DNA from: Halorientalis sp. LT38
Lineage (GTDB): Archaea > Halobacteriota > Halobacteria > Halobacteriales > Haloarculaceae
Reading direction: 5' to 3'
Length of the DNA stretch: 64,000 bases
Assembly (NCBI RefSeq): GCF_037031225.1
Contig: NZ_JAYEZN010000001.1
Location: 3,348,001-3,412,000, forward strand
Part shown: piece by piece, positions 1 to 64,000 of the stretch
Layout of the letters: every line of letters begins with the position of its first letter
Numbering within the stretch: the stretch's first letter is position 1
Translations under genes and position numbers: made by a program
The notes under the pieces: model-generated
The model's input: the letters and a program-made list of their open reading frames with translations, nothing else
Databases searched by the model: none
Told to the model about the DNA's origin: nothing

Positions 1-800
1 TGGTCCTCCGGGAGGGGCTCGGGGTCGGTCACGTCCAGCGCCGCGCCCCGGATGCCGCCGGTCCGTACCGATCGGACGAGCGCGTCGGTGTCGATCACCT
101 CGCCGCGGGCGACGTTGACGACGACGGCGTCGGCCGGGAGCGCGTTCAGTTCCGCGTCGCCGATGAGCCCCCTGGTCTCGTCGGTCAGCGGGCAGGCCAG
201 GATCACGTACTCCGCCCGGGCGAGCGCTTCCTGGAGGTCGTCGTAGCCAAGCACCTCGTCGCAGGGGCCGCCCTTGGCGGGCGAGTGGCGGACGCCGACG
301 GTCTCGACGCCGAAGGGGTCCAGCCGGTCAACGATGCCGGTACCGATCTCGCCGAGGCCGACTACCGCGACCGTGCTCCCGGCCAGTTCGCCGGGGTCGG
401 CCACGCGCCACTCGCGACGCTGCTGGCGCCGCCACGCGTCGTGGAGACCGCGGGCGAACGTGAGGACGAACCCGATGACCTGTTCGGAGACGTTCGGGAC
501 GTGCACGCCGGAGGCGCTCGTCACCGCCACGTCGTTCTCTGCGAGCACGGAGAGTGGCAGGTGATCGTACCCGGCGTAGGCGCAGGCGAACAGTTCCAGT
601 TCGTCGGCCGCCTCGATCAGGGCGGGGTCGACGTCCGGCCCGACCATCACGGTCGCGCTCGCCGCGAGGTCCTCCGCCCGGGCAGCGGTGGTCCCTTCCG
701 TGATCCGCCAGTCGGGCAGTCGCTCGCGGAGGATCGCGGCGAGGTCGGCCGGATCGAGCCCGTTGAACTTCTCGCCGAGCACCAGCAGTTCCGAACTCAC
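1..800 (-). CDS. D-2-hydroxyacid dehydrogenase (phosphoglycerate dehydrogenase-like), 3' end outside the window
   Basis: This is an NAD-dependent 2-hydroxyacid dehydrogenase of the SerA/glyoxylate reductase family. The reverse strand reads open from a GTG at 800 to the window edge, giving about 266 residues without the C-terminus. The N-terminal half is the substrate-binding region. It is followed by a Rossmann motif (VAVVGLGEIGTG) and the stretch ASGVHVPNVSEQVIGFVL, which matches the conserved helix before the NAD domain. An ATG near 830 runs into a stop after eleven codons, so the GTG was chosen. The exact substrate cannot be told from the sequence. It stands alone here, transcribed away from the lipoprotein gene at 943. 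Confidence 0.85.
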   Translation of the reverse strand, partial: MSSELLVLGEKFNGLDPADLAAILRERLPDWRITEGTTAARAEDLAASATVMVGPDVDPALIEAADELELFACAYAGYDHLPLSVLAENDVAVTSASGVHVPNVSEQVIGFVLTFARGLHDAWRRQQRREWRVADPGELAGSTVAVVGLGEIGTGIVDRLDPFGVETVGVRHSPAKGGPCDEVLGYDDLQEALARAEYVILACPLTDETRGLIGDAELNALPADAVVVNVARGEVIDTDALVRSVRTGGIRGAALDVTDPEPLPED

Positions 801-913
801 GGCCGATCACCCGTGCGGTGTCGACTGTCCATATCGACTGGGCCGTGGCCTGTCGGCAAAAGCGTGTGGTGCGTCGTCGGGCAGACGGGGTCTGTGATCT
901 CCGATTCTGAACG

Positions 914-919
914 CTTTTA
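914..919 (+). promoter_or_regulatory. TATA-like box for the gene at 943
   Basis: The run TTTTAC lies about 26 bases before the ATG at 943. This spacing predicts a transcript with almost no leader, which is common in haloarchaea. Confidence 0.35.
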
Positions 920-942
920 CTGTCATCGCCACAACAGCACGT

Positions 943-1575
943 ATGCGCCGCCGCGCGTTCCTCGCGTCCGCACTGACCGCCGGAACGGCCCTGACTCCGG
1001 GGTGTGGGGTGATCCACCCGCGTACCGAGCACTCGAATCCGACGGAGAAAACCGACGAGAATCCTCGTGACGACATCCAGTACCTCGCCTTCCGGGCTGA
1101 CGGGTCGGACCTCGCCGACGTGGGTGTCACGCCCCCGTCACTCGACGTCCCGAGCGAATTCGCCACGTCGATCTGGCACCGGGACGGAACGGAGTTGCGA
1201 TCGCTCACACAGCGGTTCGCGACGCCCGGCACGGAGGGGAGCAGACCGTGGCCGACGCTCGCGCTCGAAGGGCCGTTCATGGGCGACCGCGAGCCGCATC
1301 CGTCGGTCTCGTTGTCTCGAACCCAGGACGGGACCGCAGCGGTACTGGAAGTCCACGAATTCGGCGAGTTGGCCGACGAGACAGTTACCATCAACCTAAT
1401 CGTTACCCGGTGGCCCGAATCGGCGCGGACACTCGTCGTCGAGAGTACCGCGGAACTCGCCGAGACGGGTCCGCGCGAGGAGACTCACGTCCTCGAGGGA
1501 CGGCTCGAATTCGCGCTCGCGGACGGGACCGGTGGCGAGGAGCGGTCCGACGAGCCTCCGCAGTCTCCTTCCTGA
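943..1575 (+). CDS. Tat-exported lipoprotein, function unknown
   Basis: The protein has 210 residues. It begins MRRRAFLASALTAG and has a lipobox ending in Cys21 (LTPGC), so it is probably exported by the Tat pathway and anchored to the outer face of the membrane by a lipid on that cysteine. The rest is an acidic soluble domain with predicted beta strands and no motif I recognise. No neighbour suggests a role. The start follows a TATA-like box at the usual distance. Export is well supported; the function is unknown. Confidence 0.75.
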   Translation: MRRRAFLASALTAGTALTPGCGVIHPRTEHSNPTEKTDENPRDDIQYLAFRADGSDLADVGVTPPSLDVPSEFATSIWHRDGTELRSLTQRFATPGTEGSRPWPTLALEGPFMGDREPHPSVSLSRTQDGTAAVLEVHEFGELADETVTINLIVTRWPESARTLVVESTAELAETGPREETHVLEGRLEFALADGTGGEERSDEPPQSPS

Positions 1576-1655
1576 GCTCGCCGTCGGACGGTCCGTCTCA
1601 CCGACCGACTAGTTTCCGGTGCCGATCGCGGCCCGCCGCGGTGTCGAATGAACGG

Positions 1656-1663
1656 CATTTAAC
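1656..1663 (+). promoter_or_regulatory. TATA box for the flavoprotein gene at 1688
   Basis: CATTTAAC is centred about 28 bases before the ATG at 1688. This supports that start and an essentially leaderless transcript. Confidence 0.55.
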
Positions 1664-1687
1664 TCCCCTCGGCGCAGGCTACCGGGT

Positions 1688-3052
1688 ATGCAACAGGTGG
1701 ACGTGGCTATCGTCGGCGGCGGCCCCGCCGGTTCGTCGGCGGCCTACGAGGCCGCGGCGCGGGGCGCCGATGCGGTCGTCTTCGAGAAGGGGGTGCCGCG
1801 AGCGGATCGCGAGGGCGTCGGTCCGGACTCGACCGACGCCGCGGGGATGCTCGACTACTGGGTCGACATCATGGACTTCCGACCGGAGGAGATCCCCGAC
1901 GAGGTGATCCTCAGCGAACTCGACGGCGCGTCGTTCATCGGCCCGACCGAGTCCGTCACCATCCGGGACACGGGCATCGACGCCTCCTATCCGGACTTCG
2001 GTTTCGCCTTCCACCGCGCGCGCTTCGACGACTGGCTCCGCGAACGCGCCGAAGACGTCGGCGCGACCTTCCGGATCGGCAGCTCTGTCACCGACGTCGA
2101 GAGCGACATGACCGGCGGCCACTCCCACCGGCTCGAACTCGCCGACGGCGAGACCGTCGAGGCGCGGTACCTGATCCTCGCGGACGGTCCCCAGCGGACG
2201 GTCACGACCGACGCCGTGGACCAGTTCCTCCCCCACGACCACAGCGTCGAGGAGTACCTGAACCCGAACACCGCGAACCACATCGCCTACCAGGAACATC
2301 GCAGGATTCCGGAGGAACTGTTCGAAGAGGGCCTCCTGAAGTTCTGGTGGGGCGTGATGCCCGGCCACACCGCGTATCCCTGGATCTTCCCGAACGACAA
2401 CAACGTCGCACGGATCGGGCTCACCATGCCCATCGGGATGGACCTCGCGGACGTCGAGAACCGCGGGGACTACGCGCTGCTCGAAGACGACGACGAGCAG
2501 ATCCCGCCGGGCCGGGTGTACGTCCGCCGCCTGCTCGAACGGGAGTACCCCGAGTACGACGTCGACGAGGACTTCCCGCTGGTCGAGGACCGCGGCAAGC
2601 GCGGCGGCACCGAGGCCTACCCCATCTCCTCGACCCGTCCGATCGAGTCCCCGACTGAGGCGGGCGTCGCCGTCGTCGGCGGCGCGATGGGCGCGACCTC
2701 TGCGTTCCACGAAGGTGGCGACCACGTCGCCGTCCGGACCGGGAAGATCGCCGGCCGACTCGCCGGGCAGGGCCGACTGGACAAGTACAACCGCCAGTGG
2801 AAGCGCGCCATCGGCGAGGAGGTCCGCCGCAACGTCGCCCTGGCGGACATGGTGCGGGGCTGGGAGCCGGCCGACTGGGACAATACGTTCAGGCTCGTGG
2901 ACGGCATGATGGACCGCGGGTCGTACTCGCCCTCGCAGGCGCTGACCGCCGGCCTCAACGGGATCAAACTCGTCGGCGAGTACAAGCTCCGGAAACTGAG
3001 CCTCGGCTCCGGCCGGTACGTCCAGTTGCGCCAGGACGACTACCTGTTCTAG
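1688..3052 (+). CDS. Geranylgeranyl reductase-family FAD-dependent oxidoreductase
   Basis: The protein has 454 residues. The N-terminus has the FAD-binding motif GGGPAGSSAAYEAAARG (residues about 10-26), and a second FAD contact lies near VAVVGGAMGATSAFHEGG (about 325-342). This architecture is that of geranylgeranyl reductases and digeranylgeranylglycerophospholipid reductases, which saturate the isoprenoid chains of archaeal lipids. Related flavoproteins act on other polyprenyl or quinone-like substrates. A role in membrane lipid or isoprenoid saturation is therefore likely, but the substrate is not fixed by the sequence. The gene is monocistronic; the repeat-flanked island begins about 225 bases downstream. 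Confidence 0.8.
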   Translation: MQQVDVAIVGGGPAGSSAAYEAAARGADAVVFEKGVPRADREGVGPDSTDAAGMLDYWVDIMDFRPEEIPDEVILSELDGASFIGPTESVTIRDTGIDASYPDFGFAFHRARFDDWLRERAEDVGATFRIGSSVTDVESDMTGGHSHRLELADGETVEARYLILADGPQRTVTTDAVDQFLPHDHSVEEYLNPNTANHIAYQEHRRIPEELFEEGLLKFWWGVMPGHTAYPWIFPNDNNVARIGLTMPIGMDLADVENRGDYALLEDDDEQIPPGRVYVRRLLEREYPEYDVDEDFPLVEDRGKRGGTEAYPISSTRPIESPTEAGVAVVGGAMGATSAFHEGGDHVAVRTGKIAGRLAGQGRLDKYNRQWKRAIGEEVRRNVALADMVRGWEPADWDNTFRLVDGMMDRGSYSPSQALTAGLNGIKLVGEYKLRKLSLGSGRYVQLRQDDYLF

Positions 3053-3277
3053 CGCGACAGCCCTTTGCCGGTGGGTCGCCTACCGCCGAGTGCGTGCCTT
3101 TAGTCCCCGCCCGAGCACACCCATCTGGGCGCGATGACCACGCGGAGAACCCGGGCACGCGACACACGAGTGGCGGCCGCAAGCCGCCTCGCGTATTTGG
3201 GGACGCTATCGCGTCCCCCACCCGGCACGAGGGTTTCCCGGCCGACAGGGCACACCGCCCCGGATGAGGCCGGTCGT
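3053..3277. other. Intergenic stretch with short inverted repeats, left of the island
   Basis: No gene is supported here. It contains a GCGGC-CGCAA-GCCGC stem near 3172-3188 and a perfect 8-bp hairpin at 3199-3218 (GGGGACGC, loop TATC, GCGTCCCC). These may end transcription of the flavoprotein gene. Base composition matches the chromosome up to the direct repeat at 3278. Confidence 0.5.
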
Positions 3278-3298
3278 TAGTGTTCCGGGTGTACATTT
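3278..3298 (+). repeat. Left copy of a 21-bp direct repeat flanking the 3.3-6.2 kb island
   Basis: This copy is identical to 6180-6200 over 21 bases (it starts TAGTGTTCCGGG and ends TGTACATTT). The identity stops abruptly on both sides. The sequence just inside it, from 3299, reads TGAGTGTGCTACTGGTA and resembles the inverted right inner end near 6159-6174. Confidence 0.8.
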
Positions 3299-3538
3299 TG
3301 AGTGTGCTACTGGTAACACGTATAAATGATATAAGTCACTTCAAGCACCGTCTATCGTTGAGGCAAGTTCTTCCGTATTGGCCCCTCTTTTTCATCGGAA
3401 TTCTGAAATCATTGACGACGACGCTCCAGAGACGAGGTCCGGCGGAAGGACTCACATCTATCAGGTTTGGGTATCCGTGCTGCATATAGCACAAATTCTA
3501 TGTGATCAGTCGAACAACTCCCGGAGGAGAGAAAATAG
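3299..3538. other. AT-richer leader region inside the island
   Basis: No gene could be supported. The composition drops sharply compared with the flanking DNA. A TATA-like run (ACGTATAAATGATATAAG, about 3318-3335) could serve as promoter, leaving a leader of about 190 bases before the permease. The open stretch 3280-3489 encodes no recognisable protein; a decayed gene fragment is possible. Confidence 0.4.
3525..3530 (+). promoter_or_regulatory. Strong Shine-Dalgarno sequence for the permease
   Basis: GGAGGAG lies about eight bases before the ATG at 3539 and fixes this start. Strong ribosome sites are rare in this window, where most transcripts look leaderless, so the gene has a different expression style from its neighbours. 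Confidence 0.6.
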
Positions 3539-5545
3539 ATGAGTCCTCTCTTTTTTCTTTTGTTATGGAACAATAGTCTCCCTCTACAGCAACTCCCCGT
3601 GCAGCTGCCAGTCTCGCCCGACGTGGCCGTCGTACTGGCGATCATCGCCATCGTCTTCGTCCTCTTCGTCACCCAGCCGGTACCGATCGACGCCACCGCG
3701 GTCGGTCTCGTGGTCGCACTCGTCCTCCTCGGCGAGTGGACCGGCGTGTCACCAGCGGAGGGCGTCTCGGGGTTCTCGAATCCGGCGACGCTCACGGTGC
3801 TGGCGATGTTCGTTCTGAGCGAGGGCGTCCGACGGACCGGCGTCATCCAGATACTCACGCGGAAACTGATCGCCTTCGCCGGGGACAACGAGTTCAAACA
3901 GTTGCTCGCTACGGTCACTCTCTCCGGGCCGCCGGGCGGAGTCGTCAGCAACGTCTCGGTCGTCGCCGTGTTGATACCGGCGATAATGAATCTCGCTCGG
4001 CAAACGAAGACGTCCCCCTCGAAGCTACTGATACCACTGTCGTTCGCCTCGATGCTCGGCGGCATGCTCACCGTCGTCGGGACGATAACGAACCTCCTGG
4101 CGAGCGAGGTGTGGGTCCAGGTAGGCGGTCCCGACGCACAGCCCTTCGCGCTGCTCGAGTTCACACACCTGGGCGCCATCGTCTTGCTCGTGGGGATCGT
4201 GTACCTGCTCACCGTCGGTCGATACCTCACTCCAGCACGGATCGAGCCGACTGAGTCGCCCACCGACGCGTTCGGCATGACCGACTACCTCACCGACGTC
4301 GTCGTCATGGAGGACTCGCCGCTCGTCGGTTCCCGGGTCGGTGAATTGAGCGAGGAAGATCTGGACCTCGACGTGTTCCAGATCGTTCGTGGCAACCGGA
4401 CGATCGCCCGGGGACTCGGATCGGAACGGATCCAGGCTGGCGACGTCCTCTCTGTCAGGGCCGACCAGGAAACCCTCCAGGAGGTCATCGAGCAAGACCA
4501 CGTGCAGCTGTTACCGGAGGTCATGGAAGCGGCCACGGAGGACGATGCGTCCCTCCCGCCTGGCTTCTCGCCACGGCGTCACGGCTGGGAGTCGCTCGAC
4601 GCGGAACGCAGCGACTCTCTCGCCGAGGACGAGGCCTCGAGCGAAGACACGGCGGAGGACGGCGACGAGACGGCCGAGGAGGCCTCCGACGAGGCGATCG
4701 AACTCACCGAAGTCGTGCTATTGCCCGGCCCCTGGTCGAGTCGGCGCAGCGGAGTTGCAGACTTCGAGCGCGACTACGACGTGACAGTGCTGGCGATCCG
4801 GCGCGGCGACGAGGTGATCCGCCAGCGCCTCCGAGAGGTCCGGTTGCAGGCCGGCGACGTCATCCTCGTCCAGGCGCCCGACCAGGTACTCGATCGCATC
4901 GCGCGGGACACGAACGTCGCTATCGGGGGTGAGGACAGATGGGAGGATTTCGACCGTTCGAAGATCCCCATCGCGCTGGGAATCCTCGCCGGCGCCCTCG
5001 GACTCGCAGCACTCGACGTCCTCGGGCTGATGACGAGTGCGCTGACGGGCGTCGCGGCGATGTTCTTCACGGGCATCCTCACGCCCGAGGACGCATACGA
5101 AGCCATCGACTGGGAAGTGATCTTCATGGTGGCGGGTGTCATCCCGCTTGGTATCGCAGTCGAGGCCTCGGGCACGGCGGACCTCATCGCCGACCTCGTC
5201 GTTTCCGTCAGTGAGCTCCTTCCCGTGATCGCGGTTCTGGGGCTGTTCTACCTTGGGACCGCGGTCATCACGGAGATGGTCAGCAACTCCGCCAGCGTCG
5301 TATTGCTGTTGCCAATCGGGGTCGAGGTCGCCAGCCAACTCGGCGCCAATCCCTTCGCGTTCGTAATGGCCGTGACCTTCGCCGCCAGCACCCCGCTCCT
5401 GACCCCCGTCGGCTACCAGACCAACCTCATGGTCTACGGCCCAGGCGGATACAAATTCACGGATTTCGCACGCGTCGGAGCGCCATTACAATTGATACTG
5501 ACTGTCGTCACGACAGTCGGTATCGCATTCTTTTGGGGGGTATAA
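3539..5545 (+). CDS. SLC13-family permease with two RCK_C (TrkA-C) domains
   Basis: The 668-residue protein is an integral membrane transporter of the DASS/SLC13 type, which carries dicarboxylates, sulfate or similar anions with sodium. Hydrophobic helices fill about residues 20-240 and 480-668. The cytoplasmic middle holds two RCK_C-type domains (about 254-320 and 388-460), each with the pattern GDVLSVRA or GDVILVQAP. They are joined by a very acidic linker (about 335-385). RCK_C domains usually bind small ligands and regulate transport. It lies in the repeat-flanked island and was probably acquired. The substrate cannot be assigned. Confidence 0.85.
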   Translation: MSPLFFLLLWNNSLPLQQLPVQLPVSPDVAVVLAIIAIVFVLFVTQPVPIDATAVGLVVALVLLGEWTGVSPAEGVSGFSNPATLTVLAMFVLSEGVRRTGVIQILTRKLIAFAGDNEFKQLLATVTLSGPPGGVVSNVSVVAVLIPAIMNLARQTKTSPSKLLIPLSFASMLGGMLTVVGTITNLLASEVWVQVGGPDAQPFALLEFTHLGAIVLLVGIVYLLTVGRYLTPARIEPTESPTDAFGMTDYLTDVVVMEDSPLVGSRVGELSEEDLDLDVFQIVRGNRTIARGLGSERIQAGDVLSVRADQETLQEVIEQDHVQLLPEVMEAATEDDASLPPGFSPRRHGWESLDAERSDSLAEDEASSEDTAEDGDETAEEASDEAIELTEVVLLPGPWSSRRSGVADFERDYDVTVLAIRRGDEVIRQRLREVRLQAGDVILVQAPDQVLDRIARDTNVAIGGEDRWEDFDRSKIPIALGILAGALGLAALDVLGLMTSALTGVAAMFFTGILTPEDAYEAIDWEVIFMVAGVIPLGIAVEASGTADLIADLVVSVSELLPVIAVLGLFYLGTAVITEMVSNSASVVLLLPIGVEVASQLGANPFAFVMAVTFAASTPLLTPVGYQTNLMVYGPGGYKFTDFARVGAPLQLILTVVTTVGIAFFWGV

Positions 5546-5731
5546 TCAGGAGGAGTGGAGAACTAGCAGGGATATCGCAACGCACAGAGCCGAACCGGTA
5601 GGTGGTTACCGACTAACGAAGTTCTATTGAAACATATCGATTCGGACCCACGATTGACTGACGAGTCACTCTGAGGGGAACCATTAATGCCGTTTCCTCA
5701 ACTTGACACTGATGAGGACTGCTAACGAATA
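5546..5731. other. Non-coding gap inside the island
   Basis: The sequence is AT-rich relative to the chromosome and holds no convincing gene. It contains the possible promoter of the small membrane protein: AACCATTAATG around 5680-5690 lies roughly 45 bases before its ATG. Confidence 0.4.
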
Positions 5732-5956
5732 ATGGATCCACGAACCGTCTTCTACAAGCATCCCTATGCGACTATGGTCACAGCTGTATTTCTATTCTCT
5801 CTCGTGATAACATCTTTATACTTCTTTGGCTTGTATCCTGGCGTACCGAAAACACGGCCGAAGCTGGACGGATTACTTACGGTCACAGTGATCCTTTTCG
5901 CCGCAACAGCCGGGAGCTGGATCACAGCAATAATTCTGAGATCGGATGATCACTGA
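5732..5956 (+). CDS. Small two-helix membrane protein, unknown function
   Basis: The 74-residue protein has two hydrophobic segments (about residues 14-34 and 47-68) joined by a short basic loop (KTRPK). This gives a helical hairpin in the membrane. I do not recognise a family. It is the last gene of the island, and its codon use is less G+C-biased than surrounding genes. It could be an accessory of the permease upstream, but the 186-base gap gives no sign of coupling. Confidence 0.5.
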   Translation: MDPRTVFYKHPYATMVTAVFLFSLVITSLYFFGLYPGVPKTRPKLDGLLTVTVILFAATAGSWITAIILRSDDH

Positions 5957-6179
5957 TCCACTTCGGAGTGGAAATGACGATCCCAATATCAACATTTTGA
6001 AAAATCTTTGCCATCTGCTAATCGAATACAAATTGATATGCATAGGTGTTTCTGCAATCATTACACGACAAATTCGTTGAATGCATAGACCCGTGTGCGC
6101 CACCGATTTCACGGCATAGGATAGAGTCCTTTTGGTAGAATGTCACATTCACTGAGCCTACTAGTAGAAACTCGCCCGG
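5957..6179. other. AT-rich right part of the island, no gene seen
   Basis: This stretch has the lowest G+C in the window apart from promoter sites. No protein or RNA gene could be supported. Near the right end is a perfect 10-bp palindrome CTACTAGTAG (6159-6168), part of the imperfect inverted match to the island's left inner end. Confidence 0.45.
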
Positions 6180-6200
6180 TAGTGTTCCGGGTGTACATTT
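6180..6200 (+). repeat. Right copy of the 21-bp direct repeat
   Basis: This copy is identical to 3278-3298. To its right the chromosomal composition resumes. The next gene (6291-6680) is transcribed toward it, so the repeat lies downstream of that gene and cannot be its promoter. Confidence 0.8.
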
Positions 6201-6290
6201 CACGGTGATCCGCGACGCGACTACTCCCCTCACTGTGACGGACCCGGCCCGTAGACCGCGAAATCGCAAAAGAAACCGCCGAAACGACGT

Positions 6291-6680
6291 TTACGATCGG
6301 CTCTTCGATTTCGAGCCGTCGCTCCGCGGCGACCTCGTTTCGCGGGCCGCCAGGTCCAGATACGGGGCGACGACGTCGGCGGCCGGCAGTAACTGAAGCG
6401 TCTCCTCGTCCGAGTCGTACTCGACGACGCCGGCGTCGGTCAGTTTCGGGACGTGAACGTGAACGAGGCTGGTACAGACCCGTTCGACGTGTTCTCTCGT
6501 GTGCTCGCCCTCCGCGAGGGCGAGGTGATCGGCGAGGTCGGGGATCGCGACGGCGCCGACGGCGCGCGAGAGGTGCTGCAAGGTCCGCAACCGCCGCTCG
6601 TTCGAGAGCAGGCCGCAGACGGTCGTCGTCGAGAGCGCGCCCTCGCGGCCCGGGTTGCTGTTGGGTTCTGTTGTCGGCAT
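6291..6680 (-). CDS. Winged-helix DNA-binding protein (haloarchaeal HTH family)
   Basis: The start ATG at 6680 gives 129 residues (MPTTEPNSNP...). A further 19 codons upstream are open but look non-coding. The core (about 20-105) reads as a winged helix: CGLLSNERRLRTLQHLSRA for the first helices, then HLALAEGEH...ERVCTSLVHVHVPKLTDAGVVEYD for the recognition helix and wing. This matches small haloarchaeal regulators of the DUF7344 type. The C-terminus is basic and serine-rich. The target is unknown. A similar protein is encoded at 33601-33996. Confidence 0.75.
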   Translation of the reverse strand: MPTTEPNSNPGREGALSTTTVCGLLSNERRLRTLQHLSRAVGAVAIPDLADHLALAEGEHTREHVERVCTSLVHVHVPKLTDAGVVEYDSDEETLQLLPAADVVAPYLDLAARETRSPRSDGSKSKSRS

Positions 6681-6866
6681 CGGATACTCCGCGCCCGGGT
6701 CACTCGGGAGTCCCGTCGACCCCCTGGATCCGAGCACTGGTCGGCCATTGACGGTCGGCGGCTTAAACGTCGGTACCCGATGGCACCACTTGCGTATCCG
6801 AGAGTCGCTGTCGCGGCGGTTCGCGAACCGCTTCGGACCCGATCCGTACCAGTTGCTCGCCCGACG

Positions 6867-7085
6867 CTACTCGTCGAGGAACACGGTCGAGTCCCGCGAG
6901 AGCGTCGCCTCGTCGGTCTTCTCGATGGTCACCCGCCAGCTCGGGACGACCGAGGAGGACGAGGTGACGGTCCACGTCCCGGCGACCGTCTCCCCGGCCG
7001 CGAATGACTCCAGGACGAGCGTCTGGAGTGCGGATTCGAAGTCGTCCGTGGCGGAACTCGCGCTGTCGTCGGTTTTTGTCGTCAT
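6867..7085 (-). CDS. Small haloarchaeal protein, unknown function
   Basis: The protein has 72 residues from the ATG at 7085 (MTTKTDDSASSATDDF). Upstream ATG 7142 lies at or above the expected transcription start given the TATA box at 7155-7161, so the inner start is preferred. The acidic N-terminus is followed by FESALQTLVLESFAAGETVAGTWTV and a strand-rich end. This may be a small alpha-beta domain, but I cannot name it with confidence. It is divergent from the DJ-1 gene. Confidence 0.55.
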   Translation of the reverse strand: MTTKTDDSASSATDDFESALQTLVLESFAAGETVAGTWTVTSSSSVVPSWRVTIEKTDEATLSRDSTVFLDE

Positions 7086-7154
7086 GGGCTGGTGAGTCGC
7101 CGACTGCGGGGCCGTGTCACGCCCCGCGGTCTCGACCCCCATAGGCGCGGCCGG

Positions 7155-7161
7155 TATTTAA
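7155..7161 (-). promoter_or_regulatory. TATA box for the small protein ending at 6867
   Basis: On the reverse strand this reads TTAAATA. It predicts a transcription start near 7131 and a leader of about 45 bases to the ATG at 7085. Confidence 0.5.
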
Positions 7162-7210
7162 GCTTCGCTGGCGGGGCAGTCGACGAACCCCTCGCCCTCG
7201 CGCGACTACC

Positions 7211-7216
7211 TTTATA
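7211..7216 (+). promoter_or_regulatory. TATA box for the DJ-1/PfpI gene
   Basis: TTTATA in ACCTTTATACTCG predicts transcription from about 7238, leaving a leader of about 30 bases before the ATG at 7268. It shares a 180-bp divergent region with the reverse gene. Confidence 0.5.
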
Positions 7217-7267
7217 CTCGTGGGTAACGGTATCATAGAACGTGTTCTGAACGAACACAGAGACACC

Positions 7268-7864
7268 ATGACTGGCAAGCAGATTCTCATGATCGTCGGC
7301 GACTTCGGGGAGGACTACGAGACGATGGTGCCCTTCCAGGCCCTCCAGGCCGTGGGCCACGAGGTGGAAGCGGTCTGCCCGGAGAAGGCGGCGGGTGACG
7401 CCTGCAAGACGGCGATTCACGACTTCCGGGGCGACCAGACCTACCTGGAGGAGCGAGGCCACGACTTCCAGGTGACCGAGACGATGGCCGAGATCGACCC
7501 GGCCGACTACGACGCGCTGGTGGTCCCCGGCGGACGGGCGCCGGAGTACCTGCGCACCTACGACGCGGTGATCGAGACGGTTCAACACTTCTTCGAGGAA
7601 GACAAGCCCGTGGCGTCGCTCTGTCACGGCCCGCAGATCCTCGCGGCCGCCGACGTGCTCGACGGCTACGAGATGACGACCTATCCGGCCGTGCGCGCCG
7701 AGGCCGAGGCAGCGGGCTGTTCGTGGGTCGACGAGGTGACCCGGGACCGGAACCTCGTCACGGCGCAGGACTGGAGCGACCACGTCGAGTGGCTCGCCGA
7801 GTTCCTCGACCTGCTGGGCACCGAAATCGAACACGGCGAACCGGCCGTGGCGGCGGACGATTAG
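7268..7864 (+). CDS. DJ-1/PfpI-family protein (class I glutamine amidotransferase-like)
   Basis: The 198-residue protein has the DJ-1/PfpI fold. The nucleophile elbow is SLCHGPQILAAADVL with Cys119-His120, and an acidic partner lies in GDFGEDYETM near the N-terminus (Glu15/Glu18). Members act as stress proteases, deglycases or glyoxalase-like enzymes; which one applies here cannot be told. The size is normal for the family. The start follows a TATA box by about 55 bases. It stands alone between a divergent small gene and the PQQ-propeller gene. Confidence 0.85.
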   Translation: MTGKQILMIVGDFGEDYETMVPFQALQAVGHEVEAVCPEKAAGDACKTAIHDFRGDQTYLEERGHDFQVTETMAEIDPADYDALVVPGGRAPEYLRTYDAVIETVQHFFEEDKPVASLCHGPQILAAADVLDGYEMTTYPAVRAEAEAAGCSWVDEVTRDRNLVTAQDWSDHVEWLAEFLDLLGTEIEHGEPAVAADD

Positions 7865-7894
7865 GACGAGCGAACCCTTCACTGAACCGTAAGG

Positions 7895-9178
7895 TTGTCT
7901 ACGGTGGCGGCGAAATCGCTCCGCGTGCCACACCGCCCTCCACTCTCCAGACGCGCCCTGCTGTCGGGACTCGGTGCCCTCGGGATCGGTGCCGGGGCGC
8001 TCGTCGCCGCCGGTGACGACGATTTCGATGGTTCCGACTGGCCGATGTACCGCCACGACGCCGCGGGGACCGCCCACGCCCCCGACGCGAGCGTGCCGCG
8101 GGAGCAACCAACCGAGCTGTGGACGCACGAGTTCGAGAGTCTGGGCTTCACGACGCCCGCGCCGATCCTGCACGACGGTCGGGTGTTCGTGGCCCGGCAG
8201 TCGCTCACCGCGTTCGACGTCGAGTCCGGCGACCGCGTGTTTCGAATCGGGTCTGAAAACAACGCCACCGAATTCCTGTCCACCCCGGCAGTCGCCTCCG
8301 CCCGGGCGTACGTGACGCCGAGTCTCGTCGCCGCATCGGAGGACGGGCTCCGGGCAGTCGGAATCGATGGGGGTCCAGACTTGCCGGTGGTCGATGGTGG
8401 CGCGCTGTCACAACGCTGGTCGACGGGGCAACAGCCGGACGAGTCGATCCTCACGTCGATGGGTTTCGGCGGCGGCTGGCAGTCACCGCCCGTCGCGGCG
8501 GCTGAACGCGTGTTCACGGTCGACGACGGCATCGTTGCCGTCGAGGCCAGTTCCGGATCGATACAGTGGCGGACGACGTTCGACGCACTCGCCGCTCGCC
8601 CCGCTGTCGTCGATGGTCGTCTGTTTACCGTCGCCTACGACGGGAGTCTCTCGGAATACGCGGTCGCCGATGGAACCCAGCGGTGGACCGCGCCGACGCC
8701 CGCGGTCCGGCAGGAACGACAGCCGACCGTCGCGAACGGGTCGGTGTATCTCGCTCATGAGACGGGGGTGACGGCCTTCGATCCTGACGGCGGTGACGAA
8801 CGCTGGACGAGGGGCCAGCCGGTGGGCGAGTACGGCCGATACGTGACACCACCGTCTGTGACGTCCGATGCCGTCTACGCCGTGGGGTCCGGACTGCTCG
8901 ACGACGAAACTGACGGGCTCATCGCGCTCGATGCTGCTACCGGCGACCGTCTGTGGGACGCCTCGCTCTCGGGCATCAGCGAGGACGAAGACGGGCCGGC
9001 CGTCGCTGGCGACGTCGTCTTGCAACCCGACAACCACAGTCTCCGCGCGTTCGACGCCGCGACGGGGGACCCGCTCTGGCAGATCCAACGGGACGCGCAG
9101 GTCTCCCAGCCGGCTGTCGGTGACGGTCGGTTCTACCTCACTGACGGGCGCTCTATCACCGCTTACGGAGGTACCTGA
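7895..9178 (+). CDS. PQQ-like beta-propeller protein with Tat signal
   Basis: About 420 residues. The N-terminus carries SRRALLSGLGALGIGAGALVAAG, a twin-arginine signal, so it is probably exported. The body contains repeated blades of the PQQ/YWTD type, with strands such as GDRVFRIG, GSIQWRTTF, GTQRWTAP, GDRLWDASL and GDPLWQIQ. The repeats bind pyrroloquinoline quinone in some families but are often only a scaffold, and no enzyme residues are evident. The start is uncertain: TTG at 7895, GTG at 7904 or GTG at 7925 all precede the signal. The membrane protein at 9201 begins 22 bases downstream and may be co-transcribed. Confidence 0.8.
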   Translation: MSTVAAKSLRVPHRPPLSRRALLSGLGALGIGAGALVAAGDDDFDGSDWPMYRHDAAGTAHAPDASVPREQPTELWTHEFESLGFTTPAPILHDGRVFVARQSLTAFDVESGDRVFRIGSENNATEFLSTPAVASARAYVTPSLVAASEDGLRAVGIDGGPDLPVVDGGALSQRWSTGQQPDESILTSMGFGGGWQSPPVAAAERVFTVDDGIVAVEASSGSIQWRTTFDALAARPAVVDGRLFTVAYDGSLSEYAVADGTQRWTAPTPAVRQERQPTVANGSVYLAHETGVTAFDPDGGDERWTRGQPVGEYGRYVTPPSVTSDAVYAVGSGLLDDETDGLIALDAATGDRLWDASLSGISEDEDGPAVAGDVVLQPDNHSLRAFDAATGDPLWQIQRDAQVSQPAVGDGRFYLTDGRSITAYGGT

Positions 9179-9200
9179 CGTGCCGTACCGCGTTCCCGGT

Positions 9201-10004
9201 ATGTCGGCACGTGACGAGACAGGTGGAGGTGGCGTTACGCAGGCACTGAGCTACGGAACCAGCGTCTTTCTCAGTCGCCCCACCCTGCTCATTCCCTTCC
9301 TCGCCGCTGGTTTCGTGATCGTGGGGGTAGAGCAGGCCATGCTCGCCGATCCGGTTCCGGTGACGAAGACCCGGTCGGTGACGGGCAGCGGCGTCGACCT
9401 GGCCTTTCCGATCGTGCCGGTCGAACAGCGACGCGTGACGACGCCGCTGTCCGCTCTGTGGGGACTCAAACTCCACTGGCTCGCCGAGCGGACAGTGTTC
9501 GCCGCCGTGACGACGGGCACGACCGCACTGGCGGGCGCGGTCGCCGTCGCCGGGATGTACGAGGGCGGGCTCCGGCCGGGTCTTCGCTCGCTCGATGCGG
9601 GTGCGGCGGTACGCGCGGTCGGCTACGTGGCCGGATTCGGCCTGGCCCTGCTCCTGCTCTACGCGCTCGTCCGGACGGCTCCCGTCCTCCTCTTGCCGGT
9701 CTTCGTCCTGACTCTCTTCGTCGCGGTGCGCCTGTTCGTCGCGTTTCCACTGCTCGTGCGGGGTGCGTCGCTCCCGGTCGCGATCCGGAATAGCTGGCAG
9801 CGCATGCGGGGCTACGGTATCTCGCTCGCGCTGTTTCTCGTTCTGCTCGGTGTGTTCGGTCTCTCGCGGCAGTTCGCCTTCTTCGGCGGCGGACTCGCGA
9901 CGGTGCTCGTCGTCGTCCCCCAGATCGCGACGATGACCGTGCTGGCCCACTGGACCGATCCGTCGGGCCCGTCGGACGCGGAAGCCGACGCCGACCGCGT
10001 CTGA
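9201..10004 (+). CDS. Integral membrane protein, unknown function
   Basis: The protein has 267 residues from ATG 9201. It has about six hydrophobic segments (near residues 25-45, 95-125, 145-165, 170-195, 215-230 and 232-250) and an acidic tail. The layout resembles haloarchaeal DUF7847-like membrane proteins, with a buried helix bundle and a GGLRPGLRSLDAG loop, but I am not certain of the family. It follows the propeller gene closely, which suggests an operon. It converges on the broken cyclase gene with a 12-base gap. Confidence 0.65.
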   Translation: MSARDETGGGGVTQALSYGTSVFLSRPTLLIPFLAAGFVIVGVEQAMLADPVPVTKTRSVTGSGVDLAFPIVPVEQRRVTTPLSALWGLKLHWLAERTVFAAVTTGTTALAGAVAVAGMYEGGLRPGLRSLDAGAAVRAVGYVAGFGLALLLLYALVRTAPVLLLPVFVLTLFVAVRLFVAFPLLVRGASLPVAIRNSWQRMRGYGISLALFLVLLGVFGLSRQFAFFGGGLATVLVVVPQIATMTVLAHWTDPSGPSDAEADADRV

Positions 10005-10016
10005 CCCGTCGCTGCC

Positions 10017-10865
10017 CTACTCCTCGATCATCGCCACGGGCCGGACCCACCCGGCGCTCGCGTTTTCGATCTTCACCGGGAAGGTGACGACGGGGACGTC
10101 CGTCCGGCGGGGGAGGTCGTCGGGGTTCGCCATCTTCTCGATCTGGCAGTACTCGACCTCGCGGCCGGCGAAGTGAGCGGGCCAGAGTTCCGCCTCGTCC
10201 CGGCTCTCGACGTAGCGCCGGCTGACTCCCTCCGGTCGTCACCCGAGCCCTGCCTCACACGGTTCGGCAGGACGCCGGCCCATCTCGTCGAACGGTTTGT
10301 CGAACCCGTAAGCGTCGGTGCCGATCACTTTCACTCCGCGCTCGACGAGGTGTTTCGTCGCCGCGGCGCCCATGCCCGGAAACTCGGTCAGGTAGTCTGG
10401 ATCGCCCCACAGGTCGTCCGCGCCTGTTTCCAGGAAGACCAGTTCGCCGGCCGAGAGGTCGTGGCCCAAATCGTCGAGGCGATCCTCGATCACCTCCGGG
10501 GTGATCTCCTCGCCGGCGTCGAGGTCGGTGACGTCGAGGATCACGGCGTTCCCGCAGCACCACTCCAGGGGGATCTCGTCGATCGTCTTCGACGACTCGC
10601 CGCCACAGTCCGGGCCGTAGTGCCACGGCGCGTCGAGGTGCGTCCCGGCGTGGGTGATGGCCGAAACCTCCTCCAAGGCGAGGCCCTGGCCGTCCGGGAA
10701 CTCCTCGACGTCGACGTCGTGGCCCATCGCCTGGAGATTGGCGGCGAGTTGCGCACCGCCTTCCTCGTGGTTCATGTAGTCGATGCTCGGCGGGAACGGT
10801 TCGCTGGCGACGCCCGGTTCGAGGCCGACGCTGAGGTCGATGAGCCGCCTGTCCGCGAAGTCCAT
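10017..10865 (-). pseudogene. Cyclase / kynurenine formamidase-family gene interrupted by a 57-bp insertion with an in-frame stop
   Basis: The family uses a metal-dependent hydrolase fold. From ATG 10865 the protein runs through THAGTHLDAPWHYGP (metal-binding HxGTHxDxPxH) and HLVERGVKVIGTDAYGFDKP, then stops at TGA (codons ending at 10239, 208 residues). In the same frame after the stop, the typical C-terminus resumes as RYVESRDEAELWPAHFAGRE and ends near VRPVAMIEE at 10017. The interruption is a 57-bp unit bounded by a 7-bp direct repeat (CGCCGGC at 10216 and 10273). Because 57 is a multiple of three, the frame is kept; only the TGA breaks it. The rest is intact, so the event looks recent, or the shortened protein may still work. 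Confidence 0.8.
10216..10279. repeat. 50-bp insert with 7-bp duplicated ends inside the cyclase gene
   Basis: CGCCGGC occurs at 10216-10222 and 10273-10279, flanking 50 bases that have no place in the protein family. The insert contains CCTGCC...GGCAGG as an inverted repeat and the motif CTCCCTCCGGTCG, also found at 30801-30813 and, inverted, near 10974-10987. This looks like a tiny repetitive element with a target-site duplication. Confidence 0.6.
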
Positions 10866-11004
10866 GCAGAACGCTTCGATACTTCACGACAAGGAACTTT
10901 ACCCAGCGGAAGGGGTTGTCCCGGGTTTGGGAAACTTGCATCCGCGCGCCTGTGGCGCGCGGTTCACTTCTCGCGACCGGAGGGAGCGAGAAGGACGTTT
11001 TGAA
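10866..11004. other. Intergenic region with short palindromes
   Basis: It lies between the cyclase start and the palindromic element. It holds GCGCGCCTGTGGCGCGC-type inverted repeats and a CTCGC...GCGAG stem around the CTCCCTCCGGTCG motif (inverted). The run AAAGTTCCTTG near the cyclase start is a possible weak promoter region. No gene is seen. Confidence 0.4.
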
Positions 11005-11063
11005 CTAAATTTTGCGAGGAGTGGTTGCGCGCCCTGCGCGCAACCCGACGACGTAAAATTTAG
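11005..11063. repeat. Short palindromic element (copy A) with perfect CTAAATTTT ends
   Basis: The element is 59 bp with 9-bp perfect terminal inverted repeats (11005-11013 and 11055-11063). Inside, next to the left end, is TTTTGCGAGGAGTG, followed by a perfect 9-bp hairpin (11023-11031 with 11037-11045). The right end contains the stop codon of the arginase gene. Copy B at 14991-15110 shares the ends and the GCGAGNAGTG block. It may end transcription of the arginase gene. Confidence 0.7.
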
Positions 11064-11980
11064 AGGATGACCTTCCCGAGCGCGCTCGCGGCGAGTTCGA
11101 CGGCCAGCTCCGCGGTCTGGTTGTGCTGGTCGAGGATCGGGTTGACCTCGACGAGTTCGAGACTCGTCAGCCGGTCGCTGTCGGCGAGGCACTCGGCCAC
11201 GAGTTCCATCGACGCGTGGGCCTCCCGGTAGGAGACCCCGCCGCGTTCGGGGGTCCCGACGCCGGGGGCCTCCGTGGGATCGAGCCAGTCCAGATCGAGG
11301 CTGACGTGGACGCCGTCGGTGCCGTCCGAGGCGATCTGGAGGGCCTCCTCGACGACGTCGGTCACGCCGCGGTCGTCGATGTCGGTCATCGTGTAGGCGG
11401 TCACGTCGCTCTCGCGGATGTTCTCTCGCTCGCCCTCGTCGACGCTTCGGAGGCCGACGAGCGCGACGTTCTCCTCGGGGACGTTCGGGGCGAGCGCCCA
11501 GCCCGAATCGGCGAACTCGCCCTTCCCGAGGAGGGCGGCGAGGCTCATCCCGTGGACGTTCCCGCTGGGCGTGGTCGCCGGGGTGTTGAAGTCGCCGTGG
11601 GCGTCGAACCAGACGATGCCGGTCTCCCGCGAGTGGGAGATCCCGTTTGCGGTGCCGATGGCGATGGAGTGGTCACCGCCCAGAATCAGGGGGAATTCGC
11701 CGGCGGCGACGGTCTCGCCGATCTCGTGGGCGAGTTTCGTGCAGACGGCCTCGGTCTCGGCGAGGAACTTCGCGTCGCCGTCAGCAGGGGCGCCCGCATC
11801 GGGGTCCATCTCTTCTGGCCGGGGCACCTGTACGTCGCCGGCGTCGGTGCAGTTCGTGCCCAGGGCTTCGACGGCGTCTGCCAGCCCGGCGTAACGGATG
11901 GCCGAGGGACCCATGTCGACGCCGCGCCGGTCGGCCCCGAGGTCCATCGGCACGCCGATGATCCGCACGTCTCGCTCCAT
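11060..11980 (-). CDS. rocF: Arginase / agmatinase family ureohydrolase
   Basis: The 306-residue protein has all motifs of binuclear manganese ureohydrolases: GGDHSIAIG (His104), DAHGDFNTP (Asp126, His128, Asp130) and SLDLDWLDP (Asp229, Asp231). The closing EVNPILDQHNQTAELAVELA matches arginases better than agmatinases, so arginine hydrolysis to ornithine and urea is the best guess. The length is normal. The stop codon lies inside the terminal repeat of palindromic element A. The epimerase gene is upstream on the same strand with a 30-base gap, too loosely linked by function to claim a pathway. Confidence 0.82.
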   Translation of the reverse strand: MERDVRIIGVPMDLGADRRGVDMGPSAIRYAGLADAVEALGTNCTDAGDVQVPRPEEMDPDAGAPADGDAKFLAETEAVCTKLAHEIGETVAAGEFPLILGGDHSIAIGTANGISHSRETGIVWFDAHGDFNTPATTPSGNVHGMSLAALLGKGEFADSGWALAPNVPEENVALVGLRSVDEGERENIRESDVTAYTMTDIDDRGVTDVVEEALQIASDGTDGVHVSLDLDWLDPTEAPGVGTPERGGVSYREAHASMELVAECLADSDRLTSLELVEVNPILDQHNQTAELAVELAASALGKVIL

Positions 11981-12010
11981 GCCACAGGAAACTCTCGCGA
12001 ACCTACTTTA

Positions 12011-12928
12011 CTACTGGTACTGGGCGCAGACCCGCTCGATGCCCTCCTCGAAGTCGATCTCGGGCTCCCAGCCGGTCGCGGCCCGCATCTTCGAGATGTC
12101 CGCGCAGGTGTCGTGGACGTAGACGTCCTCGGGAATGGGGTTCTCGACGTACTCGGGGTCGACGTCGGTCCCGAGTTCGTCGTTGAGCATCTCGACGACG
12201 GTGTTGAAGCTGTAGGCGTCGCCCGTGCCGAGGTTGTAGACACCGGTCAACTCGTTATCGGCGGTCGCCTCGATGCCGCGGACGATGTCATCGACGTGCG
12301 TGAAGTCGCGGGTCTGCTCACCGTCGCCGTAGAGGACGGGCGCCTCGCCGCTGGCGATGTCGTCGGCGAACTGGGCGATGACGTTGGCGTACTCGCCCTT
12401 GTGCTCTTCCGCGCCGCCGTAGCCCTGATAGACCGAGAAGAAGCGCAGGCCGGCGACGTTCATGTCGTGGTAGTTGGCGAAGTACTCGCCGTAGCGCTCG
12501 CGGGCGAGCTTCGAGGCCTCGTAGCCGGTGTTGACGGCCACGGGCATGTCCTCGGGCGAGGGCTCGGTCCGGCTGCCGTAGATCGACGAGGTCGTCGCGT
12601 AGACGACCGTCTCGCAGCCGGCCTCCCGGGCCTGCTCGACGGTGTTGACGAACCCCTCGACGTTGACGCGGGCGCCCTTCTGGGGGTCTTCCTCGTGCAT
12701 GTTCAGCGAGGAGAGGGCGGCCAGGTGGAAGACGACGTCCACGTCCACCGGCAGGTCGTCCTCGAGGACGCTCGCGTCGACGAACTCGACCCCTTCGTCG
12801 AGGTTTTCGGGCGTCCCGAGGTAACAGTCGTCGAGGGCGATAACCTCGTTGTCGGCGGCGAGGTGGTTGGCCAGGTTCGACCCGATGAACCCGGCGCCCC
12901 CCGTCACCAGTACGCGTTGCGTCTCCAT
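12011..12928 (-). CDS. NAD-dependent epimerase/dehydratase (UDP-glucose 4-epimerase-like)
   Basis: The 305-residue protein is an extended short-chain dehydrogenase. It has GGAGFIGSN for NAD binding (residues 10-18), a Ser/Thr-rich catalytic stretch VYATTSSIYG, and the YEASK catalytic pair (Tyr-x-x-x-Lys). Such enzymes change the configuration of sugar nucleotides used for S-layer N-glycans or exopolysaccharide. No glycosyltransferase cluster is adjacent. The substrate is probably a UDP-sugar but is not fixed by the sequence. The gene is divergent from the HTH gene at 13091. Confidence 0.85.
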   Translation of the reverse strand: METQRVLVTGGAGFIGSNLANHLAADNEVIALDDCYLGTPENLDEGVEFVDASVLEDDLPVDVDVVFHLAALSSLNMHEEDPQKGARVNVEGFVNTVEQAREAGCETVVYATTSSIYGSRTEPSPEDMPVAVNTGYEASKLARERYGEYFANYHDMNVAGLRFFSVYQGYGGAEEHKGEYANVIAQFADDIASGEAPVLYGDGEQTRDFTHVDDIVRGIEATADNELTGVYNLGTGDAYSFNTVVEMLNDELGTDVDPEYVENPIPEDVYVHDTCADISKMRAATGWEPEIDFEEGIERVCAQYQ

Positions 12929-13060
12929 ACCTGGACGTCTCAGTCGCTCGTCAAATGCGTATCGTTTCGAGGAGTATCTGCGTGGACGTTACGCGAATAT
13001 TGCGTCGATCGCGCGATTCGGGACGCGAACGTGTCTCTATGGGGACCGACACCCGCCGGC

Positions 13061-13066
13061 TTTATG
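13061..13066 (+). promoter_or_regulatory. TATA box for the HTH gene
   Basis: TTTATG lies about 27 bases before ATG 13091 and supports a leaderless transcript starting at the short protein rather than at any of the much longer upstream in-frame codons. Confidence 0.5.
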
Positions 13067-13090
13067 GAAAGCTACGACGAACGACCAGTA

Positions 13091-13624
13091 ATGTCATCAA
13101 TCGAACTCACACCGAGTCAGCAGAACATCCTCCAGGAGCTGGTGAACCTCCACCGCCAGTCCGAGTCCGCCGTCAAGGGTGAGGACATCGCCGAACAGGT
13201 CGACCGGAACCCCGGCACCATCCGCAACCAGATGCAGAGCCTGAAGGCTCTCCAGCTGGTCGAGGGCGTACCCGGCCCCAAAGGTGGCTACAAGCCGACC
13301 TCGAACGCCTACGAGGCCCTCCAGGTCCAGAACATGGACGAGGCCGCCGACGTCCCCCTCGAACACAACGGGGAGGCCGTGCCCAGCGCGAACGTCGAAG
13401 AGATCGACCTGACGAGCGTCCACCACCCCGAGGAGTGCCGCGCCGAGATCAAGCTCCAGGGCTCCATCTCGGCGTTCCACGAGGGGGACACGATGACCGT
13501 CGGCCCGACGCCGCTCTCGAAGCTCCGCATCATCGGCACCATCGAGGGGAAAGACGACACGAGCAACGTCCTCATCCTCACCATCGACGACATGAAGGCG
13601 CCCGTCGGCGAAGTCGAGAAGTAA
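13091..13624 (+). CDS. HTH transcriptional regulator, conserved in haloarchaea
   Basis: The protein has 177 residues. Residues about 5-75 form a winged helix (LTPSQQNILQELVNLH...RNPGTIRNQMQSLKALQLVEGVPGPKGGYKPT). The C-terminal half (about 100-177) is a strand-rich domain with HHPEECRAEIKLQGSI and GPTPLSKLRIIGTIEG, probably for ligand binding or dimerisation. The arrangement resembles Rrf2/TrmB-like archaeal regulators, with no cysteine cluster for an iron-sulfur site. The frame stays open far upstream, but codon character and the TATA box place the start at 13091. Targets are unknown. Confidence 0.8.
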   Translation: MSSIELTPSQQNILQELVNLHRQSESAVKGEDIAEQVDRNPGTIRNQMQSLKALQLVEGVPGPKGGYKPTSNAYEALQVQNMDEAADVPLEHNGEAVPSANVEEIDLTSVHHPEECRAEIKLQGSISAFHEGDTMTVGPTPLSKLRIIGTIEGKDDTSNVLILTIDDMKAPVGEVEK

Positions 13625-13825
13625 CCCCCGCGATCGGCCGCTCGTTCGGTTCCGACGAACCGTTCGTCCCGCGGACGTACTTTTCGACGCCCGTTCGAAA
13701 CCACCGGTCTCGAAGCCGCTGCTCCGCGGATACCCTCTCCAGGGAGGGAGGCGATCGGATAAACCTGACGACAGCGGGATGGGGATTTCAAAGCCTTTGT
13801 ATCGGGTGACTCCGCAGGTCCGGGT

Positions 13826-14989
13826 ATGACCGACGACGTCGTCGTGCTCGGCTCCGGTTACGCCGGGGCAGGCGCGATCAAGAGTCTCGAATCGGAAGTC
13901 GGATCGGACGCGGACATCACCTGGATCTCGGACGTCGACTACCACCTCGTTCTCCACGAGTCCCACCGCTGTATCCGCGACCCCAGTATTCAGGAGAAGA
14001 TCACGATCCCCGTCGAAGACATCAAGTCCCCGAGCACGCGCTTCCTCCAGCACGAAGTCGCGGACGTCGACACCGACGACCGGACCGTCGAACTCGACGA
14101 CGGCTCCGAGGTCGACTACGACTACCTCCTCGTCGGGATCGGCTCCCGAACCGCCTTCTTCGGCATCGACGGCCTCCAGGAACACGCCCACACGCTGAAG
14201 AGCCTCGACGACGCGCTCGGCATCCACGACGACCTCAAGGAGGCCGCCCGCGAGGCCTCCCAGTCCGACCCCGCACAGGTCGTCGTCGGCGGCGCGGGTC
14301 TCTCGGGCATCCAGAGCGCCGGCGAGATCGCCGAGTTCCGCGACGATCACCGCGCCCCCATCGACATCCACCTCGTGGAGGGCCTCGACGAGATCTTCCC
14401 GGGCAACGATCCCGAGGTGCAGGGCGCCCTGCGCAAGCGCCTGGAAGCGCTCGACGTGAACATCATGACCGGCGAGTTCATCGGCGAGGTCGACGAGGAG
14501 ACGGTCTACATCGGCGACGAGGCGGAACTCGACTACGACGTCCTGCTGTGGACGGGCGGGATCACCGGCCGCGACGCCGTCCGCGACGTGGACATCGAGA
14601 AGGACGAGCGCAACCACCGGATCAACACGGAGATGAACTTCCAGACGGAGGACGACCGCGTCTTCGCCATCGGCGACTGCGCCCTCATCGACCAGCCCGG
14701 CGAGAACCCCGCGCCGCCGACCGCGGAAGCGGCCTGGGAGGCGGCCGACCACGTCGGCGAGAACATCGCCCGCGCGATGCGCGGCCAGCCCCTCGAGGAC
14801 TGGACGTTCAAGAGCAAGGGCACCGCCATCTCCGTCGGGGAGGACGCCGTCGCCCACGACGTGCAGTTCGTCCCGATGGAGACCTTCGGCGGGTTCCTCG
14901 CCCGGAACCTGAAGAAGGCCATCGCCGCCCGCTGGATCGCCTCCATCACCGGCCCCGGCCGCGCCGCGAAGGCGTGGCCCGACATGTAA
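13826..14989 (+). CDS. NADH dehydrogenase (NDH-2)-like FAD-dependent oxidoreductase
   Basis: The 387-residue protein has two dinucleotide folds: VVVLGSGYAGAGAIK at the N-terminus for FAD, and VVVGGAGLSGIQSAGEIAEF near residues 150-170 for NAD(P)H. FAIGDCALIDQPG near 277 is the FAD-contact motif of pyridine nucleotide-disulfide oxidoreductases. The order and spacing fit type II NADH:quinone dehydrogenases, which pass electrons to menaquinone without pumping protons. Sulfide:quinone reductase is less likely, since the catalytic cysteines are absent. The stop codon sits one base from palindromic element B. Confidence 0.8.
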   Translation: MTDDVVVLGSGYAGAGAIKSLESEVGSDADITWISDVDYHLVLHESHRCIRDPSIQEKITIPVEDIKSPSTRFLQHEVADVDTDDRTVELDDGSEVDYDYLLVGIGSRTAFFGIDGLQEHAHTLKSLDDALGIHDDLKEAAREASQSDPAQVVVGGAGLSGIQSAGEIAEFRDDHRAPIDIHLVEGLDEIFPGNDPEVQGALRKRLEALDVNIMTGEFIGEVDEETVYIGDEAELDYDVLLWTGGITGRDAVRDVDIEKDERNHRINTEMNFQTEDDRVFAIGDCALIDQPGENPAPPTAEAAWEAADHVGENIARAMRGQPLEDWTFKSKGTAISVGEDAVAHDVQFVPMETFGGFLARNLKKAIAARWIASITGPGRAAKAWPDM

Positions 14990-14990
14990 G

Positions 14991-15110
14991 ACTAAATTTT
15001 TACTTCGAGGGGATTCGCCTCCGGCGACCCCCTTTGCTCACGGGCGCCGAAGCCGCCCGTTCGCACGGTATGCGGGACCTCCGGTCCCGCACTACTCGCA
15101 AAAATTTAGT
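14991..15110. repeat. Palindromic element (copy B) with perfect 11-bp ACTAAATTTTT ends
   Basis: The element is 120 bp with terminal inverted repeats at 14991-15001 and 15100-15110, perfect over 11 bases. Next to the right end, in inverted orientation, is TTTTTGCGAGTAGTG, the same block as in copy A. A perfect 8-bp hairpin lies at 15072-15090. It begins two bases after the NDH-2 stop codon and lies between convergent genes, so it may act as a two-way terminator. Confidence 0.7.
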
Positions 15111-15122
15111 ACAAAAACTTCC

Positions 15123-15149
15123 CGAACGCGAGCCACTGGCTCGCGTTCG
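15123..15149. terminator. 27-base perfect palindrome between convergent genes
   Basis: CGAACGCGAGCCA is followed by one base and its exact inverted copy. It lies downstream of the NDH-2 gene and of the uridine phosphorylase gene. A stem of 12 pairs with a 3-base loop is possible in RNA from either strand. Termination is inferred from position. Confidence 0.45.
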
Positions 15150-15194
15150 GTGAACCGCCTCGCGGCTTCGCCGCTCGGCGGATGCTCGTTTTGG

Positions 15195-16043
15195 CTACTC
15201 CAGCCCCAGCCCCGCGTGCCACTCCTCGGCGCCCGACTCGGCGACCCGCTCGTCCATCTTCGCCAGCAGGTGCGTCGCGAGACTGGCCGTCTTCGCCGCT
15301 TTTCGCTCCCCTTCGGTCCGGAACTCGCCGGTAACGCGGTTGGCGTAGACCGTACAGACCGCGCCGGCCCGCAGGCCGTAGAGGTTCGCCAGCGTCAGGA
15401 TGGCGCTGGCCTCCATCTCGAAGTTCAGGACGTTCGCCGCCCGCAACTCCTCGACCAGCTCGTCGCTCCCGCGGGCCGAAAAGTCCTCGAAGCCGGGGCG
15501 GCCCTGGCCGGCGTAGAAGGAGTCGGTCGAGCAGCTCAGGCCGACGTGGTAGTCGTAGTCCAGTCGCTCCGCGGCGGCCACGAGCGCGGCGACGACCGCG
15601 TGGTCGGCGACCGCCGGGTAATCCTCGCGGACGTACTCGTCGCTGGTCCCCTCCTGACGGACCGCGCCGCGTGTGATGACGAGGTCCCCTACGGCCGCCT
15701 CCTCGCGGATGGCGCCGCAGGACCCGACCCGGATCAGCGTCTCCGCGCCGACCCGGGCGAGTTCCTCGACGGCGATGGCCGCCGACGGACTGCCGATGCC
15801 GGTCGAGGTCACCGAAATCGGAGTTCCCTCGTAGGAACCGGTCGCAGTCCGGTACTCGCGGTGCTCGGCGACGACCGCGGCGTCGTCCCACGCGTCGGTG
15901 ACCTTGGGGACGCGTTCGGGGTTGCCCGGGAGGAGCACGGTGTCGGCCACGTCCTCGGCGGTAACCTCGAGGTGGTACTGCTCGCCGTCGTTCGGGTCCT
16001 CGCTGGCCGCGCGGTCGGTCGACCCGCCGTCGTCGTCGCTCAT
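15195..16043 (-). CDS. udp: Uridine phosphorylase-family nucleoside phosphorylase
   Basis: From ATG 16043 the protein has 282 residues. It shows the NP-I family features: LLPGNPERV for phosphate, TSTGIGSPSAAIAVEEL and RVGSCGAI, then FEMEASAILTLA with the acidic residues that bind ribose. It converts uridine and related nucleosides with phosphate into base and ribose-1-phosphate. The start overlaps the end of the cytidine deaminase gene by four bases, so the two are translated together. Together they salvage cytidine by way of uridine to uracil. Confidence 0.88.
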   Translation of the reverse strand: MSDDDGGSTDRAASEDPNDGEQYHLEVTAEDVADTVLLPGNPERVPKVTDAWDDAAVVAEHREYRTATGSYEGTPISVTSTGIGSPSAAIAVEELARVGAETLIRVGSCGAIREEAAVGDLVITRGAVRQEGTSDEYVREDYPAVADHAVVAALVAAAERLDYDYHVGLSCSTDSFYAGQGRPGFEDFSARGSDELVEELRAANVLNFEMEASAILTLANLYGLRAGAVCTVYANRVTGEFRTEGERKAAKTASLATHLLAKMDERVAESGAEEWHAGLGLE

Positions 16044-16429
16044 TTCCCCAGGGTCTCGGCGCTGATTGCGTTCGGGAGCAGGTCGCCCAGCCGGTATTCG
16101 GGTGCGGCGTCGCCCTCGTCGCAGACGACGACCAGGTCGTCGTCGCAGAACTCGGTGAGGGTCTGGCGACACATTCCGCAGGGGGTCACGCCGTCGCGCT
16201 CGCCCGAGGAGACCGCGAGTCTGTCGAACTCGCGGTGGCCGCGCTTGACGGCTTCCCCGACCGCGACCTCCTCGGCGTGGAGACTGTTGCTGTAGTTGGC
16301 GTTCTCGATATTGCAGCCGGTGAAGACCGTGCCGTCCGCGGTCCGGAGCGCCGCCCCCACCCGGTACTCCGAGTAGGGGACGTGCGCCTGCTCCAGGGCG
16401 GTGCGTGCGCGCTCGAGTAACTCCTCCAT
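16040..16429 (-). CDS. cdd: Cytidine deaminase
   Basis: The 129-residue protein has the zinc-binding signature NSLHAEEVAVGEAV (His-Ala-Glu) and PCGMCRQTLTEF (two Cys ligands), with NIENANYSNSLHAE upstream as in all homologues. The length is typical of the small tetrameric form. It turns cytidine and deoxycytidine into uridine and deoxyuridine. It is the first gene of a two-gene operon with uridine phosphorylase, overlapping at ATGA. Confidence 0.93.
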   Translation of the reverse strand: MEELLERARTALEQAHVPYSEYRVGAALRTADGTVFTGCNIENANYSNSLHAEEVAVGEAVKRGHREFDRLAVSSGERDGVTPCGMCRQTLTEFCDDDLVVVCDEGDAAPEYRLGDLLPNAISAETLGK

Positions 16430-16519
16430 GCGGGGAAGCCACGGAGCGCCCCGTCAAATACGCTTCCCCGCGCCGGAACGGTCCGATGATTTATCACGGT
16501 CTAGTGACGACTCGGGGAC

Positions 16520-17314
16520 ATGCGTGGTTCGCCCGACGTCTCCCGGTCGATCGCGGGGACCTATCTCGCCCTCAGCGGCGGCACCCTGGTCGCCGCGCTG
16601 ACCGGTTTCGCGGGGGTCGCCGACCCGTGGCCCCCGTTCGCGCTGACCGGCGTCGTCGCCGGCGCCCTGGGGTACGCGCTGAGCGGGCGCATCGACCCGG
16701 AACGCATCGCGACGAGCACCCCGCTGTCCGTGTCGCTGATCCTCCCGCCGCTCGCCTCGCTGGTCTGGTTGATCGCACTTCTCGCCCACAATCCCGGGAT
16801 CGGCCTCCAGACGCTGTTCGTGCGGCCGGCGACGCTCGGGGTCCTGGCCGTCGGCCCGGCGATGGCGCTGGTCGAGATGGGGACGCATCGGACGACCATC
16901 GCCCGCATCGAGCGCTCGACCGTGCTGTTGCGGTTCGAGGCGCGACCCAGTCAGCGCGAGCGACGGTTGACGTACGGCGCCCTGGCGGTCGGCCTGGGGG
17001 CAGTGGCGGGCCTGCTGGCCGTGCTGGTGGTGCTGGATCGGGGCTCGATCGCCGCCGTGCTCGGGTCGGTCATGCTGGGCGCGCTCTCCTTCGCCGCGCT
17101 CCGGACCGACCGGCAACGTGTCGTTCTGACGGACGCGGGCGTTGCCGTCGACGGCACCTTCATCGAGTGGGACGAGGTGGCGTCGTACGACCTCGACGCG
17201 GATCGGCTCGTCGTTCGGCCGGACGGGCTGTTGCGGGACGGCTACCGGTTCGATCTCGGTGGCGGTCCCGACCGCGAGGCAGTGCGGGACGCCCTCGAAC
17301 GCGCCGGCGTCTAG
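16520..17314 (+). CDS. Membrane protein with C-terminal PH-like domain, unknown function
   Basis: The 264-residue protein has about six hydrophobic helices in two blocks (residues about 12-60, 72-130 and 152-200). A soluble tail (about 205-264) reads RVVLTDAGVAVDGTFIEWDEVASYDLDADRLVV, the usual pattern of a small bacterial-PH-like barrel. I do not recognise a specific family. It converges on the phosphohexomutase gene with a four-base overlap of the ends, and is divergent from the cdd-udp operon. Confidence 0.7.
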   Translation: MRGSPDVSRSIAGTYLALSGGTLVAALTGFAGVADPWPPFALTGVVAGALGYALSGRIDPERIATSTPLSVSLILPPLASLVWLIALLAHNPGIGLQTLFVRPATLGVLAVGPAMALVEMGTHRTTIARIERSTVLLRFEARPSQRERRLTYGALAVGLGAVAGLLAVLVVLDRGSIAAVLGSVMLGALSFAALRTDRQRVVLTDAGVAVDGTFIEWDEVASYDLDADRLVVRPDGLLRDGYRFDLGGGPDREAVRDALERAGV

Positions 17315-18654
17315 ACCGTCTCCTCGACCGTCGCGATAGCGTCGGCCATCAACTCGTCGACGTCGTCGCTCTCGGCGTAGAGCCGTATGTACGGCTCCGT
17401 CCCGCTGGGCCGAACGAGCAGCCAGGACGCGTCCGGGAAAGACAGCCGGACGCCGTACTCCGTCTCGACGGTCGCCTCCGGGAACTTTTCGGGGAGACGC
17501 TCTTCCAGGGTCACCATGACGGCGGGCTTTCGCTCGTCGGGACAGGCCACGTCGTCCTTCCGGTAGGGGCGTTCGGTGATGGGTTCGACGAGGCCGGCGA
17601 GTCCCGACGCCGCGAGCAATCGGGTCAGGACAGCGGCGCTGACCACGCCGTCGATCCAGTCGCCGAAGCCCGTGTGGAGGTGTTTCCACGGCTCGGCCGC
17701 GAAGGCCGCCTCGGTCTCCTCGTCGCCGGCCTCGCGGACCGCGGCGAGTCCCTCGTGGAGCTGTCCGAGAGCCGTTCGCTCGACGCGGCCACCGACCGCT
17801 GTGACGCGCTCGTCGATGCGCGCGGAGGCGTTCGGCGTCGTGACGACGACCGGGTCGCTCGCCTCGCTCTCGCGAACGTACCGTTCGGCGAGGACGGCGA
17901 GTACGGTGTCCTCGTGGACCACGTCGCCGTCGGCGTCGACGACGACGATCCGGTCTGCGTCGCCGTCGTGTCCGATGCCGACGTCGGCGTCGCCGTCCGC
18001 GACGAACGCGCGCAGGTCGGCCAGGCTCTCCGGCGTCGGCTTGCTCTCCCGGCCGGGGAAGTGGCCGTCGACGGTGGCGTTCAGCGCGCGGACGTCCGCG
18101 CCGAGCGCCCGGAGCACCTGCGGCGTCGCGACGCTCGCCATCCCGTTACCGCAGTCCACGGCGACGGTCAGGTCCGCCGGCGACGCGCCGAATCCCTCGG
18201 CGTAGTCCACCACGGCGTCACGGTACCGGTCCAGGACGTCGAGCGTCGACGCGCCGCCCCACTCGTCCCACGGCGCCGGTGCCGTGCCGGACTCGACGCG
18301 CTCGTCGATCCGTCGCTCGGCGTCACCGTCGTACTCCTGCCCGTCGACGAACAGTTTGAGGCCGTTGTCGGCGGGCGGGTTGTGGCTGGCGGTGACCATC
18401 ACGCCGCGTCGGTCCTGCGAGGCGTAGGCGAGTGCGGGCGTCGGGACGGCGCCGACGTCGCGGACGGTCGCGCCGCCGCTCTCGAGGCCCGCCTGGACGG
18501 CCGTGGCGATGCCGTCGCTCGTCTCCCTGCCGTCTCGTCCGAGGACGAACTCGGTGCCGTCGGCCGCCGCGGCGCGACCCACCGCGAGCGCCAGCTCCGG
18601 CGTCACGGCGTCGGCGACGGGGCCGCGGATCCCCGCGGTTCCGAACAGTGTCAT
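17311..18654 (-). CDS. glmM: Phosphohexomutase (phosphoglucosamine mutase / phosphomannomutase)
   Basis: The 447-residue protein has the four conserved blocks of the alpha-D-phosphohexomutase superfamily: the phosphoserine loop VTASHNPPADNG, the magnesium loop GHDGDADRIVVVD, the sugar-binding block near AAEPWKH, and the phosphate-binding block RPSGTEPYIRLY. The GTAGIRG opening is also typical. The variant sugar block (AEPWKH rather than GEESGH) is seen in archaeal GlmM-like enzymes, so glucosamine-phosphate isomerisation is likely but mannose or glucose phosphate is possible. The DUF5793-like gene upstream is on the same strand. Confidence 0.85.
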   Translation of the reverse strand: MTLFGTAGIRGPVADAVTPELALAVGRAAAADGTEFVLGRDGRETSDGIATAVQAGLESGGATVRDVGAVPTPALAYASQDRRGVMVTASHNPPADNGLKLFVDGQEYDGDAERRIDERVESGTAPAPWDEWGGASTLDVLDRYRDAVVDYAEGFGASPADLTVAVDCGNGMASVATPQVLRALGADVRALNATVDGHFPGRESKPTPESLADLRAFVADGDADVGIGHDGDADRIVVVDADGDVVHEDTVLAVLAERYVRESEASDPVVVTTPNASARIDERVTAVGGRVERTALGQLHEGLAAVREAGDEETEAAFAAEPWKHLHTGFGDWIDGVVSAAVLTRLLAASGLAGLVEPITERPYRKDDVACPDERKPAVMVTLEERLPEKFPEATVETEYGVRLSFPDASWLLVRPSGTEPYIRLYAESDDVDELMADAIATVEETV

Positions 18655-18703
18655 ACACCGACGAAGAAGCGACAGCCACTTAGAGGGCGGCGGTCCGCCC
18701 GGC

Positions 18704-19144
18704 TCAGAGCTCGACGCCGGAGGGAATCAGAGAGCGGTTCCGGAGGAGGCTCCCGTCGCCGTCGTAGACGAGCAGCGTCCGTTCCTCGGTCGTGTAGGTG
18801 TCGCCGCCCGCGATATCGATCTCGAGGGCGTAGCAGCCGCGCGACTCGCTCTCGGCCGTGTCGTAGGCTCGCGCGGCGTCGACCAGCCCGAGGACGGCGT
18901 CGGCATCGGCGTTGACTTCGAGGACGAACTCGCCGGTCAGGCGCTCGGTGACCGCGAGTACGCCGTCGGCGTCTGGCGCCTCGACGTCGGTCTGGAAGCG
19001 GAAGGCGAGATCGAGGTCCGTTCCGGGTGTAAGGCGCGTCTCGAGCTCGTCCGACGGGCCGTCGTACTCGATTCGGACCGTCGGCTGCTCGGCTGGATCG
19101 TCCCCGGCCTCGCGCAGTTCGAGCGTGAAGTAATCGCGCCTCAT
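18704..19144 (-). CDS. Conserved haloarchaeal protein (DUF5793-like)
   Basis: The 146-residue acidic protein begins MRRDYFTLELREAGDD and is almost all strands, with repeated stretches such as RIEYDGPSDELETRLTP and TDLDLAFRFQ. There is no signal peptide or membrane segment. I recall this pattern as the haloarchaeal DUF5793 family, whose function is unknown. It lies upstream of the phosphohexomutase gene on the same strand with a 49-base gap, which allows co-transcription. Confidence 0.65.
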   Translation of the reverse strand: MRRDYFTLELREAGDDPAEQPTVRIEYDGPSDELETRLTPGTDLDLAFRFQTDVEAPDADGVLAVTERLTGEFVLEVNADADAVLGLVDAARAYDTAESESRGCYALEIDIAGGDTYTTEERTLLVYDGDGSLLRNRSLIPSGVEL

Positions 19145-19251
19145 TCGGTAGTTGCGTCTACGGCGTCGGCACCAATGAACGTAACGCCTGTTACGACCGA
19201 CGGGGCGGTTCCGGCGTGGGGATTTTTGACAGTTCGCCCCGGGGGACTGGT

Positions 19252-19908
19252 ATGGTCTGGGTCAAGTCGGCGTACGCAGAGGAACTCGCCGTCCTCGCCG
19301 CGTGGCTGAGCGCGCTCCTCCCCTGGTCGATCTCCGTCTCGCTCGGGGAGATCCAGGGCGGATCGCTGATCGAATTTCACTTCCCCTTCCTGCTGATCCG
19401 CGTGCTGTTCGGGATCGAAGTGCCGGGCCCGAACCCGCTCGTCATGTTCCCGTGGGAGGCCATCGGCTTCTACAGCGAGGCCCCGGGTCCCCTCCCCTTC
19501 GCCGCCTGGACGGTCGGTGCGGCCGTGATCGGCCTCGCCGTCCTGTTGAGTCTGGGAATGTACGCGTTCGAGGACCGATTCGAGACGTCGCGGCTCGACC
19601 CGGTCCGGGTCATGGGCGGTCTCCTGCTGGTCGCCGCCCTCTTCCACACCGCCGCGAGCGCCCTGCTGCAGTTCGGTGGGCTGCCCATCGAGGGCGTGGC
19701 GACCGACAGTTTCCCGGGCCTCCTGGTACCCGTCGGCGTCGTCTTCCAGTTCGCCTTCGCGTACACCCTGCTCCGGGTGGACCGCGTCGACGACCCACCC
19801 GAGGGAGCGAGTGGCGCCCCGCCCGCGGAAACAGGTGACCCGACGACCCCGACCGCTGCGGACGGGGCGGACGCGGTTGGAGACGACTCGCCAGCGAGCG
19901 GCGAGTGA
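19252..19908 (+). CDS. Membrane protein of a haloarchaeal family (DUF7549-like)
   Basis: The 218-residue protein has four clear hydrophobic segments (about residues 8-26, 36-52, 80-105 and 120-170). They are followed by a glycine/acidic disordered tail rich in threonine and aspartate. The first residues MVWVKSAYAEELAVLAAWL fix the start; twelve further codons upstream look non-coding. The function is unknown. The neighbours do not explain it. Confidence 0.65.
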   Translation: MVWVKSAYAEELAVLAAWLSALLPWSISVSLGEIQGGSLIEFHFPFLLIRVLFGIEVPGPNPLVMFPWEAIGFYSEAPGPLPFAAWTVGAAVIGLAVLLSLGMYAFEDRFETSRLDPVRVMGGLLLVAALFHTAASALLQFGGLPIEGVATDSFPGLLVPVGVVFQFAFAYTLLRVDRVDDPPEGASGAPPAETGDPTTPTAADGADAVGDDSPASGE

Positions 19909-19970
19909 GCGACGTCCAGGCGGACGCCACCTATCAGCGGTCGTGACTAAACGTGCGGAAACGGGTGGCG

Positions 19971-19977
19971 CATTTAA
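19971..19977 (+). promoter_or_regulatory. TATA box for the secretion ATPase operon
   Basis: CATTTAA predicts transcription from about 20001, leaving a leader of about 30 bases before the ATG at 20034. Confidence 0.5.
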
Positions 19978-20033
19978 GTAAGTGGGTCCGTTACCGCAAG
20001 TAACGCGACCGACGGACGCGACGGGGACGATCT

Positions 20034-21665
20034 ATGGCAGGACAGCACGCGAGCGCGGGCGACGACGTCGGAGACAGTCGGGTCGAAGAGGTCCGCCGCT
20101 GGCTCTCCTACACCGCCGACCTGCTCCGGGGAACCACGCTGCCGGTCCAGAACTACGATCCGGACAAACACGACCGGCTCATCTCCTTCGACGGCCTCGC
20201 CGACTACGAGGAACTCGACCGCTACTGGCTCAACGTCCCCTTCTCGTTCGTCTCGATCAACTACGACCACGACGACGACAAACACCGCTACCACGTCGTC
20301 GAACCCCGCCTCGACGAACTGGAGGCGGACCTGCTCGACCGGCTGGCCGAGGACATCCGCGAACCGCTGCTCTACCGGGACGAGGTGGCCGACGACCCCG
20401 AACTGGCGCTGCGCGAGGAGCTGAAGAATCGCCTCGAGGGGTACGGCGTCGACGTCGGTCTCGAGACCTATTACCGGCTGTTCTACTACCTGCACCGCCG
20501 CTTTCACGGCTACGGGCGGATCGACCCGATCATGCACGACCCCCACGTCGAGGACATCTCCTGCGACGGCCCCGAACTCCCCATCTTCGTCTACCACGAC
20601 GACTACACCGACGTCGAATCGAACGTCACCTTCGAGCGCGAGGAGCTCTCGAACTTCGTCATCCAGCTGGCCCAGCGTTCGGGCCGCCACGTCAGCGTCT
20701 CCGACCCCGTCGTCTCCGCGACGCTGCCAGACGGCTCCCGGATCGAACTCGCGCTCGGCGAGGAGGTGACGCCGCGGGGGTCGGCCTTCACCATCCGGAA
20801 GTACGCCGACGAGCCGTTCACGCCCATCGACCTGCTGGAGTACGGGACGGCGAACCTCGACATGCTCGCCTTCCTCTGGCTGGCCATCGAGAACAACCGG
20901 TCGCTGTTGTTCGCGGGCGGGACCGCCGCCGGGAAGACCACCTCGATGAACGCCGTCTCGATGTTCGTCCCGCCGCGCTCGAAGGTGCTGACGATCGAGG
21001 ACACGCGCGAACTGTCGCTGTATCACGACAACTGGCTCTCGTCGGTGACCCGCGAGCGCCTGGACGACGACGACATCACGATGTACGACCTGCTGCGGTC
21101 GGCGCTCCGCCACAGGCCGGAATACATCATCGTCGGCGAGGTCCGGGGCGAGGAAGCGATCACCCTGTTCCAGGCGATGAACACCGGGCACACGACGTTC
21201 TCGACGATGCACGCCGACAGCGTCCAGACGGTGATCAACCGGCTCGAGAACGAGCCGATCAACGTCCCGCGTCCGATGGTCCAGTCGCTGGACGTGCTCT
21301 GCGTGCAGGTGCTGACCCGGACCGGCGGCGAGCGCGTCCGGCGGATGCGTACCCTCGCCGAGATCGAGGGGATCGACCAGCGGACCGGCGAACTCGACTA
21401 CTCGAACACCTACAACTGGAAAGCGACCGAGGACACCTTCACCAACAGCGGGAGCGACCTGCTCGAGGAGATCCGCGACGAGCGCGGCTGGAGCCAGTCG
21501 GAGTTGCTCCGCGAACTCCGCAACCGCAAGAAGTTCCTCCGGTACCTCCGCGAGGAGGGCGTCCACGACTACCGGCGGTTCACGGCCATGGTGAACAAGT
21601 ACTACGCGGACGCCGACGAGGTCCTCGACCGGATCGAGGACGCCGGCGTCGAAGTGGAGACCTGA
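20034..21665 (+). CDS. Type II/IV secretion ATPase (archaeal pilus assembly ATPase)
   Basis: The 543-residue protein powers assembly of type IV pilus-like filaments. It has an N-terminal domain (about 1-270), then Walker A GGTAAGKT (about 296-303), the Asp box TIEDTRELSLYHDNW, Walker B YIIVGEVRGEEA and the His box TGHTTFSTMHADS. A C-terminal helix-rich tail (about 480-543) extends beyond the usual core. It is followed one base later by its membrane partner, so the pair forms an operon. No prepilin-like gene is visible in the window, so the filament subunits must be elsewhere. Confidence 0.9.
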   Translation: MAGQHASAGDDVGDSRVEEVRRWLSYTADLLRGTTLPVQNYDPDKHDRLISFDGLADYEELDRYWLNVPFSFVSINYDHDDDKHRYHVVEPRLDELEADLLDRLAEDIREPLLYRDEVADDPELALREELKNRLEGYGVDVGLETYYRLFYYLHRRFHGYGRIDPIMHDPHVEDISCDGPELPIFVYHDDYTDVESNVTFEREELSNFVIQLAQRSGRHVSVSDPVVSATLPDGSRIELALGEEVTPRGSAFTIRKYADEPFTPIDLLEYGTANLDMLAFLWLAIENNRSLLFAGGTAAGKTTSMNAVSMFVPPRSKVLTIEDTRELSLYHDNWLSSVTRERLDDDDITMYDLLRSALRHRPEYIIVGEVRGEEAITLFQAMNTGHTTFSTMHADSVQTVINRLENEPINVPRPMVQSLDVLCVQVLTRTGGERVRRMRTLAEIEGIDQRTGELDYSNTYNWKATEDTFTNSGSDLLEEIRDERGWSQSELLRELRNRKKFLRYLREEGVHDYRRFTAMVNKYYADADEVLDRIEDAGVEVET

Positions 21666-21666
21666 C

Positions 21667-24084
21667 ATGGTCTCCGTACTGGCCCTTCTCCCGGCGCTTT
21701 TCGCCCTGGCACTCGGAAGCCTCCTGCTCGCGGCGGGGTCGAGCACCCGCGTGAACCGACGCCTGACCCGGATCGCACGCGGCACGTTCGGCCGGTTCGT
21801 CGACGAGGACCGACTCGACCGCGAGGAACTGCTCCAGGCCGCGTACGTGCCCGAGACCTACCGGGCGTACGCGGCGAAGTCGTACCTCTACGCGGTCCTG
21901 TTCGCGGTCCTGGGCGGCATCGTCGGGGGCTACGGCGTCGCCGGGTTCGTCGTCGCGATCCCGGCCATCGGGGGGCTCGTGGCCGGCCTGCCGAACACGA
22001 TGACGGCCGTCCTGGGTCAGCCGTCGACCTGGTCGCTTGAACTGCCGCCGGACGTGTTCCTGGCCGTCGCCGTGACCGGCGGCCTCGTCGCGGGACTCAT
22101 TTCGGGCGTCCTCGCGTACGTCATGCGGTGGCAACAGCTCGCCAGCCGGGCCGAGGCCCGCCGCCGACGGATCAACGAGAGCCTGGCCCGGACCGTCGCC
22201 TTCCTCTACGCGCTCTCCCGGGGCGGGATGCCGTTCCCGGTCGTCATGCGAACCCTCGCGGACAACAAGGGGATCTACGGCGAGAGCGCCCGCGAGATGT
22301 CCGTCGCCGTCCGGCAGATGGACCTGTTCGGCACCGACATGATAAACGCCATCCGCCGGACCTCCCAGCGGACGCCCAGCGAGGAGTTCAAGACCTTCAG
22401 CGAGAACCTCTCGAGCGTCCTCCAGAGCGGGCAGAGCCTCCCGCAGTTCCTCCGCGACCAGTACGAGCGCTACCAGGAGGAGGCAGAAGAGCGCCAGGAG
22501 GAACTACTCGAACTGCTGGCGACAATCGCCGAGGCCTACGTGACCGTACTGGTCGCCGGGACCCTCTTCCTGATCACCATCCTGCTCGTGTTCGGGCTGA
22601 CGACGACCGACACGCTCTGGATCCTCCAGTTGCTCGGCTACCTGGCCATCCCGCTGGCGAACCTCGGGTTCATGGTGTTCCTGAACCAGCGCCTGGAACT
22701 CCTGGGGATCGGCAGCGACGGGACCTCGGTCCCCGACGCGTCCTCGCTCGTCAGCGGCGGGGCGACCGACGCGAACGTGACCGCGGCGGACGGCGGACAG
22801 GCCCGGGCCATCGGCGACAACTTCGAGCGACTGGCCGTCTACGACCGGCTCCAGCGCTACCGGCGCGTCGCCAGTTCGCCCTTCCAGACGGTCCTCCGCG
22901 ACCCGACGACGCTCTTGTACGTGACGATCCCGCTGGCGCTCGTCGTCACGCTGTTCAGACTGCCCGCGGCGCTCACCGGCGTCGGGGTCAACGTGCGCGT
23001 CCTCGACGACCTGCTCGTCCAGGCGCTCCTCTTCGTCCTCGGGAGCTACGCGATCGTCCGGTTCGTCTACAAGCGCAGACTCACCCGGATCGAGGCGGCC
23101 TCGCCGGAACTGCTCGAACGCCTGGCCAGCCTCAACGAGGCCGGGATGTCGGTGGTCGAGAGCTTCAACCGCGTCCGCGGGAGCGACCTGGGTGCGCTGA
23201 CCGACGAGATCGAGCGCATCTGGGCGGACATCAACCTCGGGGCGAACGTCGAGGCGGCGCTGGTCCGCTTCGGGCAGCGCGTCCGGACCATCCCGGTCAC
23301 CCGGGCCGTGACGCTCCTGACGAACGCGATGCGGGCGAGCGGGTCGATCGGTGCCGTGTTGCGCATCGCGGGGACGCAGGCGCGGGCGGACCTGCGGATG
23401 AAACGCCAGCGCCGCCGGCAGATGCTGACCTACCTGGTCGTCATCTACGTGGCCTTCCTGGTCTTCCTGGTGATCATCATCGCCGTCGAGGAGGTGCTGG
23501 TGCCGAGCCTGCCCAACAGCGTGCCGACGCCGCCCTCGGACAACCGGCTCGGCGTCGACGCGAGTCAGTTCGCCCGCTTCGGTAGCGTCGACAAGGCCGC
23601 ATACACCCTCATCTTCTTCCACATCGGCCTGATGCAGGCCTTCTTCTCGGGGCTCATCGGCGGCCAGCTCGGCGAGGGATCGGTCCGCGACGGCGTCAAA
23701 CACGCAGCGATCCTGATGACCGTGGCCTACCTCATCTTCCTCCTGTTGTCCTCGCCGGTCGCGTCGATGAACATGCAGGGCCAGTTCGGTGGCACCGACG
23801 AGGTCACCGTCGAGTCCGCGTCGCTCTCCGAGGGCGGCTTCATCGTCGTCCGCGAGAACTCCCCGGAGGGCGACATCATCGGCGTCAGCGGCTACCTCCC
23901 CGCCGGGACCTCGAAGGACGTGACGATCGAACTGGACCAGGAAGTCGAGGGCGAGGAGACCGTCGTACTGATACCACACCAGGACACGGACGAGGACCGG
24001 ACCTTCGAGTACGACGGTGGCGAGGTCGACGCCGTCTATCCGCCCGGCGTCGAAGCCACCCAGGTCGAGTTCACCTTCGACTAG
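21667..24084 (+). CDS. Type II secretion F-type membrane platform (PilC/TadC-like) with extra C-terminal domain
   Basis: The 805-residue protein contains two T2SSF domains. The first lies around residues 165-300 (RTVAFLYALSRGGMPFPVVM), the second around 470-610 (LLERLASLNEAGMSVVESFNRV). Each is framed by membrane helices. This duplicated layout is the archaeal pilus platform that partners the ATPase encoded just upstream. After a last helix near residue 695, an outward-facing beta domain (about 712-805) reads GGFIVVRENSPEGDIIGVSGYL and ends in LIPHQDTDEDRTFEYDGG, resembling the DUF7282 domain of secreted haloarchaeal proteins. This extension is unusual for the family. Confidence 0.88.
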   Translation: MVSVLALLPALFALALGSLLLAAGSSTRVNRRLTRIARGTFGRFVDEDRLDREELLQAAYVPETYRAYAAKSYLYAVLFAVLGGIVGGYGVAGFVVAIPAIGGLVAGLPNTMTAVLGQPSTWSLELPPDVFLAVAVTGGLVAGLISGVLAYVMRWQQLASRAEARRRRINESLARTVAFLYALSRGGMPFPVVMRTLADNKGIYGESAREMSVAVRQMDLFGTDMINAIRRTSQRTPSEEFKTFSENLSSVLQSGQSLPQFLRDQYERYQEEAEERQEELLELLATIAEAYVTVLVAGTLFLITILLVFGLTTTDTLWILQLLGYLAIPLANLGFMVFLNQRLELLGIGSDGTSVPDASSLVSGGATDANVTAADGGQARAIGDNFERLAVYDRLQRYRRVASSPFQTVLRDPTTLLYVTIPLALVVTLFRLPAALTGVGVNVRVLDDLLVQALLFVLGSYAIVRFVYKRRLTRIEAASPELLERLASLNEAGMSVVESFNRVRGSDLGALTDEIERIWADINLGANVEAALVRFGQRVRTIPVTRAVTLLTNAMRASGSIGAVLRIAGTQARADLRMKRQRRRQMLTYLVVIYVAFLVFLVIIIAVEEVLVPSLPNSVPTPPSDNRLGVDASQFARFGSVDKAAYTLIFFHIGLMQAFFSGLIGGQLGEGSVRDGVKHAAILMTVAYLIFLLLSSPVASMNMQGQFGGTDEVTVESASLSEGGFIVVRENSPEGDIIGVSGYLPAGTSKDVTIELDQEVEGEETVVLIPHQDTDEDRTFEYDGGEVDAVYPPGVEATQVEFTFD

Positions 24085-24120
24085 CGCAACAGACTTGCCC
24101 GCCGGGCCGGAACCGCCGGC

Positions 24121-24786
24121 ATGGACGACGAGCCCGGCCGCGCGACCGTCCGGGACACCTACGACCGGATCGCCGCCCACTTCTCCGCCACCCGCGAGTA
24201 CGCCTGGCCGGAGGTCGAGTCCTTCCTCGCCGACGGCGAGCACTGCGCCGTCGGCCTCGACCTGGGCTGTGGGAACGGTCGCCACGCCGAACCGCTCGCC
24301 GGCCTCGCCGACCGCGTGCTGGCAGTCGACGTGAGCCGGGGCCTGCTCGAGGAAGCCCGGGACCGGGTGGCCGGCACCGACGCCGAGGGAGCCGTCCGGC
24401 TCGTTCAGGCCGACGCCGCGTCCCTGCCGATCCGCGCCGACGCCGTGGACGTGGCCGTCTACGTCGCCACGCTGCACCACCTCCCCGAGCGGGACCTCCG
24501 GGTCGCGAGTCTGGACGAACTCGCCCGCGTGCTCGACCCGGACGGTCGCGCGCTGGTCAGCGCCTGGAGCACGGCCCACGATCGGTTCGACGCCGAGGAG
24601 GGGTTCGATACGACCGTCGACTGGACGCTCCCGGGCGGTGAGCGCGTCCCCCGCTTCTATCACATCTACAGCCCAGCGGAGTTCCGCGCGGATCTGGACG
24701 CGAGCGGGCTGGCGCCGGTCGAGGTGTTCGTCTCCAGCGGGAACTGTTACGCCGTGGTGGCCGACGGCGAAGGGAAAGGGACATAA
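24121..24786 (+). CDS. SAM-dependent methyltransferase, Trm9-like
   Basis: The 221-residue protein has the class I methyltransferase motif GLDLGCGNGRH (residues about 46-56) and LPIRADAVDVAVYVATLHHL. The N-terminus DTYDRIAAHFSATREYAWPEVESFL matches the characteristic opening of Trm9/ALKBH8 methyltransferases, which finish mcm5-type modification of wobble uridine in tRNA. A tRNA-Gly gene whose anticodon begins with U lies 160 bases downstream. A tRNA target is therefore attractive, but it is inference; a general small-molecule methyltransferase is the alternative. Confidence 0.8.
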   Translation: MDDEPGRATVRDTYDRIAAHFSATREYAWPEVESFLADGEHCAVGLDLGCGNGRHAEPLAGLADRVLAVDVSRGLLEEARDRVAGTDAEGAVRLVQADAASLPIRADAVDVAVYVATLHHLPERDLRVASLDELARVLDPDGRALVSAWSTAHDRFDAEEGFDTTVDWTLPGGERVPRFYHIYSPAEFRADLDASGLAPVEVFVSSGNCYAVVADGEGKGT

Positions 24787-24945
24787 ATCGGCGCACGGTA
24801 CGCCAACCTGCTACCTCGCGCCGTGGCGACCCAGCCTGGATCACTGGTGACCCCGGTCGGGGCGGCATTCGGAACACGTGCGGCGATGTCTCACCGAGCG
24901 AAGCGAGGTGAGGCCAGGCGCACGAGTGAACGAAGTGAACGACCT

Positions 24946-25016
24946 GCGGCGATGGTCTAGTGGTAGGACCTGAGCCTTCCAAGCTCATGGCCCGGGTTCA
25001 AATCCCGGTCGCCGCA
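24946..25016 (+). tRNA. tRNA-Gly (UCC)
   Basis: The 71-base gene folds into a full cloverleaf. The acceptor GCGGCGA pairs with TCGCCGC, with discriminator A at 25016. The anticodon stem TGAGC/GCTCA encloses CTTCCAA, giving anticodon TCC. The T arm is CCGGG-TTCAAAT-CCCGG. CCA is not encoded. The 3' end is repeated downstream at 25243-25255. Confidence 0.95.
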
Positions 25017-25058
25017 TTGCGAGGCGCGAACGACTGTGAGCGCCTCGGTTCGCGAACG
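25004..25058 (+). repeat. First copy: tRNA-Gly 3' end plus 42-base flank
   Basis: The last 13 bases of the tRNA gene and the next 42 bases recur at 25243-25297, with five mismatches in 55 positions. The unit length between copies is 239 bases. Confidence 0.75.
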
Positions 25059-25119
25059 GCGAGTTTACGAGCCGTGAGCGGGCGCTCGCAAACCGCGAGC
25101 GACGAATGCGCCAGGAGGC

Positions 25120-25199
25120 GATTTGAACCCTGGAAGTCACAGCCCGCACAGCCGAGCCTTGCGAGGCGAGCAGGAATGTCTTCCTCCGGTTCAAATTCC
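25120..25199. repeat. tRNA-tail module, copy Gly
   Basis: The 80-bp module opens with GATTTGAACCCTGGAAGTC (the inverted T-arm of the neighbouring tRNA-Gly) and closes with GTCTTCCTCCGGTTCAAAT followed by TCC (a direct T-arm copy). The matching module behind tRNA-Arg is at 30722-30790: 19 of 24 bases agree at the left end and 18 of 22 at the right. Confidence 0.7.
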
Positions 25200-25241
25200 G
25201 ACCGACGAAGTCGGTCGGCGTGCGCGACGGTAGTCGCGCAC
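25198..25241. repeat. Two perfect hairpins in tandem
   Basis: CCGACCGAC-GAA-GTCGGTCGG (25198-25218) is followed by GTGCGCGAC-GGTA-GTCGCGCAC (25220-25241). Both stems are perfect over nine pairs. They separate the module from the second copy of the tRNA-Gly 3' end. Confidence 0.7.
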
Positions 25242-25242
25242 T

Positions 25243-25297
25243 CCCGGTCGCCGCAATCCGAGGCACGAACGACTGTGAACGCCTCGTTTCGCGAACG
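25243..25297 (+). repeat. Second copy: tRNA-Gly 3' end plus flank
   Basis: CCCGGTCGCCGCA matches the T-stem side and acceptor end of the tRNA exactly, followed by a 42-base flank with five changes compared with 25017-25058. No T-loop precedes it, so it is a fragment and not a second gene. Confidence 0.75.
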
Positions 25298-25431
25298 ATT
25301 GTGAGCGCTTCGGGGCAATATCGAGTGGGCCTCGTAATCCTACACGAAAAACCGATTGATAGGGCTCTGAGACCTTCAGGACGCCGTTCACGAAGACACT
25401 TGAGTGACAATATCGTACGGACGAGACGACA

Positions 25432-25707
25432 ATGGACGACCACCCAGAGCGTCGCCGGTACTACCCGGTCGAGGAGAACGTGCCGCTGAGCGAGGCGGTG
25501 CGAGAGGCGGTGCAGGACCACGAGCACTCCTCGCTGAGTATGGACGAACTGACGCTCTACGATACGATCAACCCGGACGCGATCGACATGCTGTTCGAGG
25601 ACACGACCGACCTCGACGTCTCGGTCCAGATCAACCTCACGAACGTCACGGTGAGCATCTGGAGCGACGACGGGATCGACATCCGGGTGACGGAAAAGAT
25701 CGAGTAG
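25432..25707 (+). CDS. HalOD1 output-domain protein
   Basis: The 91-residue protein consists of one HalOD1 domain: LSEAVREAVQDHEHSSLSMDE, LYDTINPDAIDMLFEDT, then a strand pair VQINLTNVTVSIWSDDGIDIRV. HalOD1 is a haloarchaeal domain thought to serve as the output part of signalling proteins. Single-domain versions such as this are numerous and of unknown partner. It converges with the phosphoribosyltransferase gene, leaving a 3-base gap. Confidence 0.8.
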   Translation: MDDHPERRRYYPVEENVPLSEAVREAVQDHEHSSLSMDELTLYDTINPDAIDMLFEDTTDLDVSVQINLTNVTVSIWSDDGIDIRVTEKIE

Positions 25708-25710
25708 CGG

Positions 25711-26403
25711 TCACTCTGTCAGTCGCCAGCCGTCGTCCGCGGCCGCGACCACCTCGCGGCGTTCCATCTCGGCCATCACTTCCTCGAAGCGGTCTGGCTG
25801 AGCGATCTCCATCTCGATGCGTTCGATGCCGTGGACCGACCGGAGCAGCCGACGGATCTCGGTCTCGGTGTGGACGTCGCCGTCGGCCTGGGCCATGACG
25901 TCGCTCACGAGGTCGATCATGTCCTCGACGAAGTTCCATGGGTAGACGACCCAGGTCCACTCGGCCAGGCGCTCGCCGACGAAGTCGGGTTCGAAAGAGC
26001 TGGTGCCGAGCAACTGGAGGGTGGCGGTACGGACCTCGTCGCAGTCGCGCTCGGTCACGTACTCGTGGGCGCGGCTGATGGAGCCGCCGGTGTCGGCGAT
26101 ATCGTCGACGATGAGGACGTCTTTGCCCGCGACGGAGCCCTCTGGCATGGGGTAGCGGACCTGCGGTTCGTCGGTCTTCTCGGCCGCGCCGACGTAGTGT
26201 TCCATTTTGAGGCTCGTCAGGTCGTCGAGGCCCAGGAAATCACACAGGCAGCGGCCGGCGAACCAGCCGCCGCGGGCCAGCGCGACGACCACGTCGGGCT
26301 CGAACTCGGCGGCTTTGACCTGATCGCTGACGTCGCGGCAGAGGCCGTAGATGTACTCCCAGTTCGTGATCGTGCAGTCGAAATCATCCGGCAGGTCGGA
26401 CAC
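25711..26403 (-). CDS. Phosphoribosyltransferase (xanthine/guanine type)
   Basis: The 230-residue protein has the PRPP-binding motif VLIVDDIADTGGS (residues 96-108) and an upstream ALARGGWFAGR loop. This fits purine salvage enzymes of the Gpt/hypoxanthine group, which join PRPP to guanine, xanthine or hypoxanthine. The C-terminal 70 residues (about 160-230) extend beyond the minimal enzyme and look like a small winged helix: EIRRLLRSVHGIERIEMEIAQP, then RFEEVMAEMERREVVAAADDGWRLTE. An added DNA-binding or regulatory role is possible. Confidence 0.82.
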   Translation of the reverse strand: MSDLPDDFDCTITNWEYIYGLCRDVSDQVKAAEFEPDVVVALARGGWFAGRCLCDFLGLDDLTSLKMEHYVGAAEKTDEPQVRYPMPEGSVAGKDVLIVDDIADTGGSISRAHEYVTERDCDEVRTATLQLLGTSSFEPDFVGERLAEWTWVVYPWNFVEDMIDLVSDVMAQADGDVHTETEIRRLLRSVHGIERIEMEIAQPDRFEEVMAEMERREVVAAADDGWRLTE

Positions 26404-26490
26404 GGACAGTCACCGTTTGCCCCAGCGAGCGCCCACGACTTGAACCCCACCGACTGACTCGTCGTGAGGGACACGGAGAACGGTCGGCGA

Positions 26491-26919
26491 TCAGGGTTCG
26501 ACGGTTTCCCAGGTGTCCGAGGTGATCCGCGCATCGGCGCTGTCGGGGTAGTAGATAGCGAGTCGGCCGTCTTCGTCCTCTGTGGCTTCGAGGTCTGGGG
26601 CGTTCTCCTGCCCGGTGTCGCGCGCGGGCTCGACCAGCGGCAGGTCGCGGTCTGGGATCGAGGCGAGCGACTGGCCCTGGCCGTCGGACTCGTCGGCGTC
26701 GGGTGTCCGGAGGCGGCGCGACTCGGCGACGTCCGCTTCCGAGACTGAAAAGGCCGACCCGAGTTCGAGCGACGGGAACACCGAAACGCGGCGGCGCAGG
26801 CCGGCGAGAGCGCCGCGAACGTACCCGACCACCGTCTCCCGCAGCGACGCGCCTGCGGGCGAATCCTCCCCGCTCGGGGAGTCGCCTTCGTAGGGCTGCT
26901 GGGTGGGCGTGTTACCCAT
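26491..26919 (-). CDS. Acidic haloarchaeal protein, unknown function
   Basis: The protein has 142 residues from ATG 26919; a GTG at 26925 would add two. It is acidic and low in hydrophobic residues, with one amphipathic segment (LRETVVGYVRGALAGLRRRVSVFPSLELGSAF, about 26-57). The C-terminus (GRLAIYYPDSADARITSDTWETVEP) reads as a short strand-turn motif common in haloarchaeal small proteins. No motif indicates function. It is divergent from the pyruvate dehydrogenase gene. Confidence 0.6.
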   Translation of the reverse strand: MGNTPTQQPYEGDSPSGEDSPAGASLRETVVGYVRGALAGLRRRVSVFPSLELGSAFSVSEADVAESRRLRTPDADESDGQGQSLASIPDRDLPLVEPARDTGQENAPDLEATEDEDGRLAIYYPDSADARITSDTWETVEP

Positions 26920-26990
26920 ACCCACAGATACGCGCCGCAGTACTAAACGGTTGTGTCGGGGTGGTATTCACCTCGCCAGGCGATACCATT

Positions 26991-28136
26991 ATGTCTCGGC
27001 TGTCCGTCCCTGGCGACACTGTGACGGATCAGGGGAAACCCGGCGACGTCCCCGCCGACCGGGTACAGGTGCTCGACGAGGACGGTCACGTCCGCGAGGA
27101 CGCGTCGGTGCCCGACATCAGCGACGAGCGGCTGGTCGAGATGTACCGCCAGCTCCGGCTCGCCCGCCACTTCGACGAGCGGGCGATCAGTCTCCAGCGC
27201 CAGGGGCAGATCGGCACCTATCCCTCGCTCGCGGGCCAGGAGGCGGCGCAGATCGGGTCGACCCACGCGCTGGCCGACGACGACTGGATCAGCTACCAGT
27301 ACCGCGAGCACGGGGCCGTGATCGCCCGGGGACTGGCACCGGAGTACCTGCTCTACTGGATGGGCCACGAGCGGGGCAACGAGTGGCTGGCCGAGAAGAA
27401 CGTCTTCCCGCTGAACATCTCCATCGCGAGCCACCTGCCCCACGCGACCGGGATGGCCTGGGCCGCGAAACTGAAAGGCGACGATCACGCCGTGATGTGT
27501 CACTTCGGCGACGGCGCGACGAGCGAGGGCGACTTCCACGAGGCGCTGAACTTCGCCGGCGTGTTCGACGTGCCCGCGATCTTCTTCTGTAACAACAACC
27601 AGTACGCGATCTCGCACCCACGACAGCGCCAGACGGCGAGCCCAACGATCGCGGGGAAAGCCGACGCCTACGGCATCGACGGCATCCAGGTCGACGGGAT
27701 GGACCCCCTGGCCGTCTACGAGGTGACCCGGCAGGCGGTCCGGAAGGCCAAGGAGCCCGAGGGCGAGCAGTGTCGACCGACGCTCGTCGAGGCGGTGATG
27801 TATCGCTTCGGCGCGCACACGACGGCCGACGACCCCTCGGTCTATCGCGACGACGAGGAGGTCGCGGCCTGGAAGGAGCGCGACCCGATCCCGCGACTGG
27901 AGACCTTCCTCCGCGAGCGCGGGCTCCTGGACGACGAAGGCGTTGAGGCCATCGAGGCGTCCGTCCAGGACACGGTCGCAGACTGCATCGACGCTGTCTC
28001 GTCGTACGAACCCGACCCAGAGCAACTGTTCGCGAACGCCTACGAGACGGACACGCCGCGGATCCGCGAGCAGCGCGAGGCGTTCCGCCGGCTTCGCGAA
28101 CGCCACGGTGACGCGGCGTTGCTCGACGAGGACTGA
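26991..28136 (+). CDS. pdhA: Pyruvate/2-oxoacid dehydrogenase E1 component, alpha subunit
   Basis: The 381-residue protein has the thiamine-diphosphate motif GDGATSEGDFHEALNFAG...NNNQYAIS (from about residue 173) and the phosphorylation-loop region YRFGAHTTADDPSVYR. Family members decarboxylate pyruvate or branched-chain 2-oxoacids together with E1 beta, E2 and E3. No beta, E2 or E3 gene lies beside it, which is unlike the usual four-gene cluster, so it may be a second, dispersed paralogue. The GTG at 27021 is an alternative start. Confidence 0.85.
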   Translation: MSRLSVPGDTVTDQGKPGDVPADRVQVLDEDGHVREDASVPDISDERLVEMYRQLRLARHFDERAISLQRQGQIGTYPSLAGQEAAQIGSTHALADDDWISYQYREHGAVIARGLAPEYLLYWMGHERGNEWLAEKNVFPLNISIASHLPHATGMAWAAKLKGDDHAVMCHFGDGATSEGDFHEALNFAGVFDVPAIFFCNNNQYAISHPRQRQTASPTIAGKADAYGIDGIQVDGMDPLAVYEVTRQAVRKAKEPEGEQCRPTLVEAVMYRFGAHTTADDPSVYRDDEEVAAWKERDPIPRLETFLRERGLLDDEGVEAIEASVQDTVADCIDAVSSYEPDPEQLFANAYETDTPRIREQREAFRRLRERHGDAALLDED

Positions 28137-28149
28137 CGGGTAGACGGGG

Positions 28150-28983
28150 CTACAGCTCGATCCGTTCGACGATCCGGTCTTCGTCCTCGCGTTCGTTGAT
28201 CGCGACGATGCGGAGCCGGTCTTCCAGCCCCGATCCCCTGACCTTCGCCTTCAGGAGGTTGTCGACCTGGTAGACGCCGGCGGCGTTGGTCATCTCGATC
28301 TCGATGAGGACGGCGTTGTCCTCGCCGGGGTGGAGCGTGACCTCCTTGATCGCTTGGCTGGAGACGGTGTTGATGCCGCGACCGCCCCGTTCGTAGGGGA
28401 TGCGCGAGCGGCCCTGCTCCATGTCCAGCGCGTCGGCGACGCGGACGACCCCGGCCTCCAGGGTCAGCGGGTCCTCCTCGACGTGGTGACAGAGGATCGC
28501 GTGCAGGGTTTCGCCCTTCATGCGGACCGCGTCGGCCACGTCGTACCCGAGATCGGCGAGGATCCGGTCCAGCAGGTCCGCTGCGAGCGGGATGGAGTAG
28601 TAGGGGTGCTCGTCGCGGTGGACGACGTGCCCGATGTCGTGCAGGGTCGCGGCCAGGCAGACGATGACCGGCTCGTCGGCCTCGTCGAGGCCCTGATCCC
28701 GCGCGCCGTTGAACTCGACGCCCTCCCCCTTGAGGAGGTCGTAGAGACAGAGCGCCCGGTTGCGGACGATCTCGACGTGTTTCTTTCCGTGGTCGTTGTA
28801 CCGCTTGCGTGCGACGGGGTTGACGTTCTGTGCCTCCAGGTAGGCCTGTACCTCCTCGTCGTCGTCGACGTACGCGAGTGCCTCGTTCAATCGCTCGTCG
28901 GGGAAGGCGTGCTCCGCGTCGGGATCGTACACCCGCCCGTCGCCGCCCTGACCCGGGTCGCTCTCGCCGGTTGCGTCGCTCAT
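28150..28983 (-). CDS. HD-domain phosphohydrolase
   Basis: From ATG 28983 the protein has 277 residues. The metal-binding HD motif is LAATLHDIGHVVHRDEH (His115, Asp116), with an upstream ligand candidate in NDHGKKH and later ILCHHVEED and VRVADALDM. This gives the full H...HD...H...D set expected of an active metal phosphohydrolase. The substrate could be a nucleotide or cyclic dinucleotide; the sequence does not tell. The C-terminus (about 205-277) is a strand-rich dimer or ligand domain. It converges on pdhA with a 13-base gap. Confidence 0.8.
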   Translation of the reverse strand: MSDATGESDPGQGGDGRVYDPDAEHAFPDERLNEALAYVDDDEEVQAYLEAQNVNPVARKRYNDHGKKHVEIVRNRALCLYDLLKGEGVEFNGARDQGLDEADEPVIVCLAATLHDIGHVVHRDEHPYYSIPLAADLLDRILADLGYDVADAVRMKGETLHAILCHHVEEDPLTLEAGVVRVADALDMEQGRSRIPYERGGRGINTVSSQAIKEVTLHPGEDNAVLIEIEMTNAAGVYQVDNLLKAKVRGSGLEDRLRIVAINEREDEDRIVERIEL

Positions 28984-29044
28984 GGTCACCCGGTCGCGCT
29001 CGACGTAAAAAAGGACTCGGTGGTGGTCGGGTCGCGGCGCGGTC

Positions 29045-29518
29045 TCAGGCCTCTGCGGCCGCGGACTCGACGGCGTCGTAGTCCGGTTCGACGCCGGGGT
29101 CGTCGCTGACCCACGCGTAGGTGACCTCGCCGTCGCCGTTCACGACGAAGACCGCGCGCTTGGCGACGTCGTGGACGCCGAGTTCGGCGAAGTCCATGCC
29201 GATGTCGTACTGCTCGATGAGCTTCTTGTCGGCGTCGCTGATGAGGCCGAAGTTCAGGTCGAGCTTGTCGCGGAACTCGTTGAGCGCGAACGGGGAGTCG
29301 ACGCTGATCCCGTAGACCGTCGCGTCGATCTCCTCGAAGTCGGCCATGCGGTCGCGGAACTCGGTCATCTCGTGGGAGCAGACGCTCGTGAACGCGCCGG
29401 GGAAGAAGGCCAGGACCAGCGGGGCGTCGCCGAGGTTCTCCGAGAGGGTGAAGGACTCGATGTCGCCGTTCGCGAGCGGTGCGGTGAAGTCGGGGGCGTC
29501 GTCGCCTACGTCTACCAT
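29045..29518 (-). CDS. Peroxiredoxin, 1-Cys type (AhpE/Bcp-like)
   Basis: The 157-residue protein is a thioredoxin-fold peroxidase with the active-site stretch FFPGAFTSVCSHEM; Cys47 is the peroxidatic residue. It is the only cysteine in the protein, so no internal resolving cysteine exists, and reduction must come from an outside thiol. It removes hydrogen peroxide and organic hydroperoxides. The length is standard. The gene is monocistronic. Confidence 0.9.
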   Translation of the reverse strand: MVDVGDDAPDFTAPLANGDIESFTLSENLGDAPLVLAFFPGAFTSVCSHEMTEFRDRMADFEEIDATVYGISVDSPFALNEFRDKLDLNFGLISDADKKLIEQYDIGMDFAELGVHDVAKRAVFVVNGDGEVTYAWVSDDPGVEPDYDAVESAAAEA

Positions 29519-29619
29519 GACGATGAGTCGTTCGGGCGGGCGCGGGATTACTGTTGTGCCATCGACCCGGCGCGAGAACGCCCGTGTCGCCGTTGTCGGG
29601 GACTGGTTTTGAGCAAAAA

Positions 29620-29632
29620 GCCTATAATAGGC
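29620..29632 (+). promoter_or_regulatory. Palindromic TATA box for tatA
   Basis: GCCTATAATAGGC is a palindrome (5-bp arms) that contains the TATA element. It lies about 29 bases before the ATG at 29655, so the transcript is probably leaderless. A repressor might use the symmetry; this is inference. Confidence 0.5.
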
Positions 29633-29654
29633 CTCGGGTTATGCTCAGATACAG

Positions 29655-29972
29655 ATGACCGGACTATTCCCGTTAATCGTTCCCGGGGTTCCCGGTGGGC
29701 CGGAGCTGCTCGTGATCCTGCTCATCGCGATCCTGCTGTTCGGCGCGAACAAGATCCCCGAACTCGCCCGCTCGTCGGGACAGGCGATCGGCGAGTTCCA
29801 GAAGGGCCGCGAAGAGATCGAAGAAGAACTTGAAGAGATGAAAGAGGGCGGCACCGACACCACGTCGACCGACGCCGACGCGACGACGGACACCGACGCT
29901 TCGGTCGGCTCCGAGGTCGACTCGGAAGTCGACTCCACGACCGAGAAGAGCAGCGAATCCTCGAGCAACTAG
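29655..29972 (+). CDS. tatA: Twin-arginine translocase subunit TatA/TatE
   Basis: The 105-residue protein has the TatA architecture. It opens with a short N-terminal helix in the membrane (GGPELLVILLIAILLFGANK) and the FGANKIPELARSSGQAIGEFQKG hinge and amphipathic helix. A charged tail follows, rich in Thr, Ser, Asp and Glu, unusually acidic as in haloarchaea. It forms the pore-like part of the Tat system that exports folded proteins, which haloarchaea use for most secretion. The Tat lipoproteins at 943 and 33465 in this window are likely clients. Confidence 0.93.
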   Translation: MTGLFPLIVPGVPGGPELLVILLIAILLFGANKIPELARSSGQAIGEFQKGREEIEEELEEMKEGGTDTTSTDADATTDTDASVGSEVDSEVDSTTEKSSESSSN

Positions 29973-30053
29973 GCCGACAGGACACTTCTTCCGGCTCACT
30001 GCCGACGATCGATTCACCCGTGTAGCGGTGGCACTGCGGAACGGTCGGGAGAC

Positions 30054-30530
30054 TCAGGCCTGCGGATCGGCCCCGCACTCGCGGCAGGTGAACGAGAACC
30101 GGCCGTCGTCGGTAAAGCCCATCCCGTGGTCGGTCTCCTCGCCGCACTCGCTGCAGTAGACCAGGGCATCGAGTTCGTCCCAGTCGTGTTTGGAGTCGGG
30201 CGCGCCGATGGCGAGGCCGCGGACCAGTTCGTCGGTCTCGTTCCCGCCGGTCTGGTACTCGCCCTTCTCGAACCGGATGGCGCCGTCGGCGGGGACGTCG
30301 ACCGTCTCCTCGAGCGTCTCGAACGTCGCCGTCCCCTCGAGGACGTAGAACACCTCTTCCTGATCGTGGTGACGGTGCATCCCGCCGGAGAAGGATTCGC
30401 CGGGCTGAAGTTCGAAGTAGTTGAAGGCGAAGTCGGTCGTCCCGAGCGCGTCCGAGACGGGTTTGCGGACCGAGTGGACTCCCAGCGGGTTGTTCTGAAT
30501 CTCGACGTCATCTACTGCGACTTTCTCCAT
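30054..30530 (-). CDS. Cupin with C-terminal zinc ribbon
   Basis: The 158-residue protein combines a single cupin barrel with a zinc ribbon. The cupin has GGMHRHHDQEEVFYVLEG (metal ligands His52, His54/55, Glu59). The C-terminus holds Cys126, Cys129, Cys149 and Cys152 in two CxxC pairs. The cupin may bind a small metabolite or act as a dioxygenase-like enzyme; the ribbon could hold a structural zinc or contact nucleic acid or a partner protein. No family name can be given with certainty. Confidence 0.8.
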   Translation of the reverse strand: MEKVAVDDVEIQNNPLGVHSVRKPVSDALGTTDFAFNYFELQPGESFSGGMHRHHDQEEVFYVLEGTATFETLEETVDVPADGAIRFEKGEYQTGGNETDELVRGLAIGAPDSKHDWDELDALVYCSECGEETDHGMGFTDDGRFSFTCRECGADPQA

Positions 30531-30610
30531 AGACTCTCCTGCGCTCGAACCGACATAACCGTTGGGAGCGAAGAGAAACGATTTTTCCGCGACCTGCGCA
30601 AGTGCGTGCA

Positions 30611-30683
30611 GGGCGTGTGGCCTAGCGGACAGGGCGAGAGGTTCCTAACCTCTCGATCCCGGGTTCGAATCCCGGCACGCCCG
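30611..30683 (+). tRNA. tRNA-Arg (CCU)
   Basis: The 73-base gene folds completely. The acceptor GGGCGTG pairs with CACGCCC, with discriminator G at 30683. The anticodon stem AGAGG/CCTCT encloses TTCCTAA, giving anticodon CCT. The T arm is CCGGG-TTCGAAT-CCCGG. CCA is not encoded. The last 22 bases recur at 30779-30800. Confidence 0.95.
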
Positions 30684-30721
30684 TGCAACGAGGCGCGTAG
30701 CGCCGAGTGAACCGGAACCGG

Positions 30722-30790
30722 GATTCGAGCCCTGCCAGTCGCAGCGGCCGAACGTAGTGAGGCCGACCGTCTGGCTCCGGTTCGAATCCC
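30722..30790. repeat. tRNA-tail module, copy Arg
   Basis: The 69-bp module opens with GATTCGAGCCCTGCCAGTC and closes with GTCTGGCTCCGGTTCGAAT followed by CCC. The T-loop base differs from the Gly copy in step with the neighbouring tRNA (TTCGAAT here, TTCAAAT there). The right end runs straight into a complete copy of the tRNA acceptor end. Confidence 0.7.
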
Positions 30791-30800
30791 GGCACGCCCG
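30779..30800 (+). repeat. 22-base perfect copy of the tRNA-Arg 3' end
   Basis: This is identical to 30662-30683 (T arm from GGTTCG through the discriminator base), 117 bases downstream. A shorter copy, CCCGGCACGCCC, follows at 30861-30872. Confidence 0.8.
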
Positions 30801-30824
30801 CTCCCTCCGGTCGCGGGCGTGCCG
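30790..30824. repeat. Perfect 11-bp hairpin built on the tRNA-Arg acceptor end
   Basis: CGGCACGCCCG pairs with CGGGCGTGCCG across a 13-base loop, CTCCCTCCGGTCG. The loop motif recurs at 10224-10236 and, inverted, at about 10974-10987. Confidence 0.65.
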
Positions 30825-30977
30825 ACGTCCCACTCGCTCACTTCGTTCGCTCGCGGGGCTCCCGGCACGCCCTCGAATAGGTTCCTACGAAGGAACAATC
30901 AGTTGTGGAGTATATTCCATCGGATGAAAATCGGGAACAAACTTTTTGGTGGATCACGGGCGACCTTCGAACGCAGT

Positions 30978-31085
30978 ATGGCACGAACGGAACGGTCCGG
31001 CTCCGGGCAGGAAGACCGGGACGGAGACGACAGCGACCGCGGGTCCGAGATGCCGACACCGGGCGGACTCCGCGGGCTGGTGTAA
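30978..31085 (+). CDS. Possible 35-residue protein
   Basis: ATG 30978 opens a short frame (MARTERSGSGQEDRDGDD...) that is very hydrophilic and acidic, as haloarchaeal small proteins often are. A TATA-like GTATATTC lies about 70 bases upstream. No family is recognised and the frame could be chance. Confidence 0.25.
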   Translation: MARTERSGSGQEDRDGDDSDRGSEMPTPGGLRGLV

Positions 31086-31152
31086 CCCGGGAACAGGGCG
31101 TCCCGCGAGGGACGAACCACAGTGGAGCGAACCAATTTTTTGCGACCGTCGG

Positions 31153-31440
31153 TCAACGCCGGCCGCCAGAGACGCCGGGAGTGAGACTCACCGTCGCACC
31201 GTCCGAGAGCCGCGTCGCCGCACCGTCGCCGTTCCTGACGTTTTCCTCGTCGACGAGGACGTTGATGTGCGGTCGCAGATCCCCGTCCCCGTCGAACAGT
31301 AAGGGACCGAGGCTGTCGTACTCGTCGGCCAGCGCCGAGAGCGCCTCGCCGACCGTCGTCCCCTCGTCGTACTCCCGCCGGAGTCGCTTCTCGCCCACGC
31401 TATCCCTGATCGTGGCGTAACAGACGAATTCGACGTCCAT
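31153..31440 (-). CDS. MoaD/SAMP-like ubiquitin-fold protein with GGRR C-terminus
   Basis: The 95-residue protein has a MoaD/ThiS beta-grasp pattern: VEFVCYATIRDSVG, GTTVGEALSALADEYDSL, and HINVLVDEENVRNGDGAATRLSDGATVSLTPGVSGG. Relatives carry sulfur for molybdopterin, or in archaea attach to proteins as SAMPs, through a terminal Gly-Gly. Here Gly92-Gly93 is followed by Arg94-Arg95 and then the stop codon. So the diglycine is masked and would need trimming, or the protein does not act as a carrier. No molybdenum gene is adjacent. Confidence 0.82.
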   Translation of the reverse strand: MDVEFVCYATIRDSVGEKRLRREYDEGTTVGEALSALADEYDSLGPLLFDGDGDLRPHINVLVDEENVRNGDGAATRLSDGATVSLTPGVSGGRR

Positions 31441-31563
31441 GACAGTCCGTCCGCACGTCAGGAGGTTAAGGCCGGCGACGGGTGAACGTCGGTGCCGATT
31501 TCGCCACGAGTCGTTACCACTGGAAGGAAAATAACTATGAATCGTGGGGGAGTGGAAAAGAAC

Positions 31564-32502
31564 ATGGGTCTGGTACGCGCTCCCGAGGAACGGTTCGAGG
31601 ACTTGCCCGGCTACGATTACGAGACAAACTACGTCGACGTCGGTGAGGAAACCTCACCGGGCAACCAGAACGCGAACCGTTCTGGTGACGTGGGTGGCCC
31701 GGAGATGGCCTACGTCGACGTCGAGGGCGACGGCGACGAGACGATCCTCTGTCTCCACGGGGAACCCACCTGGTCGTACCTCTACCGGAAGATGATCCCC
31801 GAGCTCTCGTCGGTCGGGCGCGTCGTCGTCCCCGACCTGATCGGGTTCGGTCGCTCGGACAAGTGGACCGACCAGGATGCGTACACCTACGGGGCGATGT
31901 ACGACACCGTCGAGCGGTTCGTCGAGGAACTCGACCTGCGGGACGTGACCCTCGTCTGCCAGGACTGGGGCGGCCTGCTCGGGTTGCCGGTGGCGGCGAA
32001 CAACCCGGACCGGTTCGCGCGGCTGGTGCCGATGAACACCGGACTGATGGACGGAACGCAGTCGATGCCGGAGGTGTGGCACGATTTCAAGGACATGGCA
32101 GCGAACGACCCGAACTTCGACATCGGCCAGCTGGTGGATGGCGGCTGTCTCTCCGACGTCTCCGACGAGGTGGTCGAGGCCTATCGTGCACCGTTCCCGG
32201 ACGAGGACCACATGGCCGGCGCGCGGATCCTCCCGAGCCGGGTCCCCACCGAGCCGGATATGGACGGCGGCCAGATCATGGCCGAGGCCAAGGAGACGTT
32301 CAGCGACTGGGAGAAACCCGTGTTCGTGCTCTTCTCGGACTCGGACCCGATCACGCACGGATCGCGTGATTACCTCCGAGACCTGTTCCCGACGGCGGAC
32401 GAGCAACCGGACATCTGGATCGAGGGCGGGGCGCACTTCCTGCAGGAAGACAGGGGCGAGGCGATCGCGGAGGAGATCGTCGCGTTCGTCGAGCGGACCT
32501 GA
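31564..32502 (+). CDS. Haloalkane dehalogenase-like alpha/beta hydrolase
   Basis: The 312-residue protein has the oxyanion motif LHGEPTW (residues 64-70), the nucleophile Asp134 in CQDWGG, Asp261 and the general base His291 (EGGAHFLQED). The HGEPTW motif, an Asp nucleophile and the following Trp are typical of haloalkane dehalogenases, which hydrolyse carbon-halogen bonds. Whether it acts on halogenated compounds in vivo is unknown. ATG 31564 was preferred; ATG 31537 is an in-frame alternative. It converges on the halocyanin gene. Confidence 0.82.
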   Translation: MGLVRAPEERFEDLPGYDYETNYVDVGEETSPGNQNANRSGDVGGPEMAYVDVEGDGDETILCLHGEPTWSYLYRKMIPELSSVGRVVVPDLIGFGRSDKWTDQDAYTYGAMYDTVERFVEELDLRDVTLVCQDWGGLLGLPVAANNPDRFARLVPMNTGLMDGTQSMPEVWHDFKDMAANDPNFDIGQLVDGGCLSDVSDEVVEAYRAPFPDEDHMAGARILPSRVPTEPDMDGGQIMAEAKETFSDWEKPVFVLFSDSDPITHGSRDYLRDLFPTADEQPDIWIEGGAHFLQEDRGEAIAEEIVAFVERT

Positions 32503-33465
32503 TTAGCGGACGACGATGGCGCCGCGCCCGTTGTTGGGGCGGTCGGTCCGGCAGTAGTAGCGGTAGACGCCGGGTTCGTCCAGCGTGACGATGTAGGTGT
32601 GGCTGGCGTCCCGGACCGACACGCTGTCCTCGAAGTTGCCGTCCTCCCAGGACACGTCGTGTGCGCCGCCGCGACCGGTCCAGTCGAACACGACCTGCGT
32701 CCCGCGATCGACGAGGATCGCCACGGGGTCGAACGAGTGGTTCGTGCCGTTGGGGCTCGGCGCGCCGACGGTGACGTCGACCGACCCCTGCCCCCGCATG
32801 TCGTCCAGTCGGCCGCTGTACTCCTCGTAGCCGTCGAGCCAGTCGTCGACCGACGTGTAGCCGCTCAGCGTCTGCTGTTCCTCTACGATGACCGCCCCGC
32901 GCATTCCCAGCGCGCCGCCGTGGTTCGTACACCGGTAGAGGTAGACGCCCGGTTCCTCGAAGGTCACCTGGTAGGTCTTGCCCGAGGACGCGACCGGCGA
33001 GCCGCTGTCGAATAGCTGGTCGCGCTCGCGCACGTTGTGGGCGCTGCTGCCGTCGACCCACTGCCACTGGACGGCCGTCCCTTCGGTGACCCGGATCGCC
33101 GCCGGGGCGAACGCGAAGTTCCCGCCGCTGGTGTCGTCGGCGCCGACGTCCACCGTGATGTCCGGCGTCCCCGTCGCATCCTGGATCGTGCCGTCGTAGT
33201 TCTTGGTGTTCGAGAGCCAGTCGTCGACGGCTTCCTGCGGGTTCTGCACTTCCTCCGGCGCGTCGGGCTCCTCGACCGTCTGTTGCGGTTCGGTCGTCTC
33301 GTTCGTCCCCTCGTCCGTCGCCGTCTCGGTCTGCTGGGGTTCGTCGTCCTCGTCCGGATCGCCGTCCCCGTTCCCCGCTCCGTCGTCGGAACAGCCCGCG
33401 ACGCCGACCGCCGTCGCCGCGACCGCCGTCCGGAGAAACGCTCGCCGCTTCGATCGCCGTGTCAT
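32503..33465 (-). CDS. Two-domain halocyanin-like lipoprotein, second copper site degenerate
   Basis: The 320-residue protein has a Tat signal (MTRRSKRRAFLRTAVAA) and lipobox Cys25, then an acidic linker and two halocyanin domains (about 78-196 and 203-320). Domain 1 has all four blue-copper ligands: His143, Cys179, His182, Met188. In domain 2, His269 and Cys305 remain, but the positions for the second His and the Met hold Asp308 and Arg314. Domain 1 should carry electrons on the outer face of the membrane, possibly to a terminal oxidase; domain 2 probably does not bind type 1 copper. Confidence 0.88.
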   Translation of the reverse strand: MTRRSKRRAFLRTAVAATAVGVAGCSDDGAGNGDGDPDEDDEPQQTETATDEGTNETTEPQQTVEEPDAPEEVQNPQEAVDDWLSNTKNYDGTIQDATGTPDITVDVGADDTSGGNFAFAPAAIRVTEGTAVQWQWVDGSSAHNVRERDQLFDSGSPVASSGKTYQVTFEEPGVYLYRCTNHGGALGMRGAVIVEEQQTLSGYTSVDDWLDGYEEYSGRLDDMRGQGSVDVTVGAPSPNGTNHSFDPVAILVDRGTQVVFDWTGRGGAHDVSWEDGNFEDSVSVRDASHTYIVTLDEPGVYRYYCRTDRPNNGRGAIVVR

Positions 33466-33600
33466 GCTGAATACCTGTACGCCCGCTCGTATAAATCGAT
33501 TGACCTTCTGTTCGGGCTCGACACTGGCCGCTCCCTGACGTCTCGAGGCGATTTTTTCAGCGCGAACACGGGCCCTGGCGGGCGATCGAGCGGCCGCGGC

Positions 33601-33996
33601 TCAGACGGACTGGGTCAACCGGGCCGCGCTGTCCAGGACTGCCCGGAGGTGTTCGGACTCGACGGTCAACCGGATTCGCTCCTCGGCGTCGTCGACGGCG
33701 ATCAATCCCGCGGCCGAGAGCTTCTGGAGGTGGACGTGTCTGAACGAGACGCGGACCCGTTCGTTCGACCGGTCCGATCCGTTCGTCCGCTCGCCTGCGC
33801 GCTCCCGGGCGACGGTCCGCTCTACGGCCGTCGGCAGCGAGAGCTGCCCGTCTGCCTCCCACAGGACGGAGAGCAGGCGAACCCGACGAGGCGAATCGAG
33901 CGCCGAGAACACGTCGGTGACCTCCCGCTCCACCGAGTGGCCCTTGTTCACAGCGGCGATGGCATCGACAGCGTGGGTGTTCTTCGGATCTGACAC
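33601..33996 (-). CDS. Winged-helix protein, haloarchaeal HTH family
   Basis: The 131-residue protein has FSALDSPRRVRLLSVLWEADGQLSLPTAVE and FRHVHLQKLSAAGLIAVDDAEERIRLT, the two halves of a winged helix like that of the 6291-6680 protein. The C-terminus (about 112-131) is a short helix, perhaps for dimerisation. It is probably a transcription regulator of unknown target. It sits upstream of the repeat-protein/phosphate transporter pair but is transcribed away from it, so a regulatory link is possible but unproven. Confidence 0.75.
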   Translation of the reverse strand: MSDPKNTHAVDAIAAVNKGHSVEREVTDVFSALDSPRRVRLLSVLWEADGQLSLPTAVERTVARERAGERTNGSDRSNERVRVSFRHVHLQKLSAAGLIAVDDAEERIRLTVESEHLRAVLDSAARLTQSV

Positions 33997-34211
33997 GGTT
34001 CAGCGTACGGGGCGAAACTGATTGAGGGCCCTGCCTGACTGGTCTTGTACACAGGTAGTTACCAGTCACTTCAGCGGCAGACGCTCGCACGAATTTACCA
34101 AGGTACTTGAGCCGAGCGCCATTCTACTACCGTATACGTGGTTTCTCTCCCATCTGACGCACAGCGAAGCACTCGCGCGAACGAACGCACCGACTCCATC
34201 GAGGTGGACCA

Positions 34212-35057
34212 GTGAACCCGAATCGCGTCGACTCGATCGTCGACCTCACGTACGGTCTGTTGATCGCCATCTCGGTGGGCCTGATCGTGGTCGCCGGGAA
34301 CAACGTCGGGCTGGCGTTCGGGTTCGGCGTCCTGATCTCCTACATCATCCACGTCGGCTGGAAGATGGCTCGGTTCGACCCCGACTGGATGACCACGGCC
34401 GTCAAGGAGACCGTCGAGGAAACCGTCGACGAGACGGTCGAGAAGACGGTCGGTGAAACCGTCGAGAAGACCGTGGACGAAACCGTCGAGGCGAAGGTCG
34501 GCGAAACGGTCGAGAAGACGGTCGGTGAAACCGTCGAGAAGACCGTCGACGAGACCGTCGAGGCGAAGGTCGGCGAAACGGTCGAGAAGACGGTCGGGGA
34601 GACGGTCGAGAAGACCGTCGACGAGAAGGTCAGCGAGACGGTCGAAGAGACGATGGAGGAGGCCGTCGGCGAGTCCGTGGAGGAGAAAGTCGGTGAGACG
34701 GTCGAGGAGACGGTCGAAGAGACCGTCGGCGAAACCGTCGAGGAAACGGTCGAGGAGACCGTCGAAGAGACGGTCGGTGAAACGGTCGAGGAGAAGGTGG
34801 GCGAGACGGTCGAGGAAAAGGTGGGCGAAACGGTCGAGGAATCGGTGGAGGAGGCGGTCGACGAGACGGTCGAAGAGAAAGTCGGCGAAACCGTCGAGGA
34901 GACGGTCGAAGAGACGGTGGAGGAGACCGTCGAAGAGACGCTGGAGGAACAGCTCGAGGACCAGGACGTGGAACCGGACGGAGAAGCGAACGGCGACGAC
35001 GATGCGGACGCGGAGGAGGCCGAACGCACCGGGGACGATTCGAAGGGGGACGAGTGA
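34212..35057 (+). CDS. Membrane-anchored protein with 47 uninterrupted tetrapeptide repeats
   Basis: The 281-residue protein starts at a GTG. Two helices (about residues 12-28 and 31-50) anchor it. From Val64 to Leu248 every fourth residue is hydrophobic without one skip: 47 units, mostly E-T-V-E, E-K-V-G, K-T-V-G or D-E-T-V. Residues 81-104 repeat exactly as 105-128. A disordered acidic tail follows (about 250-281). The stop overlaps the start of the PiT gene by one base, so the two are co-translated. I do not recognise a family. A long rod, helical or otherwise, next to the transporter is the simplest reading. Confidence 0.8.
   Translation: MNPNRVDSIVDLTYGLLIAISVGLIVVAGNNVGLAFGFGVLISYIIHVGWKMARFDPDWMTTAVKETVEETVDETVEKTVGETVEKTVDETVEAKVGETVEKTVGETVEKTVDETVEAKVGETVEKTVGETVEKTVDEKVSETVEETMEEAVGESVEEKVGETVEETVEETVGETVEETVEETVEETVGETVEEKVGETVEEKVGETVEESVEEAVDETVEEKVGETVEETVEETVEETVEETLEEQLEDQDVEPDGEANGDDDADAEEAERTGDDSKGDE
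34401..34955 (+). repeat. Tandem 12-bp/72-bp coding repeat
   Basis: The DNA encoding the tetrad region repeats with a 12-base unit (gagacggtcgaa-like) and a longer 72-base unit that recurs once exactly at the protein level. Synonymous codons vary (GTC/GTG, GAG/GAA, ACG/ACC), which suggests the protein pattern is selected and not just recent slippage. The reverse strand is also open here only because of the repeat. Confidence 0.75.
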
Positions 35058-36235
35058 TGGCCGAGGTACTCCTCGTCGTCGGCGTCGTGGTAGCGATGTT
35101 CGTGGCGTACAACATCGGCGGCTCGACGACCGGGCCGGCGTTCGGGCCGGCCGTGGGCGCGAAAGCCATCTCGAAACCGGTCGCCGCGGGGCTGATGGGT
35201 CTCTTTTTCTTCGTCGGCGCCTGGACCATCGGCCGCAACGTCGTGACGAAACTCGGCACCGAACTGGTCGTCGATCCCGGGGTGTTCACCCTCGAATCGT
35301 CCATCGCGGTGCTCTTTTTCATCGGCATCGCGCTGCTGGTGGGCAACATCTTCGGCGTCCCGGCGTCGACGTCGATGACAGCCGTGGGCGCGATCGCCGG
35401 GCTCGGACTCGCGGGCAACGTGCTCGATCTGGCCGTCATGGGCGAGATCGTCATCTGGTGGGTCGTCTCGCCGATCGTCGGCTTCTGGGTGTCGCTGATC
35501 ATCGGCCGGTACTTCTACGCGCGATTCAACCGGATGGTGGCGATGGAACGCAGCACGGGCCCGCTACTGGACGTCGACCGCTCGGGCCCGATCCCGATCC
35601 CGCGCGTCCACGAGACGACCAACCGCCGGGAACTCGTCGGGACGATCACCGTCGTCGCGATCGGCTGTCTGATGGCGTTCAGCTCCGGGACCTCGAATAT
35701 CGCGAACGCCGTCGCGCCGCTTGTCGGCAGCGGCGAACTGGCGATGGACCCGGCGATCATCCTCGGCGGGATCGCCGTCACGATCGGGGCGTTCACGATC
35801 GCGCGCCGGACCCTGGACACGATGGGCAGCGACATCACGGAACTGCCGCTGACGGCGGCGATCGTCGTCGCATCGGTCAGTTCCGCGCTCGTCGTCTTCC
35901 TCTCGATGCTCGGGATCCCCGCGAGCTTCGTCATCATCGCGACCATGTCGATCGTCGGGCTCGGCTGGGGGCGTGCGACACGTCCCGTGACCGTCCCAGA
36001 GGCGGTTCGCAAAGAGAAGGCCCCGCCCGTCACGATCGACGCGCTGGCCGCGGACGAACCCGGCGAGGAACTGCCCCCGATCGGCGAGGAGGACCCGGAC
36101 AAGATCCCGCAGGCCTCGGACCTGTTCAACCCCGCGACGACCGCGCGAGTCGTCCTGATGCAGAACGTCGTGCCGGCCATCGCGACGCTGGGCGCCTATC
36201 TCACTTTCCGGTTCGTCCCGATCTTCGGGATCTGA
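35057..36235 (+). CDS. pitA: PiT-family inorganic phosphate transporter
   Basis: The 392-residue membrane protein has the duplicated PiT signatures: AYNIGGSTTGPAFGPAVGAKA near the N-terminus and AFSSGTSNIANAVAPLVGSG near residues 214-233. It imports phosphate with a cation. A central cytoplasmic loop (about 165-195) and a soluble stretch before the last helix (PEAVRKEKAPPVTID...DKIPQASDLF, about 310-365) complete it. It starts at an ATG overlapping the stop codon of the tetrapeptide-repeat protein. PiT genes often pair with a PhoU-like regulator; here the repeat protein takes that position. Confidence 0.9.
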   Translation: MAEVLLVVGVVVAMFVAYNIGGSTTGPAFGPAVGAKAISKPVAAGLMGLFFFVGAWTIGRNVVTKLGTELVVDPGVFTLESSIAVLFFIGIALLVGNIFGVPASTSMTAVGAIAGLGLAGNVLDLAVMGEIVIWWVVSPIVGFWVSLIIGRYFYARFNRMVAMERSTGPLLDVDRSGPIPIPRVHETTNRRELVGTITVVAIGCLMAFSSGTSNIANAVAPLVGSGELAMDPAIILGGIAVTIGAFTIARRTLDTMGSDITELPLTAAIVVASVSSALVVFLSMLGIPASFVIIATMSIVGLGWGRATRPVTVPEAVRKEKAPPVTIDALAADEPGEELPPIGEEDPDKIPQASDLFNPATTARVVLMQNVVPAIATLGAYLTFRFVPIFGI

Positions 36236-36290
36236 GCTGCATTCGGATCGGGGAGAAATCGAGCGGTGAAACCGGACGGGTCGACTCGTT

Positions 36291-38900
36291 CTACCGGAAC
36301 CGACCGAACAGCCGGTAGTCCTCGTCGGGCGTGTACTCGCGGAACGCGAGGCTGTTGGCCAGTACGGAGACGCTCGAGAACGCCATCGCCCCGGCAGCGA
36401 GGACGGGCTGGAGCAGGCCCAGTGAGGCCAGCGGGATCATCGCCGTGTTGTACCCCAGCGCCCAGAACAGGTTCTGTTTGATCTTCGACAGCGTGCCCTC
36501 GGAGACGCGGATGGCCTTGAGCACGTCCGCCGGATCGGAGCGCATCAGGGTCACGTCGGCGGCCTCGATGGCCACGTCAGTGCCGCTCCCGATGGCGCAA
36601 CCGACGAACGCCGCGGCCAGGGCCGGCGCGTCGTTGACGCCGTCGCCGACCATCATCGCCCGGTCGCCGTCGGCCTGGATCGCATCGATTGCGTCGGCCT
36701 TGTCCTCGGGCAGGACGCCCGCGCGGACGTTGGCCGGGTCGATGCCGACCGTCTCGGCCACGGCCTCGGCGGTCCGCTGGTTGTCGCCGGTGATCATGTG
36801 GACGGTCAGCCCGCGCTCTCGCAGGGCCGAGACGGCTGCCTTCGCCGATTCCTTGACGGTGTCGGCCGTCGCGACGACGCCGACGAGCTCGCCGTCGACG
36901 GCAACCAGCATCGCCGTCTTGCCCTCCGTCTCGAGCCGTTCCATGGCGTCGGTCGCCGCCGAGGGGTCGACGCCCTCGTTCTCCAGCAGGCGGCGGTTCC
37001 CCACGAGCACCTCGCCGTACTCCGTCCCCGCCCGGACGCCCTGTCCGGGGACGTTCTCGAACTCCTCGGGGTCGGCGGGGTCGAGGTCGCGCTCGCGGGC
37101 GCCGTCGACGATGGCTTCGGCCAGCGGGTGTTCGCTCGCGCGCTCGGCGCTCGCTGCGGCGGAGAGGACGAACGACTCGTCGACCTCGGGCCGGAGTTCG
37201 CCACCATCCGCCGCCGTGCCGCCGTCGGGTGCCGCCGATCCGACGACTTCGACGTCGGTCAACTGCATCTCGCCTTCGGTGAGCGTCCCGGTCTTGTCGA
37301 AGACGACGGTCTCGACGTCGCGGACGCGCTCCAGCACGTCGCCGCCCTTGAAGAGGACGCCGTTGCGCGCGCCGATGGAGGTCCCGACCATCGTCGCCGC
37401 GGGCGTGGCCAGCCCCAGTGCGCAGGGGCAGGCGATCAGGACGGCGCTGGCGAAGACGATCACCGCGAACTCGAAGACCGAGATCGCACCGCCGGCCGCC
37501 ACGGGCCCGCCGGCGACCAGCCCCCACAGCGGGAGGGCATCGACGATCCCTGCCAGCACCTCGGGGAACGCGTACCAGACGCCCGCCCAGAACAGCGCGT
37601 TCAGGATGACCGCGGGGACGAAGTACGCGCTGATGCGGTCGGCGACGTTCTGGATGTCGGGCTGGCGGCTCTGGGCGTCTTTCACCATCGAGACGATCTG
37701 CTGGATCGCCGTCTCCGAGCCGACCTTCGTGGCCTCGACCACGAGCACGCCGTTCTGGTTGACCGTCGACCCGACCACGTCGTCGCCCTCGCTTTTCTCG
37801 ACGGGCACGGATTCGCCGGTCACCATCGACTCGTCGACCGCGCTGGAGCCGTCGACGACCGCCCCGTCAGTCGGGATCTTCTCGCCCGGTCGGACCTTCA
37901 TCCGGTCGCCGACCTCGATCTCCTCGACGGGCACCTCGCGCTCGTTGCCCGCCTCGTCGACCAGCGTCGCGGTGTCGGCCTGGAGTTCGAGCAACTGGCG
38001 GATGGCCTCGCCGGCCTGCCCCTTCGAGCGGGCCTCCAGGTAGTTACCCAGGGTGATGAAGGTCAGGATCAGCGCCGCGGTGTCGAAGTACAGCCCTTCG
38101 GAGGCGACCAGACTGAGCAGGACCGTGAGCGAGTAGACGTACGCCGTCGACGACCCGAGCGCGATCAGCACGTCCATGTTGGCCGACCGGTTCTTCACCA
38201 GCGCCGTGTAGCTGTTCTCGTAGAACTCTCGCCCGAGGACGACCTGCACCGGCGTCGCGAGCAGGAAGGCGATCCAGCCCGTGCCGATCCCCAGCACCGA
38301 CTCCGGCATCGATTCGGGGGCCAGCAACTCGACGGCCATCATCGCGATCAGCGGCAGCGACAGCGCCGCGCCGAACAGGACGAGCCGCTTCTGCCGGTCG
38401 ATTTCGGCCTCCCGGGCGAGGTCCTGCCGGTCCCGGTCGGACTGGCCTGCACTGTCTCCACCCTCCTCGCCGCCCTCGTCGGGCCGGACCGGCGTGTAGC
38501 CCGCCTCCTCGATGGCGTCGTACAGCGTCGCGCGATCGGTGTCGGCGGGGTTGTACGTCACGCTCGCCTCGTCGGTCGCGTAGTTGACGTCGGCCTCGAT
38601 CACTCCCGGACGGCTCTCCAGCGCCGTCTCGTTGGTCTCCGCGCAGTTCGCACACGACATGTCCGTGATCGGGATGGTGATCGACTCGCGGACCACCCCG
38701 TAGCCGGCGTCTTCGACGGCCCCGTAGATCTCGGCGAGCGAGGTCGTCTCGGGATCGTAGGTCACCGACCCCTCGTCGGTGGCGAAGTTCGCGTCGATCT
38801 CCCGGACGCCGTCGAGGGCCGCCAGCGAGTCCTCGATCGTCCCCGCGCAGTTGGCGCAGCTCATCCCCGTCAGCTCCAGCCGCGTGCGACGCTCGGTCAT
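36291..38900 (-). CDS. copA: Copper-exporting P1B-type ATPase
   Basis: The protein has 869 residues from ATG 38900. Two HMA copper-binding domains come first (GMSCANC from residue 12 and DMSCANC near residue 80). They are followed by membrane helices and the transport motif [10 protein letters not shown], the phosphorylation site DKTGTLTEG and the hinge [14 protein letters not shown] and paired HMA domains mark Cu(I) export from the cytoplasm. The TRASH-domain regulator gene lies just upstream on the same strand, so the pair is likely a copper-responsive unit. Its length and all catalytic residues are normal. Confidence 0.92.
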
Positions 38901-38965
38901 AGTAGAGTAGTATAGGGCCCACACGTTCAAGCGGTTTGCCCTTGTTTCACCGAACTCCGCAGGCC

Positions 38966-38993
38966 GCAGAACTTCGGATTCGAAAGCAGAACT
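38966..38993 (-). promoter_or_regulatory. Possible regulator sites upstream of copA
   Basis: The 8-mer AGTTCTGC (reverse strand) occurs twice, at 38966-38973 and 38986-38993, twenty bases apart, about two helical turns. It lies 65-95 bases before the copA start in the short gap below the Lrp-TRASH gene. Binding by that regulator is inference. Confidence 0.35.
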
Positions 38994-39038
38994 CGACAGA
39001 TACTCAGATTCGATACCGGTGCCGCCCGCCGTCCGCGT

Positions 39039-39635
39039 TCAGTCGGTCGCGCCCTCCCGCAGTTGCTCGTAGTGCTCGACGAACCGCGACTCGCAGGAGC
39101 CACAGCAGAAGTGATAGCGGGTGCCGTCGAGGACTTCGCTCTCGCCTTCGCTGTCGACCGTGTTGCCACACTCGGCGCACTCGGGGGCGAACTCTGCGTC
39201 GGTCAGTGACGGCGTGCGGGCCGTGCTCTCGAGCAGATCTACATCGTACCCGTCGACGGCTCCAGCCGCGACGGTGTCGGCGAGCAGGCCGCTCACGTCA
39301 CCGTCAGGGACCGTGGCGGTGGCGACGACGCGTTCGTCCGCGGTCGCGTAGACGTTCTCGACTGGGTCCGCGTCCGCCAGCGCGTCGGCCACGTCGCTCC
39401 CGCGGCCGGGCGTGGCCCGTACGTCGACGAGGACCGGCACGCCCTCGCGGAGGACCGAGCGGTCCACGTCGACGGTGAACCGCCGGACGACGCCGATCTC
39501 TTCGAGTCGCTCGATCCGATCGGAGACCGCCGGCGGCGAGAGGTCGACCGCGTCGGCGATGTCGCTGTACGGCCGTCGGCCGTCGTCGAGCAGGAGATCG
39601 AGGATCTCCCGGTCGGTGTCGTCGAGTCCGCGCAT
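39039..39635 (-). CDS. Lrp/AsnC-family regulator with C-terminal TRASH metal-sensing domain
   Basis: The 198-residue protein has an Lrp-type HTH ([47 protein letters not shown], about 4-50), an effector-like alpha-beta region (about 60-135), and a TRASH zinc-knuckle-like end with CAECG and FCCGSC. TRASH domains bind metals. A haloarchaeal relative of this architecture is known to control copper-efflux genes. It is directly upstream of copA on the same strand, so copper sensing is likely. Either activation or repression is possible. Confidence 0.87.
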   Translation of the reverse strand: MRGLDDTDREILDLLLDDGRRPYSDIADAVDLSPPAVSDRIERLEEIGVVRRFTVDVDRSVLREGVPVLVDVRATPGRGSDVADALADADPVENVYATADERVVATATVPDGDVSGLLADTVAAGAVDGYDVDLLESTARTPSLTDAEFAPECAECGNTVDSEGESEVLDGTRYHFCCGSCESRFVEHYEQLREGATD

Positions 39636-39681
39636 ACCCCTCCTCCGGACGGGCGGTGGAAGTCGGTTTCGCTGGCCCGAG

Positions 39682-40254
39682 TCAGCGCCCGAGCGTGTAG
39701 AACTCCTCGTTGGGTCGCATGTCGGCCAGGTGGGCCATCCGGTTCGAGAGGTTGTAGAAGGAGACGACGTTCCCGATGTCCCAGATCGCCTCCTGACTGA
39801 ACCCGTGGTCGCGGAGTCGCTCCAGGTCCTCGTCTTCGATTTTCGCGGGCTCGTCGGTGAGTTTGACGGCGAAGTCGAGCATCGCGCGGTGGGCGTCGTT
39901 GACGTCCGCGGTGCGGTGGTTCGACGCCAGCTGTTCGGCCAGCATCGGTGCGTCGGCGTAGATCCGACAGAGCGCGCCGTGGGCGACGATGCAGTACAGA
40001 CAGTCGTTGACGCCGGAGACGGTGACGATCAGCATCTCGATCTCCTCGCGCTCCAGGGCCGTCTCCTCGAGCAGGGCGTCGTGGTAGTCGACGAACGCCT
40101 TCGCCTGCTGGGGCCGGTACCCGAGCGCCAGGAAGACGTTCGGCGTGAAGCCGGCGCGCTCGGTCTCTTCCTCGATACGCTCGCGGAGGTCCTCGGGCAG
40201 GTCCTCGACGGCCGGGACCTCGAATCGCGTCATCGCCTCGATGTCTTCTGCCAT
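39682..40254 (-). CDS. AhpD-like peroxidase-related (carboxymuconolactone decarboxylase family) protein
   Basis: The 190-residue protein has the AhpD active-site pattern CLYCIVAHG (Cys85, Cys88, His92) in an all-helical fold. Such proteins reduce peroxiredoxins or peroxides using the CxxC pair, or are related oxidoreductases. The longer N- and C-termini (FTPNVFLALGYRP and FYNLSNRMAHLADMRPNEEFY) match the uncharacterised-peroxidase-related subfamily. It follows the copper regulator on the opposite side of a short gap; a redox-stress link is only suggestive. Confidence 0.82.
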   Translation of the reverse strand: MAEDIEAMTRFEVPAVEDLPEDLRERIEEETERAGFTPNVFLALGYRPQQAKAFVDYHDALLEETALEREEIEMLIVTVSGVNDCLYCIVAHGALCRIYADAPMLAEQLASNHRTADVNDAHRAMLDFAVKLTDEPAKIEDEDLERLRDHGFSQEAIWDIGNVVSFYNLSNRMAHLADMRPNEEFYTLGR

Positions 40255-40387
40255 CCCTCCGTCACTGGCGGGCCACCGGCTTCAGTCTTCGGCGCGGCCG
40301 ATGCGGCGTCGATCCGGGATCGGGCGGGGCCTCGACACTTCCGTCGTCGGGCGAACGTTCATATCCGGTGGCGCACAATCCCGGCCC

Positions 40388-40873
40388 GTGTACAAGGCAG
40401 GCCACGTCGGCGTCTCCCTGCTGGTCTTCCTTCCCGTGGGGGTCGGGCTCGTCCTCGCCGGGCGACCGGAACTGGCCCTCCTCGGCGAAGCCGTGATGCT
40501 CGCGCTCGCCTCGCTGCCCGACGTGGACCACGAGTTGCCGCTGATCTCCCACCGAGGGGTGATCCACACCGTCTGGTTCGCCCTCCTCGTCGGCGTCGCG
40601 CTGGGCGCAGTCGGCTGGGTGCTCGGCGGGCGGCCGGCGACGCCGACCGACGCGGAACTCGCCGTCGCCGGCTTCGGGTTCGGGACGCTCGGTATCGTCG
40701 CGCACCTGCTCGGCGACGTGCTCACGCCGATGGGGATCACGCCGTTCTGGCCGCTCTCGCGGCGGACCATCTCCCTCCGCGTCGTCCGGGCGCGGAATCC
40801 GCTGGCGAACTACGGGCTGCTGGCCGCCGGCGTCTTCGCCACCGTGGGGGCGATCATGCTCGTGGCTGGCTGA
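40388..40873 (+). CDS. Membrane-bound metal-dependent hydrolase (YdjM/DUF457 family)
   Basis: From GTG 40388 the protein has 161 residues. It has the metal motif LPDVDHELPLISHRGVIHT and later HLLGDVLTPMGITPFWPL inside a bundle of four to five hydrophobic helices. This is the YdjM/LexA-binding membrane hydrolase family, whose substrate is unknown. The GTG was chosen because it begins the conserved YKAGHVGVSLL segment. No regulator or operon partner is seen. Confidence 0.8.
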   Translation: MYKAGHVGVSLLVFLPVGVGLVLAGRPELALLGEAVMLALASLPDVDHELPLISHRGVIHTVWFALLVGVALGAVGWVLGGRPATPTDAELAVAGFGFGTLGIVAHLLGDVLTPMGITPFWPLSRRTISLRVVRARNPLANYGLLAAGVFATVGAIMLVAG

Positions 40874-40907
40874 TCGAACGGGACGGGTCTGAATCCCCCA
40901 GCGCCGC

Positions 40908-41159
40908 TCAGACCAGGTCCTGCGCTTCGAGTTCGTCCACGATGTCGTCGACGAACCCCTCGGCGCTGTCGTACGGGAAGTCACCACCCGAGAGCTTCGT
41001 GTTCAGTTCCATGGCCGTCATCGAGAAGTTCCCGGACTCGAACGTCGTCGACGGACCGTCGGGCAGGGCGGGAACGAGGTCCATCGGACTCGAGATCGGA
41101 TATTCGGCCCCCCCGAACGCGTCGATCATCTGCTGACGCAGTTCGTCTGTATCTGCCAT
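40908..41159 (-). CDS. MTH865-family small protein
   Basis: The 83-residue protein matches the MTH865 fold seen in methanogens: an N-terminal helix (LRQQMIDAFGGAEYPISSPMDLVPALPDG) and FSMTAMELNTKLSGGDFPYDSAEGFVDDIVDEL. No catalytic residues are known for this family and its role is undefined. A TATA-like TTTTTACA (reverse strand) lies about 35 bases before its ATG. Confidence 0.75.
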   Translation of the reverse strand: MADTDELRQQMIDAFGGAEYPISSPMDLVPALPDGPSTTFESGNFSMTAMELNTKLSGGDFPYDSAEGFVDDIVDELEAQDLV

Positions 41160-41367
41160 GAGTCACTCGAACGGTTTTCGAAGCAAGTGTAAAAACATTC
41201 GTGTGTACGGAACAACACGTCTCGAATGGCTCTCCGCTCGTGGACCCGGCACGCGATTCGTGCGGGCGCGAGAGTAACACGCCACAACCTTTGATCCCGG
41301 CGCTATCGTAGGACGTCACTCGCGCCACGACCGCCTCGGACGACCCCCGACAGATACCGGTCAACCC

Positions 41368-42516
41368 ATGGTCGAATCTATCACCGTCGAACGACTCGCG
41401 GATCGAATCGACGCGGACGAACAGTTCACGCTCGTCGACACGAGACCGACCGACAGCTACGACGCCTGGCACGTCCGTGGCGCCGAGAACGTCCCGTACG
41501 ATCCCAGCGAGGGGCTCGACCAGCAGCAACTGGACGACGTGTCGAAACTGGCCGACGGGCGATCGATCGTCGCCATCTGCGGGAAGGGGCTGACGTCGAC
41601 GCCCTTCGGACTCGAACTCGCCGAGAACGGCTTCGAGGACGTCTCGGTCGTCTCCGGGGGCATGGAAGCCTGGAGCAAAGTCTACGAGGTCGTCCCGATC
41701 CCGACGGACGACGAGGATCTCGTCGTGCGACAGGTTCAGCGTCGGGCGAAGGGATGTCTCGGGTACGTCGTCGGGTCGCGGTCGTCTGGCACGGCCGTCG
41801 TGGTCGATGCCACCCGGCAGACCGACCAGTTCAAAGTCGCCGCACAGGACGCCGGGCTGGTGATCGACGGCGTCCTCGACACGCACGTCCACGCCGATCA
41901 CATCTCGGGTGGGAGCAAACTCGCCGACGCGGTCGGTGTCGAGTACTACCTCGGCGACCACGCCGAAGACCGTGGCGTCGAGTACGAGTTCACGCCACTG
42001 TCGGACGGCGAGGTGATCGAGGTCGGGGACGTGACCGTCGAGGCGCTCCACGCGCCGGGGCACACCTCCGAGATGCTCAACTACCGCGTCGGTGACGAAC
42101 TGCTTGTGACCGGTGACACGCTGTTCGTCGACTCGGTCGGGCGAACCGAACTCCAGTTCGGCGAGGCGGACGCAGCACACGGTGCGGAACTCCTGTACGA
42201 GACCCTGCACGAGACGATCCTGGAACTGCCGGCGGACCTGACGGTCCTTCCGGGGCACGTCGCCGTGACCAGCGACGGGCGGTACGAGAACGGGTCGCCG
42301 GGACAGTCGATATCGGCTCGCCTGGGCGATCTCGGCGAGGAACTGGCGTTGCTCCAGCTCGACCGCGAGGCGTTCGTCGACCGGTTGAGAGACGACGCCC
42401 CGGAGAAACCCCCGAACTACGAGGACGTCATCGCGATCAACACCGGGACGGAGGACGTCGGAACGGAGCAGGAGGCCACCGAACTCGAACTCGGGCCGAA
42501 CAACTGCGCCGCCTGA
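41368..42516 (+). CDS. Rhodanese and metallo-beta-lactamase fusion, persulfide dioxygenase-like
   Basis: The 382-residue protein has an N-terminal rhodanese domain (about 5-110) with Cys71 in AICGKGLTS. The MBL domain (about 125-330) has THVHADHISGG, GHTSEM and GDTLFVDSVGRTEL. Rhodanese carries persulfide sulfur and the MBL part is like ETHE1, which oxidises glutathione-type persulfide to sulfite with iron and oxygen. In haloarchaea the small-thiol partner would differ. The TauE-type exporter gene sits next to it with its end only eight bases away, consistent with removal of the sulfite made. Confidence 0.85.
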   Translation: MVESITVERLADRIDADEQFTLVDTRPTDSYDAWHVRGAENVPYDPSEGLDQQQLDDVSKLADGRSIVAICGKGLTSTPFGLELAENGFEDVSVVSGGMEAWSKVYEVVPIPTDDEDLVVRQVQRRAKGCLGYVVGSRSSGTAVVVDATRQTDQFKVAAQDAGLVIDGVLDTHVHADHISGGSKLADAVGVEYYLGDHAEDRGVEYEFTPLSDGEVIEVGDVTVEALHAPGHTSEMLNYRVGDELLVTGDTLFVDSVGRTELQFGEADAAHGAELLYETLHETILELPADLTVLPGHVAVTSDGRYENGSPGQSISARLGDLGEELALLQLDREAFVDRLRDDAPEKPPNYEDVIAINTGTEDVGTEQEATELELGPNNCAA

Positions 42517-42523
42517 CCCCACG

Positions 42524-43309
42524 CTACAGTTCGGGGGCCGCCGTGAACAGGAGGACGATAGCGTTCACGGTCAACAGCAGGAGGACGAGCCACTGGAAGA
42601 TGTCCTCGGGGATGTGGTCGAAGATGTAGACCCCGATCCAGGCGCCGAGAAACACCATCGGAATCGCGACGAGGGCCTCCACGAGGAGCGGGGTCGTCAC
42701 CGCTCCCGTGTACGAGAGCGCTCCCAGACGGTACAGCATGAGCGTTCCGAAGAAGGCGGTGAAGACGGCCTTCATCTCCTCGCCGCTCCAGAACCCGCTC
42801 GCCGACATGAAGGCGCCGTAGACGATCATGGGCGGTCCCGGGACCGCCACGGCTCCGCCGAAGATACCGGCGAACAGTCCCGCGGACGCGCCGACGACCT
42901 TCCCCGGCCGGTAGTCTCTGGCTTCGATCCAGTCGGTGACCGCGTCGAGCTGCTGGGTCGAACCCACCACGATGACGGCCAGGACCAGCACGAGGCCGAT
43001 GGTGAGGCGCAGTTGCGTCTCGTCGAACCGGCTGAACACGTAGATCCCCAGCGGCATCCCGACGACGAGTCCGCTGACGGGGACGAGCCAGCGCCGCCAG
43101 TCGAAGGCCTCGCGGACGCTCCACCACACGCGGCCGTTGCTCACGACGGCGGTGACGGTGAAGACGATGGAGGCGCTCGAGGGACTCCGGAACAGGGGCA
43201 AAATCCCCATCGACACCTGTGCGAACCCGAACCCGGCGATTCCGTGGACGAGGGACGCGACCAGAATGACGACAGCAGTGAGCGCGGTGGTTCCCCAGCC
43301 GCCGATCAT
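42524..43309 (-). CDS. TauE/SafE-family anion (sulfite) exporter
   Basis: The 261-residue membrane protein has about eight helices and the TauE pattern: VASLVHGIAGFGFAQVSMGILPL at the N-terminus and VGASAGLFAGIFGGAVAVPGPPMIVY in the middle. Members export sulfite, sulfoacetate or related anions. It converges with the rhodanese-MBL gene, whose reaction would make sulfite, so a sulfur-detoxification role is plausible but not proven. Confidence 0.85.
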   Translation of the reverse strand: MIGGWGTTALTAVVILVASLVHGIAGFGFAQVSMGILPLFRSPSSASIVFTVTAVVSNGRVWWSVREAFDWRRWLVPVSGLVVGMPLGIYVFSRFDETQLRLTIGLVLVLAVIVVGSTQQLDAVTDWIEARDYRPGKVVGASAGLFAGIFGGAVAVPGPPMIVYGAFMSASGFWSGEEMKAVFTAFFGTLMLYRLGALSYTGAVTTPLLVEALVAIPMVFLGAWIGVYIFDHIPEDIFQWLVLLLLTVNAIVLLFTAAPEL

Positions 43310-43520
43310 CGTGACCCTCTCCGGGGCGGTCCGTGCATGGGCGCTGTGCTTTCACGACGACCGTGATGTCGGTTGTTGCGACTTCCTTGAACACCGACCG
43401 TGAGTGAGAAACCCATACATATTTGACCGTCGGCGGAGAGTACCCGGTACACATGTGTGTCAATTCTAAACAGGGAGTGAGTTTCTCGGGAACCACGGCG
43501 GCCGACGGGGTGTGATCCGG

Positions 43521-45221
43521 ATGGAGATCACGGTCGACGGCGAGACCGACGAGGACACAGCGCGGGTGATCGCCACGGCGGTGGCCGAACACCTGGGTCG
43601 TCCCGTCGAGGTCGTGGCGCCGGACGGCGATTCGGTCGCCACCGACGAGTCCGAGTGGAACGGTGGCGGCGACATCGTCACCGAGCGCGAACAGCGCCTG
43701 CGCGACCAGATCGAGGCGATCCTCTCCGGCGGGCCCGAGCGAGGCCACGAGAAACTCGACGACCTCGGCAAGGCCTTCGTTCGCGACAGGCTCGACCTGC
43801 TGTTCGACGAGATCACGTACGAGGACGGCACATTCGCCCGGTTCACCGACGACGACGAACTGCCCGCGGACGGGCTCCTGACCGGCGTGGGGACCATCGA
43901 CGGCCGCGAGGTGTTCTTCACCGCCAACGATTATTCCGTGAAGGCCGGGTCGCTCGGCCAGATGGGCGTCGAGAAGGAGATCCGCCTCTCGGAGCGCGCC
44001 GCCGAGGCCGGCGCACCCATCGTCCGCCTGATCGACTCGACCGGGGCGCGGCTGAACGCCGAGGAACGGGAGAAAGGCGACACGCACATGGACCGCTACC
44101 GCGGGGGGAAGATGTTCTACAATCAGTGTCTCCACTCGGGGCAGATCCCACAGATCGGCGTCCTCTACGGCCCGGACATCGCCGGCTCGGCCTACACCCC
44201 CGTCTTCTGTGACTTCCTGATCATGGTCGAGGACATCTCCGGGATGGCCATCGCCTCCCCGCGGATCGTCGAGGCGATGACCGGCGAGGCCGTCGACATG
44301 GCGGAACTGGGCGGCCCGGACGTCCACGCCACCCAGTCCGGGAGCGCAGACCTCGTCGTCCCGGACGAGGAGAGCGCCGTCGCCGCGGTCAAAGCCCTGC
44401 TCTCCTACCTCCCGCAACGCTACGACGCGCCCAATCCGACCCGCGAGCCGAAGCCCCCCGTCAAGAACCCGAAGGGGCTGGACGCGGTGATCCCCGAGGA
44501 ACCCAACGCGGCCTACGACGTCCACGAGGTGATCGACCGGATCGTCGACCGCGACTCCTGGTTCGAGACCAAACCCCGCTTCGCCCCCGAGATCGTGACC
44601 GGCTTCGCCCGGATGGGCGGCCGGCCAGTGGGGATCGTCGCCAACCAGCCCAACCACGTCAGCGGCGCGATCTTCCCCGACTCGGCGGAGAAGGCCGCGG
44701 AGTTCGTCTGGATCTGCGACGCCTACGAGATCCCGCTGGTCTACCTCTGTGACACCCCCGGCTTCATGGTCGGCTCGAAGGTCGAGCGCGAGGGGATCCT
44801 CCAGCGCGGCCGGAAGTTCATCTACGCCACGTCGAACGCGCAGGTGCCAAAATTCTGCGTGATCACGCGCAAGGCCTACGGCGCGGGGATCTACGCGATG
44901 TGCGGGCCATCGTTCGGGCCCGACGCGACGCTCGCGCTCCCGAGCGCCGAGATCTCGGTGATGGGTCCCGACGCGGCCGTCCACGCGCTCTTCGGCGGCC
45001 AACTGGAGGACATGGAGGGCGAGACGCGCGAGGCGTTCATCGACAGCGCCAAAGCGCAGTTCGACGAGTTCGTCGACCTCCGGGCCCAGGCCGCGAAGAT
45101 GCAGGTCGACGAACTCCTCCCGGCGGGCGACCTCCGCGAGCAACTCCTGGCCCGGCTCTCCGCCTTCCGGAACAAGCGGCGCGACGACCCCGATCGTCAC
45201 CACGGCACGGTACTGTTCTGA
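43521..45221 (+). CDS. Acyl-CoA carboxylase, carboxyltransferase subunit
   Basis: The protein has 566 residues from ATG 43521 (GTG 43512 adds three). The body from about residue 60 is a complete carboxyltransferase: GTIDGREVFFTANDYSVKAGSLGQMG, then GPDIAGSAYTPVFCDF, and the second crotonase half with RMGGRPVGIVANQP and GAGIYAMCGPSFGPDA. It moves carboxyl from biotin to acetyl- or propionyl-CoA. The first 45 residues form an added small alpha-beta domain (TARVIATAVAEHLGRPVEVVAPDG) not found in most bacterial homologues. No biotin carboxylase gene is adjacent. Confidence 0.88.
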   Translation: MEITVDGETDEDTARVIATAVAEHLGRPVEVVAPDGDSVATDESEWNGGGDIVTEREQRLRDQIEAILSGGPERGHEKLDDLGKAFVRDRLDLLFDEITYEDGTFARFTDDDELPADGLLTGVGTIDGREVFFTANDYSVKAGSLGQMGVEKEIRLSERAAEAGAPIVRLIDSTGARLNAEEREKGDTHMDRYRGGKMFYNQCLHSGQIPQIGVLYGPDIAGSAYTPVFCDFLIMVEDISGMAIASPRIVEAMTGEAVDMAELGGPDVHATQSGSADLVVPDEESAVAAVKALLSYLPQRYDAPNPTREPKPPVKNPKGLDAVIPEEPNAAYDVHEVIDRIVDRDSWFETKPRFAPEIVTGFARMGGRPVGIVANQPNHVSGAIFPDSAEKAAEFVWICDAYEIPLVYLCDTPGFMVGSKVEREGILQRGRKFIYATSNAQVPKFCVITRKAYGAGIYAMCGPSFGPDATLALPSAEISVMGPDAAVHALFGGQLEDMEGETREAFIDSAKAQFDEFVDLRAQAAKMQVDELLPAGDLREQLLARLSAFRNKRRDDPDRHHGTVLF

Positions 45222-45278
45222 ACTGGCCGCGTCCACCAGTCACGCCGCCCTCCGAACCGACGACGGCCCTCGATCCGG

Positions 45279-45479
45279 TTACGCGTCGGTCGACGCGTCG
45301 GGGCTCTCGCTCAACTCGGACCACGCCAGGACGAGCGCGAAGGCGACCACGCCCATCCCGAGGGAGACGCCCATCGGCAGGTCGACGCCGACGAACGCCA
45401 GCACGACCGGGAGTTCGACGAACAGCGGCACGAAGAACGCGCCGACGATCAGCAGGGCCGCGGGTGAGAGGCGGCTCAT
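45279..45479 (-). CDS. cbaC: Small subunit of the cba-type oxidase
   Basis: The 66-residue protein has two hydrophobic helices (about 8-28 and 34-52) and an acidic tail. It is the last gene of the oxidase operon, overlapping the subunit I stop by four bases (45476-45479). The same gene order is known for the Natronomonas cba oxidase, whose cbaC encodes a small membrane protein of this type. The exact role in the complex is not clear. Confidence 0.75.
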   Translation of the reverse strand: MSRLSPAALLIVGAFFVPLFVELPVVLAFVGVDLPMGVSLGMGVVAFALVLAWSELSESPDASTDA

Positions 45480-47242
45480 GCGATCACCTCCAGCAAGGGC
45501 GCGATGACTGCCGGCGACGCTTCGTGGCCTGCTGGGTAGAGACCGGCGCCCTGGACGATGCTGTACAGCGGCAGCGAGTACGCCAGGATCACCAGCACGA
45601 CGGCGATCAGCGCCCAGAGTTTGAGGTTGTCGAGGATCGTCGGCGACTGTTCGGGGCCGGACAGGGCCGGCGGCAGCGCCGCGTCGAGGCCGCGTGCGGG
45701 CTTGTTGTTCATCGCGGTGAGGCCGACGTTCACGAGGAACAACAGCGCCGAGACGAACAGCAGGACGCCGCCGAAGGCCATCTGCAGGCGGAGATTGCCG
45801 ACCGACCCGGCGACGGTCTCGAAGGCGATCTGCGAGTACTGGGGTTCGGCGGTCCGGCGGGGGATGCCCGCGAGTCCGCCCCGGTGCATCGCAGCGGACA
45901 TGAACACCATGCCGATGAACCAGAGGACGACCTGGAACAGCCCGATCGGGCGGCTGTACAGTTCCCGACCCGTGATCCGGGGGACGAGCCAGTAGGAGCC
46001 CGCCATGAACGTCAGCGCGACGGCCGTCCCGACGGTGAGGTGGAAGTGGCCGGGCACCCAGATGGTGTTGTGGACGAGGTAGTTGATGTTCATCCCGGCG
46101 TTGACCATCCCGCTGAATCCGCCGGCGGCGAACATCAGGCCCGCGAGTGCCATCCCGGTGAACGCCGGATCGCGCCACGGCAGGGCCTTGAGCCAGCCGA
46201 AGTAGCCCGTGCCGCCGCGCTGGCGTGCGCCGTGTTCGATGCTCGCGACGACCGTGAAGGCCGTCAGCAGGCTCGGCAACAGCAGGAACATCGTGTTCGT
46301 CATCGCGATGAACTTGAACCCTTCCGCGATGCCGGGATCGACGTACTGGTGGTGGATCCCGACCGGCGTCGAGAGCAACAGGAAGAGCACGAAGACGACG
46401 CGTGCGAGCGGGTCGCTGAACAGCCGCCCGCCGGAGATCTTCGGGAGGACCGTGTACCACAGCAAGTACGCCGGCATCAGCCAGAAGTAGACGACGGGGT
46501 GGCCGAAGAACCAGAACAGCGTCCGCGTGAGTAGCGGGTTCGGTGCGGGCATGAGCCCGAGCGACCACGGGATCAGGAAGACGACGACTTCGACGGCGAC
46601 GCCCATTGTGGCGATGAACCACATGAGCATCGTCGTCAGGACCATGAAGGACTGCAGGGGGATCCGCTCGCCGGGGTTCTCGCTACGCCAGGCCAGGAAC
46701 TGGCGGAACCAGTCGATGCCGGCGAGCCACGTCCCGACGATAAAGAGCGCGAGCCCGATGTAGAACAGGGGGTGTGCCTGCAGTGGTGCGTAGAAGGTAA
46801 ACAGGACGTCCGCGCTGATGTCGGAGGCCGGGATCAGTCCGCCGAGGATCGAGACGCCCGCCATCGTGGTCCCGAGAGACATCGCGGCGACCCAGAACCA
46901 GGTGAACGGCTTGCTCACCGGTGGTCGATCCAGACTCCGCGTGTTCGCCCACGCGAACACGCCGGCGAGGAAGAAGATGGTGAACACGATGGCCAACAAG
47001 ACGCCGTGGAGGGTCAACAGGGTGTAGTAGTCCGTCGAGTCGAAGAGTCTGAGGACGTTCGTCCGGTGGAGCGCCTGGAACAGTCCCATCAACGCTCCCA
47101 CACCGAACGCCACGAAGGCCGTCAAAAACAGGGATCTGACGACCCGCGAGACGTGGGGGTACTGGATCAGAAAGGAGTTGTCCGGGAGCATCTCCCCGGA
47201 CGAATCGGCGGTCTCGCCGACGGTCCCACCGGGCGTGCTCAC
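45476..47242 (-). CDS. cbaA: cba-type (ba3-like) terminal oxidase subunit I
   Basis: The 588-residue integral membrane subunit has the haem-copper oxidase core: LTLHGV (low-spin haem ligand), FGHPVVYFWLMPAYLLWY with the His-Tyr cross-link pair, HHQYVDPG (CuB ligands) and HNTIWVPGHFHLT (haem ligands). The pattern is that of B-type oxidases such as ba3, without the A-family D-channel motif. It reduces oxygen to water and pumps protons. It overlaps subunit II upstream and the small subunit downstream, each by four bases. Confidence 0.93.
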   Translation of the reverse strand: MSTPGGTVGETADSSGEMLPDNSFLIQYPHVSRVVRSLFLTAFVAFGVGALMGLFQALHRTNVLRLFDSTDYYTLLTLHGVLLAIVFTIFFLAGVFAWANTRSLDRPPVSKPFTWFWVAAMSLGTTMAGVSILGGLIPASDISADVLFTFYAPLQAHPLFYIGLALFIVGTWLAGIDWFRQFLAWRSENPGERIPLQSFMVLTTMLMWFIATMGVAVEVVVFLIPWSLGLMPAPNPLLTRTLFWFFGHPVVYFWLMPAYLLWYTVLPKISGGRLFSDPLARVVFVLFLLLSTPVGIHHQYVDPGIAEGFKFIAMTNTMFLLLPSLLTAFTVVASIEHGARQRGGTGYFGWLKALPWRDPAFTGMALAGLMFAAGGFSGMVNAGMNINYLVHNTIWVPGHFHLTVGTAVALTFMAGSYWLVPRITGRELYSRPIGLFQVVLWFIGMVFMSAAMHRGGLAGIPRRTAEPQYSQIAFETVAGSVGNLRLQMAFGGVLLFVSALLFLVNVGLTAMNNKPARGLDAALPPALSGPEQSPTILDNLKLWALIAVVLVILAYSLPLYSIVQGAGLYPAGHEASPAVIAPLLEVIA

Positions 47243-47808
47243 GCGGACTCACCTCCCGTCGCGGTCGCGGTCGCGTTGGTCGTCCCGTTTCCACCGGTCT
47301 GTGTTTGCGTGTCGTCCTGCATCGTGAAGTTCGACGGTTCTTTGACGAGCAACTCGGACGCCATGCCGTGGTGGCCGGAGCCACAGTACTCGTGACAGAC
47401 GATGCCGTACTCACCCGGGTCGTCGAATTCGACGGTGAGCTTCGACACTTCGCCGGGGATGACCATCGTGTTGGCGTTCGTGCCCACGACCTGGAACCCG
47501 TGGACCACGTCCCGCGACGTCACGTAGAAGGTGACCGTGCTATTGGCGGGCAACTCGACCGTTCCGGGCCGGAACGCGAACTGCATGGCGACGATGTGGA
47601 CCTCGTACTCGCCGGGGCCGACCTTCGTGACCCCGGGGTCGTCGAACCCGGTCGTGTTCCCGAGCTCGCTCGGGTTCACCTGCCCGCCCTCGTCGTTGAC
47701 CATGACGACGCCGGCGCCCACCGCGCCGTAGACGATGGTCGAGATGAACCCGACGATCAGGAGCAGGGACGCCCCCAGCCACAGTTTCTCGTAGTCGTGG
47801 ACGTGCAT
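47239..47808 (-). CDS. cbaB: cba-type oxidase subunit II with CuA site
   Basis: The 189-residue protein has one N-terminal helix (about 12-35) and an outer cupredoxin domain. Its CuA ligands are His103, Cys138, Glu140, Cys142, His146 and Met149 (CHEYCGSGHHGM). It accepts electrons from a mobile carrier, likely a halocyanin, and passes them to subunit I. The acidic threonine-rich tail is haloarchaeal. It overlaps subunit I by four bases and follows the small subunit by six. Confidence 0.92.
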   Translation of the reverse strand: MHVHDYEKLWLGASLLLIVGFISTIVYGAVGAGVVMVNDEGGQVNPSELGNTTGFDDPGVTKVGPGEYEVHIVAMQFAFRPGTVELPANSTVTFYVTSRDVVHGFQVVGTNANTMVIPGEVSKLTVEFDDPGEYGIVCHEYCGSGHHGMASELLVKEPSNFTMQDDTQTQTGGNGTTNATATATGGESA

Positions 47809-47814
47809 CCGCGA

Positions 47815-48045
47815 TCACCCCACCACCGTCGGCCCGTTGGCGAGGAACTCGACGAAGTACATGTACGTCCACATGAAGACGAGGATGAGGAAGTACACGA
47901 AGAGCAGCGAGAGCGTCCCCTTCGGATCGAACTCCCCCTGGGAGAGCGGTCGCTGCACTTCGGCGTCGCGAACGAGCGTTCCGTCGGCGTACGCGTCTTC
48001 GCCGACGCCCGTCTCGTCGTCCGTCGCTGATTCTACCGTCGGCAT
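47815..48045 (-). CDS. cbaD: Small subunit at the head of the oxidase operon
   Basis: The 76-residue protein has an acidic N-terminal half and one hydrophobic helix (about residues 47-68: LSLLFVYFLILVFMWTYMYFVEF). The position first in the operon matches cbaD of the Natronomonas cba oxidase. The start ATG at 48045 lies immediately below the palindrome and TATA box, so longer starts upstream are rejected. Confidence 0.78.
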   Translation of the reverse strand: MPTVESATDDETGVGEDAYADGTLVRDAEVQRPLSQGEFDPKGTLSLLFVYFLILVFMWTYMYFVEFLANGPTVVG

Positions 48046-48048
48046 GAA

Positions 48049-48075
48049 CGAACATTCGCACATGTTCGTTTTATA
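48049..48075 (-). promoter_or_regulatory. cba operon promoter with overlapping palindromic operator
   Basis: On the reverse strand a TATAAAA box (48069-48075) is followed at once by CGAACAT-GTGCGA-ATGTTCG (48068-48049), a perfect 7+7 inverted repeat. It ends three bases before the start codon, covering the predicted transcription start. Binding there would block initiation. The regulator is unknown. Confidence 0.6.
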
Positions 48076-48145
48076 CAACACCGGGCATTCCCAGCGGGTG
48101 AAAATCGAGCCGGGCTGATTTATCACGACACCCCGAACGCCCGGT

Positions 48146-48358
48146 ATGAAACAGGTAATCGACGCGCTCTCGCCCCGGCGGCTGGTGGCCATCGGACTGC
48201 TCGCCCTCGTGCCGGTCCTGACCTTCGGCTTCACGCGCACGTACTACGTGGCCGCGGCAGTCACGGTGACGAACGTCGCCCTGATCACGACGAGTCTCTA
48301 CCTGCTTTTCTCCCCCATCGCCCCGGACGACGACGGGGCAGGGGCCGCACACGGGTGA
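48146..48358 (+). CDS. Small membrane protein, divergent from the oxidase operon
   Basis: The 70-residue protein has two hydrophobic segments (about 14-31 and 34-56) and an acidic tail. The family is not recognised. It heads a possible operon with the SafE-like protein and the copper ATPase, which follow at 20-base spacing or overlap. A role in oxidase assembly is inferred only from position. Confidence 0.6.
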   Translation: MKQVIDALSPRRLVAIGLLALVPVLTFGFTRTYYVAAAVTVTNVALITTSLYLLFSPIAPDDDGAGAAHG

Positions 48359-48377
48359 TGGACCGGGCTGATCGACG

Positions 48378-49190
48378 ATGACGGCGGCGCTCCTCCAGTT
48401 GACCGGCGTCGAGGCGGTCGGGTCGAACGTCGACCTGCTGGTGTTCGCCGTCATCGGCCTCCTGGGGGGCGCGCACTGTCTCGGGATGTGCGGGCCGCTG
48501 GTGACGCTGTACGCCGACCGCGTGGACGCACGGACTGGGACCGACCGGACCCATCGCCTCACCCCAGTCGCCGTCCGGCAACACCTGCTGTTCAACCTCG
48601 GGCGCACCGTCAGCTACGCCGTCGTCGGCGCGCTCGCGGCCGCAGCCGGCGGACTGGTGTTCGCTTCGGTCGACGGGCTCCCGTCGATCGCGAATTCCGT
48701 CCGGATCGCCGCCGGGCTGACCGTCGGCGCGGTCATCGTCGCGACGGGGATCAGATACCTGCTCGGCGGCACCGGCCACCTCGACCGGTTCACGCCCGCC
48801 GTCGTCGCACGGGGGTTCCAGCGGATCAGCGGGTGGCTCACCGCGCGGGTCGATCGGCTGGTCGGCGGGCCGAAAATCGTCGGCCTCGGCGCCGTTCACG
48901 GGATCCTCCCCTGTCCGATCCTCTATCCCGCGTACGTGTACGCGTTCGCGCTGGGTGATCCCCTCCGGGCCGCGCTCAGCCTCGGCGTCCTCGGGCTGGG
49001 GACCGTCCCGACCCTCTTCGCCTACGGGACGGTGCTCGGCACGCTCGGTGACGGCCACCGGCGGACGCTCCACCGGCTGCTGGGCGGAGCCTTTGTCCTG
49101 CTCGGGTACATCCCCCTCTCGCACGGCCTCGTGTTGCTCGGGGTCCGGGTCCCGATGTTGCCGGTGCCGTTCTACCAGCCCCTCGCATGA
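48378..49190 (+). CDS. SafE/DsbD-like membrane protein, probable copper-related oxidase assembly factor
   Basis: The 270-residue protein has about six helices and the motif FAVIGLLGGAHCLGMCGPLVTLYA. The conserved cysteines (HCLGMC and LPCPILYPAYV) are those of the sulfite exporter TauE/SafE-related DsbD_2 group. In bacteria such proteins sit with CcoI/FixI copper ATPases and cytochrome oxidase assembly genes. Here its end overlaps the start of such an ATPase by four bases, so a copper-delivery role is likely. Confidence 0.8.
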   Translation: MTAALLQLTGVEAVGSNVDLLVFAVIGLLGGAHCLGMCGPLVTLYADRVDARTGTDRTHRLTPVAVRQHLLFNLGRTVSYAVVGALAAAAGGLVFASVDGLPSIANSVRIAAGLTVGAVIVATGIRYLLGGTGHLDRFTPAVVARGFQRISGWLTARVDRLVGGPKIVGLGAVHGILPCPILYPAYVYAFALGDPLRAALSLGVLGLGTVPTLFAYGTVLGTLGDGHRRTLHRLLGGAFVLLGYIPLSHGLVLLGVRVPMLPVPFYQPLA

Positions 49191-51511
49191 CCGACTGTAC
49201 CCTCTGTGACCGACCGACGCCGGATCCCCCGATCACCGACGGCGACGGCGGCGCGTACTGCTGTCGGGGCTGTCTCTCGGTCGCCAGCGCGCTCGAGGAC
49301 GTGGAGACGACAGAGGACGAACTCGACGAGCGACGCGCGACCGACGACGTCTCGGTCCCCGACGACGCCGAGACCGACTACCTCGCCGTCGACGGGATGC
49401 ACTGTGGCACCTGCGAGGCGTTCGTCGAGTCACGCGCCGTCGAGCAGCCGGGCGTCCACGACGCCGCCGCCAGCTACGCCACGGACACGATGCGGCTGGT
49501 GTACGATCCCGACGAGACCCGGCCGGACGATCTCGCCGACGCCGTCTCCGGTTACGGGTACACCGCACGCGACCGCGAGGTCGAAGCCGAGAGCGCGGTC
49601 GACGAGTCCGCCTGGGCGCTGGCGATCGGCGGCTTCTTCGGCATGATGGTGATGGGCTGGTACGCCCTGTTTCTCTACCCGACTTACTTCGGATACGACG
49701 CGCCCTTTATCGACCTGACCAGTCTCGTCGGTCTCTACCTGTTCGGGAACGTCTGGCTCATGACGTCGATCGTCCTCTTCTACACGGGGTGGCCGATCCT
49801 GCGGGGCGCGTACGTCAGTCTCCGGGCCGGCCACCCGAACATGGACTTGCTGGTCGCGCTCGCGGCCACGGCCGCCTACAGTTACAGCACCGTCGCGATG
49901 CTGGTCGGCCGGACCCACCTCTACTTCGACGTCTCCGTGGCCATCGTCCTCGTGGTCTCGCTCGGCAACTACTACGAGGGTCGGGTCAAGGACCGCGCGG
50001 TCGGGCTGCTCTCCGAGCTGACAGAATCCAGAGTGACCGAGGCGCGCCGGCTGACCGCCGAGGGAGTCGAAACCGTCCCCGTCGAGGAACTGTCGGCCGG
50101 AGATCGCCTGCTGGTAAAGGCTGGCGAGCGGGTTCCCACCGACGGTGAGGTCGTCGAGGGATCGGCCGCCGTCGACGAGTCCCTGCTCAGCGGCGAACCG
50201 ATGCCGGTGGACAAGCGGACGGGTGACGAGGTGATCGGGGGGAGCGTCGTCACCGACGCGCCGCTGACCGTCGCGGTCGCGGCCGACGCCGAGAGTACCC
50301 TCGACCGCATCGTCGAGTTGCTCTGGTCGATCCAGAGCGCCCGGCCGGGGATGCAGCGACTCGCCGACCGACTGGCGACGGTGTTCGTCCCGACGGTGAT
50401 CGCGCTCGGAACGCTGGCAGCCGCGGCGGTTCTCCTGACCGGCGGGAGCGGCGTCTCGGCCCTGCTGATCGGGCTCACAGTTCTGATCGTCTCCTGCCCG
50501 TGTGCGCTGGGGCTGGCGACGCCGCTCGCGGTCGCCGCCGGGGTCCGCGAGGCCGCCGACGCGGGCATCGTCGTCGTCTCGGAGGCCGTCTTCGAGGCCG
50601 TCCCCGCGGTCGACGTGGTCGTCTTCGACAAGACCGGGACGCTCACGACCGGGTCGATGTCCGTCGTCGAGACGGTCGGTGACGATCCCGCGGCGGTCCG
50701 TCGCCGCGCCGCGGCCGCGGAGTCCCGGGCGAACCATCCCGTCGCCGACGCGATCACCGAGGCGGTCGCGGATCCCCCGGACGCGACCGACTTCGAGCGC
50801 CACGCGACCGGCGTCAGCGCCAGCGTCGACGGCGATCGCGTCGTGGTCGGCCGGGCGGATCTCCTGCGAGAGCGAGAGCTCGCGATCCCGGACGATCTCG
50901 ACGGCCGGGCCCAGGAGGCAGTCGAAGACGGCACGCGCCCGGTGTTCGTCGGCTGGGACGGACAGGCGCGGGGCCTGCTCCTGCTGGGCGAGCGCGAGCG
51001 TCCGGAGGCCGCCGAGGTCGTCGCGGCCCTCTCGGCGGACCACGAGGTCGTCGTGCTGACCGGCGACGATGGCGGCGCGGTCGAGCGCATCGAGGACCGC
51101 ATCGACGCCGACGAGGTGTTCGCCGGCGTCCCGCCGGAGGCCAAAGCCGAGACCGTCGAGCGACTGCGCGGGCGCGGCACCGTCGCGATGGTCGGCGACG
51201 GGAGCAACGACGGCCCGGCGCTGGCGGCGGCGGACCTCGGTATCGCGCTCGGGAGCGGCACGGACCTCGCCGCCGACGCCGCCGACGCCGTCCTGCTGGA
51301 CGACGACCTCCGGAACGTGACCGCGCTGTTCGAGATCGCGAACGGGACGCACGGGCGGATCCGCCAGAACCTCGGCTGGGCGTTCCTCTACAACGCAGTC
51401 GCGATCCCCATCGCCGTCGCCGGCCTGCTGAACCCCCTACTGGCCGCCGTCGCCATGACCGCGTCCAGCCTGCTGGTCGTCACGAACTCGGCGCGCTCGC
51501 TCCGCTCGTGA
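49187..51511 (+). CDS. FixI/CcoI-like copper-transporting P-type ATPase
   Basis: The 774-residue ATPase has a cysteine-rich N-terminus (Cys4, Cys7, Cys25, Cys26, Cys29), then an HMA domain with GMHCGTC (Cys73, Cys76). Transport and catalytic motifs are [22 protein letters not shown] and GDGSNDGPALA; the last has Gly where Ala is usual. The double-Cys front end and the pairing with a SafE-like gene match bacterial CcoI/FixI, which supplies copper to haem-copper oxidases. It reads away from the oxidase operon. It is a second copper ATPase besides copA at 36291. Confidence 0.87.
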   Translation: MTDCTLCDRPTPDPPITDGDGGAYCCRGCLSVASALEDVETTEDELDERRATDDVSVPDDAETDYLAVDGMHCGTCEAFVESRAVEQPGVHDAAASYATDTMRLVYDPDETRPDDLADAVSGYGYTARDREVEAESAVDESAWALAIGGFFGMMVMGWYALFLYPTYFGYDAPFIDLTSLVGLYLFGNVWLMTSIVLFYTGWPILRGAYVSLRAGHPNMDLLVALAATAAYSYSTVAMLVGRTHLYFDVSVAIVLVVSLGNYYEGRVKDRAVGLLSELTESRVTEARRLTAEGVETVPVEELSAGDRLLVKAGERVPTDGEVVEGSAAVDESLLSGEPMPVDKRTGDEVIGGSVVTDAPLTVAVAADAESTLDRIVELLWSIQSARPGMQRLADRLATVFVPTVIALGTLAAAAVLLTGGSGVSALLIGLTVLIVSCPCALGLATPLAVAAGVREAADAGIVVVSEAVFEAVPAVDVVVFDKTGTLTTGSMSVVETVGDDPAAVRRRAAAAESRANHPVADAITEAVADPPDATDFERHATGVSASVDGDRVVVGRADLLRERELAIPDDLDGRAQEAVEDGTRPVFVGWDGQARGLLLLGERERPEAAEVVAALSADHEVVVLTGDDGGAVERIEDRIDADEVFAGVPPEAKAETVERLRGRGTVAMVGDGSNDGPALAAADLGIALGSGTDLAADAADAVLLDDDLRNVTALFEIANGTHGRIRQNLGWAFLYNAVAIPIAVAGLLNPLLAAVAMTASSLLVVTNSARSLRS

Positions 51512-51554
51512 CTATTATGGTCCTTAATCAGATATAAATATATAACAGCAACCA

Positions 51555-51561
51555 TTAAATA
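51555..51561 (+). promoter_or_regulatory. TATA box for the small zinc-finger gene
   Basis: TTAAATA, in a strongly AT-rich 50-base stretch after the copper ATPase, lies 26 bases before ATG 51584 and supports a leaderless transcript. Confidence 0.5.
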
Positions 51562-51583
51562 ATGGTCTATCCTCGACGAACGT

Positions 51584-51778
51584 ATGGGGGATCAGACTGG
51601 CACGCCAGTGCCGACGACGTGGAACGACCCGAACGTCTGTCCGTTCTGTGAGATGCAACTGGCCTCTCCGGGCGCGGGCTTCATGGACCACCTGAAGTCG
51701 AATCCGGCCTGTGAGTCCGGCTTCGACCAGTGGCGTGGGAACGTGAACAGCGACATCCGCGGCGGCTGGTCCGGTTAG
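51584..51778 (+). CDS. Small zinc-finger protein (DUF7501-like)
   Basis: The 64-residue protein has CPFCEMQLASPGAGFMDHLKSNPAC: two cysteines, a histidine and a cysteine spaced as a single zinc finger. Small single-finger proteins are abundant in haloarchaea and some affect motility or biofilm; this one is unassigned. Its end overlaps the glycosyltransferase gene end by four bases. A TATA box at the right distance supports the start. Confidence 0.75.
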   Translation: MGDQTGTPVPTTWNDPNVCPFCEMQLASPGAGFMDHLKSNPACESGFDQWRGNVNSDIRGGWSG

Positions 51779-53058
51779 TCGCCCCCCGACGCCACGTCCG
51801 TCTCGTACCGATACCAGACACATCCCGCGAGCACCAGCAGGAGGCCCACCAGCGGTGGCGTCGCGACGGTGAAGAGGGGTTCGACCGCCGAGACCACGCT
51901 CGCGCCGAGATCCGGATCCAGGGGCAGGGCGCCCAGAATCTGCGCGACGTCGTCTAGCCGAACCGACGCGTTCGCCAGCAGTGCCCCACCGACGACCAGC
52001 CGACGGGGGCCGCCCGCGGGGAGCAGGTAGAGCAGCGGGACCAGCGGGAAGAGGAGGATCACGACGTAGATCGGGTAGGACGGGAAGAAGAGCAAGATGG
52101 CGAGCAGCGTCGCCTGGATCGCGACGAGGCGGTCCAGCCGTCCGTCGATCGCTCGATAGCAGTACGCGACCGGCGGCGCGAGGACCGCGAGTGCGCCAGC
52201 GGCCCACAGCAGCGACGGTCCCTGCGGGAAGAGCACGGAGAGCGGCCGCCGGAGCGTCAGGTAGGTCGCGGTAGGGTCGAGTCCGCCGAGGAACTGCCCG
52301 TGGTCGAGTCGATCGAGGAGCGCCACGTGCAGGTACTCCGCGGTCAGTTCCGGTCCGAACGCGACGAGGCCCAGCGCCAGGAGGCCGAGTCCGGTGGTGA
52401 TCGCCGCGGCGATCGCGCGCCAGGCACGCCGTCGGAGCAGCCAGACGCCGACGGCAGCGGGGAACACCTTGAAGAATGCCGCCGCGGCGAACGCGCCGCC
52501 AGCGACGGACTCGCGGTTACGATCCAGCGCCACGAAGCCGGCCGTCAGCGCCAGCGCGACGTGGTGGTTGACCTGCCCGAACACCAGCGACGGCATCGCG
52601 TGGATCGAGGCGACGACGAACCCCGCGACGAGCGCCCGATCGAGCCACTGGAGTCGGTCGTCACCGGCGCGCTCGACGTACCGCACCAGGAGCCAGGCGG
52701 TCGCGAGTCCGGCCAGCACCGTTCCGAGGGTGTGGATCGCGAATCCCGGAACCCACGAGCCGAAGACGGCGTAGGGGAAGAACAGGAGGATCGAGAGCGG
52801 CGGGTAGACGTAGGTGAACGACGGGACGCGCTCGGGCGCGACGGCGTAGAAGTTCTCCCCCGCCAGCGCCGCTTTCGCGGCCACGTAGTACACCTCGAAG
52901 TCGATGCCCACCTGCCAGGGCCCGACGGCGAGGACGAAGGCCAGGTAGACGAGTCCGAACAGGAATCCGACGGCGAGGACGAGCCGGGGGCCGAGGCGGG
53001 GCGGGCCGGCCGCCGTCGTCGCCTCCCCACCTCTCGGCCCGTCGCCAGCGTCGGTCAT
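51775..53058 (-). CDS. DUF2029/GT87-family membrane glycosyltransferase
   Basis: From ATG 53058 the protein has 427 residues. It has about ten hydrophobic helices and the GT-C-like front: GIDFEVYYVAAKAALAGENFY and SFTYVYPPLSILLFFPYAVF. DUF2029 (GT87) enzymes move mannose or similar sugars from a polyprenyl donor at the membrane. The likely acceptor is a lipid or a surface glycan. No glycan cluster lies nearby. The longer frame to 53190 lacks the acidic haloarchaeal start. Confidence 0.82.
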   Translation of the reverse strand: MTDAGDGPRGGEATTAAGPPRLGPRLVLAVGFLFGLVYLAFVLAVGPWQVGIDFEVYYVAAKAALAGENFYAVAPERVPSFTYVYPPLSILLFFPYAVFGSWVPGFAIHTLGTVLAGLATAWLLVRYVERAGDDRLQWLDRALVAGFVVASIHAMPSLVFGQVNHHVALALTAGFVALDRNRESVAGGAFAAAAFFKVFPAAVGVWLLRRRAWRAIAAAITTGLGLLALGLVAFGPELTAEYLHVALLDRLDHGQFLGGLDPTATYLTLRRPLSVLFPQGPSLLWAAGALAVLAPPVAYCYRAIDGRLDRLVAIQATLLAILLFFPSYPIYVVILLFPLVPLLYLLPAGGPRRLVVGGALLANASVRLDDVAQILGALPLDPDLGASVVSAVEPLFTVATPPLVGLLLVLAGCVWYRYETDVASGGD

Positions 53059-53246
53059 CGACGGGAATTCTCCCCGGCCCCTGTTCAGCCTGCCGAACGA
53101 GACCGTCGTCGACGGATCCACGAGGGACCGATCGGGGACGGTGGCAGGGAGTCGGCTGTGACTTGCGAGAGCAGGCACACGGTTTTCCACGATCGAGCGC
53201 CTCGCCTACGAGGGCACTTCGCCTGCGGATCCAGGTTCAAAGATCG

Positions 53247-53573
53247 ATGTCTTCAGACGACGAATCGGCCGAGACGCGTGAGATCGAGGACCGGTTGCAA
53301 CAGGTGGGTCGCTACACTCGCTTCCTGAAGGCCGGACTGGGCGTCATCGTCGGGACCTTCCTCGTGGCCGCGGCCGTGCTGTTGCCGGCGAACCTCGACT
53401 CCGCCGGGACCGCCGTCGAGGCGATCCTCATGCCCGCGATCTTCGTCGGGATGGGACTCCTGCTGTTCGGGATCGGGATGCATCTGCATCTCATGCACCT
53501 GAACCTGGTGCGCCAGATCCGGAAGGGGCCAGAGTCCGATTCGGAGACCCCCGACCGCGGGCGAGACCGGTGA
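53247..53573 (+). CDS. Small membrane protein, unknown
   Basis: The 108-residue protein has an acidic amphipathic N-terminus (SAETREIEDRLQQVGRYTRFL), two helices (about 30-48 and 60-80) and a charged tail. I do not recognise a family. It lies alone between the glycosyltransferase and the BKACE gene and converges on the latter. Confidence 0.6.
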   Translation: MSSDDESAETREIEDRLQQVGRYTRFLKAGLGVIVGTFLVAAAVLLPANLDSAGTAVEAILMPAIFVGMGLLLFGIGMHLHLMHLNLVRQIRKGPESDSETPDRGRDR

Positions 53574-53606
53574 CCGCGCTGCAGGGACTCGGGCGAGCCG
53601 CCGTCG

Positions 53607-54491
53607 TCACTCGATCGCCATGATCTCGCGGGCCTCGTCGGGCGTCGCGGGCTCGCGGCCGACGTCGCGGGCCATCCGCGCGGCCTTGGCGACGAGGTCG
53701 GCGTTGCTCTCGGCCATCTCGCCCTCGCTGACGTAGAAGTTGTCCTCCAGCCCGACGCGGACGTTGCCGCCCATCGAGAGCGCCGCGCCGACGAGGCGCC
53801 ACTGGTCTTCGCCGATGCCGATGACCTGCCAGGTGGCGTCGTCGGGGAGCTGGCGGACCTGGTGGGCCAGGTTCTCTGCGGTCGCCGGAATCCCGCCGAG
53901 CACGCCCATGATGAGGCTGAAGTGCAGCGGCGGTTCGAGGTCGCCCTCGGTGAGCAGGGGCCGGGTGTTGCCGATGTGGCCCGTGTCGAAACACTCCAGT
54001 TCGGGCTTGACGCCGGCGTCCTGCATCGTCGTCAGGAACTCGCGGATCTCCGCGAAGGAGTTCTCGAACACCATGTCGAAGACGAAGTCGCCGCGCGATT
54101 CGGAGTACTTCGCGTAGTTCATAGAGCCCATGTTCAGGGCGGCCATCTCGGGCTCGGTCTCGCGGACGTACTCGGTGCGGCTCTCGACCGGTTCGTGGAT
54201 CGCCCCCGTCGAGAAGTTCACGACGATATCAGTGCGCTCCTGGACCGCGTCCTTGATCTCCTGGTAGCGTTCCGTCGAGTAGGTCGGTGAACCGTTGTCC
54301 GTTCGCGCGTGGATGTGCGCGACGGCCGCGCCCGCCTCCCGCGCGGCGGCGGCCTCCGCGGCGATCTCCTCGGCCGTGTAGGGGATCGCCTCGCACTGGT
54401 CGCGCGTCGTCAGCGCGCCGGTCAGCGCCGCGGAGATGATTACCTTCTCCGGGTCGTTGCCCTTGACGCTCTCCCGGTTCGTGTCGGTCAT
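53607..54491 (-). CDS. Beta-keto acid cleavage enzyme (BKACE, DUF849 family)
   Basis: The 294-residue protein has the zinc-binding AHIHART (HxH) motif and the TIM-barrel order of BKACE proteins: VIISAALTGALT at the N-terminus, VVNFSTGA, ECFDTGHIGN and RVGLEDNFYV. BKACE enzymes cleave a beta-keto acid using acetyl-CoA, giving acetoacetate and a new CoA ester. The start overlaps the enoyl-CoA hydratase stop, so the two are one operon. Their shared substrate is not known. Confidence 0.88.
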   Translation of the reverse strand: MTDTNRESVKGNDPEKVIISAALTGALTTRDQCEAIPYTAEEIAAEAAAAREAGAAVAHIHARTDNGSPTYSTERYQEIKDAVQERTDIVVNFSTGAIHEPVESRTEYVRETEPEMAALNMGSMNYAKYSESRGDFVFDMVFENSFAEIREFLTTMQDAGVKPELECFDTGHIGNTRPLLTEGDLEPPLHFSLIMGVLGGIPATAENLAHQVRQLPDDATWQVIGIGEDQWRLVGAALSMGGNVRVGLEDNFYVSEGEMAESNADLVAKAARMARDVGREPATPDEAREIMAIE

Positions 54492-55297
54492 TCGCGCACC
54501 TCCCAGTCGGGGCGTTCGTCCATCAGGAAGGAGTTGATCCCCTCCTCCGTCGCGTCGCTCATGGCGATGACGGTGATGACCTCCTTGAGGTAGGACAGCG
54601 ACTCCTCGAAGCCCATGTCGCGCTGGCTGTAGTAGGCCTCTTTGCCCACGTCGATGAGCATCGGGCTGTTGTTGGCGAGCGTGTCCACGAGGTCGTCGAG
54701 TCGGTCGTCGAACTCACCGTCGGGGACCACGTCGGTCACGAGTCCCATCTCCGCAGCGTCGTCGGCGTCGACGTGCTCGCCGGTGAACAGCAGCTTCAGG
54801 CCCGCCTTCTGGTCGGCGGCGCGCATGATCGGCGCCATCGCCTGCGCGGGAAACAGGCCGACGTCGACCTCGGGGGTGCCGAACTCGGCGGACTCGCTCG
54901 CGACCACGAACTCGCAGGCTGCGGCCAGTCCCAGGCCCCCGGCCAGACAGTACCCCTCGACCGCGGCGACGGTCAGCGCGCTCGCCCCAACCATGGACTC
55001 GACGATCGCCGAGAGCGAGGCGAACTGCTCGCGGTAGGCCTCCGAGCCCTCGCCGAGGACGCCGGCCATCTCCGAGAGGTCGCCGCCCGAGCAGAAGGTA
55101 CCGCCCGCTCCGCGGAGGACGAGCACGCGCGCCTCGCTCTCGTCTGCGTACTCGATGGCGTTCGAGAGGCCGCGTATCACCGGTTCGTTGAGGGAATTGC
55201 GCTGCTCGGGGCGATCGATGGTCGCCCGGACCACCAGGCCGTCGTCGCTGACCGCGACGTCGAGGGCGTCGGTCGAGAGTTCCGTCTGATCTGCCAT
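54488..55297 (-). CDS. Enoyl-CoA hydratase/isomerase-family protein
   Basis: The 269-residue protein has the crotonase core: GGTFCSGGDLSEMAG (oxyanion loop) and AAVEGYCLAGGLGLAAACEFVVAS, then FGTPEVDVGLFPAQAMAPIM. The acidic residue expected in the second active-site position is Glu in GTPEVDVGL. It hydrates or isomerises an enoyl-CoA. The stop overlaps the BKACE start (ATGA). A divergent acyl-CoA dehydrogenase gene lies upstream, suggesting a small fatty- or branched-acid degradation set. Confidence 0.85.
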   Translation of the reverse strand: MADQTELSTDALDVAVSDDGLVVRATIDRPEQRNSLNEPVIRGLSNAIEYADESEARVLVLRGAGGTFCSGGDLSEMAGVLGEGSEAYREQFASLSAIVESMVGASALTVAAVEGYCLAGGLGLAAACEFVVASESAEFGTPEVDVGLFPAQAMAPIMRAADQKAGLKLLFTGEHVDADDAAEMGLVTDVVPDGEFDDRLDDLVDTLANNSPMLIDVGKEAYYSQRDMGFEESLSYLKEVITVIAMSDATEEGINSFLMDERPDWEVRE

Positions 55298-55459
55298 GCG
55301 GTCTCGTAACGTGGCGCACGCCCCCGCAATAGTATTTCGGACGCGCAACAACCCGAAAGGAGTTGTCGACGCTCGATCCCGTCTCCCCACCAGTCTGGAC
55401 GGATAAACCCACAACGCGTGGGCTGTGCCTTTATGTGGGACGTGCACAAATACCGTGCC

Positions 55460-57343
55460 ATGGTGGACACACCGATCGACTACGGTCGCCTGGACGCGGG
55501 GCGACACGTGAACTACTGGGCCATCGATCCCGCGCTCAGGGCCGAGGTCGAACGGGCCTACCCCGACGCGGAGTTCGAGTGGGCGGAACCGAAGCTCTCC
55601 GACCTGGGCGAGTTGACCGGCCACGAGATCACGGACAACGCCGAGATCATCGACCGCGAGGGCCACGACCTCCGGACCTACGACCGGGACGGCGAGGTGC
55701 AAAATCACGTCGAGTACCACCCGCTCCAGCACGAGAACGACGAACTCGTCTACGACCGCGGCGTCACCCACGACATTTTCCACCCGCCGCCGGGCCGGGA
55801 CGAACCGCTCGGGTTCCAGCACGTCCTCACCCAGCAGACCATCCTCTCGTTCGCCGACGGCGGGTTCGTCTGTCCCGTGTCGATGACCACCGGCGCGGCA
55901 ATAGTCCTCGAGAAGTACGTCGACGACGACCACCCCAATGCCGACCTTCTCGAGGACTACTTTCGGAAACTGACGAGCCGCGACTACGACGACCACATCG
56001 AGGGCGCGATGTTCCTCACCGAGAAGCAGGGCGGCTCCGACGTCGGGGCCAACGAGACGACCGCCGAACCCACCGAGGAGGAGGGGATCTACGAACTGCA
56101 CGGCGAGAAGTGGTTCTGCTCGAACATCGACGCCGAGGGGACCCTCGCCCTCGCCCGCAGACCCGACGCTCCCGATGGGACGGCCGGGCTCTCGCTGTTT
56201 CTCGTCCCGCACACGAAGCGAAATGGGGGTCCCGCGAGCGACGCGAGCGGGACCTCGGAAGACGAACTGTCTTCCGGTGAACTCAACGATCAGCTCTACC
56301 GCCGGCTGAAGGACAAACTCGGGACCATCTCGGTCCCGACCGGCGAGGTCGAGTTCCGTGGGGCGGAGGCGTACCTCGTCGGCGAACCCGAGAACGGGTT
56401 CAAGCTGATGGCCGAGATGATGAACTTCGAGCGGCTGACCAACGCCACCGGCTCGGTCGGTGGGATGGGGCGGTCCCTGCTGGAGTCGAAGGTTCAGGCC
56501 GCGACGCGCGACGCGTTCGGCGAGACCATCCAGGAGTACCCCCTGATGCGCCGGGACCTCGTGGACATGCAGACCGACTACGAGGCCGCGCTCGCCTTCA
56601 CCTTCGAGGCGACCCGCCACTACGCGGACTACATGGACGCCGAACAGCGCGCGGACGGGACGGGACTCGACGCCGACGAGCGCACGCCCGAAGAGGAGCG
56701 CGCGTTCAAACTGATGCGCCTGCTCGTCCCCATCGCGAAGTACAAGACCGGCCGGATGGCCGTCGACACGGCCTCCTACGCCTGCGAGATCCTGGGCGGC
56801 AACGGCTACGTCAACGGGTTCACCACCGAGCGACTGCTCCGGGACTCGCAGGTCCTCCCCATCTGGGAGGGGACCTCCAACATCCTCTCGCTGGACGTGT
56901 TGCGCGTGCTGAACCGCGAGGCCGCCCACGAGACCCTGTTCCCGCTGATCTCCGACCACCTCGACGCCGCCGAGCACCCCCACCTCGAAGACCTGGCCGG
57001 GACCGTTCAGGAGGAGTTCACCGCCATGCAGGAGGCGATGGTCTCGCTGGCGGGCGAAGGCGAGGACTACGCCCAGCACGAGGCCAAGCGACTGGCCGAC
57101 TACGTCTTCGACGTGGTGACGGCCGGACTGTTGATCGAACGCGCCCAGACCGCCATCGACGAGGCCGACGACGGCCGGCGCGCCCTGGTCGCAGAGTGGT
57201 TCGTCGGGACCCGGTTCGGCCAGGACGAGGCCCGCGGGATCACCGACGGCGAGAAACTCCCGGACGACTACTTCGAGGAGATCGTCCGGCACGCGCGACT
57301 GTCGCCGGACGAACTGGCCGCGGCCGCGCCCGCCGACGACTGA
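55460..57343 (+). CDS. AidB-like acyl-CoA dehydrogenase with a hairpin-rich insertion
   Basis: The 627-residue protein has the flavin acyl-CoA dehydrogenase layout: FLTEKQGGSDVGAN, WFCSNID, IGGNGY-like EILGGNGYVN and PIWEGTSNILSLDVLR. The family match is to AidB, which binds DNA in E. coli, and to large archaeal dehydrogenases. Around residues 252-282 an extra serine/acidic stretch (NGGPASDASGTSEDELSSGELND) is encoded by two near-perfect DNA hairpins (56228-56254 and 56256-56276). It begins with ATG 55460 after a run of non-coding codons, and is divergent from the hydratase/BKACE operon. Confidence 0.85.
   Translation: MVDTPIDYGRLDAGRHVNYWAIDPALRAEVERAYPDAEFEWAEPKLSDLGELTGHEITDNAEIIDREGHDLRTYDRDGEVQNHVEYHPLQHENDELVYDRGVTHDIFHPPPGRDEPLGFQHVLTQQTILSFADGGFVCPVSMTTGAAIVLEKYVDDDHPNADLLEDYFRKLTSRDYDDHIEGAMFLTEKQGGSDVGANETTAEPTEEEGIYELHGEKWFCSNIDAEGTLALARRPDAPDGTAGLSLFLVPHTKRNGGPASDASGTSEDELSSGELNDQLYRRLKDKLGTISVPTGEVEFRGAEAYLVGEPENGFKLMAEMMNFERLTNATGSVGGMGRSLLESKVQAATRDAFGETIQEYPLMRRDLVDMQTDYEAALAFTFEATRHYADYMDAEQRADGTGLDADERTPEEERAFKLMRLLVPIAKYKTGRMAVDTASYACEILGGNGYVNGFTTERLLRDSQVLPIWEGTSNILSLDVLRVLNREAAHETLFPLISDHLDAAEHPHLEDLAGTVQEEFTAMQEAMVSLAGEGEDYAQHEAKRLADYVFDVVTAGLLIERAQTAIDEADDGRRALVAEWFVGTRFGQDEARGITDGEKLPDDYFEEIVRHARLSPDELAAAAPADD
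56228..56276. repeat. Two coding hairpins inside the acyl-CoA dehydrogenase gene
   Basis: GGTCCCGC (56228-56235) pairs with GCGGGACC (56247-56254), and CGGAAGAC (56256-56263) pairs with GTCTTCCG (56269-56276), both perfect. They lie in-frame in a stretch that looks extra to the family. A short palindromic repeat that kept the frame is likely. Confidence 0.55.
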
Positions 57344-57439
57344 GCAGTCCTCGACTGCCCGTTCTCGACTGCGGTAGCACCCGCCTCCCGACGGTTCGAT
57401 GCCGGCGGCGAGGAAAATGCCGTTCGGGGATCGCTTCCG

Positions 57440-59917
57440 TTACTCCAGGTCCGGCACGACCGTCACGCTGGCGACGCTGTCGTCGCCTTCCAGTTCCATG
57501 ATCGTGACGCCCTTCGTGTTCCGGCCGACGGTGGAGATGTCGGCGGCCCGGATGCGCATGATCTGGCCGAGTTCGCTCATGATGATGAGGTGGTCGGCCT
57601 CGCTGACGGCCTTCACGTCGGTCACCGGCCCGTTACGGCCGTCGGTCTTGATGTCGATGAGGCCCTTGCCGTAGCGTGACTGACACCGGTACTCGGTGAG
57701 CGGCGTCCGCTTCCCGTAGCCGTGTTCGGTCACGGTCAGCAGGGCGCGCTCGTCGTCGTCGTCCGTCGCGACCAGGCCGACCACGCGGTCGCCGTCCTGG
57801 AGCTTGATCGCGCCGACGCCGCGGGCGTTGCGGCCCATCTGTCGGACGTCGCTCTCCTGGAAGCGGATCGTCATGCCCCGTTCGGTCGCGATGACCAGGT
57901 CCTGCTCGCCGTCGGTCACCTCCACGTCGACGAGTTCGTCGCCGTCCTCGAGCGAGGCGGCGATGATCCCCGTCGACCGGATGTTCTCGAACTCCGTCGT
58001 GCAGGTCCGCTTGACGTAGCCGTCCCGGGTGGCCATCGTCAGACACTGGTCGTCACTGAACGCGTCCGTGTCGACGACCGCCGTGATCTCCTCGCCGTCT
58101 GAGAGCCCGCCGATGACGTTCCGGATGTGGTTGCCCCGGGCCGTCCGGCTCATCTCCGGGACCTGGTAGGTCTTGAGACGGTAGACCCGGCCCTGGTTGG
58201 TGAAACAGAGCAGGTAGTCGTGGCTGTTGGCCCGGAAGACCTCGTTGACGCGGTCGCCCTCCTTGGGGTCCGCGCCGATGATGCCCTTCCCGCCGCGGCC
58301 CTGTGTCTCGAACTTCTCGACGGGCATGCGCTTGATGTAGTCGTCGTCGGTGATGACGACCACGCAGTCCTGCTCGGGGATGAGGTCCTCGTGGGTCACC
58401 TCGCCGTCGTCCTGGACGATCCGGGTCCGGCGCTCGTCGCCGTACTCCGCTTTGATCTCCTGGAGTTCGTCCTTGATGACGTCGAGCAGTTCCTGCTGGT
58501 CGCCCAGGATCTCCTCGAGGCGCTCGATGCGTGCCTGGACCTCCTCGTACTCGGTCTCTATCTCGTCGACCTCCTCGGAGGTGAGGCTCCCGATCTGGAT
58601 CCGGACGATGTGGTCGGCCTGGGCCTCGGAGAAGTCGTACTCGTCTCTGAGGGCCTCCTTGGCGTCCTCGCGGTTGTCGGCGTCCCGGACGAGGTCGATC
58701 ACGTCGTCGGCGTTCTCGACGGCCGTCAGCCGGCCTTCGAGGATGTGCGCGCGGTCCTCGGCCTCGTCGAGTTCGAACTGACTGCGCCGCCTGACGACCT
58801 CCTTCCGGTGGTCGACGTACTCGGCGAGGGTCTGCTTGAGCGTCAGGACGCGCGGTTCGCCGTCGACGAGGGCGAGGTTGATGACGCCGAAGGTCGATTC
58901 GAGGTGGTGTTCGAGCAACTGGTTCTCGACCACGTCTGCGTTCGCGCCGCGCTTGAGGTCGACCACGACCCGGACGCCGTCGCGGTCGGACTCGTCGCGC
59001 AGGTCGCTGATCCCCTCGATCTTCCCCTCGTTGACGTTCTCCGCGATGCGCTCGACGACGCGGGCCTTGTTCTCCTGGAAGGGCAGTTCGCTGATGACGA
59101 TGCGACCCTCCTCGTGGTCGACCTCGTATTCGGCGCGGACGGTGAGGCGGCCCCGCCCCGTCTTGTACGCCTTATGGATGTCGTTGCGGCCGACGATGTT
59201 CGCGCCCGTCGGGAAGTCCGGCCCCTTGATCGGCCCCGGGCTCTCTTCCAGGTGGATCAGGTCTTCGACGTCGCATTCGGGGTTGTCGATCAGGTGGATC
59301 GTCGCGTCGATCACCTCTTCGAGGTTGTGCGGCGGGATCTTCGTACTCATCCCGACCGCGATGCCCGTCGAACCGTTGACCAGCAGGTTCGGGAAGGCGG
59401 CGGGCATGACCGTCGGTTCGTTCAGACGGTCGTCGTAGTTGGACTGGAAGTCGACCGTGTCCTTCTCGATGTCCTCCAGCAACTCCTCGGCGATGGGGCT
59501 CATCCGCGCCTCGGTGTACCGCATGGCCGCGGCGGGGTCGCCGTCCATCGACCCGAAGTTCCCCTGGCCGTCGATCAGCGGTTCGCGCATGGAGAACGTC
59601 TGGGCCATCTTCACGAGCGTGTCGTAGATGGCTTGGTCGCCGTGCGGGTGGTAGTCACCCATCGTCTCCCCGACCACCGAGGAGGACTTGCGGTGACTGG
59701 ACCCGCTGGTGACGCCCATCTCGTGCATCGCGTAGAGGATGCGCCGGTGGACGGGCTTGAGCCCGTCACGGACGTCCGGCAGGGCCCGGCCGGCGATGAC
59801 GCTCATCGCGTAGTCGATGTAGCTCTGCTCCATCTCGTCTTCGACCCGGACGCGCTCGACGTTGGCCGCGGGGGCCGCCGTCGCGTCGTCCGGGGCGTCT
59901 GGCAGTTCGGAACTCAT
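57440..59917 (-). CDS. gyrA: DNA gyrase subunit A
   Basis: The 825-residue protein has the catalytic Tyr134 in [10 protein letters not shown], the opening [20 protein letters not shown], and the GyrA-box sequence QGRGGKGI (near residue 540), followed by the beta-pinwheel C-terminal domain. GyrA cuts and rejoins DNA and, with GyrB, introduces negative supercoils. It lies one base after the gyrB stop and forms one operon with it. The first 22 residues ([17 protein letters not shown]) are a short haloarchaeal extension. Confidence 0.95.
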
Positions 59918-59918
59918 G

Positions 59919-64000
<4,082 letters not shown>

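Follow-up and report, generated by a model that had tools for sequence, protein, structure and literature searches.

PiT genes outside the haloarchaea commonly have a neighbor encoding a cytosolic, helical PhoU-like protein, and operon-encoded accessory proteins of transporters are a known general kind. The PiT superfamily (PF01384, TC 2.A.20) also includes the CysP sulfate permease. Phosphate transport is reported to require the signature Asp residues of PiT proteins, in place of which CysP has G and N (PMC5840216). Among long helical repeats, right-handed coiled coils (hendecad, pentadecad, and the YadA stalk at 3.8) have a hydrophobic spacing above 3.6 residues, and 4.0 residues per turn lies beyond the range accessible to coiled coils, for which 3.8 is cited as the extreme example (PMC4786415). 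Single alpha-helix (SAH) domains are long, charged, Glu-rich helices, and the 11-mer repeats of alpha-synuclein, perilipin, and LEA proteins are amphipathic repeats of Thr, Val, Lys, and Glu.

Here, we analyzed two overlapping genes in a 64,000-nucleotide stretch of the genome of Halorientalis sp. LT38, referred to as the window (Table 1). Public annotation lists the pair as a "hypothetical protein" adjoining an "inorganic phosphate transporter," and the closest relatives of the source genome were H. marina, persicus, regularis, and pallida (Halorientalis-like). The first gene product resembles PhoU-like/DUF47 proteins (PF01865) in having a PiT-superfamily gene neighbor and a mainly helical character, but it differs in carrying a membrane hairpin of its own, in having a tetrad rod where those proteins have a helical PhoU-type bundle, and in partnering a CysP-like transporter. 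This transporter belongs to the same superfamily as CysP and has undergone the same loss of the signature Asp residues, but scored below the equivalog cut-off. The repeat tail shares the spacing above 3.6 with right-handed coiled coils, but keeps a value of exactly 4.0 over up to 81 units. Like SAH domains it would form a long, charged, Glu-rich helix, from which it differs by its net charge (−71 over 221 residues), a scarcity of basic residues, and a regular Val/Thr stripe. The residue types of the 11-mer repeats are also present, but the tail is acidic, is fixed to the membrane by the hairpin, and lacks an 11-residue period.

Table 1. Features of the gene pair in the window
Feature	Position	Strand	Remarks
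Tetrad-repeat membrane protein gene	34212..35057	+	281 aa; GTG start, TGA stop
Possible Shine-Dalgarno sequence GAGGTG	34201..34206	+	5 bases 5′ of the GTG start; by inspection
Two-helix membrane hairpin, residues 4–54	34221..34373	+	Conserved module; alignment and AlphaFold helices
47-unit tetrad array, residues 62–250	34395..34961	+	E-T-V-E / K-T-V-G type
Acidic low-complexity C-terminus, residues 251–281 (last 31)	34962..35054	+	pLDDT mostly <50
Possible transporter Shine-Dalgarno sequence AAGGGGG	35043..35049	+	Within the 3′ end of the repeat gene; by inspection
TGATG stop/start overlap of repeat gene and transporter gene	35055..35059	+	TGA 35055–35057 and ATG 35057–35059 share one base; possible translational coupling
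PiT-superfamily transporter gene	35057..36235	+	CysP-like; 392 aa; PF01384

The initial annotation, which was made from the letters alone, had reported a hydrophobic residue at every fourth position from Val64 to Leu248 without a slip, together with the one-base overlap between the stop codon and the PiT start. Both observations were exact. The 47 positions 64, 68 ... 248 comprised 44 Val, 2 Leu, and 1 Met, and Met60 lengthened the run to 48, while the longest run in 2,000 shuffles of residues 61–252 was 9, with a mean of 3.4. Within tetrads such as ETVE, KTVG, and EKVG, a second-order period of 8 was present, with ETVE alternating with xTVG/D (self-identity of 0.73 at lag 8, 0.58 at lag 4, and 0.15 at lag 11). 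The hydrophobic period of the tail was 4.00, with negligible power at 3.5, 3.6, 3.67, and 3.75. As had been claimed, this is not a coiled-coil period, which is about 3.5–3.9, and it falls outside the accessible range (PMC4786415).

The same register was found in the relatives whose repeat gene overlaps the transporter gene. A single unbroken register starting from residue 64 was present in 44/44 distinct relatives of this kind, with 11–66 units. Over the 1,796 tetrads of these tails, the register position was occupied by V 1,703, L 69, M 15, and I 9 times, and 402 synonymous changes away from GTC were counted at this position. The synonymous and hydrophobic-only variation supports selection on the protein, in line with the initial annotation; slippage in multiples of 12 bases alone would also preserve the register. 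Across the hairpin family the tail ranged from 4–6 up to 81 tetrads, and the short members of 117–134 aa had just 4–6 tetrads followed by a heptad-like end. Unit number differed by 9–10 between gene pairs whose hairpins were the same and whose PiT proteins were 98% identical, as in Haladaptatus-type loci with 21 versus 31 tetrads. Repeat number drifts, and tail length is freely variable and not conserved.

AlphaFold predictions were made for single chains and cannot show oligomers. For the window protein, helices were predicted at residues 3–28 and 30–54 (block pLDDT mostly 88–89), followed by a helix at 57–119, beyond which confidence was low, with tail pLDDT values mostly 30–60. The protein of the second family described below, which has a less repetitive tail, gave a hairpin helix at residues 6–30 and an unbroken helix at 35–157, with a mean pLDDT of 81.5. 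On a normal helix each tetrad shifts the hydrophobic position by 40 degrees, and the Val stripe would geometrically circle the rod every nine units.

Using the N-terminal 76 residues of the window protein as the query, homologues were found in 250 of the 392 genomes of the haloarchaeal order, covering 71 of 95 genera and mostly in single copy. In the alignment, D7, D11, G15, G33, A35, G37, G39, H47, W50, K51, and M52 of the hairpin were invariant, as were D56, P57, W59, and M60 after it. The hairpin was as conserved as the transporter (mean identity 0.855 vs. 0.858). A profile search of the phylum gave no hairpin-family match outside the haloarchaeal order among the matches listed, and a PDB profile search with the hairpin returned 0 matches. 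Pfam searches with the hairpins of both families yielded nothing, or VirB3 at E 0.04, and Foldseek searches with models of both families gave nothing at E ≤ 0.001. With the whole protein, the CdrL middle region (CdrL_M, PF24252) scored 28.9 bits without any passing stretch (146–146 only), and it was rejected as a composition artefact together with the low-complexity matches to DUF445, YpjP, GvpQ, and other Pfam/NCBIfam models. The repeat protein is not an artefact and, by the searches made, not a known family. Open-licence papers yielded no account of a comparable gene pair, and in the literature searched neither the tetrad repeat on a membrane anchor nor its tie to CysP-like PiT proteins appears to have been described.

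Among 162 repeat-gene copies in the fetched loci, 56 overlapped the start of a downstream PiT gene by 1, 4, or 8 bases, 27 lay upstream of PiT on the same strand with a gap of 1–300 bp, and 40 were divergent at less than 800 bp. Since these loci had been picked by similarity, 56 carrier genomes were drawn at random. In 43 of them, a repeat gene lay no more than 1.5 kb from a PiT gene, while the chance expectation is well under 1% (a rough value assuming about six PiT genes among about 3,700). The initial annotation had named conserved pairing despite changing repeat number as support for its proposal, and this was borne out. It had also named random positions without a PiT link as evidence to the contrary, and such an arrangement was found in a minority, since 13/56 random carriers, Halorubrum-type genomes among them, had no copy near PiT. 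In loci without a nearby PiT gene, no alternative constant partner was found; the neighbors there changed from lineage to lineage and included DUF63, TatD, methyltransferase, and RimK genes. In the Halorubrum-type loci L121, L193, L199, L202, L203, and L217, the repeat gene was conserved away from PiT and adjoined TatD/RimK-type genes. Some genomes carried a second, unlinked copy (e.g., L095).

The presence of the two genes was also correlated. In the 392 genomes, 225 had both the repeat gene and a close PiT, 25 only the repeat gene, 17 only the close PiT, and 125 neither; the E-value threshold for a close PiT was chosen after the data were seen, and the results were alike from 1e−138 to 1e−145. 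The odds ratio was 66 and the z value, stratified by genus only, was 7.9. Co-gain and co-loss with one PiT clade were seen within genera (e.g., g6, g12, g25, g37, g46, g65, and g90). Two of the 17 genomes with only a close PiT were checked. In one (G184, L236) the gene was cut by a contig end, and in the other (G004, L235) a gene of a second family adjoined PiT. No partner was found for the clade PiT genes of genomes G280 and G298.

The remote relative in G004 led to this second hairpin family, which occurs in tens of genomes (the 56 matches at E ≤ 0.001 include weak cross-matches to the first family). The hairpins of the two families were about 20%–28% identical, and hhalign of their profiles gave a probability of 84.5% with E 7e−6. 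The second-family gene adjoined PiT in 18 of the 19 loci read, 16 times downstream of it on the same strand at 44–102 bp and twice on the opposite strand. Its tails consisted of V/A-E-E-R type tetrads, with a hydrophobic period of 3.97–3.99 in the four tails tested. Nearly all partnered PiT proteins of both families fell into a single clade of the PiT tree (123 rows, support 99), and a few further PiTs linked to the second family were more distant. Gene order differed between the subclades of this clade. The pairing of the repeat gene with PiT is real, and since it persists through reordering and this much divergence, function is the best explanation.

The initial annotation had called the pair a membrane-anchored tetrad-repeat protein coupled to a phosphate transporter. 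The anchor, the repeat, and the coupling to a PiT-superfamily protein stood, with the transporter scoring 144 bits against PF01384 (gathering cut-off 33.7). The term "phosphate" is doubtful because both Asp residues of the phosphate signature are lost, with the motifs GGSTTGPA and GTSNIANA versus GANDVANS and GANDVANA in TmPiT (6L85), and because CysP is the nearest curated model. The CysP equivalog NF053884 was by far the best NCBIfam model, although its 158 bits fell short of the cut-off of 400; the PitA model reached 16 bits. The four other PF01384 paralogues of the source genome were likewise most like CysP. The transporter is unlikely to be a phosphate carrier of the classical kind, and judging from these motifs and models, sulfate or another oxyanion is a more likely substrate than phosphate. 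Loci with a divergent-clade PiT also hold a CitMHS/Na_sulph_symp transporter with TrkA_C domains (L097:2603–4465), and such an anion-transport cluster would be in keeping with a sulfate-type substrate. Genes resembling those for universal stress proteins adjoin other PiT-superfamily paralogues (L230:4290–4724, L232:4309–4764, L234:5353–5862, and L080:5277–5702; Pfam-confirmed in L080, by sequence resemblance in the other three), which suggests that those PiT clades may have other cytosolic partners.

We propose, with a probability of roughly 0.6, that the repeat protein is a clade-specific accessory subunit, dedicated to a CysP-like oxyanion transporter of the PiT superfamily, and that it extends an acidic helical rod into the cytoplasm. 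R5, K51, and R54 near the ends of the hairpin and its very short outer loop suggest that it lies in the membrane with both ends cytoplasmic, and its small-residue face G33xA35xG37xG39 may pack against the transporter. Beyond the membrane, the tail would continue as a single long alpha-helical rod of strongly acidic character, with the narrow Val stripe completing one turn around it in about nine tetrads. A rod of this kind would lend itself to clustering transporter complexes side by side or to binding a cytosolic partner multivalently, and the overlapping stop and start codons may provide matched synthesis of both proteins. Stabilizing, assembling, or clustering the transporter would be the likeliest role, followed by gating or regulating its activity. 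In 4 M salt, the acidic tail seems unlikely to exert electrostatic steering over a long range. More tentatively, and with the odds against it, the protein could represent an undescribed class of transporter subunit in which a long acidic helix, built on an exact 4.0-residue hydrophobic repeat, is attached to the hairpin. Helices of neighboring complexes would then associate in a manner other than a coiled coil, or the rod would scaffold a cytosolic factor, and CysP-like transporters would in this way be clustered under near-saturated salt conditions, with selection on the repeat rule and not on length.

The drift in unit number between loci that share the same hairpin and have 98%-identical PiT proteins, and the short members with just 4–6 tetrads before a heptad-like end, speak for an account in which only the hairpin works. 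The tail would then be a simple-sequence stretch expanded by, and prone to, slippage, with its acidic, Val-spaced composition tolerated rather than used. We consider this unlikely, given the register unbroken in 44/44 relatives, the 402 synonymous V variants, and the solely hydrophobic replacements; the second family reaches a 4.0 period with other residues (A/V/E/R), which slippage of a single ancestral DNA unit does not explain. The same drift bears on the proposal in the initial annotation of a length gauge, and on a rigid spacer of fixed reach from the membrane to a cytosolic structure. A 188-residue rod would be about 280 Å long if fully helical, but overlapping-gene relatives had 11 to 66 tetrads, and because repeat number changes so much between near-identical loci, this idea is largely refuted and very hard to maintain.

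The repeat protein might instead take the place that a PhoU-like/DUF47 protein has beside PiT, as the initial annotation had suggested, and in haloarchaea sense phosphate status. PiT genes elsewhere commonly have such a neighbor, PhoU_div (PF01865) was present in 9/33 genomes, and in the source genome no PhoU-like gene adjoined any PF01384 gene, PhoU_div being far from all of them. However, the repeat protein matched neither PF01865 nor another PhoU model at E ≤ 1, the tail contains no folded sensor domain, and both Asp residues of the phosphate signature are absent from the partner PiT (PMC5840216), so that this role is improbable. Equally improbable is a protein that acts independently of the transporter, for example in the envelope or in osmotic stress, and is merely co-inherited with it. 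The 13/56 carriers without a copy near PiT and the second unlinked copies agree with independence, but the pairing has been kept through inversions, changes of gene order, and divergence down to about 20%–28% identity, and the two genes are gained and lost together inside genera.

An unannotated, widespread haloarchaeal protein family is now linked to a transporter family. If a dedicated subunit is the correct reading, many haloarchaeal "inorganic phosphate transporter" genes may encode carriers of another oxyanion for which a subunit is still missing. The tails also offer a natural set of 4 to 81 exact 4.0-residue units as a test of helix folding and association at high salt.

A sigma-70 promoter scan, with a model that does not cover haloarchaeal promoters, found none at the locus. 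The antisense ORFs across the array were the repeat read on the reverse strand, and further repeat-like matches in the source genome were of low complexity, the C2 one lying close to a contig end (L233). A DUF7344 gene, possibly encoding a winged-helix regulator, is divergent from the repeat gene in the window (33601–33996, −). The pair is flanked by a tandem cupredoxin gene (32503–33465, −) and an HMA-type copper ATPase gene (36291–38930, −); flanking neighbors differed in the fetched Halorientalis relatives, and thus no conserved link of the copper genes was seen. The repeat gene of G035 appears broken, with a 75-residue frame (L137:6619–6846), and is still divergent from a PiT gene.
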